DNA of 64,000 nucleotides, taken from the NCBI GenBank assembly GCA_947034885.2, contig OX344758.2, positions 4,466,501-4,530,500 of the forward strand. Reading direction: 5' to 3'. Source of the DNA: Thuidium tamariscinum (taxonomy: Eukaryota; Streptophyta; Bryopsida; Hypnales; Thuidiaceae). A program made the translations under genes and the position numbers. Under the pieces are notes generated by a model. It had not been told where the DNA came from and did no database searches. It saw nothing but the letters and a program-made list of their open reading frames with translations. Below, in pieces: positions 1 to 64,000 of this stretch. The first letter of the stretch is position 1, and each line of letters starts with the position of its first letter.

Positions 1-1781
1 TGTGAAAGCTCTGGAAACAGCGACCAAGAGCAGGTGCAACTGAAACTTGAGTGCACAACATGCTTAAGAACGAATTAAACTCAATGGCATTCCACATGTG
101 CAAAACTACCAACCTTGCATAAGCTTGAGCACCACCAAATGTGCGTTCAAACCCATTTTCATGTGGATCACGGCCTAGTTGACAGGGTTGCTGCCGACTT
201 GGAGGATTGGCAGTTAGGAAGCTTGGAGCCAGGAGAAGAATACTTTGCTTTCACGTATAACTTATAGGATCGGAGCAGCAGGTAGTCAGAGTGGTCTTCA
301 TCGGCGTTTGCAACTTGCAGCTGGTTCGATCTGGTTTCGCTGCCATAGGTGTAGCGAGTTTGTTTTTGTGTTAAATTGTGTTTAGTGGTCGAAAATTGAG
401 TCACGGAATTGATTAGTGATTATATGTGCAGAGCAAATGAAATATGCCGGGAGTCAAAGTGGCAAACTATCAATGCCAACGACGTGCTCAAGGCATTTTC
501 CATATTTTTCTGAGCCTTTGATGCGCTGACTTTCAGGTCAGTCTCATCATTGCAGTAAGCCGGATGATCACTTTTCAATATTGGGCATGGCTTTCCAACT
601 TCTTCGCTTGTGGTTTGTTTCTTTAGGGTTAGTTATGGAACTTGCTCGTATTGAGTACTAATGTGTGGAATTTCGTGTGCAAAGGTAGAAGATACTGTTT
701 AAAGCATTTCAACCAATATGTAGAGGCTTTCTTGAATGGGGAGATCATTCATTAGGCCAAACTCTCCAAATCAAGTCGTTTTCTCATTCAATCCTTGGTG
801 TTTTCTTATGCAATTTTTTGAACATTGGGAGTTCATGTAGACCACAATCTCATTTCCCTTCAAAGATGGCATTATTAGCCAAGTCATGCATACGCCTAAC
901 TTGCTAATTGAGGGCCAACCTAGGGAATTGGAAGAAATAAGTTGTTGTACCATAGATCCTTAATGCATGTAGTAGTCCTCTCAACGTCATCCGCTTGTTG
1001 CACCATGATTTCAGAAGGGCCAAGACGCAAAGAAGTAGAAGAGTTCTGGTGCACCCACGCTGAGGAAATGGAAATTCGGTTGAAGGGGAGACTACAAATG
1101 GAGATTAGGGCGATGGAGCGGCCATGGCTGATGATGAGGACACACTAGACACCTAGTGATTAGATTATGCTGCAATTTGTTTTGGACTCCTGTATTTCTT
1201 GTTGGTTCCATCAATCTTCTTCTTTGACTAACTTAGTTAGCCTTCTAATATGTCCTTTTGAGGAACCCATGCCACCCAGAAGTTTTGTAAAGTAGGTAGG
1301 AGTTTGTCGGAGTATGAACCACAGAGCTCTGTATGCTGAAGGGTGTATAAACTCTGCCGATATATTGGCTATGAATATTATGGGTGGTCAAAATTTGTTT
1401 TTTGAATTTTTAGGGATACATAAGAGCAAATACAAAATTGCAAATGGTAAGCAATGTACTTTCGGATTTTATTCTTTGAAGGTGCTTTATGAGACAATAT
1501 AAAATGTAATGACTCTCTAATGAATCATTTAGGAACAGATGCACAACTTTGCCCTTGGATGATTGTCATCTTCTTCCAAATAGCATCATGATTTGGTGTA
1601 TTGATTCTTTGTACGCTACTCTCTGGGGTGTATATAGATAGGCTCTTACCAATTTTGTACCTCTTTAGTTTATTTCTGTATGCTAGAGTGACTTGCTTAT
1701 AATTGGATCATAATGGGGGTTGACTTAATCCCTCAGTAAGCGTCTAGATTCTTCTTCAAAATCGATGATTTTGGAAAAGTC

Positions 1782-1945
1782 ATCATAAAGTACTATTTGG
1801 AAGAGTATTTTGGAATAGAGATGTAAGTAAAAGTTGTAGGATTTGAATTTTAGATTCTATCTTTACTATTGGACTCATCATTGCTATCACCAATATTTTT
1901 TTATAAATTTTGAAAGGAAAAATTCAAAATTCCTTCTAAATTGAA
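1782..1945 (+). repeat. Dispersed direct repeat, copy A
   Basis: About 165 bases, beginning near CATAAAGTACTATTTGG and containing a shared block ATTTTGAAAG, recur about 790 bases downstream at 2572-2740 with moderate divergence. Same orientation. No terminal structure was found, so the class is unknown. Confidence 0.5.
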
Positions 1946-2571
1946 TTATAAGCAAGATATTGTCATTTTCTAAGTAAATTTGTTGGAATGGATTTGAAGT
2001 GAGGTTCTCTTGAGATGGTGATTTTTTGCAATTTTTGTGTTCTTTGATTCTATGACCTCATTTTTGCAATTCTAAGTTTGAACTAAAGTCAATGCACGTT
2101 TGTATAGAGTATTTATACTCTAAAAGTGATTTTTAAGTTGTGGGAGTAGGTAGGCTACAATAGGTCAATTTTTAGCCTTGCTTGCAAAAAGACACTTTAA
2201 AGGTTTAGAGAAGCTAAACACAATTGGCTAAGAAATTTAGAAATCTTCAATTTTTGAAAATCTAGTAGTCTACATCATACTCTATTTTGAATGCTACAAA
2301 GAAGCACAGTTATTCAACACACCCTTTTGTTCAACATGCGTTATAAATCAAGCCTACAAAGTCTAAAGATAGTCTTTGTTATTGCAAACAAGAAAATAAG
2401 GTACAAAATATGCGATCTGGTAGTCTACATCTTTATATTTCTAATTGTTTTGGTTGTTTTAGAAATTGAGACATTTTACTAAAATAATTTCTATTGCATT
2501 GACATCTCTCATTTAGTATTGATGTCATCTCTTCTTAACAAGATATATTACTACATGCCTCAACATGATCA

Positions 2572-2740
2572 TGATAAAGTACTATTTGGATTTAGGAAGA
2601 ATATTTTGAACCTTAGATGCAAATAAAAGTTGTAGAGTTTGAATTTTGGATTCTATCTATAAGGTTTGATTGGCCAATGCTATCACAAATATTTTTCTAA
2701 AAATTTTGAAAGGGAAAATTATAAATTCTCTCTAAAGATT
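2572..2740 (+). repeat. Dispersed direct repeat, copy B
   Basis: Diverged direct copy of 1782-1945. It shares the opening ATAAAGTACTATTTGG, the middle AAAAGTTGTAG and the closing AATATTTTT...AAATTTTGAAAGG. Indels separate the two copies, suggesting an old duplication or two old insertions of one element. Confidence 0.5.
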
Positions 2741-3604
2741 CTATATTGAAATATTTACATTCAAACGGTATTATTTAAGATGTTAAGGTCTTAAGACTTT
2801 GAACCCTACATGCTTTTGGTGAAAATTTCATAATTTTCTAGTTTTACAATACATACTGCATAAGAAAAAGGTCCAATGGTGGATTGAGTTTAGTTGTGTG
2901 TATACAATCAACTTATTGTCCTTTAGATATAGTAAATAGGCTATCCAAAATTTTATTTTGCTAATCTTTGCATTAGTTATTGAAGCCAACAATTTTTACC
3001 TCGAGGTAATTTTTTTTTGAATTCCTTACTATAAACTTCCACATACAAGTCACTTCTAAAGTCACCATATCAAGTTGATAAATAAAGTTTTTTCTTTGAG
3101 CAAAAAATTGTTCAAAATTGATTTAATCCATATTCATTCTTTTTTGTGAGTGGTCCAAAATTTTAGAATTAGACTACCTCATCAAATGCTATAATCCGTG
3201 TTTTCAAAGCTAGCCTAATCCTTCTAAATTTATTGGCAATCCCAAAGTACCTTGAGCTTTGTCCAATTTTTAACATGGATTTTCAACTCAAGACTCCAGA
3301 TTGATGTTACTACTATGTGTTGATTTCTCAACTGGACCTATTTTTTATATAGTTATGAATGAAATGATCTAATCATCTACTGTAATGATTGTCCAATATA
3401 ATCTTCAAAAAGAGTCCAATATATACATGTAATATTGTAGTTAGACATAAAAATATAATATGTATACGTAAATTGCACCTCTATTTCTATTTTCATCATT
3501 TAAGAGATAATGACTATTAATCTAGATTCAATTTTCTTCTATATGTGATTTTGTAGACAATTCCCGTGGTCCCACTTCGTCTTATTATGGAACCTCTGGG
3601 AGAC

Positions 3605-4062
3605 ACTTACACTCCCTTGATAGGGAACTTCAACGTTCTTCCGGAGGTCGTCCACACTCCCGAAGCTCCTGAAATTAGCTGAAGGTGGCGATGGCGGAGG
3701 ATACTCTGTCTGCGGTATACGTGAGACTGTCGGGACTTGGGAGGACTCATGGGCTCTGTCTCTAGATTTGGTAAAATCAAATTTGCATTGTGTTACAATG
3801 TTGTCGGGATTTAATGCTTCTTCTTTGTGCTTGCTCGAGGATTTGGTGAACTCGTATGTGATTGGAATAGAATAAAGAATGGAAACAAATATATATTGGA
3901 GATGTAATTGAGGCACTTTTTGTAGATGCATCCTCCGTTGCTACTGCTGTTTGACGATTGCTCTGACCTTTCATCAATGGAGTCTTGCAGACCTTCTATT
4001 AGTCTCTCGAGAGCTTGAGCTTTGTCACTAGATCCTTGTAAAGCCTTCTTTGCTGCAAAATG
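3605..4062 (-). pseudogene. Exon-like coding fragments of an unrecognised gene
   Basis: On the minus strand a frame opens after an acceptor-like site (TTTAATCATTTTGCAG, ending near 4053) and encodes a helical, charged stretch with SDKAQALERLIEGLQDSIDE. A second frame to about 3605 encodes a hydrophilic segment with PPPSPPSANFRSFGSVDDLR and ends at a good donor-like site (AGT followed by GTAAGT). The two blocks are in different frames, and I found no intron with clean phases joining them. This may be two exons of a real gene, or a decayed copy. Codon composition is much less AT-biased than the surroundings. I do not recognise the protein and give no function. Confidence 0.35.
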
Positions 4063-4074
4063 ATTAAATATCAT

Positions 4075-5555
4075 TTAGCTCTAATTGACCAAACGAATGT
4101 TTACATCTAGAGTTAGGTCATAGGTTATACACCTAATCATCTAACTTTGCTTGGAAATCATGCTACAAATTAAGTATCACAAATCAGTGAGTTGTAAATT
4201 GTGTCTCTATAAACACAGTTTTTATTAGAATAGTCTAATTTAGGAACTTTTAGATAGCATCGAAAAGATGTGGCAGTGATTACACAAAGAGGCATTTTCA
4301 TGAGCATTTTCTCAGAGGAAATGAGATACACGACCACAATAAAACCGTAAAAGACAATTTTAAAATGATCAATTCGATTCATCATACTCTGAACAAAAAT
4401 TATGCAGGTGGGGTTCTCAATTTCATGTCACAAGAACCAATGAATGCAGAAGATTGCATGAATTGGTTCAAAACCCAAAACAAATCAAAACAAAAGAGAA
4501 GTCTCTGTATTTGCCACTCCAAAATGCTAAAGAAAAATGAGGGTTTCCAAGAGTAAGACTACATGATAAATGATCCTACAACAAACTCTCTACCCAAATA
4601 AGAAGAAGAAATCTTTATGATGAGAATTTAGGCATCATAATCACGCAAACTTAGATCACAATTGTGCAAGAATCAACAAGGAAAGAAGGAAGAAAATATG
4701 ATACTCCTACTATATCTTTTTTTATCCACATTAAGGTAGGGTTGGGGTTAGGGTTTCTGTGCATATTGACAATATGGAAAGAAGAAAGAAGAAGTTAGCT
4801 CAACTTTTGATGCTAAATGATACTAAAGAATGAATGAATTGTGCAAAAATCAAAGTAAAGAAATTGATGAGAAGAGTCTTACAATGCCATTCATAGTAAC
4901 AAGAGTATACATGGGGGATTTGCCTTAACCTTCTTTAAACCCTAAACATAAGATATGTCATTGCAATATTTTGCAAAATTCTTCATAGATAGCAACAATG
5001 AACTAGGAAACCTTTGAGAGCTAGGATAAAACATGGGTACCCCAAAGCCACCACTTTTTGCTACTAAGCCAAGTTGCTAGATTGTTAAAATTAGATTGTT
5101 GAAATTTTCTTAGTATCTTCTTGGCACATGAAAGGAAGTTCTAACACATCAAAGAACATAGCATTGGCATATAGTATGCAAAACCTATGAAGAATCAAAG
5201 TTTTTTTTGGTAGAAGTTTTGAAATTGTTTCTCCTACATAGGTACATATTGATTTTGAAGATGTACATTAAGCAATGATGGGAGTTTTGGGTTAGTAGTG
5301 CATTTGGAGGTGCCTGTCTTAACCCATGAGTGCCTAATGCAAATCATTGCCAAAAACAAGCCACAAATTATCATTCCAATTGACCCCACCAATTAAAAAA
5401 CAAGATCCAAGAAGCATGGTTGTTGAAATTGCAAGAGGCTTAGGGAGGATAGCTTTGGAAAAAATTGTGGAAGTTTCACTCTACAACTTAAGAGATTATA
5501 ATAGTCGAACATCTCTTAGAGGAGGCCAAATTTGGAGTGCTCAATTGCTCAAGGG
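4075..5555. other. AT-rich spacer, nothing recognised
   Basis: Short open frames at 4170-4385, 4365-4556 and 5347-5559 have no recognisable domain and look like chance frames. The area around 4735-4755 has a short TTAGGG/GGGGTTAGGG-like run, too short and isolated for a telomere. Confidence 0.45.
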
Positions 5556-5559
5556 TTAA

Positions 5560-6735
5560 CCCTTAAAGGACCAAGGCCATTTTTCTGTCAAAAACCTCTC
5601 AAAACTACCATTTCTATTGCATTCACTCAAGAAAACAAAAAATACATTTTTTAAAGAATCGAATCATTGTATCTTATACTTTAACTTGACTAAAATCATG
5701 TGGTAAAAATTTCATGAAGTTTGACCATATAGATTGGAAGTTATGAACATTCAAAGTTGGAAATACAAGTTTTTTTTAACTATGTTTACCATTTTCAGAT
5801 GACTTTGACCACCACTTGTAAAAAACATTTGTACTATAGAACTTGAATTTATAAATTTTTGTCTTGAAAAATTGAATTGAGAGTTTAAGAAAAAAATTTC
5901 ACACAAAAACACTTGATTTTCATTCTTTAAAAAATTGTTACGTAGATGTAGGTCCAAGATTGAAAGAAAAACTAAATCATTAATAACTCTAAGATGGGAT
6001 TGAAATACAATAATCCCAACGGTGAGATTGTTTTAGCAAGTAAACATAACCTTGTCTAACAATTTTTTTTGAAGAATTGTAAAAATTGCATTTAGAAATG
6101 AATCATGTAAGTTATTTTTTCAAAAAGATGTTTAGATTGCTCGAAAAAAAAGATTGTCCATACCTTTCTCATTATAAGTCCAAATAGAGTGAATCAAAGC
6201 ATTACATGTAGGCAAAAATATATTATTCAAAAAAAAATTTGAAAATTTTAATTTTGACTTTTTGCAAAAAAATAACATTAGAGGAGATTCGAGGGCAACG
6301 GGAGACTGTGAGTTCCCGAAGCTGTGAACGCAGGAATCTGTCGCAGGAATGTAGAACGGGCTTGTGCTGACGTGGTCGAGAGTGTGCCATGTCACCGATT
6401 TTTTTTTTTGGAATTTTTTTTGCATTTCAGGACGAACTTTTTTAAAAAAAAATTAATTAATTACTGATCGGGAACAATTCGGGGAACAGGGCTTTTGCAA
6501 TCTCCTGTTGCCCTCGAATCTCCTCTAATGTTTTGTCTACCAAATGAAAATTTGGACTTTTTGTGGTATAACTTTTGCTCCCAATCACAAATTGAAATAC
6601 AAATTACATTCCTACGAAACTAATCAGTTTTCCTATCTTGTGAGAAAGTTTAAAAAACTTTTGCCAAAAATTGAAGTCATGGGAACCTGCTTGAAATCCA
6701 TTTTGTCGCCCAAGGGGACGATGGTCATTTAGGAG
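5560..6735. mobile_element. TTAA-flanked TIR element (copy P1), 1.18 kb
   Basis: Left end TTAA then CCCTTAAAGGACC; right end GGTCATTTAGGAG then TTAA, so the ends are inverted (CTCCTAAATGACC on the other strand). Its left part resembles the elements at 25273 and 50865 (shared run of 'AAAACTxxCATTTCTxxTxCA' type). No transposase. The MITE at 6276-6530 lies inside it, so this element is the older of the two. TTAA flanks with CCC(T) ends are the pattern of piggyBac-type elements; Sola3 also targets TTAA, so the superfamily is inferred. Confidence 0.55.
6276..6530 (+). mobile_element. MITE family M, copy M1 (nested in P1)
   Basis: Terminal inverted repeats of about 30 bases: CATTAGAGGAGATTCGAGGG at the left and its near-perfect complement ending CCTCTAATG at the right. 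The 255-bp element has a GC-richer left part and an A/T-homopolymer right part. It contains an internal imperfect palindrome, ACGTGGTCGAGAGTGTGCCA, shared with the other three copies. No coding capacity. No clear target-site duplication was found. Confidence 0.8.
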
Positions 6736-6875
6736 TTAAGTACAAAGTGAAATTCTTTTGATCCAAAACTACCAAGACAAGGATTTTATGTTTAATTTTT
6801 TGAGATAGCATAACTTGAGATCTTGAGTCTAGGTGATGAGGTTGTTTTCAATCATTTTGGGAGATGTTGAATATG

Positions 6876-7174
6876 CATTAGAAGAAATCTGAGGGCATTA
6901 GAAGACTGCGGGTTTCCGGATTGCGGGAACGCAATTTGTGCTGCGTGAACTGAAATCCGACGTGGTCGAGAGAGTGCCACGTAATTAAATTTTTATTTTT
7001 TTGAAATTATTTTTTGGGCTTTTTTTCATATTTCAGAACCCCCGAATTTTTTTATATTTTATTTTTTTGTTTATTTTTGGGTAAATGCCACATTGATAGC
7101 GGCCAGCAATTAGGGAACAATTTTGGGGAACAGCCCCAAAACGGCCCTTTGGAGGCCTCAGATTTCTTCTAATG
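6876..7174 (+). mobile_element. MITE family M, copy M2
   Basis: TIRs CATTAGAAGAAATCTGAGG and CCTCAGATTTCTTCTAATG are perfect complements over 19 bases. The interior shares ACGTGGTCGAGAG and GTGCCACGT with M1, and the same layout of a GC-richer head and poly-T/A tail. It lies only 350 bases from M1, in the same orientation. Non-coding. Confidence 0.8.
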
Positions 7175-7409
7175 GGATGAAATATCTATTATTCACCTGA
7201 ATATATGAATAAAATCATATATATTATTCATCCAAATGTGATGATATAGAAGCATCATTTTTGAATATTTCGGATGAATTGTGGTGATTTGTCTATTCAA
7301 AATGGAGAAACTCTTACAAAATTCATTCTTTAAAATATTCTAATATTCTTTAAAACATTGCAAATTAAGAAAAAAATTGTCACACATCATCAAATTAATG
7401 AATGAAGAG

Positions 7410-7500
7410 TCCACGGGTTTCTTAGCTCATTGGAGTCATATTGAACAATGTACACATAATATATATGCTTTATGTCCAATGTTCAAACCCTAGCATTAGA
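7410..7500 (+). repeat. Possible tRNA-derived SINE head
   Basis: TTAGCTCATTGG at about 7422 resembles a pol III A box and GTTCAAACCC at 7481-7490 a B box, 48 bases apart. The flanks cannot form a tRNA acceptor stem, so this is not an intact tRNA gene. A T-rich tract follows. It could be a degraded SINE or chance. Confidence 0.25.
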
Positions 7501-8918
7501 TTTGTTTGAGGTTTTGAGTATGGTTTCTATTATTAATTAAAAATATATACGTATATACACATGATTTTTTTGAATGAAAGAAGATTTCAACACATCTTAG
7601 GAATGATATGTTTCTTGAACACCATTCTATTAAATAAAATGAATTTGTAAACAATTGTCTTCACCCAAATTTTAGCATCTCTTCATTTTCGAATCAAGAT
7701 CTCATACATTGTAGATGGAACACAAATTAGTCAAAATCAAATCACATGATCTCACTATCAATTTGACTCAAAATGCCTAGTGCACCAAGAACTAGTGTCA
7801 ATAATATTTAGAATTTAAAAGAAATTCTAACCAAGTTACCAGTTTTAATACGGAGTAGTTTATATATTTGAAATTATTTTTTGAAGTCTATTTACAGCAT
7901 TATAAATCTGATTTTCAAAATGAATGATTGCCATTAGGTAGCTCATTTTAAATAAATGTTTTTACTATTTAACATTTTGTATTAGGATGTCTATTACAAA
8001 TATTGATTTTCTTGAAAATAAATCTCAAATACACTATACTAAATAGTTAAATTAGATTGCCTTAACAACTAGGTTCCACTACCTAAAAAAGTTAACTCAT
8101 GACATCATTGCTTGTCCATATAGAGGCTCATGTGATTGTCTAAACCTAGGCCATAAACCAATGCATCAACCCATGCAATATACATAGTTCTTACATTGTT
8201 GCATCCTTCTAAAAAAATAATATATATTTATATAGCATAGAATGTTGAGAAATTAGGGAGACGCAATCCAATTTTACTATTGAATGTAAAACTCAAAGAA
8301 AAAATCACGTTAAAAAATCCTTCCAATAATCTTTAAAGTAGATTTTGATAAGCCACAAATTGATTGTAGTCATGCATGCTATGATGACCTTTAACCTCAT
8401 TAGTGTTGCACTGACCTCTCCCATTTTAGTCCCTTTTTTTTCCCCAAGCTACACTACTACCTACTATATGTGTTTTTCAATTTTCCAAATCATGTCTAAT
8501 TGGTTAGCTTGGAAGAATATGCAATTGGATGTGTATTGAATTATGTTGCACTGTATTCTTTACTTTTTCATTTAATAACTAGGTCATGATGTAATTTGAA
8601 TGTAATGTAGTTATCACATCGTAATTGAATTGTCAACCTTTTAGATTGCCACCTATCTTTTCTCAAAGCAAAAATAAAAGTAAAAACTAACATATAAAAA
8701 TTAAATGTTAAATATTTATGTTTTTAAATATTATTTAGGATAAATTATTCAGAAATTTAAACAAAGACTATTAATAATATTAAAATTTAATCTTTAATGT
8801 GTTTTTTTAGGTAATTCTTGAGGTCCCACATGTCTTATTCAAGACCAAATAGCCAAATTTTACCTAGGCAAATTTTAATTCTGGTGTAGATATCACTAAG
8901 TCTTATATTACATGAGTG
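7500..8918. other. AT-rich spacer
   Basis: No gene supported. The stretch around 8330-8400 (GTAGATTTTGATAAGCCA...) resembles 53200-53260, so it probably holds part of an old dispersed repeat. Confidence 0.4.
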
Positions 8919-8922
8919 TTAA

Positions 8923-9119
8923 CCCTTAAACATCTTTGATTTTGGGAGATTGGGTTCATCAAACCTCATAATTTTTTATATCCATATGGAGGATTTCCCC
9001 AAAAGAAATGAGTCTAGATTGATGGTAGATCTTTATGGTGAGGAATGCAATAATCAATTCCAATTCAAGTTATATTCTTTTTAAGAATGGTCCCGTCTTC
9101 AGAGCTATTTGCTTAGGGG
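8923..9119. mobile_element. Short TTAA-end element (about 200 bp)
   Basis: Left flank TTAA followed by CCCTTAAACATC; right end TTTGCTTAGGGG followed by TTAC. The ends CCCTTAA/CCCCTAAG are inverted and like those of the other TTAA-flanked elements here, but the right flank differs by one base from TTAA. Non-coding. Confidence 0.4.
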
Positions 9120-9220
9120 TTACGAAGTAGCTAGCTACTTTCTTAAAATGATTTAAAAAACCACTTCTAGAGTGTGGCTTCCAATGCATAGCAAATAACG
9201 ATATTCAAAGTTTCTACATG

Positions 9221-9487
9221 TACATGTTTCTTTTTCATAGCCTTCAGTGGTGTAAAAACTGCATACATTTTAGGCAATGCTCCATTTTAGAGCCCTATGC
9301 TGCTTCAACTTCAAAATTTGATAACTAATTCTACAAAGCTCCAAAAAATATGAAACGAATTGGGTTAGATGTCAATTCTACTTGTCTTTCAAGAAAAATT
9401 TGCTGAAAAATATTTTTAGAAGTTTTACTTCCCTGAAATTCAGTTTCAGCCCTTAGATGGTCCATTATAGGACCTTCTACCTTAGAT
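9221..9487 (+). repeat. Inverted repeat arm, left of the plastid-type gene
   Basis: About 267 bases that recur in inverted orientation at 10612-10878 with, by eye, roughly 80-85% identity. Shared blocks include ATTTGATAACT, GGGTTAGATGTCAATTC and CAGTTTCAGCCCTTAGATGG. The pair may be two oppositely inserted copies of a MITE or the arms of one element around the gene at 9893-10330. Confidence 0.7.
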
Positions 9488-9892
9488 TGACATGTGCATT
9501 TCACTCATTACTCTTCCCAACGACAGGTATCCAATCCCATGAGCAGAGCCCTAAATGATCATCTGGACGTCATCAGGAATTGAAAATCACGACAACCAAG
9601 ATTCCAAGCCATAATGATCCAGTCATTCACTATCAATCAGCTTGGGTCAGAAATCTCAGGTAAACGAAAAATTCGTTGCTATGTTATTGCTTTCTAAACC
9701 ACTGTCACATAAAAATACTTGGCAGCATGACATTTCCCGTAAAAAAACTGTGCAATCAGTAAGAGAATCCTCACGCACACAAACCCGACATCATGCTTTG
9801 ATTCTGCACTCGCACATTCTGCCTTTCTACGTGGGTGATGCAAAAACCCTAAATCCCAAACCACAAAAATTTCCTAAGCGAGCTATAGAAAC

Positions 9893-10330
9893 TCAGAACG
9901 ATACGTCCGGCTTCTCGGGCTCCTCCGACGGATTCTCCTCCTCCTCCTCCTCTTCCTTCTTCTCTTCGTCCTCTTCGTCTTCTTCCGGAGGATCTGCGGG
10001 CAACGGCGGTGGCAATGGGGTCTTCATCGGACTAAATTGAGGAAAAATGTCGGGTCTCCTTCCAGGTCGCGGCCTGTTCCACTCAATTGGGAAGTCAAGA
10101 GGCGAGCGCCGAGTCATCTTCTCCTCGTCGGGCGCCATAGCCCTCACAGACCCAACTCTCACCGCATTTGAAACGGCGGACAATCTGCGCACGGGGCCGA
10201 ACTTCACCGAAGTCGAAGATTGCAATCCATGCTCGGAATTGTAAGAGCATGAGCAGCCCGACTCCTGTTGCAGATGGCGTTGTGGAGAGGCAGCGTGGAA
10301 GACCGCCGATGCGCACACCGCCATTGCCAT
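9893..10330 (-). CDS. Plastid-targeted small protein with acidic C-terminal tail (145 aa)
   Basis: Single-exon frame on the minus strand. The first in-frame ATG gives 145 residues beginning MAMAVCASAV; the frame is open further upstream, but only non-ATG codons follow an in-frame TAA. Residues 1-64 are rich in S, A, V and R and look like a chloroplast transit peptide. The mature part starts near MAPDEEKMTRRSP and has a compact conserved-looking core (SPLDFPIEW, then PGRRPDIFPQFSPMKTPLPP, residues 76-108). It ends in a strongly acidic tail (EEDEEDEEKKEEEEEEE, 116-132). I recall this core plus acidic tail as a plant-conserved family without an established function, but could not search. The gene lies between inverted repeat arms. 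Its GC content is far above the flanks, supporting real coding. No symbol assigned. Confidence 0.75.
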   Translation of the reverse strand: MAMAVCASAVFHAASPQRHLQQESGCSCSYNSEHGLQSSTSVKFGPVRRLSAVSNAVRVGSVRAMAPDEEKMTRRSPLDFPIEWNRPRPGRRPDIFPQFSPMKTPLPPPLPADPPEEDEEDEEKKEEEEEEENPSEEPEKPDVSF

Positions 10331-10611
10331 AGCCGAAGCAACAACAAGAATCAGCGAGAGCCACAAATTTGCTTTAATTTGGACCTTGGTTTATCCGAAA
10401 TTCATCACCTGGACTCCTGGTCGGTTAATGTTTACGTTCTGCTCCTCATTCACTGATGAGAACAATCTTTGGTAGGTATTTTACGAGTCGTAGATTTCAG
10501 AGAAATTGTAGATTACATTAAATTCCTAGATTTCGAGATATGAATAACTGAATTATCTACAGTATCCATATCCACCCAAGTATCCATTCCATCCATATCT
10601 TTAAGTTACAT

Positions 10612-10878
10612 TAAGGTAGAGGGCTTAGTAATCGCCCATCTAAGGGCTGAAACTGAATTTTGGGGAGGTGAAACCTCTTGAAATATTTTTCAGTATATAT
10701 TCCTTCAAAGACAAGTGGAATTGACATCTAACCCAAGTTGTTTCATATTTTTTGGAACTTTGTGGAATAAGTTATCAAATTTTGAAGTTGAAAGGGTATA
10801 GGGCTCTAAAATGGTGCCCTAGCTAAAATGTACATTGTTAGTACACTACTGAAGGCTATAAAAAAGAAACATGTACAA
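10612..10878 (-). repeat. Inverted repeat arm, right of the plastid-type gene
   Basis: Reverse-complement partner of 9221-9487. It starts about 280 bases upstream of the gene's ATG, so it may contribute promoter or 5' leader sequence. Just beyond it, TTAAGGTAGGGC at about 10890 and CTACTGCCTTAGG at about 10925 suggest further end fragments of the same repeat. Confidence 0.7.
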
Positions 10879-10940
10879 ATGTTGTGCATTTAAGGTAGGG
10901 CACCATTTTCCATTTAAGAGCCTTCTACTGCCTTAGGTTG

Positions 10941-13155
10941 TTTGTTTTGTTTGTTGTTGTGAGAACTCCGGAACCATGCATTTCCTAGGTGTATTCTTCA
11001 TAACATTTGAAAGTTTTTGGTGACAACAAGTGCACAAGCTTTGTTTCATGGCATTGAGACCTACAATGTGAAAGTTATTGGTTTTGGAAGTTTTTATTGA
11101 ATTAGAAAATTAGAAAATTATTTTTACTTGAATTTGGCTATCAAAGTAGCACATGGCATATCAATATGTATTATGTAAGTCTATATCTAGAGATCTATAT
11201 TAGAAGTACATTTGAATGTATGGATATCATTGACAAGTCATGTTTTGTAAATGAATCTTGAATGTTGAAGCCATCAAATATATTATTATTCAAAGTTGTA
11301 TGTGATAACATATACTTACATGTTATATTGGAAATTTAAACTATCCTAAAGATCTCAAGTGTTTTGGATCAAATAGTCAAAATGTGTGACAAGTATTCCA
11401 CAATGAATTGAATGGATATAGAAAGTTTGAAATGTTGTAAAAATGAGATCAATCATGTGTGTAAAATAAGGCCCTTCTACATATGATGAAACATTGACAT
11501 TAGTTCAAGAATTATTTTTCAATAGCAATTTTTCATAATTTGCTCTATACTTTAAAATAGTTTCAATTCGTAGGGAATTCTATTACTACAACTAAGGGCC
11601 AATTTACACCAGAGCCAAAAGCACTCTAGGGTACCTATTTTGTAAGATGTAAGTCACGTGACCATCTAAAACAAAAACCTAAGACTTAAAATAATAATGG
11701 TAGTTTACATGGTCTTGGTATTAATCTAAGATAACTATAGCTAGGTCATATCAATTTATTATTAGATTTGACATTGTCAACCATAAGATTCATTCAATAG
11801 ATAGAATCTATAGTTGTGAGGTTATAGTTTACCATGTTCTTTTAGAAAGTTCTTATAGAAAGTTCTTAGGCCTATTTCAAAGAAGTGGTCATAAGAAATC
11901 CTCTTAGTAACCAATTATTAACTTTGGCCATATTGGATTCTAAGTAGACTTTTCATTCATTCAAAATGGCATGGATCTTGTCCAAGTATAAATCCAACTA
12001 AGATTACATATAATTCTCTACCAATCCATACTTTATTGATTCAAGAGGGCCTATAGTCTAGCCCTTGTATAACCCCACTTTAAGTAATTAATGTTATAAC
12101 ATATTACTACCTATGCCAATATAGAGAGATTATACAATGCTTTGAAAGCTCAAAATTTGTAAAGGTGAAAAAACAGACATATATTATCAAAGTCCAATTG
12201 TCATAGAGGCATTATCATTTAAGAGAAGATACTATTTACACCTTTTATAATTATAATGATGTCTTTTTGAAATAGTGATATATTTGAGAAAGAACAAATT
12301 TTGAGGCTAAGTAAAATTAAAACATGTGATAAAATCAATAGTAGCACATTAAGGCCCTTCATTCTTATATAATTTAGAAAAATTCAATCATTAAAGATTA
12401 CATTGAAGATCATACTCAAGATTTTATCAATAAGACATTGAAAAAACTTTGCATCGAATGTGCAATACTATGCATAGATTCAAATATTTGTCTTCTGAAA
12501 TGAGAAATAGTGAATTTGAAAAAAATACACATATTCTTACAGTAATTGGTTAAATTTTGTCATCCATCCGCTACATGTTTTTAATCCCAATGTCATAATG
12601 ACGAACATGAAGAGAAATGGAATGAGCCTTGGTCTTCAAATATGCAGGTAATTGACAGCAATGTCTTTATAGATTGCAAATGTAAAAGCAGTGTTCTCTT
12701 TTTAAAATGATTATGCATCCCACATTTGCTTAAATTTGCTTACAAATATAGATTCATGATTAAAGAGTTTAGGCATATCAATAATTGATTAGAAAATCAT
12801 GTGCACATTATATGGTTATGAGTTAAAAAGTAACTTGAATTGTTGTTGTTTTCAAAATTTTGAATTTTCTAAAGCTTCCCAAATTGGATTGAAGAATTTT
12901 ATCCACAACTCTACAACTTACCTCTTCAATGGCAACAAATTATTACATGAAAATTCTTTCAATACTATACATACATCAAATTATTAATTCACATAGTTCC
13001 TTTTAAAATTAATCGGAGTTAAATTTATTATTGTGGGGAGGCGAGGAGCATTAATATAATATATTTGAGCCTACACATGAAGGTAATCACCCATGCATAG
13101 TGTCTGTGTTCTTGTGCAGATTTTTATGTGCAAGTACTTTTCCTTCCTTTTCCAA
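10941..13155. other. AT-rich spacer, nothing recognised
   Basis: No open frame of protein-like composition and no clear terminal repeats. A short frame at 12799-12987 looks like chance. Confidence 0.45.
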
Positions 13156-13435
13156 TAGGGGTTGTCATAGCACTTCCGAAGTCCTCATAATTCCATGAGA
13201 AAGAGTACGTGGTGCATCACGAGTGAAAGGCGGATGTGAAATTCTCAGAGAAATTAAAGTGTTGTTTCTTCTCCTCTGCAGGTGAAGAAACGGTGTTTTT
13301 GAAAAATTTCTCACGGAATTTCTTGAAGCCCTCGACTTGGCGCAAGCATTGGAGCTCCCAACCCAACTGTGCGAGCCAGAAATTCTTCCGGAATTGTTGC
13401 AAACAACAGAAAGGGGTGTCATGGCTCCTTCATGC
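13156..13435 (+). repeat. 265-bp repeat unit with coding-like frame, copy 1
   Basis: Begins GGGGTTGTCATAGCACTTCC and ends at a second, direct copy of nearly the same motif (GGGGTGTCATGGCTCCTTC). A matching unit lies at 14841-15115. In one plus frame the second half encodes EKFLTEFLEALDLAQALELP, continuing past the unit in copy 1 through HDWLHFCLADFFDF to a stop near 13516. Both copies keep this frame open and nearly identical in protein, although the reading frame is not preceded by an ATG. A possible splice acceptor (CTCCTCTGCAG) lies upstream. I recognise no domain. Confidence 0.55.
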
Positions 13436-14840
13436 GGAATAGCTCATGATTGGCTGCACTTTTGCCTCGCTGATTTCTTCGACTTCACAAAAAACCAGTT
13501 CTCGGAAGAGCTGTGACTACCCCTAATTATAAGAAGGCAAAGATCACCTCAACAATTTGTTGTTTTTAACGCAGAATAGGGTGAAAAATTTCCTTGTTAG
13601 GTGTTGCATAATTTACTGCTGGCATTTCGGATTTTGTCGAATTAAACAGAGCACTAACATTGAGATGAGTAGAATTACGCTGATGATGTCATTCTGCATT
13701 GCGGTATGCTGAGCATTAGAGAACATTGTTGTTCAAAATCTAAATTCATTTACCTGCACACACCCAAATTAGGTGTTCTGTTCAAGAGCGTGATTATCAA
13801 GGTTCAGTTCTCAATGTTCTATTCCATCAATTCTGCAATGACAGCTCTTTTTTTTCATCCTGGATTTTTCTCATTTTGATTTCTTGAAATTTGCAATAGA
13901 AGTATTTCGGGTCAATCATCATCGAGTCGTATTATATGTTGGCCTCACACACATTTTGCATTCTCATCAACGGGGAGACTCTTGAAATGAACTCATAATT
14001 AAGTTCATGCAATAAGGTTGAAGAACTTCACTCTAAGAGCGAGAGATAGCTTTTTCTTTTAACAATTAGGACTTGCGTGATTCAACACTGATATTTTAAG
14101 AGATGTCAATTAGGTTCGCACTGAGTTGTTGCAATTATTGGTCGCATTGAGATTTTTCTAATATAAGGTTTTTCTTTTGGAGTTGAATTGAGCTACGTAA
14201 TGGCATCGTTGCGCGACTCGAGATTTTGTTCATGGGATATGCTATACGTCTACATACTCACCAGGTTCTTGCGTTTCAGAATTTTCCTCTGTGAACGAAC
14301 ACACTCAAGATTCAGGGTTTAGAAAGTAATTGCAAATTTCTACCTTGAAAGTATCTCGTTGCTCGGCAGATTCCTAGTCTGAGAGCCAATACGATGAGAT
14401 TCTTCCTCCAATTTTCGAAGGGTGCTTGATATTGCAGCCAAGGAATTTGGTATCCCGAATACCGATATGTCCACCACAACAACGAAGGAAGGAAGGAAGG
14501 AATTGTTTAGAGAGAAATCAAGCAGTACGGAGGAACCATCATGTCGTCATTCAATCGTGCTGTGCATGAGCATAATGAAGTGACGATCATAGATCATTGA
14601 GGGAGTATTAATACCACGTGAGGTGCTACAACTGGACGCCCTTGTCCCAAAGTTTGTAAGGAAAGTATGATTAGTGGAGGTGTGGGCATTTTCGAGGTTT
14701 GTAGTGAGGTACGTCCAATGATGTTTGGATTTATTAGGAAACAAGTCGACTATTGAGTACTGAGTTTTGAATTTGCTTTTTGTGCTACCATACCATGCAG
14801 TGTTTGATACCGACTGGAACAATTGTACTTGAAGAATACT
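13436..14840. other. Spacer between the two 265-bp units
   Basis: Composition is more balanced than the AT-rich spacers. It holds a short GAAGG microsatellite (14484-14500). A 160-aa minus frame runs through 14547-15029 and into copy 2 of the repeat; it resembles no family and is probably a shadow. The direct repeats at both sides and the inverted motif at 15186-15203 raise the possibility that 13156-15203 is one composite element. Confidence 0.35.
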
Positions 14841-15115
14841 AGGGGGTGTCATGGCACTTCCAAAGTCCTCAGAATTCCGTGAGAAAGAGTACGTGGTGCA
14901 CCGGGAGCAAAAGGTGGACGTGAAATTCTCAGAGAAAACGGAGTGCCGTTTCCTCTCCTCTGCAAGTGAAGAAACGGCATTTTTGAAAAATTTCTCACGG
15001 AATTTCTTGAAGCCCTCGACTTGGCACAAGTATCAGAGCTCCCAACCCAACTATGTGAGCCAAAAATTCTTACAGAATCATTGCGAATAGTAGAAAGGGG
15101 TGTCATGGCTCTTCC
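14841..15115 (+). repeat. 265-bp repeat unit with coding-like frame, copy 2
   Basis: Begins GGGGGTGTCATGGCACTTCC and ends in GGGGTGTCATGGCTCTTCC. The same plus frame as copy 1 reads FEKFLTEFLEALDLAQVSEL and stays open to TAG near 15135. A second overlapping frame begins MALPKSSEFREKEYVVH. Copies differ mostly by substitutions. The unit also has an internal inverted pair (AATTCCGTGAGAAA and TTTCTCACGGAATT). Confidence 0.55.
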
Positions 15116-15205
15116 ATTCTACAGCAATTTTCATTAGCTCTTGAAAAATCTCACCAACTTGGGTTTCCCTAAAAAATTGAGTTTCTCTGAGGAGCCATGA
15201 CCCCC
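15093..15205. mobile_element. Small TIR element sharing the 265-bp unit's end motif
   Basis: AGAAAGGGGTGTCATGGCTC at the left is complemented by GAGCCATGACCCCCCTCTTC at the right, giving a ~110-bp inverted-repeat element or the true right end of a larger composite starting at 13156. Confidence 0.45.
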
Positions 15206-15759
15206 CTCTTCTATACATGGATTGACTGGAGAAATGTGAAGGAGGTTGTCATAGTCATAGTGAAGCAGAAATCTCTAAATCTTCTAATAAGGTAGGAGGC
15301 TCTGAAATAGTGTAGGCATTAAAAATTGCCCCCATGTGAGGTCCATAAATAGTGTAGATAGTTGCTTGAATGGAGTTCATTTTCTGAGGGTAGAAAAAGT
15401 AATTCACAATGCACCATTTTAAAATACTAAATAATGAATGGAGGCTATAGTTATATGTTATTGTGGTTGTCACTGATGATAAGAGCTTCAAGTTCTAAGC
15501 GTGGTATGTCTAAGGCTTTGCTTAGAAGTTTGTGAACTTGGAGGTCCACGATTCTATGATTTGAAGGAGGATCTTGTTGGTAGAGGAAAGAGCTTCTAGT
15601 CCTTGTAAGTGTGGTACTTCTAAGGATTTTTTTGGAGGTCCATGAGCATGGAGGTTTGTGATTCTATGACTTGATAATTAGGAATTGCATTAAGTAATTT
15701 TGCTTTGGAAAGTGAATTGTTCGTTGCTTTAGAAAACAATTAGAATTCACATAATGGTA

Positions 15760-16391
15760 CACTAAATAGGGTATTTAGTGTTGGATTACGTTTAGTGTAA
15801 TTACCACCCTACTTGATCCTACACTAAATGTCAATTTTTAGGATGATTAGCGTAGTGCTAAACTTCAATGCGCCGCCTTCGTGTCATCTCATAAGAGGAT
15901 TTCTGGCCCTGAAGATGACTGTTTCAGGGGTGTTCCCAGAAACTGTTCCCATTGCTGTAGACCAGCCCCCTACTGGTCTAGATTTTTGAATTTTGAAAAA
16001 AAATATTTAAAATTTCAGAATGTTTAAGAAATAAAGAAAATGATTTAAAAAAATACTTTTTTCAAGAAAATATTTTTAAAATATTAATTAATTTAATTAA
16101 TTAATATTTACTGATGTAGCAGTCGTTCTACCACATCAGCACTGCATTCCTAGAGTTCCCAATGCGTTCCCAGCGTTTGGGAACTCGCAATCTTGTAAAC
16201 CAGCTGAAAATCCTCTTATATCACTTTTTACCTTCTAACACTAAATGTAAACCTCTTCATATTTCAAATTTGCCATAGAGTACTTTTAGTGTTAGAAATT
16301 ACATTTAGTGTTACTTACTTTAGTAGGGTAAATGATATTTAGTGTCATGGTTCGCAAATAGTGTTGCCAATACTAAATACCCTATTTAGTG
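15760..16391. mobile_element. TA-flanked TIR element hosting M3
   Basis: Left end CACTAAATAGGGTATTTAGT and right end complementing CACTAAATAGGGTATTTAGT, both flanked by TA. TA duplication suggests a Tc1/mariner (Stowaway-like) element. Several internal copies of ACACTAAAT/ATTTAGTGT occur. The 330-bp MITE M3 sits inside, so the original element was about 300 bp. Non-coding. Confidence 0.7.
15890..16219 (-). mobile_element. MITE family M, copy M3 (nested)
   Basis: TIRs CATAAGAGGATTTCTGG and (complement of) ATAAGAGGATTTTCAGCTGG. Inverted relative to M1, M2 and M4: reading the minus strand gives GAGTTCCC, GGGAACGC and the internal palindrome with TGATGTGGTAGAACGACTGC. It interrupts the TA-flanked element. 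An extra hairpin, TAGACCAGCCCCCTACTGGTCTA-like, lies at about 15958-15982. Confidence 0.75.
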
Positions 16392-16393
16392 TA

Positions 16394-17850
16394 GTGGTTG
16401 ATCTACTAGACTCACTTTCTTGATCTATTTGGCTTTTAAATAATTTGTATAGTCAATTTTCTTGGTGAAAAGGCCACTTTCATTGGGATTTGGGGTTATT
16501 TCAATTGAATAGATTAGTATTTGTTGTTGCAATGGAGTTGTTGGTTGGAGGGAGCTTCCATTATTAACATTAGGATTTAGCAACTTGTAATTTGAATTGG
16601 ATATAGGTGAAATGAAGGGTGTTTTTCTCTCAAAAGAAGCTATCACTAATTGCCACTACTATTATTTGACTTATTGTTGCTATTGGACGTTTTTTGAAGT
16701 GTGTTGAATTTATTGCCCATATTGTGTTGTTGGGTTTAACTTTTTATTTGTCTTGAAGAGTAAAGTCTTGGAGAATTTGATGTCATGGTGTACTTCATGA
16801 GGGTGAGTTTTGGTGAAGCCATGGCTAAGATATCAAATCTTCAATCCTCAATAGATTATAAATTTGAAAGTCTTGACGGTTGTTGTTGTTAGATTCAATA
16901 GTGTAGAGAATTGATCAATTGAAAGGGAGTAAGACCTCAAAAGTTATTATATAAAACATTCAATGTTAATATTGATGGAATACAAATTTTAAAGTTTTTT
17001 TTCAAGAAAATAGGACTATTGTAGCCCCTTCAAATTTTTTCTGAAAAGTATTTTCAAATTAAAAATTAACATGTGTACACTTTGAAATTCTTGTGAATTT
17101 TGCAAAAAAAAATAGCATTCCATGACAGTGCCATATTAAAGAGACACATGTGATGCTCCATCTTTGACATTGTATTGGAGCATTCATGGAACTATTATAA
17201 AAATCCTTAAGCACCCTACCCTATTAATTTTTGGACTAACTTGATCTATTCAAAGGCAAATTTTAATTCATTATTGCTACAATCTATGAGCACCAATAGT
17301 AATCTATATACCTTTTACTTTGAAAAATTGTATCTAATTCATTCTCAATCCAAGAATTACAATTTCGATTGTCATAGTTTCTTTTTTGTTTCTCTTTCAA
17401 CCCCCTAAATTAAACTGATTGAACATGTATTCACTTTTGAATATCTGATTTTCTCTTTAGATGATCCATGTCCAAGCATCCTCCTATATATGGTCCTCTA
17501 AAAACATTTTGTAAGGTAATGTGGCACCCATTTGAACCAGTGTTTTTTTTTTGACGATTTGGTGCAAAATTACACCAAATTTTTTGGCCTAGCACCAAGC
17601 CTATAGAAAATAGACAGTAGAATTTTGGATGAAATTTTCAATAAATTTCAAATTAAAAAAAATAATGGATGAAATTGCCAAATAATGGATGAATATAGAA
17701 TGATAGATATGTATTATGTGCTAATATGATATTTTCTGTCCAATATAGGGATGAATGTTGAGATTTGGAGCTTCACAGTAAAATGAAGTATTGCCATTTT
17801 GGCATTCATAAGAAATGAGAAAAAAAACACTGATTTGAATTGAACTGAAG
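16394..17850. other. AT-rich spacer upstream of nucleolin
   Basis: No gene supported. A short palindrome, TTTGGTG...CACCAAA, lies near 17557-17580. Otherwise nothing recognised. Confidence 0.4.
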
Positions 17851-17929
17851 TGAGCCCGCCAGAATTTGGAGAGCGACAACTGCCGTGCCGTGCCAAGTCA
17901 GCTCCCCCACCACAAAGATTCTCACCCTA

Positions 17930-18157
17930 AAGGCATCCACGTCAGCCACGGAACCAGATATTTACACACAACTTTCACACGGGCAACCCTAGAAGGGGGT
18001 GGGAGCTTGTCACCGCGCGCCACGTGGCAGGAGGAGCGGCGGCCGCCCCCTCGCTCATACAGCCCTGTTTTCCCTGCACTATGATACCTTCATCGTGGGC
18101 TTCCAGTTCCAGACTTCAGCCGCTGCTTCAACGGCCCGGCGGACGTCTCAACACCTC
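17930..18157 (+). promoter_or_regulatory. Nucleolin promoter and 5'UTR exon region
   Basis: A sharp GC rise begins near 17930. A G-box palindrome, GCCACGTGGC, lies at about 18019-18028, and an ACGTCA-type motif at about 17940. The transcript start is not fixed by the sequence. A non-coding first exon most likely ends at 18157, before a GTAAGC donor. The open frame over 17866-18084 has no ATG at its start and is not taken as a gene. Confidence 0.5.
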
Positions 18158-18965
18158 GTAAGCGCAGCTTAGCTCCCCTCTGCGTTGAGTTTTTGTTTTG
18201 GGCTGGTGTCACATTGTGCGTTTTGGGAGTGCACTTGGTCTGAGCAAGGTAGCTCTTGTTTGTTTTGTTCGTTGCTTGATTCTCTTGCCATTGTATTAGC
18301 TAGTAGCGTTATTTAAAGGTTTTTGGGGAATGCGCTATGGTTTCTGTTTGTAGTTGAATTGATGGTAGTAATAAATCCAACCGCTGCTGTCTGCGAGTTT
18401 AGTTTGTTGGACGTCCTGTTTTGCTTGCGAGAAATATTTATAGGTCTACATGTCCAGGTACGATAATGGCAGTCGCTGTCTGTTTGCTTGGTTTGGCATG
18501 TACATCCCAAGTGTTGAAATCTGCTGTCCTTGTGTTGTGTAGCTTTAATTAGTAGTTTTCTGAATTTTATTATTTTATGTCGTGTATGGTGTGCGGGTCC
18601 TCTGAGTAGTTGTCTTTGGAGGAGTATCTCGAGCGGATATAGTTCGTGAGTTTTGTTTGTTTGGTGGAGCGTTTGGGCATTCTGTTCGGACTTTTTAAAT
18701 GTGTGGTGAAGATGGTAATGTTGAATGACGTGACAGCGATAAGTATGCGGAGATTAAAATGTCTGTTGCCTCCCTGAATGCATGTCGTAGGATAATGAAT
18801 TTTATGGAGTGTTAGGTTGTGTAATGAACTTCGGTTGCGCCCGCTCGGTTATTTTTGCGGTTTATCTTTTCTGGTCGATGAATGAGGAAATACTACATGA
18901 TTTTGTCATTCAGGTTCTGGGTCTTGTGTTTAAGAGGAATCTGATTTACTTGTATGTTATTGCAG
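18158..18965 (+). other. 5'UTR intron of the nucleolin gene
   Basis: Donor CTC/GTAAGC at 18158 and acceptor TTATTGCAG ending at 18965 leave a short leader directly before the ATG at 19008. The 808-base intron is T-rich. Long leader introns near the promoter are common in highly expressed plant housekeeping genes. Confidence 0.6.
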
Positions 18966-19007
18966 CTTTTGTTATTCCTCCATTAAGCTACTGTTAAATT
19001 CTTCGTC

Positions 19008-21541
19008 ATGGCGAAATCTAAGAAAGGAGCTCTGGTAAGCTAATGTTTCATTTCTGTCGTGTTCTTTTTTCAAGCTCTATGTGGAGATGATTATTTTGAC
19101 CTTCGTAGTCCAATGTTAATTAGGTCATACTGATGCTGGCGGCCAATTGTTTACACAGGGTGGCGCAGTAGTCCCAGTGTCTACGAAAGACAAGAAGACA
19201 GGTATTCCCAGGAGCACTGCCTTCTTTACAGGACTACTTTTATATTTCATTGGAACACTGACTTCTTCACTGTATTCAGAGTGAGAAATTATGTTCAGAA
19301 CTGTAACTGTCCGAAAATTTCATGCGCAGGAAAGAGAGCTGTCGAAGAGGCTGCTAGTGTCCCCCCTTCTAAGAAATCTAAGGGGCAGAAGAAGGTCGTC
19401 CCTCCCCCAAAGATAGTGGAAGAGTCTTCTGAGGAGGAGTCCGAAGAGGTATTGCGCAAGAATTTCCATGTTTGGACAATGCGTGGTATCTGACATCTTC
19501 CACTTAAGTTTGATACACGTGACTTGACAGTTCATATTTTTGACGTTCTTAAGTCGTTACAAGCAGGAAGTCGCTGGTTCAGAGAGCGATGAAGCATCCT
19601 CCGACGAAGAATTGTTGCCGGCTGCCAAGGTTACAAATGGAAAGGCTACCAATGGAAAGCCATCAAATGGGAAAGCCGCTGATAGTGACGAGGAAGACGA
19701 CAGTGACGATGATGAGGTAAATTTTATCCAACATATAACGTCCTGTTTTAGCAATTTCAGTCTGTTTTACCGATAATGTCGTTCTAATGGGGTCTTTTAT
19801 GCACTTCCATTTACGTTGAAGCCGCCACGTGCCTAAAAGTCTAATTGACATGTTGCCAATGATATATATTTTTCCTTACAGCCCGCTGCTGAAGCTGCTG
19901 AGAGCGACGAAGAGAGTGAGGAAGATGAAGTGCAGGTCAAGACTCCTGCCAAGCAATCCAGTGAGGGAGGAAGTAAAACGATTTTCGTGAAGAACCTTGC
20001 ATGGGCCGCTGATCAAGACAAAGTGTAAGTAGTGTCAGTTAGTTTTGTTTTGGGGTAAATTCTTGAGTTGATTTTCCTTGAATCACTGCTCCTTGTAATT
20101 AATACTGATCATGTACGATTTATGGTATATTCTTCTGGATTTCAGGTTGGAGTTTTTCAGCGATTGCGGTGGCGTCTCTGATGTGAGAATTGCCCAAGAT
20201 GAAAACGGTCGATCTCGTGGATTTGGTCATGTTGAATTCGAGACTGAAGAGGCCGCTAAGAAGGCAGTTTTGAAGAGCGGAGAAAGTTTGGAAGGCAGAG
20301 ATATTTTTTGTGACCTTGCTCGGGAGCGCGGAGCTACTCCTGGTGGAGCAACGTAAGTTTAATTCATGTTATGTCAGACTTTCAATTCCATATCTCTTTT
20401 AATACAGTACCTGATGATAACTTTGGTTTTGTTCAGTCCGAATGGAGGAACTCCGGGAAGGACAGGATCGGAGAAGACGGCCTACGTTCGGGGCTTTGAC
20501 AAGTACCAAGATGAAGATTCGGTATGGAGAATCGATCTAAAGCACTTTATCTGTTGCGGTTTGGATTTTGTGGTGTTTCTTGTGAACGTACCTTCACAAT
20601 CATATTTCTATTAATTTGCAGATTCGGAGCGGTTTGACTGAATTCTTTGGTGAATGTGGAGAAGTGTTAAATGTTCGTATTCCCACCGATCGTGAATCTG
20701 GAGAAATTAAAGGGTACGTTACCCTTCCTGGTGTCCTTGTCATGTTTGGTATTCTTTGTGGCTTGTAGTCTTTAGTATTTCACTTTTTGAGCTTTTATCG
20801 ATATTTGTGTGTTGATGTTTATCTAGTCGTTCCAAAGTACTTCACCTTGAACAATCTTGCAATATTTCAGGTTCGCGTACGTTGAATTCTCGAGCAAGGA
20901 TGAGTTGACCAAAGCCACTGAGATGGATGGATCTGACTTCAACGGAAGGAATCTTGTAGTAAACGAGGCCAGCGGTGGTACACCTGGTGGTCGTGGTGGA
21001 GGCAGAGGCGGCTTCGGTGGTAGAGGAGGAGACCGAGGCGGACGTAGAGGTGGTCGTGGTTTCGGTGGAAGGGGCGGAGGTCGCGGAGGTGACAGGGGTA
21101 AGCCAAGTGTTTCTGTATGTTTTCAAGTTGGATTCAATTCGTGGGAAGAAACGGTTCGAAATGGTTGTGCGCAGCCCTTTTTTTCAGTTTTTGAGAAAGC
21201 ATGGCGATCACTTCAAATTTGGTGAAGCATTGTATTTCTACATCCATCCATCTTTTGGACCGAAGAACACTTTTCCATCCAAATTGGGCGATTTCATCTA
21301 TATTTTCAACCGAGCTGAAAATATTCTGACCAAAAAAGAGAGGAAATGTATTGTGAAATGAAGCAATAATGGTGCCAAAAAGAAGGGCTGGTTGTGCTTA
21401 TGTAACTGACAGTTAGCCTTCTGTCTTTCAGGAAGAGGAGGAAGAGGTGGCGGTAGAGGTAGGAGTGATTTCGGTGGTCGAGGAGGCCGCGGGGGTCGAT
21501 CATCTGCGCCCGCAGGGAAGAAGATGAGATTCGATGATTGA
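19008..21541 (+). CDS. NUC-L1: Nucleolin (two-RRM, GAR-tailed nucleolar protein)
   Basis: Ten coding exons with GT/AG borders and consistent phases: 19008-19034, 19159-19201, 19330-19448, 19567-19716, 19882-20024, 20146-20352, 20437-20521, 20622-20713, 20871-21097, 21432-21541. The model gives 400 residues. The N-terminus (1-145) alternates lysine-rich stretches and acidic serine clusters (SSEEESEEE, DSDEEDDSDDDE), typical CK2 targets. RRM1 spans about 145-220 (RNP2 IFVKNLAW, RNP1 RGFGHVEF). RRM2 spans about 244-318 (RNP2 AYVRGFDK, RNP1 KGFAYVEF). A GGRGG-type GAR domain covers about 324-388, ending KKMRFDD. This layout matches plant nucleolins (NUC-L type), which act in the nucleolus in rDNA chromatin organisation, pre-rRNA processing and ribosome assembly. 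Length is somewhat short because the acidic region is compact. The intron after residue 365 splits the GAR domain; retention would give a different tail. Confidence 0.93.
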
Positions 21542-22825
21542 GTTGCCTTTTTGAATTAGGTAGTGTTTTTCTTAATCAAGAAGCAGGTATTATACTTGGT
21601 TCGAGTAGCTATCCACTCTGTTGTCACCGCTCGTTTTAGAGGAGGAATTCGGTGGTAGCAGTTTGTCCTAGAGTAACTTGAACTGCTCCGCCGCCAGTAG
21701 TGTATTGGAAATTTTGCAATACCGCTTTTTAAACGCATACTGGAGAGTAGTCTATTAGTTTGGAGTAGATTGGAATACCGTGGGATTCCAGTACACATCT
21801 GGGTATTGCCATGATGTCATGTGGATTGAGTTCGAACCTCGTGGCGAGTAGTCTTGAGCTATGGACGCCGTCAATTTTGCTGATTTCGCTTCCACAATTG
21901 TACTTGAACTACCATTTTTGGCAATTTCTTTTAGTATTTATATTTCATTTTGACCAAAATTCCACCATGTAGGTTCAGAAGATGTCACTGTGAATGAAGA
22001 TATCTCCCAATTTGGGGGCTGAATATTGGCAGATTTCTACAAATTTTGGTCTGGCAACAAGCCCTCTAGCAAATTTAAGAAAAGAGTGTGACTACTTGGC
22101 CACATTTTACAGCAGTTTTGTTGAAAACTTATAAAAGAAGGAAAGGTATTCTATTGTAGGGTCCTAGTTAACAGAATGTTTCATACAATTAATTTGAGTT
22201 GATAATCTCAAATAAAATTTTATGTCACATAAGTGGAAAAGCAAATTATGAAAAATCAATGATTTGGTCTTTGCAAGTAAAATGAAGAACGTGGGGTCTA
22301 TTATGCTTTCATGGTCTTTAGTTGATTGGCATTCTATTACATCATCTATATTAGGGCATGTCACTATGTCACATCAAATGGTATAGCGTGCATGGGTTTC
22401 TTTGTGAGCCCCACAAATTCCATATTTTGAGATTTTTTGCAACTAGGCGCTTCAAAATTTGCGTGTTGTAATGCAAATGCAAGCTCCTTTCACGTTTAGC
22501 CTTGATCACATTTGGTAGGACCATTGTCAAGTGGAACTTGGATTTTGGGAAAACTATAAACTTTATAGGTCAACAATAGAAATCAAAATTTTTCATTGAA
22601 ATCTACAATTTGTAGACTCTTCCAATGGTAGAGGAGTATCTTGGCAAGACCTTCTCCTGTAACACATGGATTCACTATCTAACATGTCTTTTTACATGCA
22701 ACTAGGTGGAGATGCTCTTACAAATAGAGATTGTAGTAGTAATTATAGATTCTTTCTTGGCATGTTCTTTCTTTAATTAGGAAAAGAAACTACAAATTTT
22801 CAAAGTGATAAATGAGGGATCTATA
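21542..22825. other. Nucleolin 3' region and spacer
   Basis: The first few hundred bases are probably the 3'UTR (moderate GC, no frames). Beyond about 21950 the sequence becomes AT-rich. No gene is supported. Confidence 0.4.
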
Positions 22826-22991
22826 CACTACAAGAGAAAGGGATGCTTTACGTATAGTCCTAAAGATAAGATTTTAAGTAATGACCTTTTTAGGAAAGAC
22901 ACGTATTTCTTACTTACAATCTCCTAAAAAGGTTATTACTTCAAATCTTATCTCTAGGACTATACCTAAAACACCCCTTTCTCTTATAGTG
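22826..22991. mobile_element. Near-palindromic MITE with CACTA-type ends
   Basis: Left end CACTACAAGAGAAAGGGATG and right end complementing CACTATAAGAGAAAGGGGTG. The two 75-80-base halves are near complements along their length (TATAGTCCTAAAGATAAGAT against its partner), so the whole 166-bp element folds into one hairpin. CACTACAAGA-type ends are typical of CACTA-related plant MITEs. The 3-bp flanks (ATA, ACA) differ by one base. Confidence 0.75.
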
Positions 22992-25268
22992 ACACTTATA
23001 AACAAAACCTTTTTAAAAAAAATATCATATCATGAGGTTTGGATTGAAAGCAAAATTAATGCAGTTGATTTGAGAATTTATAGACATTGTGTGGATACAT
23101 TATAAATTTTTTTAATTTGAAGTCTTAAGAACATCTACTATTGATACTACACTACCCATGATTGGATATTTTTAAAGTACAAAATGTTTCATCTTTTATT
23201 GGTTTCTTTAAATAACTATGATTGGATCCTTTCGAAAACTAATTTGAGCATATATTGTCATTATAGATTAGTAAGTGACATATTCAAATCAATGAAAATT
23301 TATAGAGAACACTATCTTAGGTGATGACACATAGTTGGTGTTGCAAAAGGGTGAGAATACCTTATATGTGTAACAAAACCTATCCTAAATTCATATGAAT
23401 GGAGACAATATAGTTTAGGTAAGTTTAAACAAGATTATGAAAAATGGAACCAAGGCCTAGTATCCTCGATCTTCAAGGTAGGTGTACCTTTGCTTTACTA
23501 TAGAAAATTTTGAAGGAAAGGTTGTTATCCATTGTGAAAGAAAGAGAATAATTTCCACCTCAACAAATAAGTGACACTATAGAAAAAGGACCTCAACCTC
23601 ATTAGTTAAGAATGTTATGGAAGAAATGTCACTTTGATTCATATTCTTTGGATTATTATTGAACTAGTTATGAATTTTGAAGTTAAAATTGGGAGAGTTC
23701 TTCAATATAATTGTTTCTACTTTTAAATGTTTATTATAAATACATAAAAACTTCCAATATGCACCACTATGGTAAAAGATGATTGGAGACTAGGAATAGT
23801 TTTAGCACACTTTACTTTATACATTATTTAAGAACCATTGCCTTAAATTTTGAAGGATAAATTCCAAGATTAATACAAGTTTATGGATAAGGTTTAGTTT
23901 GAATGTAATAAAAAAAAATTTATCTTCGAGTGGCCTTGATTTGGTTTTGTAGGGTAAGATCACAACACATGTCAAGATGGTTCTCCAAAAAACTCCTCAA
24001 ACTTAATGCATAGCAAGACCAATTGCCAAATGCTATAGGTTACCAAAGAGGTGGAGGCAATTCCAATAAAAATGAACTTCAAGTACAAACTTACTATACT
24101 CACTAGATAGAGTTGGAAAAAAAATTCTTGATGTAGATGCCTAAAATTATGGGATTTTTTTTTCAAAGTTTTTTCATACAAAATCAACAAATCAAATCTT
24201 GGAATAAATTTTCATTTTAGAGAATGTATTGAATTATTTTTTTCCAACTTTAATTAGTCATTGGTAGGAAATGCAAACCCTAATGACTACGTAATATGTT
24301 AGTTGAAAATTTATACATTCTTGCCTTGAAAATGCTTTTTATTTGTGCTAAAGGCAAGAAAAAAAGCATTTCATCATATTTGCATCATTGCTTCCTATTT
24401 GGAGGGTCAACATCTCAATACTATCACTAACCAAAAAATATTTGATTATACTACATAGTATTTAAGTATTTGATCTAAATGATGATTTCAAAATTTTAAA
24501 GTGCTGAGATTTGGAATCAAAGGAAATAAGGTAGAAGTAACTATAACAAATAACTTAATCATTTTAGCATGTAAGATGTGGGAAATTCATTGTGAAATTG
24601 AGCTTAATGTGTGCAAATATAGGATGAGGAACAATGCAAAAAAAAGAAAAAAAAAAGATTATTTTATTTAATATAAAAATAGATTTTTCATTGGAACTTG
24701 TTCTGGTTTCAAATAGTCACTTATAATGATTAGCTTTGGCACTTCTCTTTAAGCAATAAAAGAAGAGAGATGATTGGACAAGAAGGTACAAATAAAAAAT
24801 CTTTTTCAATAAATGATGCATCCAAGTATTATCCACAATAGGTCAACCGCCATTAAAAGGGTGTTGTCTAAAATAGGTACTTATATTTTAATCAGAGTAG
24901 CTCTGTATATGGATTTCCACAAATGATTCCCGTTGAGGAGGGCTATAAAAATTAGAAATGGTTGAGGCAACTACTTGTATTTTTGTCAGCATCAACCAGG
25001 TGCAGTATTTCGTTAAGTATTCAATTTGAACTTGCGTACAAACTACAGTGAATGGAGGTGTGAAGTGGGAAAAGACTTATTCTGGAAAACTATAGACATT
25101 TGAAACACAATGTACAAACCAGTGATCTCAGAATGAGTTTAGAGTTTTTAGTCAGATGTTTATTTTTGAAAGATTTCAAAAAAACTTACACTAATGGCAT
25201 GAAGAAATTAAGTAGCAACTGAGTGAAATTTAGTCAGTTTTAGGATCACTGGTACAAACCCTACACAC
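22992..25268. other. AT-rich spacer, nothing recognised
   Basis: Only short AT-driven frames. No terminal repeats stand out. Confidence 0.4.
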
Positions 25269-25272
25269 TTAA

Positions 25273-26204
25273 CCCCTAAAGGTTTTTGACTATGTTTTCA
25301 CCAAAAATGCTCCAAAACTGTCATTTCTAATACAAGTGCAATTTTTTTTCTTAAAACACATTTTTGACTCATGAAACCGTAGGATCTTGTAGTCAGGTGG
25401 TTTGTAAACAAGTGGAAAAAATTTCAGAAATTTCCACCGTGTAGATTGCAAGATATAAGCATTTGAATTGACAAAAATTGTTTTTTTATCCCTGCGAAAA
25501 TCTTGGCAGCTGCACTTCACAAGGTCACATTTGTGTGAAAAAAAATTCAAAATGGTGGTTACTCTTTGAATTCATACTTCAATGCAAGTTGGCTACATTC
25601 TCAAAAAAATTCAAACCATTTGGAATTGTACAACATATAGGAAAAAATAAGTAAGCAGAAAGAAGTAAAAAATGAGCCAAAATACTAAATTGTGAACATT
25701 TTATTCATAGAATTGAAAATTTTCAATCCCAATGGTTAAAATGTTGTTATAAACAATCTACACCTTCTATTTTTATTTTTTTCCAAAAATATAAAAAATT
25801 GAATTAAACTTTTTTTGCACTATAGAGATTCTATAACTAGCCGCAAACTACCCCAAACTCAAAATCTTCATAACTTTTGACTCATTGATTGGAATGGATT
25901 GATTCAGAGCTTCCCATGTCTTTATAAATCTAAATAACCAATTTGAAATTTCACTTTTTAAAAAACATTTTTTTTGAAGAAGTTTTTTCAGCTGCCCGGA
26001 CTGCCCGTCGAGTAAAGAAAACAACATATCTTGCCATAACTTTTTAACCATGAAGTCAAAAGTTATGAAAATTGTCGAGCCTTAAAGATACTCTTTGGGC
26101 ACACATTGTATTAAAATTTTTAAGAAAAGAAATAAAAATTCCATCGGTAGTGAGTTGCCCAAAAAATTTATAATCTCAAAAAACAATATTCAGGGCTTTA
26201 GGGG
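25273..26204. mobile_element. TTAA-flanked TIR element (copy P2), 0.93 kb
   Basis: Flanked on both sides by TTAA (25269-25272 and 26205-26208). Ends CCCCTAAAGG and (complement of) CCCCTAAAGCCC. The interior matches P3 at 50865 over most of its length, for example TTTTTGACTATGTTTTCACC at the left. No transposase; the open frames inside are AT-driven. The best-preserved copy of the long TTAA family here. Confidence 0.65.
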
Positions 26205-26223
26205 TTAAATAACTATTGATGTA

Positions 26224-26298
26224 CACTAAAGGTTGATAATTGTATAGTGTGAAATGTTGGTCAATTAATATTGGTCCCTTCAAAACCCCTGTTTAGTG
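26224..26298. mobile_element. Tiny TA-flanked TIR element (75 bp)
   Basis: CACTAAAGG at the left and CCCTGTTTAGTG at the right (complement CACTAAACAGGG), flanked by TA on both sides. The ends resemble those of the element at 15760-16391, so it may be an internally deleted relative. Confidence 0.45.
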
Positions 26299-26787
26299 TA
26301 GATTATTTTAAAGGAATGTCAGAACATAACTTTAAATATCATTTTATGTTGTTTTAAATTGATAATTTTGCATATTTAAAGTGTGCATTCTTGATTAATG
26401 TCTATAGAGATCATTGATTGAGAGAAATTTCACTTGTTTGTGATTGGTACTAGAACTATCAAATTGACGTAACTTACGGTAACTACACCTAATTTTGACC
26501 CCTTTCTAAAACCAATCCCTACAAATTCTTGGCTAAAGTGCACTTTCACTATTTGTGAGAGTGTAGGGGTGGTTTTTGAAATAACTATTTCTTAGCATTT
26601 TGAATACTCATAGTTTGTTCATATGGTGTCCAAAGAATGCAATTTTAGAAAATCTAGAATCTTCTTTTTTGTACCAATATCTAAATCCTACAAAAAGTTT
26701 TTCAATGTAATGATAGAAACCATATTGAATTGCTTATTTGATCAATTTTAGATGTAGATACCATACTTCAAAGTGGCACCTAAGGCA

Positions 26788-27510
26788 GGGTCATTGCAAG
26801 AAACACCGGTCCTATTTCATGTCACAATGAGAACCATTTTGTTGTTGTCTACTATAACTTTTGGAGATTAAGTCCAATGAACATGAAATTTTTAGTGAAC
26901 ATATCTAATTTGAAGATTATTAGATACTTTATTTTTCAAAAATTTAAAAAAACAATTTATATTTAAAAATCATTTTTGTTGAGCATCACAATTTATAGTT
27001 TACAAAAATCACTACGTTATGAGTGCCCAAATTTAATGATTTATAAGCAAAACTTTCATGTTCTATACATATAGGTGTAAGACTTATAACTTTTGAATGA
27101 AATCCAAAAATACGTTATTTCATATCCTCCATATGAGTGCAAATTTTTTTCCATTGCGCACAATTTCTGAACATTGAAGATGGTTCTAAGATTGTTCTTT
27201 TGGTGAAATCTCATCAAAATCAACTCTTTAAGAATGGACAATTTTTAGTTTTAAAAAAAAATTATTTTCCTATTTTTTACAAATTAAAATGTAAAAGTAC
27301 CAATTTTCATGAGATTTTGCACTTTTCTAGTTCTCCTACTTAGAGATTTTTCCCATAATTTTCCTTTCTAGGATACCTTCTTCTTAAATATATATACATG
27401 AAACATATTATTTTAAAAAATTGTTTTTCTAATTTTAAAGCCCTCCCAATGGAAAAAAAGAATACTGTGAAAATGCTACACTTTTTGGATGGTGTTTCTT
27501 GCAATGACCT
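26788..27510. mobile_element. TIR element of the GGTCATTGC family (copy F1), 4-bp TSD
   Basis: Left end GGGTCATTGCAAGAAACACC, right end complementing AGGTCATTGCAAGAAACACC. Target duplication GGCA at 26784-26787 and 27511-27514. The 723-bp interior shares blocks with the foldback at 61193 (for example TTTATATTTAAAA and TTTTTGTT) but the arms here are no longer fully complementary. Non-coding; the frames inside are AT-driven. Confidence 0.75.
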
Positions 27511-28097
27511 GGCAACACTACAAATTGTCATTGAATAGGCCAATTCTTAATTATACTGTTGTTTTAGTAATTGGAATGCACTAAGGTATATACTACTTGC
27601 TTGTTGTGATAGGTGTCCCATTGTATTTAGGCCATAGAGTTCACCTAATGTTTTGTCCTAAATCTCTATTCTTGTCCAATTTCAATGTTAGTAAGGGGGA
27701 TATTGCATTTTTTAAGATGTGCATAAAAATTCAATGCACAAAATAATGCAAATTTAGTCAAAATCTGGATTTGATTGTCTAGATAATGTTTTTCTTAATT
27801 AGATGTTTAAAGGATATGCTAATAATACTCCATTGGAATTCTTTTAATTTTAAAAAGAAAATTTGAAGTACTATTTTGGAACTATTCATCTTCCCAAGTA
27901 GTTATTCTTTATACATCATTTAATTAAATCACCCCTATCTATTCACTCATGTTTTTTTTAATTATTTTTATACAATGTCTCTCCAAGGTTATAACTTTCA
28001 TTTCATCAATCAAAATAGAAATATTCAAAGCTTTCCATGTTCATATATACTTCCAAAATCAATTACTTTTTTTAAATTGTAAAAACAAAAAATGTTT

Positions 28098-28990
28098 GAA
28101 TCCCTTAAGTTCCTTGAAAACTTGATTATGTTTTCACCAAAAACACTCTAAAACTTCTATTTCTAATACAAGTACCAAATTTTGAAAAAGAAACCTATTG
28201 GTGGACACATGTGTTTATAAGGTATATCAATCTATTACTAGCATTGTTTGCAATTTGACTATCTCAGGGTCAATTCCAAGAGGGATACATATTTTTTTTA
28301 GAGGTGTGTGCATGTTTCACAAATCAAATTTGAGTGGAAATATGATTTTCGATCAAAATTGTAATTTCTGTGAATTTTTGAAGTATTCAACCCTAAATTA
28401 CAAAAGTGGCTATGATTAGGGTCATAAATGCCTAATAACAATCTATAACCTTCTTCTTATATTTGAATAAGCATCTAGGTATTCACCAATCGACTATTGC
28501 CACATTACTCTAAATGACATAAATGCATTGATTTTATCAGATTCCTATACAAAATTGCCTCATTTTAAGACAAATTTGGATGATGGAATGAGTGGAAATG
28601 GGAATAAATATAGGGTGATGGAAAATGGTTGTAGACAAAACTAGGTTAGTCTACCTTAGAATCTTGGAATTTGCTAACTTGAGAACATGTGATAAAAAGT
28701 TTAGAAATTTCCACCTCATGGATTGTTATACTTGAGATTTCAAATTAATTCACAAAAGTCCTTTTCTTTGCCTTCCAAAAAATCAGGTAGCTACACTTGA
28801 TAAGCTCACATTAGAAACTTGCAAAGTTTGCAATACTTATCATATTGCATAAAACAAATATTTCCATGAAGACAATGATGATGATTAAGACTATGCTAAA
28901 AATATTTTAAAATGTTTCCAAATTCCAAACTCACTGTAGCCTACCAAAAACACAAAATTTTGTTCTCATCCATAAAATGCTTTTGGAGTT
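28098..28990. repeat. Diverged relative of the long TTAA element
   Basis: From about 28098 (CCCTTAAGTTCC) the sequence follows P2 and P3 (ATTATGTTTTCACCAAAAAC, TTCTAATACAAGTACCAA). Neither TTAA flank is preserved and the right limit is unclear. Probably an old, degraded insertion. Confidence 0.4.
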
Positions 28991-29235
28991 AATGTTCATA
29001 TTATCTCATAATTGTTAATAACCTATCACTTTTGAAAATTCAAGTACACTATGGCCCCAAGAGAAGCAGCACACATCTAGTTTGCCATTAGTTGCCCCCC
29101 GTCTTTCAAAAATCGTAGGCTATTTATTGATTTTTTTTCAAAAAAATAATTCCCCTCTAGAATACCATCGATTTCTCAAATATTCTCAAGGTGTTGATCT
29201 TTGATATTTAATCCGGTTATTCAAATATGGGGGAT

Positions 29236-29375
29236 GAATATGCTGTGGATACAGATATGTTGTGGATACAAATATGCTATGGATATGGATATGAGGTATG
29301 GATATAGTCTTAGAATACATATATGGTATTAGAATCGAGATCAAAATATGGTATCAAAATACGGATATAGATATC
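29236..29375. repeat. Degenerate GGATAYG-type minisatellite
   Basis: Short irregular units of the form GGATATG/GGATACA/GGATATA recur from about 29248 to 29372. Related short motifs (TATCCATATCC) occur near 10561-10600 on the opposite strand. Confidence 0.5.
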
Positions 29376-30166
29376 CCATATTGATTGTCATCTTAACTTC
29401 CTTCAAAAAATTACAAGTAGAGGGGAAGAAGGGAGAGGGTAAAGATTTAATTTTAATTCATATATTTTAAAAAAAAATTGGGGTAGTTAAATTTTTTTCA
29501 TTAAGTTATTAAAATTCTGAGTGCATAGTGACATTCTATCATTATACACTCAAAATTGGTAGTAATTGCCAAATTACAATTAGCAATGTAGTAATTTTCT
29601 TTTTATAAAATTTTGAACTTATTTTTCCTAACTGAATGTAAAAAAGAACATGTATAAATTATTTTCAAATTTGACTAAATGATCATTTCTAGAATTTGTG
29701 TTCAACCTAACAAATTTTTTGATGTTAACTTTTTATTTTGTAATAGTCATACATTGTACTTTGTAGTTTTTTATTTTATCCAAAAATTCTTGGATACCTA
29801 GAAGTTATGTAAAGTTGTAGTAGATGAGTTTTAAATAATGAAGAATTGATATTCTATAGCTAGATTTAATATAATGATTTCTATCTTGAAATTACTTTTG
29901 AAGTTTTGGGTCAATGTTTGACATCTTTTTGCTAGTTTTAAAGTGATTTCATAGTATGTGATCTATTATTGATGAAGATAGAAAGTAAATGGAGGAAGAA
30001 TTATAGACACATAGGTGCAAGAGTTTGTAAAAAATTGGTGTAGTGAAAACAAAAATATGAACAAGAATAACAATTTATCGATGTACATCCAATTTCAAAG
30101 GCAAGAAGCGTACTTACATTTCTTCTATTTTGAAAATCTTAGGCGGTTAGTGGTTTGCAACAATAA

Positions 30167-30928
30167 TTAACAACGTGTCCACTTTGGTTTAGAACTTGGT
30201 ATTTTTAGGTCCTCAGCAAGTCTTCGTTCCCGAATTTGAAAAGCTTCTTCCTTCAACAACGATGCATATTGTATACCTATGCAATGTCGTTTAGTATCTG
30301 GAGAAGAGGGTTGATAACTACCGTCTTTTTTACATGTGTACTGATTTGGATTGGGTATTAGTTGGTTTGGTAAGAACTTGATATTTATAGGATCGCTTAT
30401 TTCCTTTGTAGTATTTATTTGCAAGCAATTCGACTTGGGATCTAAGCATAGTCCAATTTGAGTTCCTTTTTTCCCACCTTGCTTGCATCTTGTCTTCATA
30501 TTGGATCTCAAGCTTGTCTTTGAATTGACAAGTCTATGACTATAAAGAGGTTGAGGTTTAAACTCTGAGTGGGCACCAAATGCAACATGACCACGTGCAT
30601 GTTGGCGATGTACACTTTTAATATTCTTATTGCTTGGAAAACCACATTTCCTCCAATAAGGTCCACCACCACATAAGCGCACTAATGCATTACTTGTAGA
30701 GATATCTTCAAAACCATTATCATAATTATGGCTTATATTTCCTTTTCCATTTTGAGTTGAAAATCCATTTGAACTTCTAATTCTATTGACATTTCTATCA
30801 CTTCCAATCGTGGGAAAGTTTATAAGGCCAACTAGCTGATCTCGTGCATTAGTGAGAGCTTGTACCAAATTTGACACTACATCCAAAATGTTATCCAATT
30901 GTTCATTCCTATAAATACCTTGCTTCAT
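30167..30928 (-). mobile_element. Gag-like fossil ORF of a probable LTR-type retroelement
   Basis: A 253-codon block on the minus strand with a helical N-terminal part and a short cysteine-containing motif (CGGGPYWRKCG) reminiscent of Gag zinc knuckles, then a basic tail. No protease, reverse transcriptase or integrase and no terminal repeats were recognised nearby, so only a solitary fragment remains. The family cannot be named; assignment as retroelement is inference. Likely old, given AT-rich decayed surroundings. It could instead be an unrecognised host gene. Confidence 0.3.
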
Positions 30929-33900
30929 CCCCTAAATCATTGAGGATAAATTTCAATGGATATCAATTGCAATCTCTAAGATTTTTGAGGTCTTGATTCA
31001 TTGATTCCATTGAACTATTGGAGTGTATAAGCTAAGTTATTTCAATCATCAAGAGTGTTGGTTTATTGGTTGTTTCTAGGTCTCATAATAGTATTTTAGT
31101 ATATCTCAAGGAATTGAGCTCTTCTATTATTAACACTTGATCATTATTACCATCATATAGAAAACAAAGGTCTTTGGCCTTTTAAGATGTGGAATTTATT
31201 TGTTTGGGTGATGTTGTCAAATGTCTTTAGGAACTTTTGGTCATCTTTCAAGGTGTAAAAACTATTAAAAAATAATCTAGAAAAAAGCATTACTTTCAAG
31301 ATTAGACTATTGCCATCAAGAACAATTCACTTCTTCATTAGTCTTATCAACTTGTTTTATTAGCAAATTGTATAAGTTTGAATTGCTTAAGAGTCTAAGC
31401 CTCAAGTCTTTCAAGTCCAGTAATACAAAGGATGCACTTCTTTGGAAAAACTCTCCAATCCAATTGAGGCTTACAATCCTTCTTCTAAAAACTACAAAGA
31501 TATTCACATAAAATCAAATGTTTGAAAATCCTATTGCTAACAAATTGATGCCATTAGGTTCTTTGGCAATGAAAATTTTGAAGGCATAAAGCACTTACAA
31601 AATTATACATACTAGTGCATCCTTTTGAAGGTTATTATTACTAATGTTGCTAACCAAATCTAAAATGTACATCATTGATAAAATATCTACAACTTCAAAG
31701 ACATGCAAGAGTAAGTGGCTTCATTGTGATGTTCATAATATGCAAGCAACAATTGCAGAAGCCTTTGATATTTAGGTTACAAACCCTAAAACACATCTCT
31801 CAAACTTTGAAATCCAATAAATAAAGTAATCTCAAGCAAGCTTAACAAATGTTGATAATACATCAAGTTAGGAGCTTAATGATGGTACTTGTGTATTTTG
31901 TAATTGAAATCTAAAATTCAAAGCTTACACATTTTCTATTATAATTTACAATACAAAGAGGGAATAGGGCTACCATCATTAGTTTCACTATACTCCTATA
32001 AGTCATAGTGATTTTTAAGCACCCAAGATATGAGCTTGATGCTTCATGCATTGAAGCAAAGTAATTTATTCAAGTTCACAAAAAAAAATCATTAATAGAA
32101 CTGAAGGGAAAGGTAGTCAATCTATAAGAGCAAGGAGATGAAGTGAAAGCCAAAAGATAGACAAGGACATACAATGGTGTATCTCCCTTCTCTTGAAGGG
32201 GAAACCTTGCTCTCTTGTATATTTCAACAATCTTTCTCCGCCTTCTATAGGACTAATCCTATATCAATTGACTCTTCACACCATCTAGCAACGGTTCACA
32301 TACCTTAAAGTGCTCCATCAATCCAATAAATGTAATGCCAAAGGGTCAAATAATATCAAATACACTAAAATATTTGATTATTTCCATTTAGATTTTAGGA
32401 AATTTACATAATGCCAAATTTTCTTTAGAGTTGGACCTATAATATGCAAACTAAAACCATTAAATATAATTTTGTAGTGTGAAGGTGGTTTAAATACCTA
32501 AAAATGGCTTTCTATGAAGGTGTACATTTGCAATAGGGTAATGAATTATTGCATAAATCTACATGTAGTCAATCAAATTCTTGAAGGTTGAGAATGTAAA
32601 GATAAAGATTTCTGATTTCTTGAATTATTCTTGTTAAGTCTACAACCAATCCAAGGTTATGCTAATCAAGAAAAACAAGGATTTATGAATTTAAAATGAC
32701 CAATTTAATTGATCATATTATAAAAATATATATTATCTACATGTATGATACGAATCAATGAAGGAAATTGCATACATTGATTGATTAATTAATTAACTTG
32801 GAAAAAAAATTCCCATAATTCCTACTCAAAGTACAAAAATAGACATGTAGCTTTATTTTTGGTCTTTAAATTGCCAAGCATGAAACTAGAGATCTTCAAA
32901 ACACTTACATATGAAGATTTTTCTACATCACAATTTTTTTAATATTACCAATACATATAGAAATAACAATTTTATATATTAATATGTATAGCTCATGGAA
33001 AAGGAAAAGAATATGTTGCTAAGAAAAATCTCCAAGATGGAATCAAGTATTCAACACTAGGACAAAGACAAACAAATATCTATAGGTGTAGCAATCTACA
33101 TTAATTTAGTAATCATGGGCAATAAAATAATAATAATAATACCAAATCGTGAGAATGATTAGGTATAATATACCAATGTTGTACTAAAGTACTTGTAAAA
33201 ATAACTATCTTAGCTACAAAGTTCTTATTTGGAGGAATAGGAAAACTATAGACAAACTCCTGCATCAATATTTAATCTATGTTGAGCTTGAACATATACT
33301 TTTATGATATAATAAAGAAACACATTGGCAATGGGGTTGGTCATGATTGCAACATTGTTAAGAAATGAAACATTGTAGGAAGTATTACCATGAAACCAAT
33401 GAAATTCAACAAATACACTTGAGGTACTACATAAACACCATATCTACAATAACTAATGCAATTCTTGTACTTACACAATACGTCCTACAACGTAAAGTGG
33501 TAGCAAGGACCAAGAATCCAATATAACCTCCACAAGGATACAACCTTGAATACAATTGGATTCTTTGGATAATGATCTATTGCACGGTTTTATCCTCCAT
33601 CACATTGATACTAAGATGAACTTTTGCTACTAGTATAACACTCAATACATACACTATACTCTATAACAATATCATGAAAGTATTTTTAAAACAATCTCTA
33701 GCAAATTTGAGTGCCACATGTATGATAAATGTTTTAGTTCTCTATTTTCTACCATCTTCTTAATGAAATTATCCAAAAAAAATCCCTACGCATAATAAAC
33801 ATTAGAATTGTCTTTTTATCATAGTGTTTTGAAGCCCAAAATTGATTCAAAATATTTTTTTCTAAAGCCACACTAAATTCTCCATTTATAATTATTCTTT

Positions 33901-35574
33901 AACAAATCCAATCATAGGATCTGCCTTAGCTAACTTATTTAAGTGAACATTTTTCAAATTTTAGAATAAAAATTTGTGCCTAAACTCAAAAAATAGGATA
34001 TTTAGCCCTTTCCAAAGGTGAAGTCTTATCTTTCAGCATTTATAGAGAAGCATAACTCTCTATATTCCATTTCATTTGTAATTTTGTCAATATGTTGGAA
34101 AAGATGTTGGTAAATGGGTTGATAGCACATGTAGAAAAACTAAACCAAAAGAATTTATATTCATCTTTTAAAAAAGTGATAATGTAGTGGAAGGTTTATC
34201 GGATGAAAAAATAATTAAAAACCTACTATTAACTTTGACAAGATATAATTGAGGATTGTATATTTGAATTGTGAGATCTTCTAATAAACAAATCATATCC
34301 AATCTTTTGGTTTAAATTTGAAAATCTTCAAAATTGAGTTCAAATATGACTTTCGATTTTTTTTTAATACCTTCATTGTTCTCAAAATAAAAAATCTCAT
34401 AAACTTCATCTCATTATTTGAAATAAGTTCATCTCATTTTATTTATTAGGTATCAATCTAAGCAATCAAGTTACAATTTATCAAAAAAAATTTAGCTCCC
34501 CATACTTTTACATTGAAATTGAAAAATCCCTTATAAGTCTGCGTGTTTACAATATTTATCAAAATGACATGAAGCAAAGCTTCATATATAGATTAGGATG
34601 ATTAGCATCCATACTACAAATCTTATAAAGAAAATTTCTAATTATGATGACAATAGAGCCTATCAAAAAATCCAAAGTAGGATTTGTAGTCCTTTGAAGG
34701 TTAAGATCTACTACCTAAGTTCTTCAACCATTAATCATCTCTAAAGTCCTACAAAATTCAAGACCATGATACAAAACTTCACCTATTAGATTTCTAAACA
34801 CTATAAAGAAGTAGAAAAATACTAGTATGAGTTGTAAAGACACAATAGAAGCAATAAAAGTCTACCCTTATTGTTAGAGTGACTAAAAATAAGAGATGAT
34901 GACAACCTACTCCAAAAACATTGGCAATGTGGTAGTAAACTTGTTCCAACATTTTTGGATGTAAAGTAAGTAATTGATGCTTGAACCTGGCATTAAAATC
35001 TTTGTTTGGCACGGGATATATTGCATGTTTTCTAGAATTATGCAATTTCATCAAAATTATTCTTGCTTCAATGAAGAATTATTAGACTAGCAATGAAAGA
35101 ATTAATTTTTGTATTTGCACAATTAAAGACTTGCAATGGTTTCAAAGGTGGGGCAATAAGGGAATCTTCCCAAAAAGTGACTTTGTGTTTTGCTAAGATG
35201 AAGTGTTTTTGTACAATTCACAATATTCCAAAGTAATGACATTTAGAATTGTCCAAATGAGACTTTGAGGATATTTCTTCTTTTTTTGTTGTATTAGTTT
35301 TTTAAAAATCTTATTGGGAGTTTAAAGGAGATTCTAAAATCTCTAAGCAAGCATTCTTTGGATATTAAGTGAATCAACTATGAATTTTCAAAATGTTAGA
35401 AACAACTATTCATAAGACCAATCCTAAGATTTTATGAACAAATGGATTGCTTTTTATAATCATAGGGAATTAAATTTATAGTGATTGACATTCTTGATAA
35501 AAGTTTACCTTTCAAAATTTAGGCAATAGCAAAAAATGTATAATATTATAACTATATTACTTTCGTAATATATC
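30929..35574. other. Gene-poor AT-rich spacer
   Basis: No protein-like open frames over 4.6 kb, very low GC, scattered short AT repeats (for example AATAAT near 33127-33142). The frame at 34794-35054 is treated as chance. Confidence 0.45.
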
Positions 35575-38500
35575 GAATGTGTCGTAGCACAGGAAAGCAC
35601 AATTCCTTCTTTAAGGTGTTAGAATGCACTAAATTAGCCTTAAAGTGACTCGTGTATCGTTCCCAAAGGATTTGGTCGGAAGTTTATGAAAGACCGGAAT
35701 ACATTAGTGATTACGACAACAAAACCCAAGCAAAGACTGATCCGATCTCGGTCTAAGAGTTTCCTAGAATTTACTTTGGACTGGAAATGGGATCACTCCA
35801 TTTGACTGTAGGGAGTTTCCTCTCTACTTATACCACCATTTTTAGAGTTTTCTTACTACTCTTTCCGAATATGGGACTGAAAACCGGAAGCTCAAATTCT
35901 GGTCTGGTCCGTAAATAAGTAACCGAATGTAGGTTTAACCTCTGTAACAAGAGGGATCTGCTCTTTTGGGCGTTTAGGAAGGAAGCTTACTCCTACCCTT
36001 CAAGTTTTAAAGTGTCAGAAGTTCCACTATAAAGAAAAATGAACTAATCCTAGCCAAACTAGAATACTTCACAACTAGACCGGAACTGATCCGGTCCAGC
36101 AGGTCACGCAAGTACTCCTGCCCATTCCTAACAAATACTACAACAACAGATTACCAAGTTAGTCTAAGTCCTAACAGAACAAGGGCGGTAGCTTGCGTAA
36201 GAGAGTTGGATTCCTCACTAGTCCTTCTTTCTTCTAAAGAGAGTGGATCACCTTTCACTTGGCATTTGGCTGGACGCTCCCGATCTCAAACCTAGATTCT
36301 ACGAGTGTCTATCTCTACTGATTACTCCCTCGACCTGTTCTGGAACACATTGTGAGATCCCCCGCAGATTTCCTATCAAAACCAAATTCACTTTAAGTCC
36401 AAAAACCGGATAAACTAGGCATCCGGGCACACACTTATCCACACAAGGCTGCAATCCTAATTGTTGCGACAAGACTTTGACAAGGCCCTACGTACACAGT
36501 CCACTTCAGAGTGAATCAGAAAGGTTCTGACTTGTATTTGCAACACAAAAACTTGTGAAAGTAAGATAACATAATGTGCGCCCGGATTCAATTATAAACC
36601 GGGTTTAAATACTAAACTATGGGTATAACCTAAAAGTGTAGGTGGAATCAACACCAATCCCAGAAAAATGCCACGTGACATTCTTTCACAACTTGGGCGG
36701 GTTGACTTCCACAAAAATCCAAAAATACCAACAAAATAGGATCTCAGATCCTACAAATCCAGATCCGGTCTAAGTTCAAAACTTCTACTCTAATTATATC
36801 CTGCTTTGGCTAAAGGCTAGCCGCCTTTCCTATCTACATGAAATTAATGCTCATCTAGTTCCTCAGTCGCTTGATAGGTGAGGCACCCTTCAGGGCTGGC
36901 TTCTTCTTTTCGGCCGGAGACCGGAACATCTTGACTGGCTTGGGCTTGGGCTTGGCCTTATTCCGCGCCTGGACCCGACTTCTCTTCGTCTCCGCCAGCA
37001 CCTGGTTCGCGTTAGAGTACTGGTCCGACTCATCACCGAAGTTGGTCTCCTCCTCCGAGTCCTTGTCCTCCTCTTCTGACTCATCCTCCTCCTCTTCTAC
37101 CCGGGCCTTCCGCTTCACCGATTGGATCTCCAGGTTCTTCCTTTTGGGCAATGCGGTGATGGGCAGATGGTGGATTGCCTTGCTCTGTGGAGTCAGTTCC
37201 TCCATCCTCTCGACAATCCGGACTGGACCCTTGCTTGGTGACTCGGATCTAGATCCGGTCTTCAGTATTGGGCGGACCTGAACCGCCGTCTTCACCAGCT
37301 CCCTAGTCCTTTGCTGCACAATCACAGTTGGCAACGACTTGCTTGGAGACTCGCCGACCAAGTCTATGAACTTGGTCTCCCTCCGTGGTGGAGAAGTCCC
37401 TCTGGCGACCTCCCGTAACACACACGGCTCTGGTTCCGGTCCCTTAGACCTCTCGGGCTCCAATGCCTTCGGGTCTTCATTCCTAGTCCGTTGAATGGAT
37501 TCCTCCGTCACGGTCTCGGACCTCCTTTCTTCCTCCTTCGTGGACTCGGTCACCCTGGCTTCCTCCGCGACTGTGGCTGGCGGAGGCTGCGTCTTCGCCT
37601 GCTCCACTTCCACCTTCGGCTCTTCCGGTCTTGAGATCGGAATGGAGCTCACCTGAATATCGGTGACAACCGCTCGCCACTTCTCCAGTGCTGCCTCCAT
37701 CTTCTTGTTGTAGCCGACCAACGCTATGAGCAGCTGAGGGCCTACCATCTTGCCTGCCTCCAACACCTTCCGGTCGAAGAACATGGCCTTGTTGACAACC
37801 TCGCCCGGATGAGTGATAGACTCCCGAATTTCTCCGAGAGTATTCCGGACCTGAGTGGAGAGCTTCTTCTCCTCTTCCAGCTCCTCCTACTTCTGGTGTA
37901 GTTCCTTCTTCAGGGCTGAGACCTGATTGGTTAGCCGGGTCACTTCTCCCTTGTCCCGGCTATCATGTACTTCCTGGATCAACTCCCCCTAGTTTTCCAT
38001 GACTTTAGAGGGCGGAACATTGCCCAGGGCTCTACAAAACCCTTGCAACACCTTCCTCTCTTCCAAGTGGTGCCTCCTGAAGTCATCTAGGTTCTGAATG
38101 ACTCTCATTAAGGGGTCCTAGTCCTAGACCGGATCTGTCCCTTGGGTTCCTATTGTAACTGCGGGGTTCTCCAGTAGTAGACTATCTCCCCTTACCTTTG
38201 GTTCCTCCTTTCTCTCTTGGAGTTCCCCTTGCTGTTCATCCTAACCCTCTCTCTCCGAGACTTCATCATCTTAGTCATTATCGGCCTCCGGGTCCTTTAT
38301 GTTGTATTCGACCATGGCTGCCCCCACCTCGTAGGCCTCCCTCTCATGCTCCCTCAAGAGGTCTAACGAGTGATACAAGTGAAACAGGAATGGTGAAATG
38401 GGAGAGGGTTTTGATTTCCCAATCCCATTCACCATCTTGAATATCTGGTCCCGCATCACGAACCCCCAATCTATCTTCCAGTCTCCCGATAGCGCACCAA

Positions 38501-39500
38501 AGACGGTGTTGGTTATGGTGACCGTGATCCTACTTGGCCTATCCGGGTTAAGAATTGCCATCATGAATTGGAGTAATCTTTGGTGCCTAAGCGAGATACA
38601 CTCCATCACTGTGAAACCATCTTTCGGATTTGTGGGTCTCCGAAACTTACCCAAGTGGAATTTGTCCGTCCGGGAGGCACTTCCATCTCCGCCTTGCTTA
38701 AACGCGTATACTTTGCGCCACATCACTACTGTCCAGTTTGTAGGTAGCGCCTAGACCGTCCCCTTCCACTCGTTGGTCTGGTCGTCCAGTAACTCGACCA
38801 CCATCTGCTCGTCCTTCAGGTTCCATGGACGCGCCAAAAATCCCTCGTACCCCATCTGCTTGAGGTCTTCCTCCAACTCCAGCTTATCTTGCACATTCGA
38901 GGGTACAACCGGATTGACATTCCGGAAGGCTAGAATCACATCTTCCTGCACCTCATTTGCTATCGCTCGCCTTTCGCTTGAGCTAACTAGATGAGGTCCA
39001 ACTTGATTGACCTAACCGTACTCAATAATATCACCACAATTCTAAAAATGGTCACTCAAGTCTGCACCAGACTGGATTGACATACCGTCTCTCTCTTTCC
39101 TCTCTCTGTAGACCGGATACGCTCTCTCTTTGCCAGAAGACCCTTTCTCAATTTGTATGCATGAAAGTGGCAGGACCTGGCCCTACTCCCTGGTCTTATA
39201 TTTCCCCCCAACATTAATTACTGACCGTTAGGTTAACATTCCTGGTCATGTGGGAGAGTTCCCGATGATCTCTAGCCTCGGTAGCTACTCATTGCCTATC
39301 CGGTCTCGGTCGCTAGGCTGCCCGGGTCCGGATTCTCACTCTGTCCCTTCATGTAGTTTTTCTATTTCCGGTCTGCGGTCTTCCAGTTTCTGGTCTTAGA
39401 CCTAATTTTTCGTTAGACTACTAAAATAAAAAAATATGGGGATTGAATAGATCCCTTTTTCCCGTATTTTGTTTAAAAACCTACTTAGGCGATTTCTAGG
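35575..39500 (-). mobile_element. GC-richer island of mobile-element coding blocks (decayed)
   Basis: About 3.9 kb with higher GC and many CCGG/GGTCT motifs, sharply distinct from AT-rich flanks. Minus-strand coding blocks lie at about 38751-38951, 38271-38726 and 36855-37784. The last is a charged, proline- and acidic-rich protein with coiled-coil-like start and lysine-rich end. The upstream part (38980-39480) looks like a promoter/leader and the downstream part (35575-36840) like a long 3' region. No reverse transcriptase, integrase or DDE transposase was seen and terminal repeats were not found, so class is open: a non-autonomous LTR-kin element or another plant transposon ORF cluster. It is broken, with several breaks; age moderate. 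Confidence 0.45.
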
Positions 39501-41401
39501 TTGCCACAGAGTGCTATGAAGATAAAACTATACTTAAATATTTAATAAATCTTACATTCATAATAAATGTAGCTATGAAAATTTTAAACATATGCTAATT
39601 TTATTATTATAATAATAATAATATTGATAATATTGTTGTAAGAAGAACCTTTGGTTTCAAAAAATATGTCATACTTGCAATTTTAGAAAGTACACAAGTT
39701 CAAAATTGGAAGGCCACCAAAAGTAAATGATTTGTATAAATCAAAGAATTTGTAATGGTTCTACATGGTATTTGATTTAATTTCAAAATTTAAAATTCTA
39801 TCTTGAGCCTTAGACCACTCTAAAACCACATTTTTTTTATTACCAAGTGAAAAATTTATGGAAATGAAAATGGCATCATATAGTAAATCTAAAATATGTA
39901 TTGAGTCATTTACATAATTGTTCATCTTAATTCCCAAAGGTTAGGGATGCATGTAATGATAAATATGCTCAAATTATGAGATCTAAAAATGTATACATTG
40001 AAAAATAATGTGAAGGAATTTGTCATATTTATTTAAATGGTTTGAAATAGTAAAGCAAGGAATCAATTCTATCAAATAATTTTTACTTTTTAATTTAGCA
40101 ATTATAAAGGATGACTAATTGAATTGATGGAATTGATGGAATGGATGACTTAGATGGTCAAGTTACCTTTTTTTCTTCCAAATCTATATTTTCTTTTGTT
40201 TTTTCAATTCTAAATAGGAATTTTATAGATTTTTTCACTCAGGGAGATTACCCCTTGAAATGTAAAGTATACTTTTCAATTGAGAGGGTATTTGATGTGG
40301 GGATATTTACCTTCATTACAGTATTTAAGATGATTTTATTTTTATATATAAAGATATCAAGGGAATATTTTTAATATCCTATGATTTTTTTAAAATTTAG
40401 TCATGTGGTTTTCATAGTTGGGCTATCTTATATACAAAATTTACATGTCTAATTTTTCATACCCATATACAATTCACACTATAAAACTAATGTCTTACAT
40501 GTACATTTATTATTATTTTTTATATATACACTACTAGTATTGTAGTATGATTTCAAATGACAAATAACATGTTGTCACATTCTTACATGATGTCACAATG
40601 TTGGCTATTTATGGAAGGATTGGTTGTACAAGCTAGAACTATTTGACAACAACAAATCTTGATTAAAAAAATCTCTAGATTTACTAGATTGTATAGATTT
40701 TATCAATCACTTAAAAAAGTTTGTCAACATCTATACTCATTGCAATACAAAAAAATTGTATGGACCCTACAAATAAAGGCTACTATATTAATAAAAATTC
40801 CTACTAAATGATGTTTTTGCATAGTTTAATTTATATATAATAGGATATGTGGCATTTAAATGACCCTATAATAGCCCTATATTTATATTAAAAACTTCCC
40901 CTTTGAATTAAATGAACCCTATCTTTGAACTCATATAGTTTTTTAAAAATTGAAAGTGATCTCCTTGAGTTTTTTCATTGGATAGCCTTTGAAATTTCCA
41001 AATTGTTGTCGATATTTCTTTCCAATTCTACTATCCAATGAACTAATTGACAAATCTCTTTGAACTTTACCTTGCAAAGTGATGATTGATGAAGGGTAAG
41101 TGAGATAGTTGCTTTGCACAATGAAGGGCTCATTTATTGAACTTTTAAATACACATTTGAAAGAAATTGATGATTGCATTCAATATTTCTTATTGGAAAC
41201 AATATAACCCTCACGCCTTCTCAAAACTGGGGAATATTTAGAAGGAGCTAGGGGCGTAGGCCAAATTGGCTTAACAAAAAGGGACATATTGTCCAAAAAA
41301 TTAACATTGATTGCATTTGAGAGAATTGTATCATCCTTCTTAACAATATAGAAAATTTGTTTGATTAATAATGAAAATTTAAAAATGTTACAACTTTAGA
41401 A
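39501..41401. other. AT-rich spacer
   Basis: Contains a short (TTA/ATA)n run near 39600-39635. Nothing else recognised. Confidence 0.4.
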
Positions 41402-41409
41402 TTGCCACA

Positions 41410-41707
41410 CTCGGGGAGGACACTTCTTGTGTATTTGGGGGACCCACGCGCGGCGGTGGGGTATTTTTAGAGGGGCTATCAATTACTTGTAATCATTACT
41501 TGGCAACATTAAAAGAGGCCCTATTTTACCATAAAGCGGAAAAATCAGCCATATTATCATCCCTATTTTATTTTTAAAACACTTTGCCTTTTTAATGTCC
41601 CCTATTTTATATATAAATTTCTTATAAATTTTACCTAAGATTATTTAAATGTACCCTATCTTCCGCCGCACATAGGTTATTAAAAAATGGGAAGTGTCCT
41701 CCCCTAG
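41410..41707. mobile_element. hAT-type MITE with perfect 8-bp target duplication
   Basis: Ends CTCGGGGAGGACACTTC and (complement of) CTAGGGGAGGACACTTC, 15-16 of 17 matching. Flanked by TTGCCACA at 41402-41409 and again at 41708-41715. An 8-bp duplication with short TIRs is the hAT signature. The 298-bp interior is non-coding and has GCGCGGCGG near the left and repeated CCCTATTTTA motifs. Confidence 0.85.
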
Positions 41708-41715
41708 TTGCCACA

Positions 41716-43047
41716 TGAGCTCAAACTTTGAAAAATCCCTTAAACTTGAATATCAACTAGACTTTTGGACAAGTTGTGTACATTCCAAAATGTGTAGAAT
41801 ACTAGCAAGACATTGTAATACTAAATGGAATTGAAAATTGTGAATTGACAAGGACATACTCTAAAACACCAATTTTTTATGGGGGAAATATTTGTATAAT
41901 AAACAACTCATTTGTAAAAAATGGTAGTGATCTCTATGCAATATGACTACAAAAACCCTAACCAACAAATCACTTGAATGAAAGTGATCAATATAAAGAG
42001 TTGAAGGCATCTATGGCATTCCATTATTTGATACTTTGACTTGGGGGGTGGTGGGGGGTGGGTAAGCATAATGTATTGCACTTGTCTACAATTTTTGTTT
42101 TAAGTTTATTCAATTAAGGTTAGCATCCAAGAATGTGCCACTAATCTAAAACCACCACCATCACTTTGTACATATTTTTAAAATCAATGTGTACCTATGT
42201 AGAAGAAACAATTTTAGAACTTCTATTGAAAAAAACTTTGGCCCTTCAAAAAATTTGTATACTATCCAAATGTTTTGTTATTTTGTGTATAGAAATATCT
42301 TTTTTCTAGCCAACAAGAAACTATAAAAATTTGGTTAGTCTAATAATAATAACTAGGCATAGTAGTAAAAAGTGGTGACCTAGAGGTGTCCACCTCTATA
42401 TTTTCAAGTTCTAAATTTTTTTTCATATAACTTTTTATATATCTGCTAAGCCATTTGTAAAATTGCAAAATCACACTGACGATGCTCTCATTACTATAAT
42501 TATACATCCTATAGTAGTCAAAAGATACATTATGAATACCTAGATAATGATCCCATTATAGTTTGGGGGTTCTCAATAAATGAAATTTGGACCACAAATA
42601 ATGTCTGAGGTAATGGTAATGGAGTGATTAGTTATTACACTAAGAATTCTCACCTTCTGAATGCAAATTCACTATAGGAAGTGATTTTTTAGGACTTCAT
42701 ACTATGGCTATATTAGAAAATTAGGTGAAAAAGATGAGCATTAAGGATACAATTTTTCTTGATTTGGAGGTAGTTGAGAGACTCTTTTGGGTAGGACACT
42801 TCAAAAATTCATAACAAATTAATATGTTCTTGAAAAGATATAATTTCAATTGTTCTTATTGTTTTCACACTTGTCTTTGAGTGGGAATTCTTCTTAAAAA
42901 ATACAATTTAATGGCATGACAACCACTTCTAACTTTAGCTATGATAGATTATTCTTCCTTAACCCTTAAAACGATTCTATACCCATTTTTCAGCCAATGA
43001 ATGACAAATAATCTTTTTCTTTAGGATTGAAGTGCAATTGTTCATTC
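41716..43047. other. AT-rich spacer with a G-run
   Basis: No gene. A G-rich run (GGGGGGTGGTGGGGGGTGGG, about 42044-42063) could form a G-quadruplex on the plus strand. A solitary TTAACCCTTAAAACG at about 42960 may be a lone end of the TTAA family. Confidence 0.4.
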
Positions 43048-43051
43048 TTAA

Positions 43052-43272
43052 CCTTGGAAGGACACAAGGGGTCCTGTGGAATTCATCATTTCTAAAATTG
43101 TGGGAATCATTGGTAATAAAATATTCAAAAAAACTCATTTGAAATCAAAGAACTATAGAAGATCTTTACTTTTCACTCCTAAAACTGAAGGTGAGTGATT
43201 GCATTATTGTTTTACATCCAAGAATTCCTTGTCATCCATTGAACCTCTTTAGTCCTCTGCCGCGTTCCAGGG
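43052..43272 (+). mobile_element. Short TTAA-flanked MITE (copy P5), 221 bp
   Basis: Flanked by TTAA on both sides (43048-43051, 43273-43276). Starts CCTTGGAAGGACACAAGGGG and ends TTCCAGGG. Its interior aligns with P4 at 50197 throughout (GTGGGAATCATTGGTAATAA, TGTAGAAGATCT-like blocks). Non-coding. Confidence 0.7.
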
Positions 43273-43396
43273 TTAAAATTCTGTGTAGAAAGGGGGGATC
43301 ATTCACAATAATTTGACCTCCAATGAGCACTTTTGTTTTTTTTAAAGTAGATGATGGCAAAAGAGATGGTTTCTACATGCACCAGCCAAGTGTTAA

Positions 43397-43662
43397 CCCC
43401 TAAATGACGCGTAGGCCATATTCTAGTTGATGAATAATATAGAATCATTCTATATAGGACAAAAATGCAGTTATTCATCCTCCAAATTAGGGGTGGAAAG
43501 GGAAGTTCTTCTTCTTCTACAATGCTTTGACGTCCAACAAGAACTTTTAAATTTTTTGGAACCAATGATTCCCACGGTATCGAAATTCATGATTTCCACG
43601 GCCACCGGCTCGTCGTTTATGGACTCGGTAACCTTTGAGCCGCCGGGAGGCGGCGAGAAGGG
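43397..43662 (-). mobile_element. Short TTAA-end MITE (copy P6), inverted
   Basis: Left flank TTAA then CCCCTAAATGACGCG; the reverse complement matches P4 and P5 (GTGGGAATCATTGGTTCC, GAGGATGAATAACTGCATTT). The other end is probably GAGAAGGG followed by TTAC, a one-base departure from TTAA. It lies 120 bases from P5 in opposite orientation. Confidence 0.6.
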
Positions 43663-44119
43663 TTACCGGACATAATCAGCTCTGTCCACGGATGAAAAAT
43701 CCCGTAACTGGTGCCTTCATGGATGAATCTTGCATGATTATGAACAAATTGTGCTGCTCGTGGATGAAACAAGTTCAAGCAGACACTTGCGCTCAATCAG
43801 AGCTGGTTACGGGCTAAGGGTAAAATCGTCCCCTACTCCCCCAACAAAGCTGTAGCCTAAGATTGTTCGGATATCAGTTCCTGGGAATCATGACGCAATA
43901 AGCATCCAGGTTCCAATTGCGCTACGGAAACAGAAAGGTGGATATGGCTGGAACGAAGAGAGTGAACCGATAAGATGCTCCTCCATGAATCGAACCAACT
44001 GCATCCTTCACCTGAAACCATGCATCTAGCACACTTGCACAGTAAGCTTCAATAACTTACTTCGATACTGTCTCTCGATCTGCCACTCCCGCGACGGATT
44101 TGTCTGACATTTCCAACTT

Positions 44120-45282
44120 TGGCGTTTTTCCTTAAAAAAACCTCAGTAAGCCGTCGAGAAAGCTCAGGTCGCAGATTTCGATTGCCCTGTTCTGTGAGGG
44201 CCAGGCTGAGCGACCCCCCTGATACCCTAAACCGCACACCCTCCGTTGACCTCATGTGCGCAGGCCTAGTCTCGTGCCCTCCTTTGCCGTTTTCCGACTC
44301 CGAAGCTCAGGTTAGTGCAACTTACTACGCTTGTTTTGGTTGCTTGCGGAGGTTTTGCGACCCAGAATAGCGATTGTCCCCTGTAGGGCACGGGGCCGGA
44401 TCGGAGTTTTTTTGTGTCGATTGGTGATCGTCGCCCGTTCGATTGTTTTAAACGGATTTTCTTACATTTATGTCTTGATTTTTGGCGAGTTGGAATGAAA
44501 TGGCGGGTCAGGTGACTGAACCGTTTGTAGTTAAGCTCGCAGTTGTGAGTTTGAGGTTGTGGATTGTGCCTCTGTAGGCATGTATACTTTTCCTATCGAA
44601 TTTTCTGATGCTAGAATTTAGTGATCAATCCATAATTATTGCATTAATATTTATACTTGAGGTCAAATTCCATTGGTGGTTTAGGGTTGCTTAAGCGCAT
44701 TGGTGGTTTAGGGTTGCATTCGATGTCTCCAATTCCGTGTCGATCTTGTGTCTGTTTTCCAATGCTATCTCTTTTGTTTCAGATTTCATGATGCTGCTGG
44801 TCATTTGCGACAGAGCGTTGTAGACTTTGTGTCATGTGTGTTTGAGATCAGGGAGGATTGTTTAGGAAGTGATCTCGGATTTATAGGTGTGAAAATGTTA
44901 TGTAGGGCTTCATTGGTGGAGCGGCATTTTGCTAGTAGAGTATGACTTGGAGGTAACTTCGCTCATGTATTTCGATCCTCGTGCAATTATGTGGGCATAG
45001 TCGATATTCTATTATTTAGCGTACCTTCGAGTATGCCCGTTGGTCTTACGATAAATTATAATCGAATTCTCCAGATTTTGTGGATTGCATTCGGTTCAAG
45101 GGACCTAATCTTTGGTTTGGGAATTGAAGTGGTGTGAGATTACCAGGTTTGGGATGCGCGCATTGTGTAGATGGATTGGTTCAAGAGTACAGTTATGTGT
45201 CGGAGTGTGTGATGAGTGACGACGACTGGTGGCAGACTCAGGGCCTTGGAAGGGATTTAAGGGTTTAGGGTTTAGGGTTTTT
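44120..45282 (+). promoter_or_regulatory. Probable promoter and spliced leader of the PPR gene
   Basis: GC content rises from about 43560. A donor-like site (GAAGCTCAG/GTTAGT) ends a candidate leader exon at 44310. A further exon-like segment 44783-44952 has TTGTTTCAG before it and GAG/GTAACT after it. A small upstream frame MCAGLVSCPPLPFSDSEAQ ends exactly at the 44310 donor. A telo-box run (TTTAGGGTTTAGGGTTT) lies at 45262-45278, an element often found near starts of plant translation- and organelle-related genes. Leader structure is inferred from splice signals only. Confidence 0.35.
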
Positions 45283-45415
45283 ATGGAATTCTCGTAGGGC
45301 GTTATGCCTTGGTTCCGAAAATGGTGTTGATTTTGTTGCTAGCACAGCTGGCTTGCGAGTAGGTAGTGTGCTCGATGAGGGAATTGAAGGCGAAAGGGTG
45401 AAAAAAGAATCGAGG

Positions 45416-45450
45416 AGGGGGGTGGGGGGTGGGGGATGAGGGGGGCAGGA
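45416..45450 (+). promoter_or_regulatory. G-quadruplex-capable run at the PPR start codon
   Basis: GAGGGGGGTGGGGGG-type sequence with at least four runs of four or more G, overlapping the first in-frame ATG (45436) and preceding the next (45460). On the transcript strand it could form an RNA G-quadruplex and influence which ATG is used. Confidence 0.5.
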
Positions 45451-48400
45451 GGTCTGTCTATGGCCTGTCGGGTTGCGCACAGTCCAGTCGTGAAGCTCTG
45501 GACGGCTAGCCAGTCGATCTGCAAGCAAGTGCCGTTGGAGCGATGGAACGGGATCAAGGCTTGGAGAAACGTGAGAGTCTCGGTGATTGCTGAAGGGGCA
45601 TGCTGGCGAATTTGGATGGCCGCCGGGGCTTTGAAGCAGCTTCGGAGTTCGCCCACGAGGTCAGTATTACTCTCACTGCGCTCCAGCGTCACGCATTGCA
45701 GGTGGATTTCGATTTCGGTTTCAAATTCGATTCATTGCCTTATCCTAGGGCCCGATGGGATAGGGCTAATGTAAAGTCTCACTGTAAGGGAGACGTTCCA
45801 TTCACCATACGGTTGAACTTTGAACCTTTTCTTACAAAAGTCTAGAAACTTGCACCATCTTAAACTTTGCACATTTATTTTGTGTTAAACTAAGAATCAA
45901 TTTCAAAAGACTAGACGTCAACAGATGAAGTATTTACACTTTTTAGCACAAATCGAAGCTCGCATGCATGGTCAATGGAGCCTCTAATGGTACTCTATGG
46001 TCAATGGGACCTCTACCTTGTGTCATTTTGCGGTGCACTCTGACATCAAGTATATGAGCAGAAGCTCATAATCGTCATTATTAAGTGAACCAGGAAATGC
46101 CGCTCTATCAGGGTTCGCATTTTTTCTAGGAATCGTCAGTGTGCGAAAAGAGGGGAATGCGTTGGATATGGTGATATGCCGATCAGCCTTGCGTGTGGCG
46201 TGTGCTTGTAATCTGGAAATTAAAATTGGCGGACGTGGAATGGTCATGCAGGTCGTCAGGCTGGACAGGAGTAACAGTGGTGTCGTCGTTATGGGTGGCG
46301 TATTCTGGACCAGCGGTCGCAGGCGAGGTCTTGGCAGACCCCAGGCGGCTTTTCGGAGGATCTGCCGCTCTGGAGGAGAGTGAGCGGCTTCACATCAAAC
46401 CCAATGACGAGGACGTACACGTCGTCTCCCGTAAGCTACTCCGCTGTTCTCCATTCTGATGAGTTCCCTTGTCCGCCACAATGATCATGATCTCGCACTC
46501 TGGATGGTATCACTGTTAGGGCACCAGGGCGTTAATTTAATTCGAGTGATGTAGTCAATGTTTCAAGTACTGTAAAGTCTCCATTCACCATACAGGAAGG
46601 GAGTGGCTCCATTTACCACTCAGGGGAACCTGGAACCTTCCCGTACAACAATCTAGAATTTGACACCATCTAAAAATTTGCACATATGATTTGGATTAAG
46701 CTCAATATCAATTGGAAAAAATGAATTGTCAATAAAAGAGGGGTTTTCACACGTAGCACAAAATCTAAGCTCACTTGTATGGTGCGTGGAGCCTCTAATG
46801 TACTGTATGGTTAATGGAGTGTCTACCTTACCATTGTACGTGAATAGACCGGGTTTGTACCGGAGACGTTGCCATGCCGCCCAAGATTAAGTCCTACGTC
46901 CTGTCGGTGAGAGTCCTACAGGCGGGTTATGACGCAAGTCCGTGATGGAGGGCGTTAAACTGCGATTCCTCGTTCAGTACCTTTCAGAGTTCACGTTCAT
47001 CGGAATCCGGTTCATTTTAATGCTTTCCTGCCTGCAATTCGCAATGTATCCTACGGTTAATGGTTGCATAAATGCTGGCGCAAGACCCGTTTCATTTTCA
47101 ATTCTTGTGCATAGGACGAGTGAATGAACAATTCTGCGAGAATTCAGAGTATCTAATGGGAATGCACGTCCATTTGCAGAAGAGGGCGAGTGCAGGAACT
47201 CCGAGGGAGTGGGTGATGGGGAAGCTCATCCTGAGGTGTCGCCCACTGGTCGACACCACCTGAAGGATGTTCTGGCAGTTCTTCGGACGGTGAAGACCAA
47301 ACAGGAGATGGCGGAGAAACTTTCGCCTTTCGTGGGAAAACTGTCGCCGCAAGATGCGACGTTGATATTCAAAATGATGTATAATAGACAGGTATCCGTG
47401 GACTTTTACAAATGGGTGAAGTCGCAGGCCGGGTTTGAACCCCACTTCCACTTCTACGTCGCTTTCGCCCACTGCCTGATGAGGGTCCAAAAGTGGGTAG
47501 CTCTAGAAATCCTAGTGGACGAGATGATCGAGAACAAGCTGGCGCCGGACTTGAAGTTCTACGCCCAAGTGATCCGTGAGTCCATCAATGCCGGTCGTTT
47601 CCAGACAGCCGAGAGGTGGTTGTCCCGGATGCAGTTGCAAGGGTGCGCTCCCGACACCATCATCTACAACATTTTGATTTTAGAGTATGGAAAGAGAGGC
47701 CACTTCAGCCAAGCGATGAGGTACTTCGGTCAATTGAAGAGAGAGGGTCTTGTGGCCGATGGTGGCACATACTCTGCAGCTCTGAGCGCGTGTCGTAAGG
47801 CTGGGAATCTGGAGAAGGGGTCGGCCATCGTAGAGGAGATGAAGGAAGCTGGACAGAAACTGGACCAAGTGTCTTATAGCATCTTGATCGACATGTTTGG
47901 GAAGGCCGGTCGTTTGGAGGATGCTGCATCCATGTTCCGGGAACTCCAGGTATTGTGGAGCTGGGGAGAGCGAGTGATCTGTTTTTGTTTGTGATTGGCG
48001 TACTGAGGCTGTAATATTTGTGTTCCGCTCTGCTTGATCTCTGAATGGACGTTGGCGCTGATTATGAGTTGGTGTCGGTATTGTCGATAGTTTTCCACAT
48101 GAGTAGTGAATTTCTGCATGTCGGCTGGTATCCGAGTATCTTCTGTTGTTTGTGTGATGAATGTAAAGCTGTTAATAGCGTGTCTGTGGTTGACTTGCAT
48201 TGTCAGCTTCTGTGATATTTGTGCAGGATTTGGATCATGTATGAGGGACAGTTGGGTGCGAGGTGGTGTGTCCGGTGAGAGCAAGTCGTTGTATCTGAGA
48301 TGAGGTGTGTGGTTTTGTGCAGACATCTGGTTATCTGCCTGATGTAGTGGCGTACAACACTCTGATCCACGCTTTTGGGAGGGCGGGTATGGTGGATCAG

Positions 48401-49372
48401 GCCACTTTGGCGTTTCAGGAGGCCCAGCAGGCCGGATGTCTAGGAGATCCTATCATCTTTTACACCACCATTCAGGTGTATGCCAAGGCCGGTATGTCGG
48501 AGCAAGCTCTCCAGGTTCTGAAGTTGATGAAGGACCTGGGGATGCATCCGAATGAACTTGGATATGGCAGCGTGCTGAACGCTTTCATGAGAGCCGGTTC
48601 CCCTGTGGGCGCCATCGATCTGTTTGAGGAGATGCAGGCTTCTAAGTCTTGGATCAGCGAGAGCACTTTCATCACCATGCTGAACGTATACTCGAAGGCG
48701 GGTTTCCATTCCGCTGCAGAGGAGTTGCTGGTGAAGATGAGGACGCGTGGTTTCCGTGGGAACATCGTGGCGTACAGCACTTTGATCGACATGTATGGGA
48801 AAGTGGGCAAGATTCAGGATGCGATGCGTTTGTTTTGTGCGATGAAGCAGAACGGGTGCAAGGGGAACTTGGTGGTGTACAACACGATGCTGGACATGTA
48901 CGGGAAGGCGGGTCGGATCAATGACGCTGAGCGTCTGTTGGTGGAGCTCAAGGATTTGGGACTGTGCCCTGACACGGTGACGTACACGACTTTGATCAAC
49001 GCGTACAACCGCGTGGGTCGCTTGGATGAGTGCATCCGCAGGTTCGAGCAACACCGTGCGTCGGGTTTGAAGCTGGATCGGATCCTGGTGGCCATCATGG
49101 TGAACGTGTTCGGGAAGGCGAGGCAATACTCGAAGCTGGCGGAGTTGCTGGAGGAGCTTCCGAAATCCGGCATCCAAGCAGACGCTCGTATTCTGAAGTC
49201 TGTGGTGGAGATTTACGAGGATGGCGGTTTGTATGCGAACGCTGCGGAGCTTATGCGTAAGATCGAAGAGCTTGGACCGTTGGAGAGTAGTTCGCTGTAT
49301 AAGCCGAGTCGTTGGGTGGCCCCTACTCCTGGTAGGCGGCCTGTTGGAGCCTCTCCTGTCATAAATGTTTGA
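45436..49372 (+). CDS. P-class pentatricopeptide repeat protein, 14 PPRs
   Basis: Four-exon model with matching phases: 45436-45659, 46252-46430, 47180-47949, 48323-49372; 740 residues. Exons 3 and 4 are certain from the repeats; exons 1 and 2 rest on good donors (ACGAG/GTCAGT, TCTCCC/GTAAGC), acceptors (ATGCAG, ATTTGCAG) and phase fit. The start is either ATG 45436 or the in-frame ATG 45460. Residues 1-75 are basic with almost no acids (MACRVAHSPVVKLWTASQS), like an organelle transit peptide. Fourteen uninterrupted 35-residue P-type repeats fill residues 224-713 (for example IVAYSTLIDMYGKVGK); the intron at 47950 falls inside repeat 5. A 27-residue tail follows with no E, DYW or SMR domain. 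Such proteins bind organelle RNA in a sequence-specific way for processing, stabilisation or translation. The exact orthologue is not recognised. Confidence 0.85.
45771..46020 (+). mobile_element. MITE in PPR intron 1 (copy 1)
   Basis: Starts GTAAAGTCTC and contains TTCCATTCACCATAC; ends with CAATGGGACCTCTACCTTG. The right part, reverse-complemented, matches the left (CCATTGACCATAGAGTACCA). A second copy in the same orientation sits in intron 2. Non-coding. Confidence 0.65.
46572..46829 (+). mobile_element. MITE in PPR intron 2 (copy 2)
   Basis: Starts GTAAAGTCTCCATTCACCAT and ends ATGGAGTGTCTACCTTA; imperfect inverted ends of about 60 bases (CTCCATTAACCATACAGTAC on the other strand). Interior shared with copy 1 (AAGCTCRCWTGYATGGT, GTGGAGCCTCTAATG blocks). 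The two are independent insertions or a segment duplication. Confidence 0.7.
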
Positions 49373-50192
49373 GTTTACCATTTGTGAGCGTTGTTTGGTT
49401 TTGGTCGATGTGGTTGCATTTTTGCTGCTGACTGCATGTTTAATTTCCTGTAGTCGTCTGCCATCTTTTATGAATTGTTCATGGTGTTTGTGGTGTTAGC
49501 AATCTTGGATTGGAGGTATTGTTTGCTGAGAGTACATGTGTTTATTTGCGTTCTCATAGTGACTGTCCGGTGTGTTATTTGGTCGCCGAGAAAGTCTTGG
49601 TTGTTCTCAGGGTAATGCTGATGTGATGAGATGAGGTTGTAGAGCTGTTCCTGAATTAGAGAAAATGGAACATCTTCATGCTGTAACTTCGAGTTCAAAG
49701 CAACTATCCTTCACCTGGGATCAGGCATTGAGCGATTGACGTAGGCAGGAGAATTTTGTATGTGACAATCTCAATTCTGAAACTGGGTTAAGCGTGTGGA
49801 ATTGTTACCGCTACCTGATTCCGTCTCAATGCATATCCCGTCATCATTTCAGAACCGAAAATCAAGGATAGTCTTATATCTAGGATAGTTGTACTGTACT
49901 TGTCGAGTGAGAAATATGCCTCCTGAATAACAGAAGAGTGACAACCCTAGATTTGGGTTCCAGAATAAACGGGTTTGTACACATTGTGACGCGATTAGGT
50001 GGGATCACAATGCATTAGTCATTATCAAATGCATAAACTCACAAATTTGTTATTTGATAATTGATGCAGTATGCCAACAGAGTTTGTTTTCCAAGTTGTT
50101 TTGAGCTCGATGGCAGGCCAGACATTCGATTTGCATTTTCTCAACGTCTTCCTTCGTAAACTCAACACAACAATACTTGAGAATGAAATCCT
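49373..50192. other. PPR 3' region and spacer
   Basis: The first few hundred bases are T-rich with moderate GC and probably include the 3'UTR and polyadenylation region. No other gene seen. Confidence 0.4.
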
Positions 50193-50196
50193 TTAA

Positions 50197-50416
50197 CCCT
50201 GTAAGGACGCGGGGGGTCCCTGTGGAATTCAGCACTTCTAAAACCGTGGGAATCATTGATAGTAAAATATTCGAAAAAACTCATTTGAAGTCAAACAATT
50301 GTAGAAGATCTCCACTTTCCACTCCTAAAATGGAGGATGAATGATTGCATTTCTGTCTTACATGGGAGAATCCCTTGTAATCATCGGACCATTTTGGTCC
50401 GTAGTGTTTTTCAGGG
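50197..50416 (+). mobile_element. Short TTAA-flanked MITE (copy P4), 220 bp
   Basis: TTAA on both sides (50193-50196, 50417-50420). Ends CCCTGTAAGGACGC and TTTTTCAGGG, so the exact inverted ends are only about five bases (CCCTG). Aligns with P5 over its length (GTGGAATTCA, GTGGGAATCATTGATAGTAA). Non-coding. Confidence 0.7.
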
Positions 50417-50864
50417 TTAAATGCATTAAGCTGTTGATATCCAACTATTAGGTTCACATTTCTACATTGATTAAGTTAAATACACTTGAAATTGTCACAT
50501 CTAGGTTCTAGGTTCTAGCCCAGAATAAAGAAATGAACTATGAACACCATGATCTAGTGATGATTTATGGGACACCTTTGTTCAATATTTTGAAACTCAC
50601 AACTTGCTCCTAAAGTGTTCATAAAGTGCTCTATATTCTTCTTGATGATATCTAATAACAATAAACTAAGTTATATACTATGTTGAGGTTGCAATTAGTA
50701 GCAAATTTGGGTGTTTGTAATGAATTGTAGACCAACCTTGAAAGCTTGTGTACATACTATTGAATAGCATGAAGAGAGATTGCCTTTTCATCTTTTCAGG
50801 CATCATCCATGAAATTCATTCACTAGGATGTGGTGGATACAAGAGAAGGTAGGATAGTATTTAA

Positions 50865-52045
50865 CCCTTAAAGGTTTTTGACTATGTTTTCACCAAAACC
50901 AACGATGCTAGTATGTGAGCATGAACATGCGAGCATGTGAGCTTCTAATATGTATATACGTAGATATACTACCACCTTTGAAAGTGTTTGTAGTTAAAAT
51001 ACCTATAATATAGGTACCTATAGTATAAATATACTCTTATCATAGAAGGTTTCTATAGTATAAGCACCTATACTATAGGTGCATTATCTTTGAGGCTCAT
51101 AAGCTCACACTTCTATGCTCACATACTAGCAACCGTGCACCAAAACCATTCCAAAATTGTCATTTCTGGGACAACTACCAAATTTCAGAAAAAAAAACCA
51201 TTTTTGAATAATGTAGTTGTAGGATCTTTTAGTGAATTAGTTTGAAAAGATGTAGAAAAAATTTCAAAAATTTACGCTGTGTAGATTGCAAAATATTAGT
51301 ATTTGAAGTTACAATTATCTTTTTTTACCATTGCAAAAATCTAGGTAGCTACACTTTAGAAGGCCATATTTGTATGAAAAAATGTCTAAAATGGTGGTTC
51401 TTCTTTGATTTCATTCTTCAATTCAAGTTGTCTACATGCTTAAAAATTTTCAAATCATTTGGAATTGTACAACATGTACAAAAAAAATAGTAAGTAGAAA
51501 GCAGTAGAGAATGATTCAAAATACTAAATTGTTATCAATTTATTTATTGAATTGAAAAATACCAATTCCAATGGTTGAAATGTTGGAATAAAAAATATAC
51601 ACCCAAAGTTTTGTTCTTTTTCAAAATATTAAAAATTTAATTAAATGAAAGATTTCAAAGTTTATTTTAGAGTAGACATTCCCTAAACTTCCCACAAACT
51701 ACCTACAAACTAAATCTCCCGTAACTTTCATCTCACCAATCAAAATGAAATGATTCAAAGCTTTCCAAGTATATATAAATCTAAAAACTAATTTCAATTT
51801 TTTTTTTTTTAAAAGTGATTTTTGAAGAAGTTTATTTAGCTGGTTGGGCTGCTTATTGAGAAATGAAAACTACATATCATACAATAACTTTTGAACCATA
51901 TAGTCAAAATGTTGTGCCTTAAAACTACTCCTTGGGTACATCTTGTGTGAAGTTTTGAAAGAAAAAGAAAAGGAATACTCCATCCACAATGAGTTGCCCA
52001 ATATTGCTATCTTGCCAAAAATTGTAGTTTGATCCACTTTAGGAA
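50865..52045. mobile_element. TTAA-flanked TIR element (copy P3), with nested insertion
   Basis: TTAA at 50861-50864 and 52046-52049. Ends CCCTTAAAGG and (complement of) TTCCTAAAGTGG. After removing the nested element at 50902-51137, its sequence runs parallel to P2 (TTTTTGACTATGTTTTCACC then CCAAAATTGTCATTTCTGGG). Non-coding. Confidence 0.65.
50902..51137. mobile_element. MITE nested in P3, with 11-bp direct repeat
   Basis: Flanked by CACCAAAACCA at 50891-50901 and 51138-51148, which equals one copy of the host element's expected sequence. TIRs GCTAGTATGTGAGCATG and its complement CATACTAGC region. The 9-11-bp duplication suggests a Mutator-like origin. Interior has several palindromic CCTATAGTATA/TATACTATAGG motifs. 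Confidence 0.75.
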
Positions 52046-52049
52046 TTAA

Positions 52050-54629
52050 GAGTGTCGATTTTGATAAGATGCTAGTGTTTGAGGCCATGAACAAAGTCGA
52101 AATGAAGTTAATATCATCCGATTGATTATGTTAGTGTTGCAATTATTATATTTGACAAGATGAGAATTTGCTTTCAATTTAGTGTACCATTTTTTTAAAA
52201 AAATTGCGTAAGAAAAAATGACACATTTATTTAAATTTTGCGAAATTAAACATGACATATTTATTTATTTTTAATTATCATTAAATTTGGAAAGGTTTGG
52301 TTGTTGACAAATCATGCCAAATTTCAATTTCAAGGATTTATTGGGAAACAACCAAAAAGTTAGTTGATGCTTCTTACTTGTACTAGAGGTCATTGAATAC
52401 TAACCAAATAAAATTTGATTTATCCTTGATGTCTAAATCTTCTTTTGCATTCTAGTATTTTTGTATTTATATATCTTTAAAAAAAATATAATCTTAACCT
52501 CAATTTCATCAAATCCATCATAGGAATAGTATTCTTTTAAAAAGTCAAGTATTGGTTTGTATAAATGAGAAGTCACACTTGGTTAAAAATCCATAGAACT
52601 TCTTTGTTTGTCATTTAGAATTAGAAGGTTAGATTTCTGAAAGATTAAAAACAAATAATATATTTTATTATTAATTTTTTTTAAAACAACAAGAGAGGAT
52701 CCTTCAAGAGAATCCATTGCAATGAAATTAACCTCTTAATTTCTAAGGCCTTTCATGGACTTCTTCAAGATTGCTCAAAATAATTCCTTCACGTTCGAAT
52801 TTTTTTTGTATTTTTATTTTATTTTTTTCATATATTTATGAATATTTATGTCATTTACTTCAAATTCATCAAATTCATAATACAAAGAACCTTTTACTTA
52901 ACTCCTAAATGCCTAAGGCACCAAAATCTAATGTTTGCAAGACTTTGAAGTTGAATTAAACCTAGCCTAGTCACTATTTTAGTAGTTTATATTTTTTTTA
53001 ACTTCTTTTTAATCATCTAGTCTAATTATCAAAATGCCAATCTTCAAAATGATTGATTATGATTTTTCTATTCAAGATTTTGTGCAAGAGTGTCAATTGC
53101 AATCTTGACCTTTTGTACTGTTGAGGGCTTTTAGAAATGAGCCTCAAATACATTGGTTCTTGGAGAGGAAAAAAACATTAGAAAATTCATTTAAAAAAAT
53201 TGTAGAGTAGATTTTGAAAAGCCATAAGTTGATTGGATAATGCATGTTAGATCCTTTAACCTCATTTTTTTTTGGTGACCAACTTTTTTGATTTGACATG
53301 TGAAAAAAAGACTTCAAGTCACTTTTTGCAGTTTTAACACCCTTATAATTTTTCAATCCATAAGTGATATTGTTGTCTTTTTTTTTCTAAGTCATCTCTA
53401 ACATGACTAGTTTGAATTTGTGTAGTTGCATTTCTTTTAAATTGATAAAGCTAATCAAAATGCTGGCTTTTTCTTCAATTTAGAGCAAATTCCTAGAAGC
53501 TCAAAAAATGCTTTTAGCATTTAGGGTCTTAAAATGTCAAGCATCGGTTTGAAAGAATGAAAAATTAAGTAGTCACAAAAGTTCATGTATAAAGATTGGG
53601 GGAATAAAGCAGCTTTCAAGACAAACGAGGTACGAGGCATGCAAAGTACATAACTTTGAAGGTGAGACTACTAGAGTGCAAGCCATAGTAGAAAAGGTAT
53701 TATTGACTATGTAGTACTATTGACTAAGTAGTACATCCTAAATTGTGCTTATAGGAAGTTGATATAAATAATGCTATTCTAAAGTAATTAATTAGAGGGA
53801 TATAATACTATAAAGAAAAATTGGTCATGTGGCTATGGAAAATTGCGTCTACTCTCTAGTGTCTAAGTAACTAATGGATTTATCTTCAATTTCCTCTAGT
53901 ATAGAAGTTGTATATGATGCATTCCTATTATATAGCACATGGTCAAGTCATCTCCTATGGAAATGTTCCAAATATAGTGGTCATAATTGAAAGTACTTTC
54001 ATTCAGCTCTATAAAAATGACACTCTAGCATATGGACAGTGTTTCAAAATATTAGTTGATGGTAAGAAGCTGAATGGAATGGAATATGATCACAAGAGGC
54101 TTATGTTTGAAAGGTATTATTGACTATGTATGTAGTACTATTGACTAAGGTGGGTACATCTAAAAGCACCATTTATTGGACTTTAGCTTATTTGAAAGGT
54201 AAGTATTGAGTAGGATATAGAAAGAACATAAGATATGTGCTAAAAAGGAACAAATGAACAATGAACTTTCTAAAAATCAGCAACTATAAGAGCATAATAG
54301 CGGTGAGAAGTTCTAAAAATAGGGTGAGTAAAAGCACTTATAGGATGCATCACAAAAGTGCAGTTATCAACTTGTAGCCCCCTTCCTACAGTGTCAGAAA
54401 AAGTACAGAAGTAGCTATGATCATGTTTTCAAAATCCAAGAAGTAATTGGTGGGCATATAGAAAAAAACACAATGGAGGCCTATGAATGTCTGAAATTGC
54501 CCGCACATGTTTACTGAGTAGCGCTACAGTAATGCTAGAAGTAGTCAGGTTTGGTTGCAAACACACGATGGAAAATGTCCACAACCATTCCATTGCATCC
54601 TTCATAGAAGCACGGTGAACCTACAAGTA
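52050..54629. other. AT-rich spacer with a direct repeat
   Basis: No supported gene. A ~50-base direct repeat with ATTATTGACTATGTA and GTACTATTGACTAAG occurs at 53697-53747 and 54115-54165. The frame at 53908-54123 between them has no recognisable domain. 53200-53260 resembles 8330-8400. Confidence 0.4.
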
Positions 54630-55211
54630 TTACTTTGTAGCAAAAGAGCCTTTGAAGGTTAGGCCAAAAGGGAGGGAACAAATTCGATGAAAAAATTTGA
54701 ATGTTGTGGTTGTAGCTGCAATTGGTTGAAATTCGTGTGATATGATTTGAGATACTTTACACTCACAAGAAATTTGAAAGTGTACTCCATATAAATCCAC
54801 TGCGTATAAAGAGAGCATCATTTCAGCAAGGCCAATTGCTACAATTGCTTTTACATATGGTGGCAGCAATGACGGCAGTAAGCTTTCCCTATAATTCACA
54901 ACCTCTACTTCTTGTTATCTTGTAATTTCTTTTATTTTTTCACGAAGAGACCTAAGTTGAGGAAGGTTTCTCATTATCATGCTTGCTAGATTAGCTTGTG
55001 CAGGATATATCGGCAAAGGAACTTCCAAATTATTGGTATTGGTGCACGGTATAGGGCACTCCACAACTTTACAACGCCTACTTCCATTGACATTAGCATT
55101 GCTGAAACTCTTCCTTTCAATTGCTGACCCCAACATTGGACGCCTCAATGAAGGTAAACTCTTGTCAATTCCCTCCCTCCCCTTTTGATTGTTGTTACAT
55201 CTCTTTAGCAA
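54630..55211 (-). pseudogene. Coding-like fragment of unknown family
   Basis: The minus strand has two adjacent open blocks, 54915-55211 (CKVVECPIPCTNTNNLEVPL) and 54630-54899 (EMMLSLYAVDLYGVHFQISC), separated by one stop but in the same frame. Codon use is less AT-driven than the flanks. The opposite strand of the same interval carries splice-like signals leading to 55260-55670. I cannot tell which strand is the real one, and recognise no domain. It may be a decayed gene. Confidence 0.25.
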
Positions 55212-55665
55212 GAGTGGTTTGGTGTTTGTTGGCTTTGTTTGTTCACGTGGTCACCGTATCTTCCATGATGAGGTATGTACCATGTATACTTATCTATATT
55301 CGGGTTTGAGAAGATACTATCATTCCCCTTGCAAAAATGGCTGCACCTTCTTCACAAATGATCTGTCCGATTTCCCACGACATCATATCAAAGGTGCACA
55401 TCCGCTTCATCTAGGTTTAGCTTTGCGAGGTTAGTTCTTTTACTTGTGAATTATAGTTGGAAATCATTGGTACGTGAATACGGTTGGCACTAGTCGTGTC
55501 TCATTTTGTTGCAGGTGTATTCGTTGCAGATCACGCTTGTCATGTAGAGGTGCAAAGTTCACGGTTAACACTCTCTTCATGGAAAAATGTAGACTACTTG
55601 CATTGAAATTGATTGAAGCTAGGGCTACAAAGACATTATGCCCTCTGTCATTGCGATGGAAATGT
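55189..55665 (+). pseudogene. Possible exons of an unknown plus-strand gene
   Basis: Acceptor-like TCTTTAG before 55211 and donor-like GATGAG/GTATGT near 55272 bound a short exon; a second block ends GCTTTGCGAG/GTTAGT near 55433 and resumes after TTTTGTTGCAG at about 55514. Encoded pieces (HHIKGAHPLHLGLALRG, then ADHACHVEVQSSRLTLSSW) match no family I know. Evidence is splice-like motifs only. Confidence 0.25.
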
Positions 55666-55679
55666 TGAACCTTAGTATC

Positions 55680-56392
55680 TACCTTTTCTAATAAGGTATG
55701 GCATCTTCCTCATGTATCTATAATTTTTTGTGAGCAAGAAATGGGCAAGCACCACTATCATGAGGTTTGGAATGTGAATCGCAATTGCAGTTGTCCGCAG
55801 TTCAAGCTTGTGGTGTTAGAACTTCAATAATCATTGGCATTGTGCATGATATTGTGAAGGATTCAAAAGTGCAGTGTGCTCTTCCTTGAATGTTTATAGG
55901 CTACCAAAGGTGTACTGCAACGACTGAGGTTTTCTATAGCTTTGCTTCATAGTGACAAAGTTTGTTGTAAAGGTCATGATTAAGTAATCCACTACGCCAT
56001 GCTTCTATAGATATCATATGGAGAACTTCCTATATATGACACTTGTTGCATGGGGGAGGGGCTTTTGTTGAGGTAGTTGTCAACATTGATAGAAGCTCAT
56101 TTATTTCAACTGAAATAGGAAGTTATTCAATTATATCTGAACATCTATACAATACAGTTCTCAAAAACTAGTAAGACATTCAAAAATATTTACAATTTGT
56201 AGCCCAAGAAATTTATATATAATTGTTACAAAAGTCATATGAAGCAAAATTGTTTTGCCTACAAGATTTACATATGGAAGTTCAGCACAAAGAACATAGC
56301 CTAGTTTTACCAAAGTGCCTTAGGTCAATAAATATGTTTGTATGCTAGTCTTGCATACTAACATCTTTTGCTTCAGTATAACATTGCAGAAG
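55680..56392. other. Spacer, nothing recognised
   Basis: AT-rich with no protein-like frames. Confidence 0.35.
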
Positions 56393-56691
56393 CATAAGAG
56401 GTTTTTTAGCTTGTGTAGAAAACCACGAGTTCCTGGACTATAGGAACTCACCGAAAGCTGCCACAGAGGCGATCTGATGTAGCCAAGAGACTGCCACATT
56501 AGATATTAATATTTAATTAATATTTTAATAAAATTTTCCAATTTTTTTTTAATTTAAAAAAATTAATTATCATTATTTTTAATTGTTTTTATTTTTAAAA
56601 ATATTTTATTATTATTATTTAATCTAAGGAGTTCACAGACTGGAGAACAGGGCTGAAACAGTCTCTCAAACCCCTAAAAAAACCTCTTATG
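56393..56691 (+). mobile_element. MITE family M, copy M4
   Basis: TIRs CATAAGAGGTTTTTTAG and CTAAAAAAACCTCTTATG. It carries GAGTTCCTGG, AGGAACTC and the internal palindrome TGATGTAGCCAAGAGACTGC, then the usual long A/T tract with TTAATATTTAATTAATATT. Same orientation as M1 and M2. Non-coding. Confidence 0.8.
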
Positions 56692-59190
56692 AATATGGCT
56701 TCATAAATTGATCCCTAGAATTAATGCCCTCAACAAAGTAACATATCTACATCCAACGTTGTATGTTTGCAATTGCAACTATGTGTAGTACAAGGCTTGA
56801 AATCCAAGAAGAGCAATAGCTTGAACTAAAGAATGGACAAAAGGCTGAGCATGCATTTAAAATATAGGTGGGTGTTTTGAGTACACTATTTTTGCCCACA
56901 GAATGATAGTACGTGGTACAACTGATCTAGAGTCTCTTCTTTAGGGGTGTTACTTATTGGTTCCAAACGCAAATAGAAGGTATTTGACCGCAATAAGGAG
57001 CTTGATACATTGGAGGTGGAAGAATTCTCTTACTTTTTAGTAGTTCATGAAGCTCATTTCTCCAACTACAATACTTTTGACCACCATAGTAGGCCTTCGA
57101 TTGCTTTACATTGGTTTTCTCCTCATTTTTGCCTTTTTGTTAAACAACCCACTATCATAATGGAAACTACTTTCATCAAGTAAATATTTGTCTTGTCATT
57201 AATTTGTTTCTTATTCAATAAGTTTAGAAACAAGAGGGAAAAGGGTTGGTCATGGAAAGATCCATAGTTTGGGTGTAACGCATTTTATCACTTAGCTTAG
57301 GGAAAGTAGGTGGTTGGCTGGCTATTTATTTTTTGCTTTTACTAAAGGTGCTAAGTTGCAGCTACTTAAATCGATTCAATGAGTCTAATGGGTTTTCAAT
57401 TTGGAATCAATCAGCAACTAACAAGGGACTGTAATAGCCAACAAAGTCCGCAACTTGGCAACTACTATTGGTTTACGACCTATGGCGGTTTTATATCACT
57501 ATTGGTTGATTGTTTGGTATTAGATTGGTAAAACTCTGTTTTTGATTTCTTGAAGAAGTTATTAGAAAGTGTATAGAAGAAGTTAAGTGGCGTTGTTTTT
57601 GAAGTATATTTTGAGTCAATATTGGTTTGGGCTATAGTATTTGTAGTGATGGATTCACAAGCCTATGACAATTGGAAGCTACCCACTGTCTCAACTACCA
57701 CATAATTCAGATCAACTATCAACATCAAGATGGCATATTCAAGATGAAGATGAGCCTTTTGAAGGTTACGTTCAATTACATGCAAAATTTGCAAACTCAG
57801 GTATTTATCAAATTACATTGGCAAGCATACATTTAGATACAAGGGCTTTAATTATTGTTTTGAAGTTTGAATATTCGCTTTTTAGAGGTCACCAAATGGT
57901 TTTTGAAAGGTGTTTTGAAAACACCACTGAAGGACAAATGGTCAGCCACATTTCTAATGAGATAGGCCATTGCCTTTGGCTTCAAGAGTCATTTAATTTC
58001 ATGAACAAATATTGAAGGGCCAATTTCATTGCTACAATACTTCTTTGAATTTTAGAGTTTTTATATGTATAAGTTTTAGTCCTTCTTATAGGATGCTATT
58101 ATGATGAAATAACTTGCTTTTACTATATATACATATATATCAAGTTTGAATGACCATCAACTAGTTTTCATTCTTATATATGAGTTGATAGAAAGGGAAT
58201 AACTTGTATTACTTCTTTTCTAGTTGATTTTAAAGTTTGTGATTCAAAGATGAAGTTAGGTTGAAATAAGAAAGAATCTTACCTTAGCCAATAGTTTTTT
58301 AGATGCCCATAAAGGCGTGGCATCAGCTGATTTGGCCTATGTGGAGGAATAAAGAAAGGGGGTTCTCCTCCTTCCTCACCTTTTGTTGTGTTTTGAGTGT
58401 AGTGTACTGTAGTGTTTTGAATTGAGATTTTGATTGTGTATTGCGTTTTGTGAGAGACGAATTTGAATACAAAACTTAGTGGACTTGTACATTTTGATTT
58501 TGCATTTCTTTTGGTAGTAGTTTCACTTGATTTGGAGTTTGTATGCAAAAGTTGTAAGTGAGTGAGTGAAGAGTGATTTGTTGTTGCCCAAATAGAGGAG
58601 CAAAGGCTTTGTATTTCTCTTGAAGTCACAATACTTGTTGTATCAAAGTGAAATTTAGAGGAAGTGTAGATCTTATTGTTATTTTTTCAAAAAAATATTA
58701 GACTTGGTATTTATATTTGTGAGTAAGAAATTATAGGAAGTGAAGTGAAGTAGTGCAAAACGGCCTTTAGAAACTTAAGTCTTAGGTTTGGAGTGTCATA
58801 AAATATATAGAATTTGGAATTTGGACCTCAAGCTTGATAGAGATCTTTATGTCATTCTAAGCTTTTTGAAAACTCAAGACTCAAGGAATTTGGAGTATTT
58901 TTGTGTATTCTGTGGCTTATGAAGTGGATGTTGAGCCACCAAGGAGTTTTGGAGTACCAATTTTGAAGAGCCATAAAAAACATTCAGTAAATTCATTTTT
59001 GTTGAAATTAGGAGAGAATATAGCTGATGTTATTAGATTTTTAAGAAGCTATAACACTCTTGGTTTAGAGTTGTAATGTGTTTGTGGTGTTCATTTTAGT
59101 GTTGTCTCCATCTACAAGGATTTTAAAGACTTGTGGTTTTGATTTTCTACTTCAATTTGGACCACTAAATTGCCATACATGATATATACG
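56692..59190. other. Spacer with weak open frames
   Basis: The frame at 57665-58015 (116 codons, starting MTIGSYPLSQLPHNSDQLST) has a protein-like composition but no domain I recognise. The minus frame at 58279-58629 is serine/threonine/lysine-rich and probably chance. No gene is claimed. Confidence 0.3.
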
Positions 59191-59229
59191 ACTTTATATA
59201 CAATTTGACATATATATATTATACATTCA

Positions 59230-59239
59230 TACGTATATG

Positions 59240-59270
<31 letters not shown>

Positions 59271-59357
59271 GATTCATATACATGATACTTTCATCCTTTG
59301 AATATACCATAATATTGTTCAAATAACAAATGACAAAAATATCCAAAAATTCACGAA

Positions 59358-59390
<33 letters not shown>
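59230..59390. repeat. AT dinucleotide microsatellites
   Basis: Two (TA)n tracts at about 59238-59262 and 59358-59385, within a TATA-rich stretch. Likely length-variable. Confidence 0.8.
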
Positions 59391-59392
<2 letters not shown>

Positions 59393-60099
59393 CATATTTT
59401 TACTCAAGGATTATACTTGTATTATGCGTAATGGCTCATTCATATTATATATAAACAAATATTCAAACATTCAAAGTATTAGACTTTTTCATATAAAATT
59501 CTCTATCAATTATTGTATTTGATGACTCCTATGCATTAAGTCAAGCTTGAAAACAATCAGAATCCACATGTTTTTCCAAAGATATCCGTATTTCACTTGA
59601 TATTGAGGTCCATGGGATTATTTCACCTACCTTTGTTAGAATTAATCGCAACCGAAAGTTTCATACTTTTGTAGAGTAATTCTCTCAACTACAACATTAC
59701 TCTTTCTTTAGTGCTTCCATGGCCTGTATTTAATTTAATTTTCAATCTTCTTTTGTTCCTCTTTCCTAGCAATAGTCCTATGCTTTTGTTGTATCTCCTT
59801 CAACCTATCAATGTGGCTATTGTCTATTAATAGAAGTGACTTTGAATAATTGATATATGGCTACATTCTTTGGAGTTTTGTATCAGGGACGAACTTAAAT
59901 AGAACAGATTGGAGAGAGAATTCTCTAATAGATACAAAACAAGAGTTTGTCTAAGAATCAGATGTATTTCAGATGACAGAAATACACAGAGATGACTCAC
60001 AATTCGAGCTGAAATCAAATGCTATGAACTAGAGGTTGAAAAGAGTTGTTGAGAGTGAGGAACTCCTCAACCTCGACTCGTACTTATACTAGAGGATGT

Positions 60100-60300
60100 T
60101 AGGTGTTTCTAGAAGCTTCTTCAGCAACTTCTACCTATCAAGATGCTTCTTGAGAAGCTTCCACAAATTTGGGAGCTTCTTGAGTTACTTCTATCTAAAA
60201 GGAAGCTGCTTGAAGAGTTTCTTTGAGGTTTTAAAAGGTTTCAAGGTTCCAGAAGGTTCCACAAAGTAGGAAGCTTCAGGAGAAGATTCTTCTATTTTCT
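60100..60300. repeat. Degenerate ~32-bp tandem array with HSE-like motifs
   Basis: Units of the type AGAAGCTTCTTGAGCAACTT repeat irregularly four or five times. Within it, TTCTAGAAGCTTC (60107-60119) and TTCCAGAAGGTTC (60247-60259) each fit the three-unit heat-shock element nTTCnnGAAnnTTCn exactly. Confidence 0.5.
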
Positions 60301-60491
60301 TATGTCCGTAACACTTTGTAGCACCCTTAGAACTTGTTGATGTTTGTAAATCATTAGTGTTTGATGTTATTTGGACTCATCATCGCTTTAATCCACCTTT
60401 GTTATAGTATCATATGGTCAACAACACGTGTTTTCTCGTAGTCTATGTATTTAGGCTCGCTTAATAATGTCAGTGGTTCCTATAAAACCTC

Positions 60492-63062
60492 TTACTTTAA
60501 TTCATAGTAGCCATTGTCTTTTGTGTCTTCTACCACTTCTTCTACAAGGAGTTTAGAGGGCCCGTGCTTCTTGTCCATAGCATGTGGGTTGAAAAGGCCA
60601 AGAAAATCCCTATCATTCAAAATCCACTTTGAATGTTTGATTTGTGAAGCCCTCACCATAAAGCATTGCAGACCCATTGAACAAAGACAACCTTTGTTAC
60701 TTTGGCTCCTTTGTTATGCTCTACCCAAATGTTCTTGTAGATTTGAAATGTTGGTTTGAAGCTACTGAAACAATTGCCATCTACAAGCTGCAATTTGTTA
60801 GATGTATGAAGATAGTAAAATAAGAAGGTCAATTTTCATTGAGTGATATTTCTCTATAAGCACTAGAGTGATATGTGAATTGTGGCCATCTACAATGAAC
60901 AAATGATGGTTGGTTGGAGAAACACCTCCTCATTTCTCCAAGTATTCTATGAAGTGATCCAATCATTTATCAAATAGATAACCTATCATCCATGCATTCT
61001 CTTGCATTCCCATTTTAGCACCGTCTTTACATTTTGCTATATGATCCTTCTTGTACTATTAGCCCTTGAAGATGTAGTAGTTAAGCATGCATTCACCTGC
61101 CGCATTGATATATGATAGGGTTGCAAGGTGTTCTCGTTCATTGGGAGTAATGATATGCACATTCTTCACTCCAATCCATATTAGAACCTTAAGGGTCATT
61201 GCAAGAAACACTGATCACTTTTTGTAGCGCTTTGCAAAATTTGTTCTTGTCCAATGCTATAATTTTTGATTGATGAATCCAATGCCCAAACCAAAAAAAC
61301 TATTTCTAGAATTTTTGATTGCAATTATGTTCTATATTGTTTAGAATTTACAAAAAATCATTTTATATTTAAAAGTTATTTTTGTTAATTTGTCACACTT
61401 TTAAGATTAGGGTTTTCTTATACAATTGATTGCTTCAAATTAATGATTTTTGGTTGAAATTTAGTTGGTATGTTTTTATAGTAAGTAGGCATGTCCTTAC
61501 TTAATGGCATCCAAAAAAACATTATTTTATGACCTCTACATTAGTGCAAATAGGCCTCATTTGCATGCATACTTCAGGACATTAGAAATGATTTTGAACT
61601 CACTTTTTTAGTCAAACCTCATCACTGTAAAGTCTTTTCAAATGGCCTATTTTTATTTTTGTTCAAAATTGTTTTCCCTATTTTTTACAAATCAAAATAT
61701 CAATGTATGTATTTTCTAAGACATCATCTTGGACATTGAATTCTAGTAAAGAAAATACATACATTGATATTTTGATTTGTAAAAAATAGGGAAAACAATT
61801 TTGAACAAAAATAAAAAATAGGCCATTTGAGAAGACTTTACAATGATGAAGTTTGACTAAAAAAATGAGTTCAAAATCATTTCTAATGTTCTGAAGTATG
61901 CATGCAAAAGAGGCTTGTTTGCACTAATGTAGAGGTCATAAATAATGTTTTTTTGGATGCCTTTTGGTAGGGACATGCCTACCTACTACAAAAACATACC
62001 AACTAAATTTCAACCAAAAATCATTAATTTGAAGCAATCAATTGTATAAGAAAACCCTAATCTTAAAAGTGTGACAAATTAACAAAAACAACTTTTAAAT
62101 GTAAAATGATTTTTTGTAAATTCTAAAAAATATAGAACATAATTGCAATCAAAAACTCTAGAAATAGTTTTTTTGGTTTGGGCATTGGATTCATCAATCA
62201 AAAGTTACAGCATTGGACAAGAACAAATTTTGCAAAGCGCTACAAAAAGTGGTCAGTGTTTCTTGCAATGACCCTTAATCCCTCTACTTTTCCCCATTTG
62301 TACCCCACTTTTGTCGTCGTTCCAAATGTGGCTAGGCTCGTAATGCTTTTTTGAATATAGCATGTCCAAATTCTTATAGAAAATAGTATATTGTTCAAGA
62401 CACAATCCCTTAGTCCCTACCACTTCCAATGATTGAGTGTTTAGTAGTAAAATATATAGATGTGATCTTTGAAACCATCATATTTATCCATTGCCGAGAA
62501 TGCCATCTTGGAATGAAGTTTCTCGATGTTGTGTCATGAGGCAAACCTTAATTCTCAGTCTTAACCATATCAAAGGAAAACCTTTATCTACCATTTTCAG
62601 TAGATACTTTTCTTCCTCTTTAGTACTTATAAGTACTATCATTATTCCTCGTTTTCATGAGAGCACTCTACCATGTAGATGACCTCTAAAACTCGAGCTA
62701 AAACTACTTCTAGGAATACCATAGTAATTGGCTGTTGAACTAGGCTTGACTCCTTTGTCTACTATTTGTAAAGCGGCCTTTAGCTGAGCATCATTCCAAT
62801 TATCATTCTTCTTTAGAGTTTTCTTGCTTTTCAATGCAAAAGAAGCAGCCATATTTGTAGAATTTATACAATCCTTCATGGTGGATGTGTTAGTACCTGC
62901 TGCAAGTGGACCTCTTCTCCTTTCACCTCTTAGGCAATTCATTACTTGGCCATCCCTCAATTGCCATGGATTGAATGCTTTTACCTTTGAATGACGTGGT
63001 CGTAGTTGCATTTGATTAGTTGATATGTCTTTGGTATATAAAGTATGACATGTCTCCTCCAT
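60492..63062 (-). pseudogene. Broken pogo-like (Tc1/mariner) DDE transposase with HTH-psq
   Basis: Minus strand. The N-terminal frame (ATG at 63062) contains a psq/CENP-B-type helix-turn-helix: WNDAQLKAALQIVDKG then SSTANYYGIPRSSF, about 62690-62800. Downstream, pieces of a DDE_1 catalytic domain follow in several frames: HIWNDDKSGVQMGK (first catalytic Asp region, about 62300-62335), VKNVHIITPNEREHLATLSY and INAAGECMLNYYIFKG (about 61060-61180), then FIVDGHNSH (second Asp, about 60885-60905), and a tail ending DTKDNGYYELK at 60492. Two stops follow IFKG, other stops and frame changes occur, and the foldback element at 61193-62274 splits the domain. This is a dead DNA transposon. Its terminal repeats were not located. 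Confidence 0.75.
61193..62274. mobile_element. Foldback element of the GGTCATTGC family (copy F2), 4-bp TSD
   Basis: Two arms of about 525 bases (61193-61718 and 61747-62274) are near-identical inverted copies around a ~28-base loop. Ends GGGTCATTGCAAGAAACACT and its complement. TTAA at 61189-61192 and 62275-62278 is the target duplication. The near-identity of the arms points to a recent insertion or arm conversion. It interrupts the pogo-like transposase. Non-coding; the GGTCATTGCAAGAAACAC end is shared with F1. Confidence 0.85.
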
Positions 63063-63164
63063 TTGATCTATTGTATATGGCGACTACAACATTGTTAGTG
63101 GACTATTGAATGGTCACTCCATCTTAGGTGGTAGCAATGAAGTGCTTAGACCTTTTTTGAATGT

Positions 63165-63440
63165 TCAAAATGATTGCTGCTCTCTCCTGTTTTGAAGACC
63201 TGTAGACAATAGTATTTGGAACTCTTTAACCTTGTTCACTTCATCCCTTACTCGTATGGCTGCCACTAGATCTATCCCTCCAATAGCTACTTGTTGTTGC
63301 AACACTCTATTCCTCCCTAAAAACTGCACTTTTTCATCTTCACATGCCTGTTGGACTAGAAACAAAAAATCTTTTATTCTCAAATTCTCTATACCCTCTT
63401 CTTCTATATCTATGTATCTATTGTGACAAAACTTCTATGC
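63165..63440 (-). CDS. Uncharacterised coding-like frame upstream of the transposase
   Basis: The minus frame is open across about 63165-63440 and encodes an acidic/helical segment (FLFLVQQACEDEKVQFLGRN, then GGIDLVAAIRVRDEVNK) ending in a stop at 63165. It may be the last exon of a gene or an accessory part of the broken transposon 100 bases downstream. No domain is recognised and no start is assigned with confidence. Confidence 0.3.
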
Positions 63441-64000
63441 ACTACAATGAAGGTAAATTCTCATGGACAATAATCTTCCTCCATCTCTCTTAGTTCTAAC
63501 TTACCCTAAAAATGTTCTTGGAAAATAAGCTTGCCACTTTTTGAACCTTAGGAGCAGAGAAAAGTAGACCTCTAAGACTAGACAATATGTACAAAATTGT
63601 GAAAGTGAGACTAAATCATCTTAAGATGGTTTTCAAAACATAATTGAAGAGTGTCAATACCATTGCAAATTAATGCTTGTAAACACTTTAATATGCCCAA
63701 CCACTTCTAGGTAATTATAATGAATTACCCATAAAACGTTCATTTGTATTTTCTTTTTAGATTTTCCTTTTTCTCAAATCGTCCAAGCGTCACCTCATTT
63801 TTCTTCATGAAGTACCTTCTCATGACCTTAAATGAGCTATAAGTGCTCTAATATCACTTGAAGCCACCATTTTCACTCAGTCGCCATTTGGAATACATCA
63901 AGAGTTCACTCTAGGGCTTATTTTAGAGTGCACTTTTAGACACAATAAGATTTTGGGTGTACCCACCTCACTACAAAGTACTATAGAAGCCACTAGGAGC
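63441..64000. other. Spacer to the window end
   Basis: No supported gene or repeat recognised. Confidence 0.35.

Follow-up and report, generated by a model that had tools for sequence, protein, structure and literature searches.

The window, that is, the whole stretch of 64,000 nucleotides from the genome of the moss Thuidium tamariscinum that was analysed, contains three long elements with TTAA on either side (P1, P2 and P3; Table 1), all three located where the first-pass annotation had placed them, as well as a PPR gene at 47209-49372. At the genome level, 27 NAC-domain exon matches, corresponding to about 14-15 genes, and 49 chlorophyll a/b-binding matches were detected. For one LHCII protein, the entries 8htu and 7xqp, presumably from Physcomitrium, scored 451 bits vs 438.6 for the seed-plant entries, and the multi-domain chain 9vfj ranked first. 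Taken by themselves, these matches clearly indicate a green plant and suggest a non-seed land plant, perhaps a bryophyte.

Table 1. TTAA-flanked elements, nested insertions and related fragments in the window (position 1 is its first letter).
Feature	Position	Strand	Remarks
P1, MITE of a ~931-bp family, with nested insertion	5556..6739	+	TTAA pair at 5556-5559/6736-6739; ends match the two termini of a piggyBac element that codes for a transposase
P1 nested insertion, 35-nt inverted ends	6274..6532		missing from 39 other scored copies
P2, MITE	25269..26208	+	932 bp between the TTAA copies; full-length match to own family profile
P2 left TTAA target copy	25269..25272		duplication seen at empty sites of family copies
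P2 right TTAA target copy	26205..26208		read from sequence
P2-family fragment	28100..28212	+	profile match E 5.8e-10
P2-family fragment	28653..28814	+	profile match E 7.1e-16
P3, diverged P2 relative, TTAA-flanked, with nested insertion	50861..52049	+	TTAA pair at 50861-50864/52046-52049; P2 profile to P3 interior, E 2.9e-155
P3 nested insertion	50899..51138 (approximate bounds)		inverted ends of 46 nt at 78%

CCC(T) ends had been ascribed to all three elements, a description that holds for both ends of P2 and for the 5' side of P1 and of P3, where the element starts with CCC, and fails on the 3' side, where P1 (CTCCTAAATGACC, as reverse complement) and P3 (TTCCTAAAG) are worn. The TIR of P2 is CCCCTAAAG, and the element carries the end CCCCTAAAGCCCTGA. 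The interior sequence said to be common to P2 and P3 was recovered at 76% over 730 bp. P1 and P3 exceed the length of their own families because each of them contains a nested insertion. The inverted ends of the insertion in P1 are 94% complementary, and the borders of that in P3 show a direct repeat, CACCAAAACCA, which would fit a target duplication of about 9-11 bp, a Mutator-like trait. Two more inward-facing TTAACCC end pairs, at 50193-50420 and 42959-43276, may be short TTAA elements; they are bare matches to a motif expected by chance about 4 times per strand.

The membership of the P1 and P2 families is far beyond chance. The search with P2 yielded 7,828 first-look candidates, of which 40 were scored, all matching over 918-940 of the 940 bp; besides the window copy, the 39 others among these best 40 of 7,828 candidates showed 92-93% identity. 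In the search with P1 the 40 scored of 7,536 first-look candidates were all copies, and the 39 other than P1 itself matched its first ~717 bp and last ~200 bp without the ~250 bp between. A 22-mer of the P2 end occurs exactly 1,042 times in 363 Mb vs 0 for the reversed pattern, and is preceded by TTAA in 926 of these 1,042 occurrences (0 for the reversed control). Among the fetched copies, which were the best-scoring ones so that divergence is understated, pairwise identity was 93-99% for P2 (median 95.5%, n = 28 including the window copy) and 88-98% for P1 (median 96.2%, n = 23), and both TTAAs were intact in 26/28 and 21/23 copies, respectively. MITE copies nested in copies of the same family were observed at C5:26777086-26778036 (L009), in the C5:21922037 region (L011) and at C5:8650922-8651874 (L010).

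The first-pass annotation had proposed that empty sites be checked for a single TTAA. From 54 elements collected, 13 showed a match across their joined flanks elsewhere in the fetched loci and 6 were inspected base by base. For five of the 6, the alignment runs through the junction and shows a single target copy: two have exactly one TTAA where the filled sites have two (L010 vs L021 and L028; L002 vs L065), and three (L009, L011 and L021) ungapped at the junction with a relative one base off TTAA (TTAT, TTCA or TTTA). The alignment of L005 is gapped. Duplication of the TTAA upon MITE insertion is the favoured reading; an insertion that duplicates TA within an invariant TTAA would leave the same pattern, and the preference for TTAA stems from the piggyBac homology described below.

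A search of the genome with PF13843 (DDE_Tnp_1_7) produced 658 candidates; 116 were scored and all 116 exceeded the cut-off, compared with 0 of 14 control genomes. The match at C7:1357340-1358488 reached 270.1 bits. Among the 116 scored loci, 11 have a 1,023-codon open frame in common, ten of them with an identical score. Two of these 11, retrieved with their flanks, are copies of an autonomous element of 5,096 bp; they are 99.96% identical (about 2 differences in 5,096), lie in unrelated flanks and have exact TTAA borders on both sides at the two sites; their ends, TTAACCCTGAAACGCCGGGC and, as reverse complement, TTAACCCCTAAACGCCGGCA, are of the TTAACCC type. The 1,009-aa transposase, read from the first ATG, matches PF13843 with E 4.9e-79, piggyBat (9c0f) with E 1.1e-27 and 6x67, which we take to be the Trichoplusia piggyBac, with E 1e-22. 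In the alignment, the three DDD aspartate motifs, which hold the catalytic residues of the transposase, are in register with those of piggyBat, and the protein displays a C-terminal Cys-rich stretch and a long N-terminal extension. In this recent piggyBac, the beginning of the frame for the 1,009-aa transposase is overlapped by a 273-codon frame at L067:5040-5861 (- strand), which may be an exon or encode a further protein. Of 20 further transposases, 16 are followed by a TTAACCC-type inverted end in the 1.8 kb fetched on their downstream side, and no such end was found over that distance for the other four (L069, L074, L079 and L087). Short inverted ends starting with CCC are present both in the MITEs and in transposase elements.

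The partner of P1 was recognized among these elements. L070, read whole, measures 5,143 bp including both TTAAs and carries a 774-codon open transposase frame with the motifs TIDE, MDNFF and GVDVAD. Positions 2-307 of the P1 profile match one end of this element over 305 bp (E 9.2e-43) and positions 789-931 match the other end over 143 bp (E 7.3e-19). As both ends are common to the two, P1 is, on end homology, a MITE of a resident piggyBac; an autonomous partner with the same ends, which the first-pass annotation had suggested looking for, has thus been found in a PF13843 element. When the P1 profile was compared with transposase 3' ends, matches were obtained for L070 (E 1.6e-41), L072 (2e-11), L081 (3.6e-8) and L084 (5.4e-5), all starting at profile position 1-2, and neither P1 nor P2 profiles gave any match in loci shuffled in two-base blocks. 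In a comparison of 40-base ends (84 comparisons), P1 was linked to L070 and L072, with 0/500 shuffles each. The L070 3' end exists in three full copies of 98-100% identity, two of them 1,211 bp (C7) and 1,215 bp (C2) beyond listed transposases and the third adjoining none listed. The explanation of a stray MITE beside a transposase was ruled out by the match of P1 to both ends and by the repeated spacing. The match of L087 to P1 (hmm 438-576) was discarded as an element end and taken as a nearby MITE piece. Another 37 places, C4:12180865 among them, represent a further MITE-like family that resembles ~300 bp of the 3' end of L070 at 75-76%.

Judged from sequence, P1, P2 and P3 are very probably (at roughly 0.94) non-autonomous piggyBac elements (MITEs). 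The piggyBac superfamily, inferred earlier from the termini, is borne out by the PF13843 transposases, the DDD alignment and the two partner ends of P1. The P1 family retains ~300 bp from one terminus and ~140 bp from the opposite terminus of a 5.1-kb piggyBac that resides in the same genome and has an open transposase frame with the DDD residues. It can be hypothesized that the MITEs arose by internal deletion of piggyBac elements. Their movement would depend on piggyBac transposases acting in trans; these enzymes are predicted to cut at the TTAA/CCC border and to join the element to a new TTAA, leaving no footprint.

With regard to P2 and P3, profile homology indicates that they are kin of P1, the P1 and P2 family profiles aligning over their full length (best E 3e-42), and that one P2 end is matched to transposase elements, namely L070 (E 2.7e-13) and the 3' end of L084 (375 bp, E 4e-12). 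The L084 end, CCCCTAAAGGTTTT, corresponds to the first 14 bases of P2 and has four exact occurrences in the genome, three of them 1,918-1,935 bp beyond listed transposases. The match to L084 and the position of this end beyond transposases lend weight to the possibility, a serious one although short of an even chance, that P1 comes from its matched piggyBac and a separate piggyBac lineage, of the L084 type, drives P2 and P3; however, the fit of P2 to the L070 end is no worse, and the full-length alignment of the P1 and P2 profiles also speaks against a separate driver. The second end of P2 was not found: L089 and L090 gave no P2 match, and the 3 kb preceding the L084-lineage transposase contained no recognizable CCC/TTAA end. 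The best P2 pairs in the 40-base end comparison (4 and 5 of 500 shuffles) are not significant given 84 comparisons. The match of L076 to P2 was rejected as an element end and taken as a nearby MITE piece. Under the piggyBac reading of the three elements, the piggyBac lineage that moved P2 and P3 would be either that of P1 or a sister to it.

Sola3 and Kolobok also target TTAA, and superfamilies are not separable by TTAA alone. That the elements belong to one of these two is nevertheless highly improbable: P1 has its two ends in common with a PF13843 piggyBac element, and its profile matches the 3' ends of four transposase elements. This assignment, largely refuted by the partner ends of P1, was set aside on end and target evidence. 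Less probable still is that the elements are PIF/Harbinger (Tourist-type) MITEs, a common plant type according to the available part of PMC10004981, whose 3-bp TTA/TAA duplication was misread as TTAA, since no such duplication was found, most copies being flanked at either end by all four bases of TTAA, each of the two cleanest empty sites showing one TTAA and the P1 partner ends being piggyBac, and this option was likewise set aside on target and end evidence.

The elements are alike with known members of the piggyBac superfamily (piggyBat 9c0f; 6x67) in the DDE_Tnp_1_7 domain, the DDD aspartates, the TTAA targets, the inverted ends starting with CCC and the C-terminal Cys-rich stretch, and differ from the known superfamily in that many diverged lineages occur within one plant genome. 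Animal members show TTAA duplication and CCCTT-type 5' motifs, as described in the accessible text of PMC10813416; compared with the 2,472-bp piggyBac given there, both the elements (5.1 kb) and their proteins (1,009 aa, with the long N-terminal extension) are longer here. Animal piggyBac-type MITEs, such as those of coral (PMC2872659), are likewise described as non-coding, TTAA-flanked and of high copy number, whereas in the present case the host is a plant, the MITEs are ~930 bp long and the partner element resides in the same genome.

The occurrence of piggyBac in land plants is already known, which softens the earlier view that land-plant piggyBac-type MITEs would be unusual. In the portions available of the respective sources, PiggyBac is among the superfamilies found in all groups studied, land plants included (PMC4438587), the fern Ceratopteris has 1,230 PiggyBac repeats (PMC6890710), angiosperm MITE superfamilies include PiggyBac with families assigned by TIR/TSD (PMC10004981), PiggyBac is listed for plants (PMC10794571) and one 75-bp PiggyBac entry appears (PMC8319324). 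The word piggyBac is absent from the land-plant review PMC9033089. The moss paper PMC10619864 was discarded as a source, having matched via the word piggybacking only, and no title on piggyBac in a bryophyte was present among the literature matches listed. The plant catalogues (PMC4438587, PMC6890710, PMC10004981) use the same superfamily name and, in their accessible parts, offer labels, whereas the present analysis links the transposase with ends, targets and recent copies; the case is notable for its scale and recent activity.

There is an even chance that the native piggyBac population of this non-seed land plant is large, diverse and still moving, with related elements feeding MITE families. 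The still-moving reading is suggested by the shared 1,023-codon frames, the ~2 differences in 5,096 and the thousands of first-look MITE candidates; if true, present-day activity might here be demonstrated for the first time in a piggyBac native to a land plant. To judge from the accessible parts of the literature, research on piggyBac and its applications have centred on animal cells, and in plants it figures chiefly in catalogue entries. Near-identical copies with open frames, together with matching MITEs, constitute a natural plant system for the study of how a transposon with seamless excision is tolerated, controlled and spread. The same system bears on horizontal acquisition vs retention from an alga-like ancestor, and may possibly provide a plant-adapted transposase for tagging.
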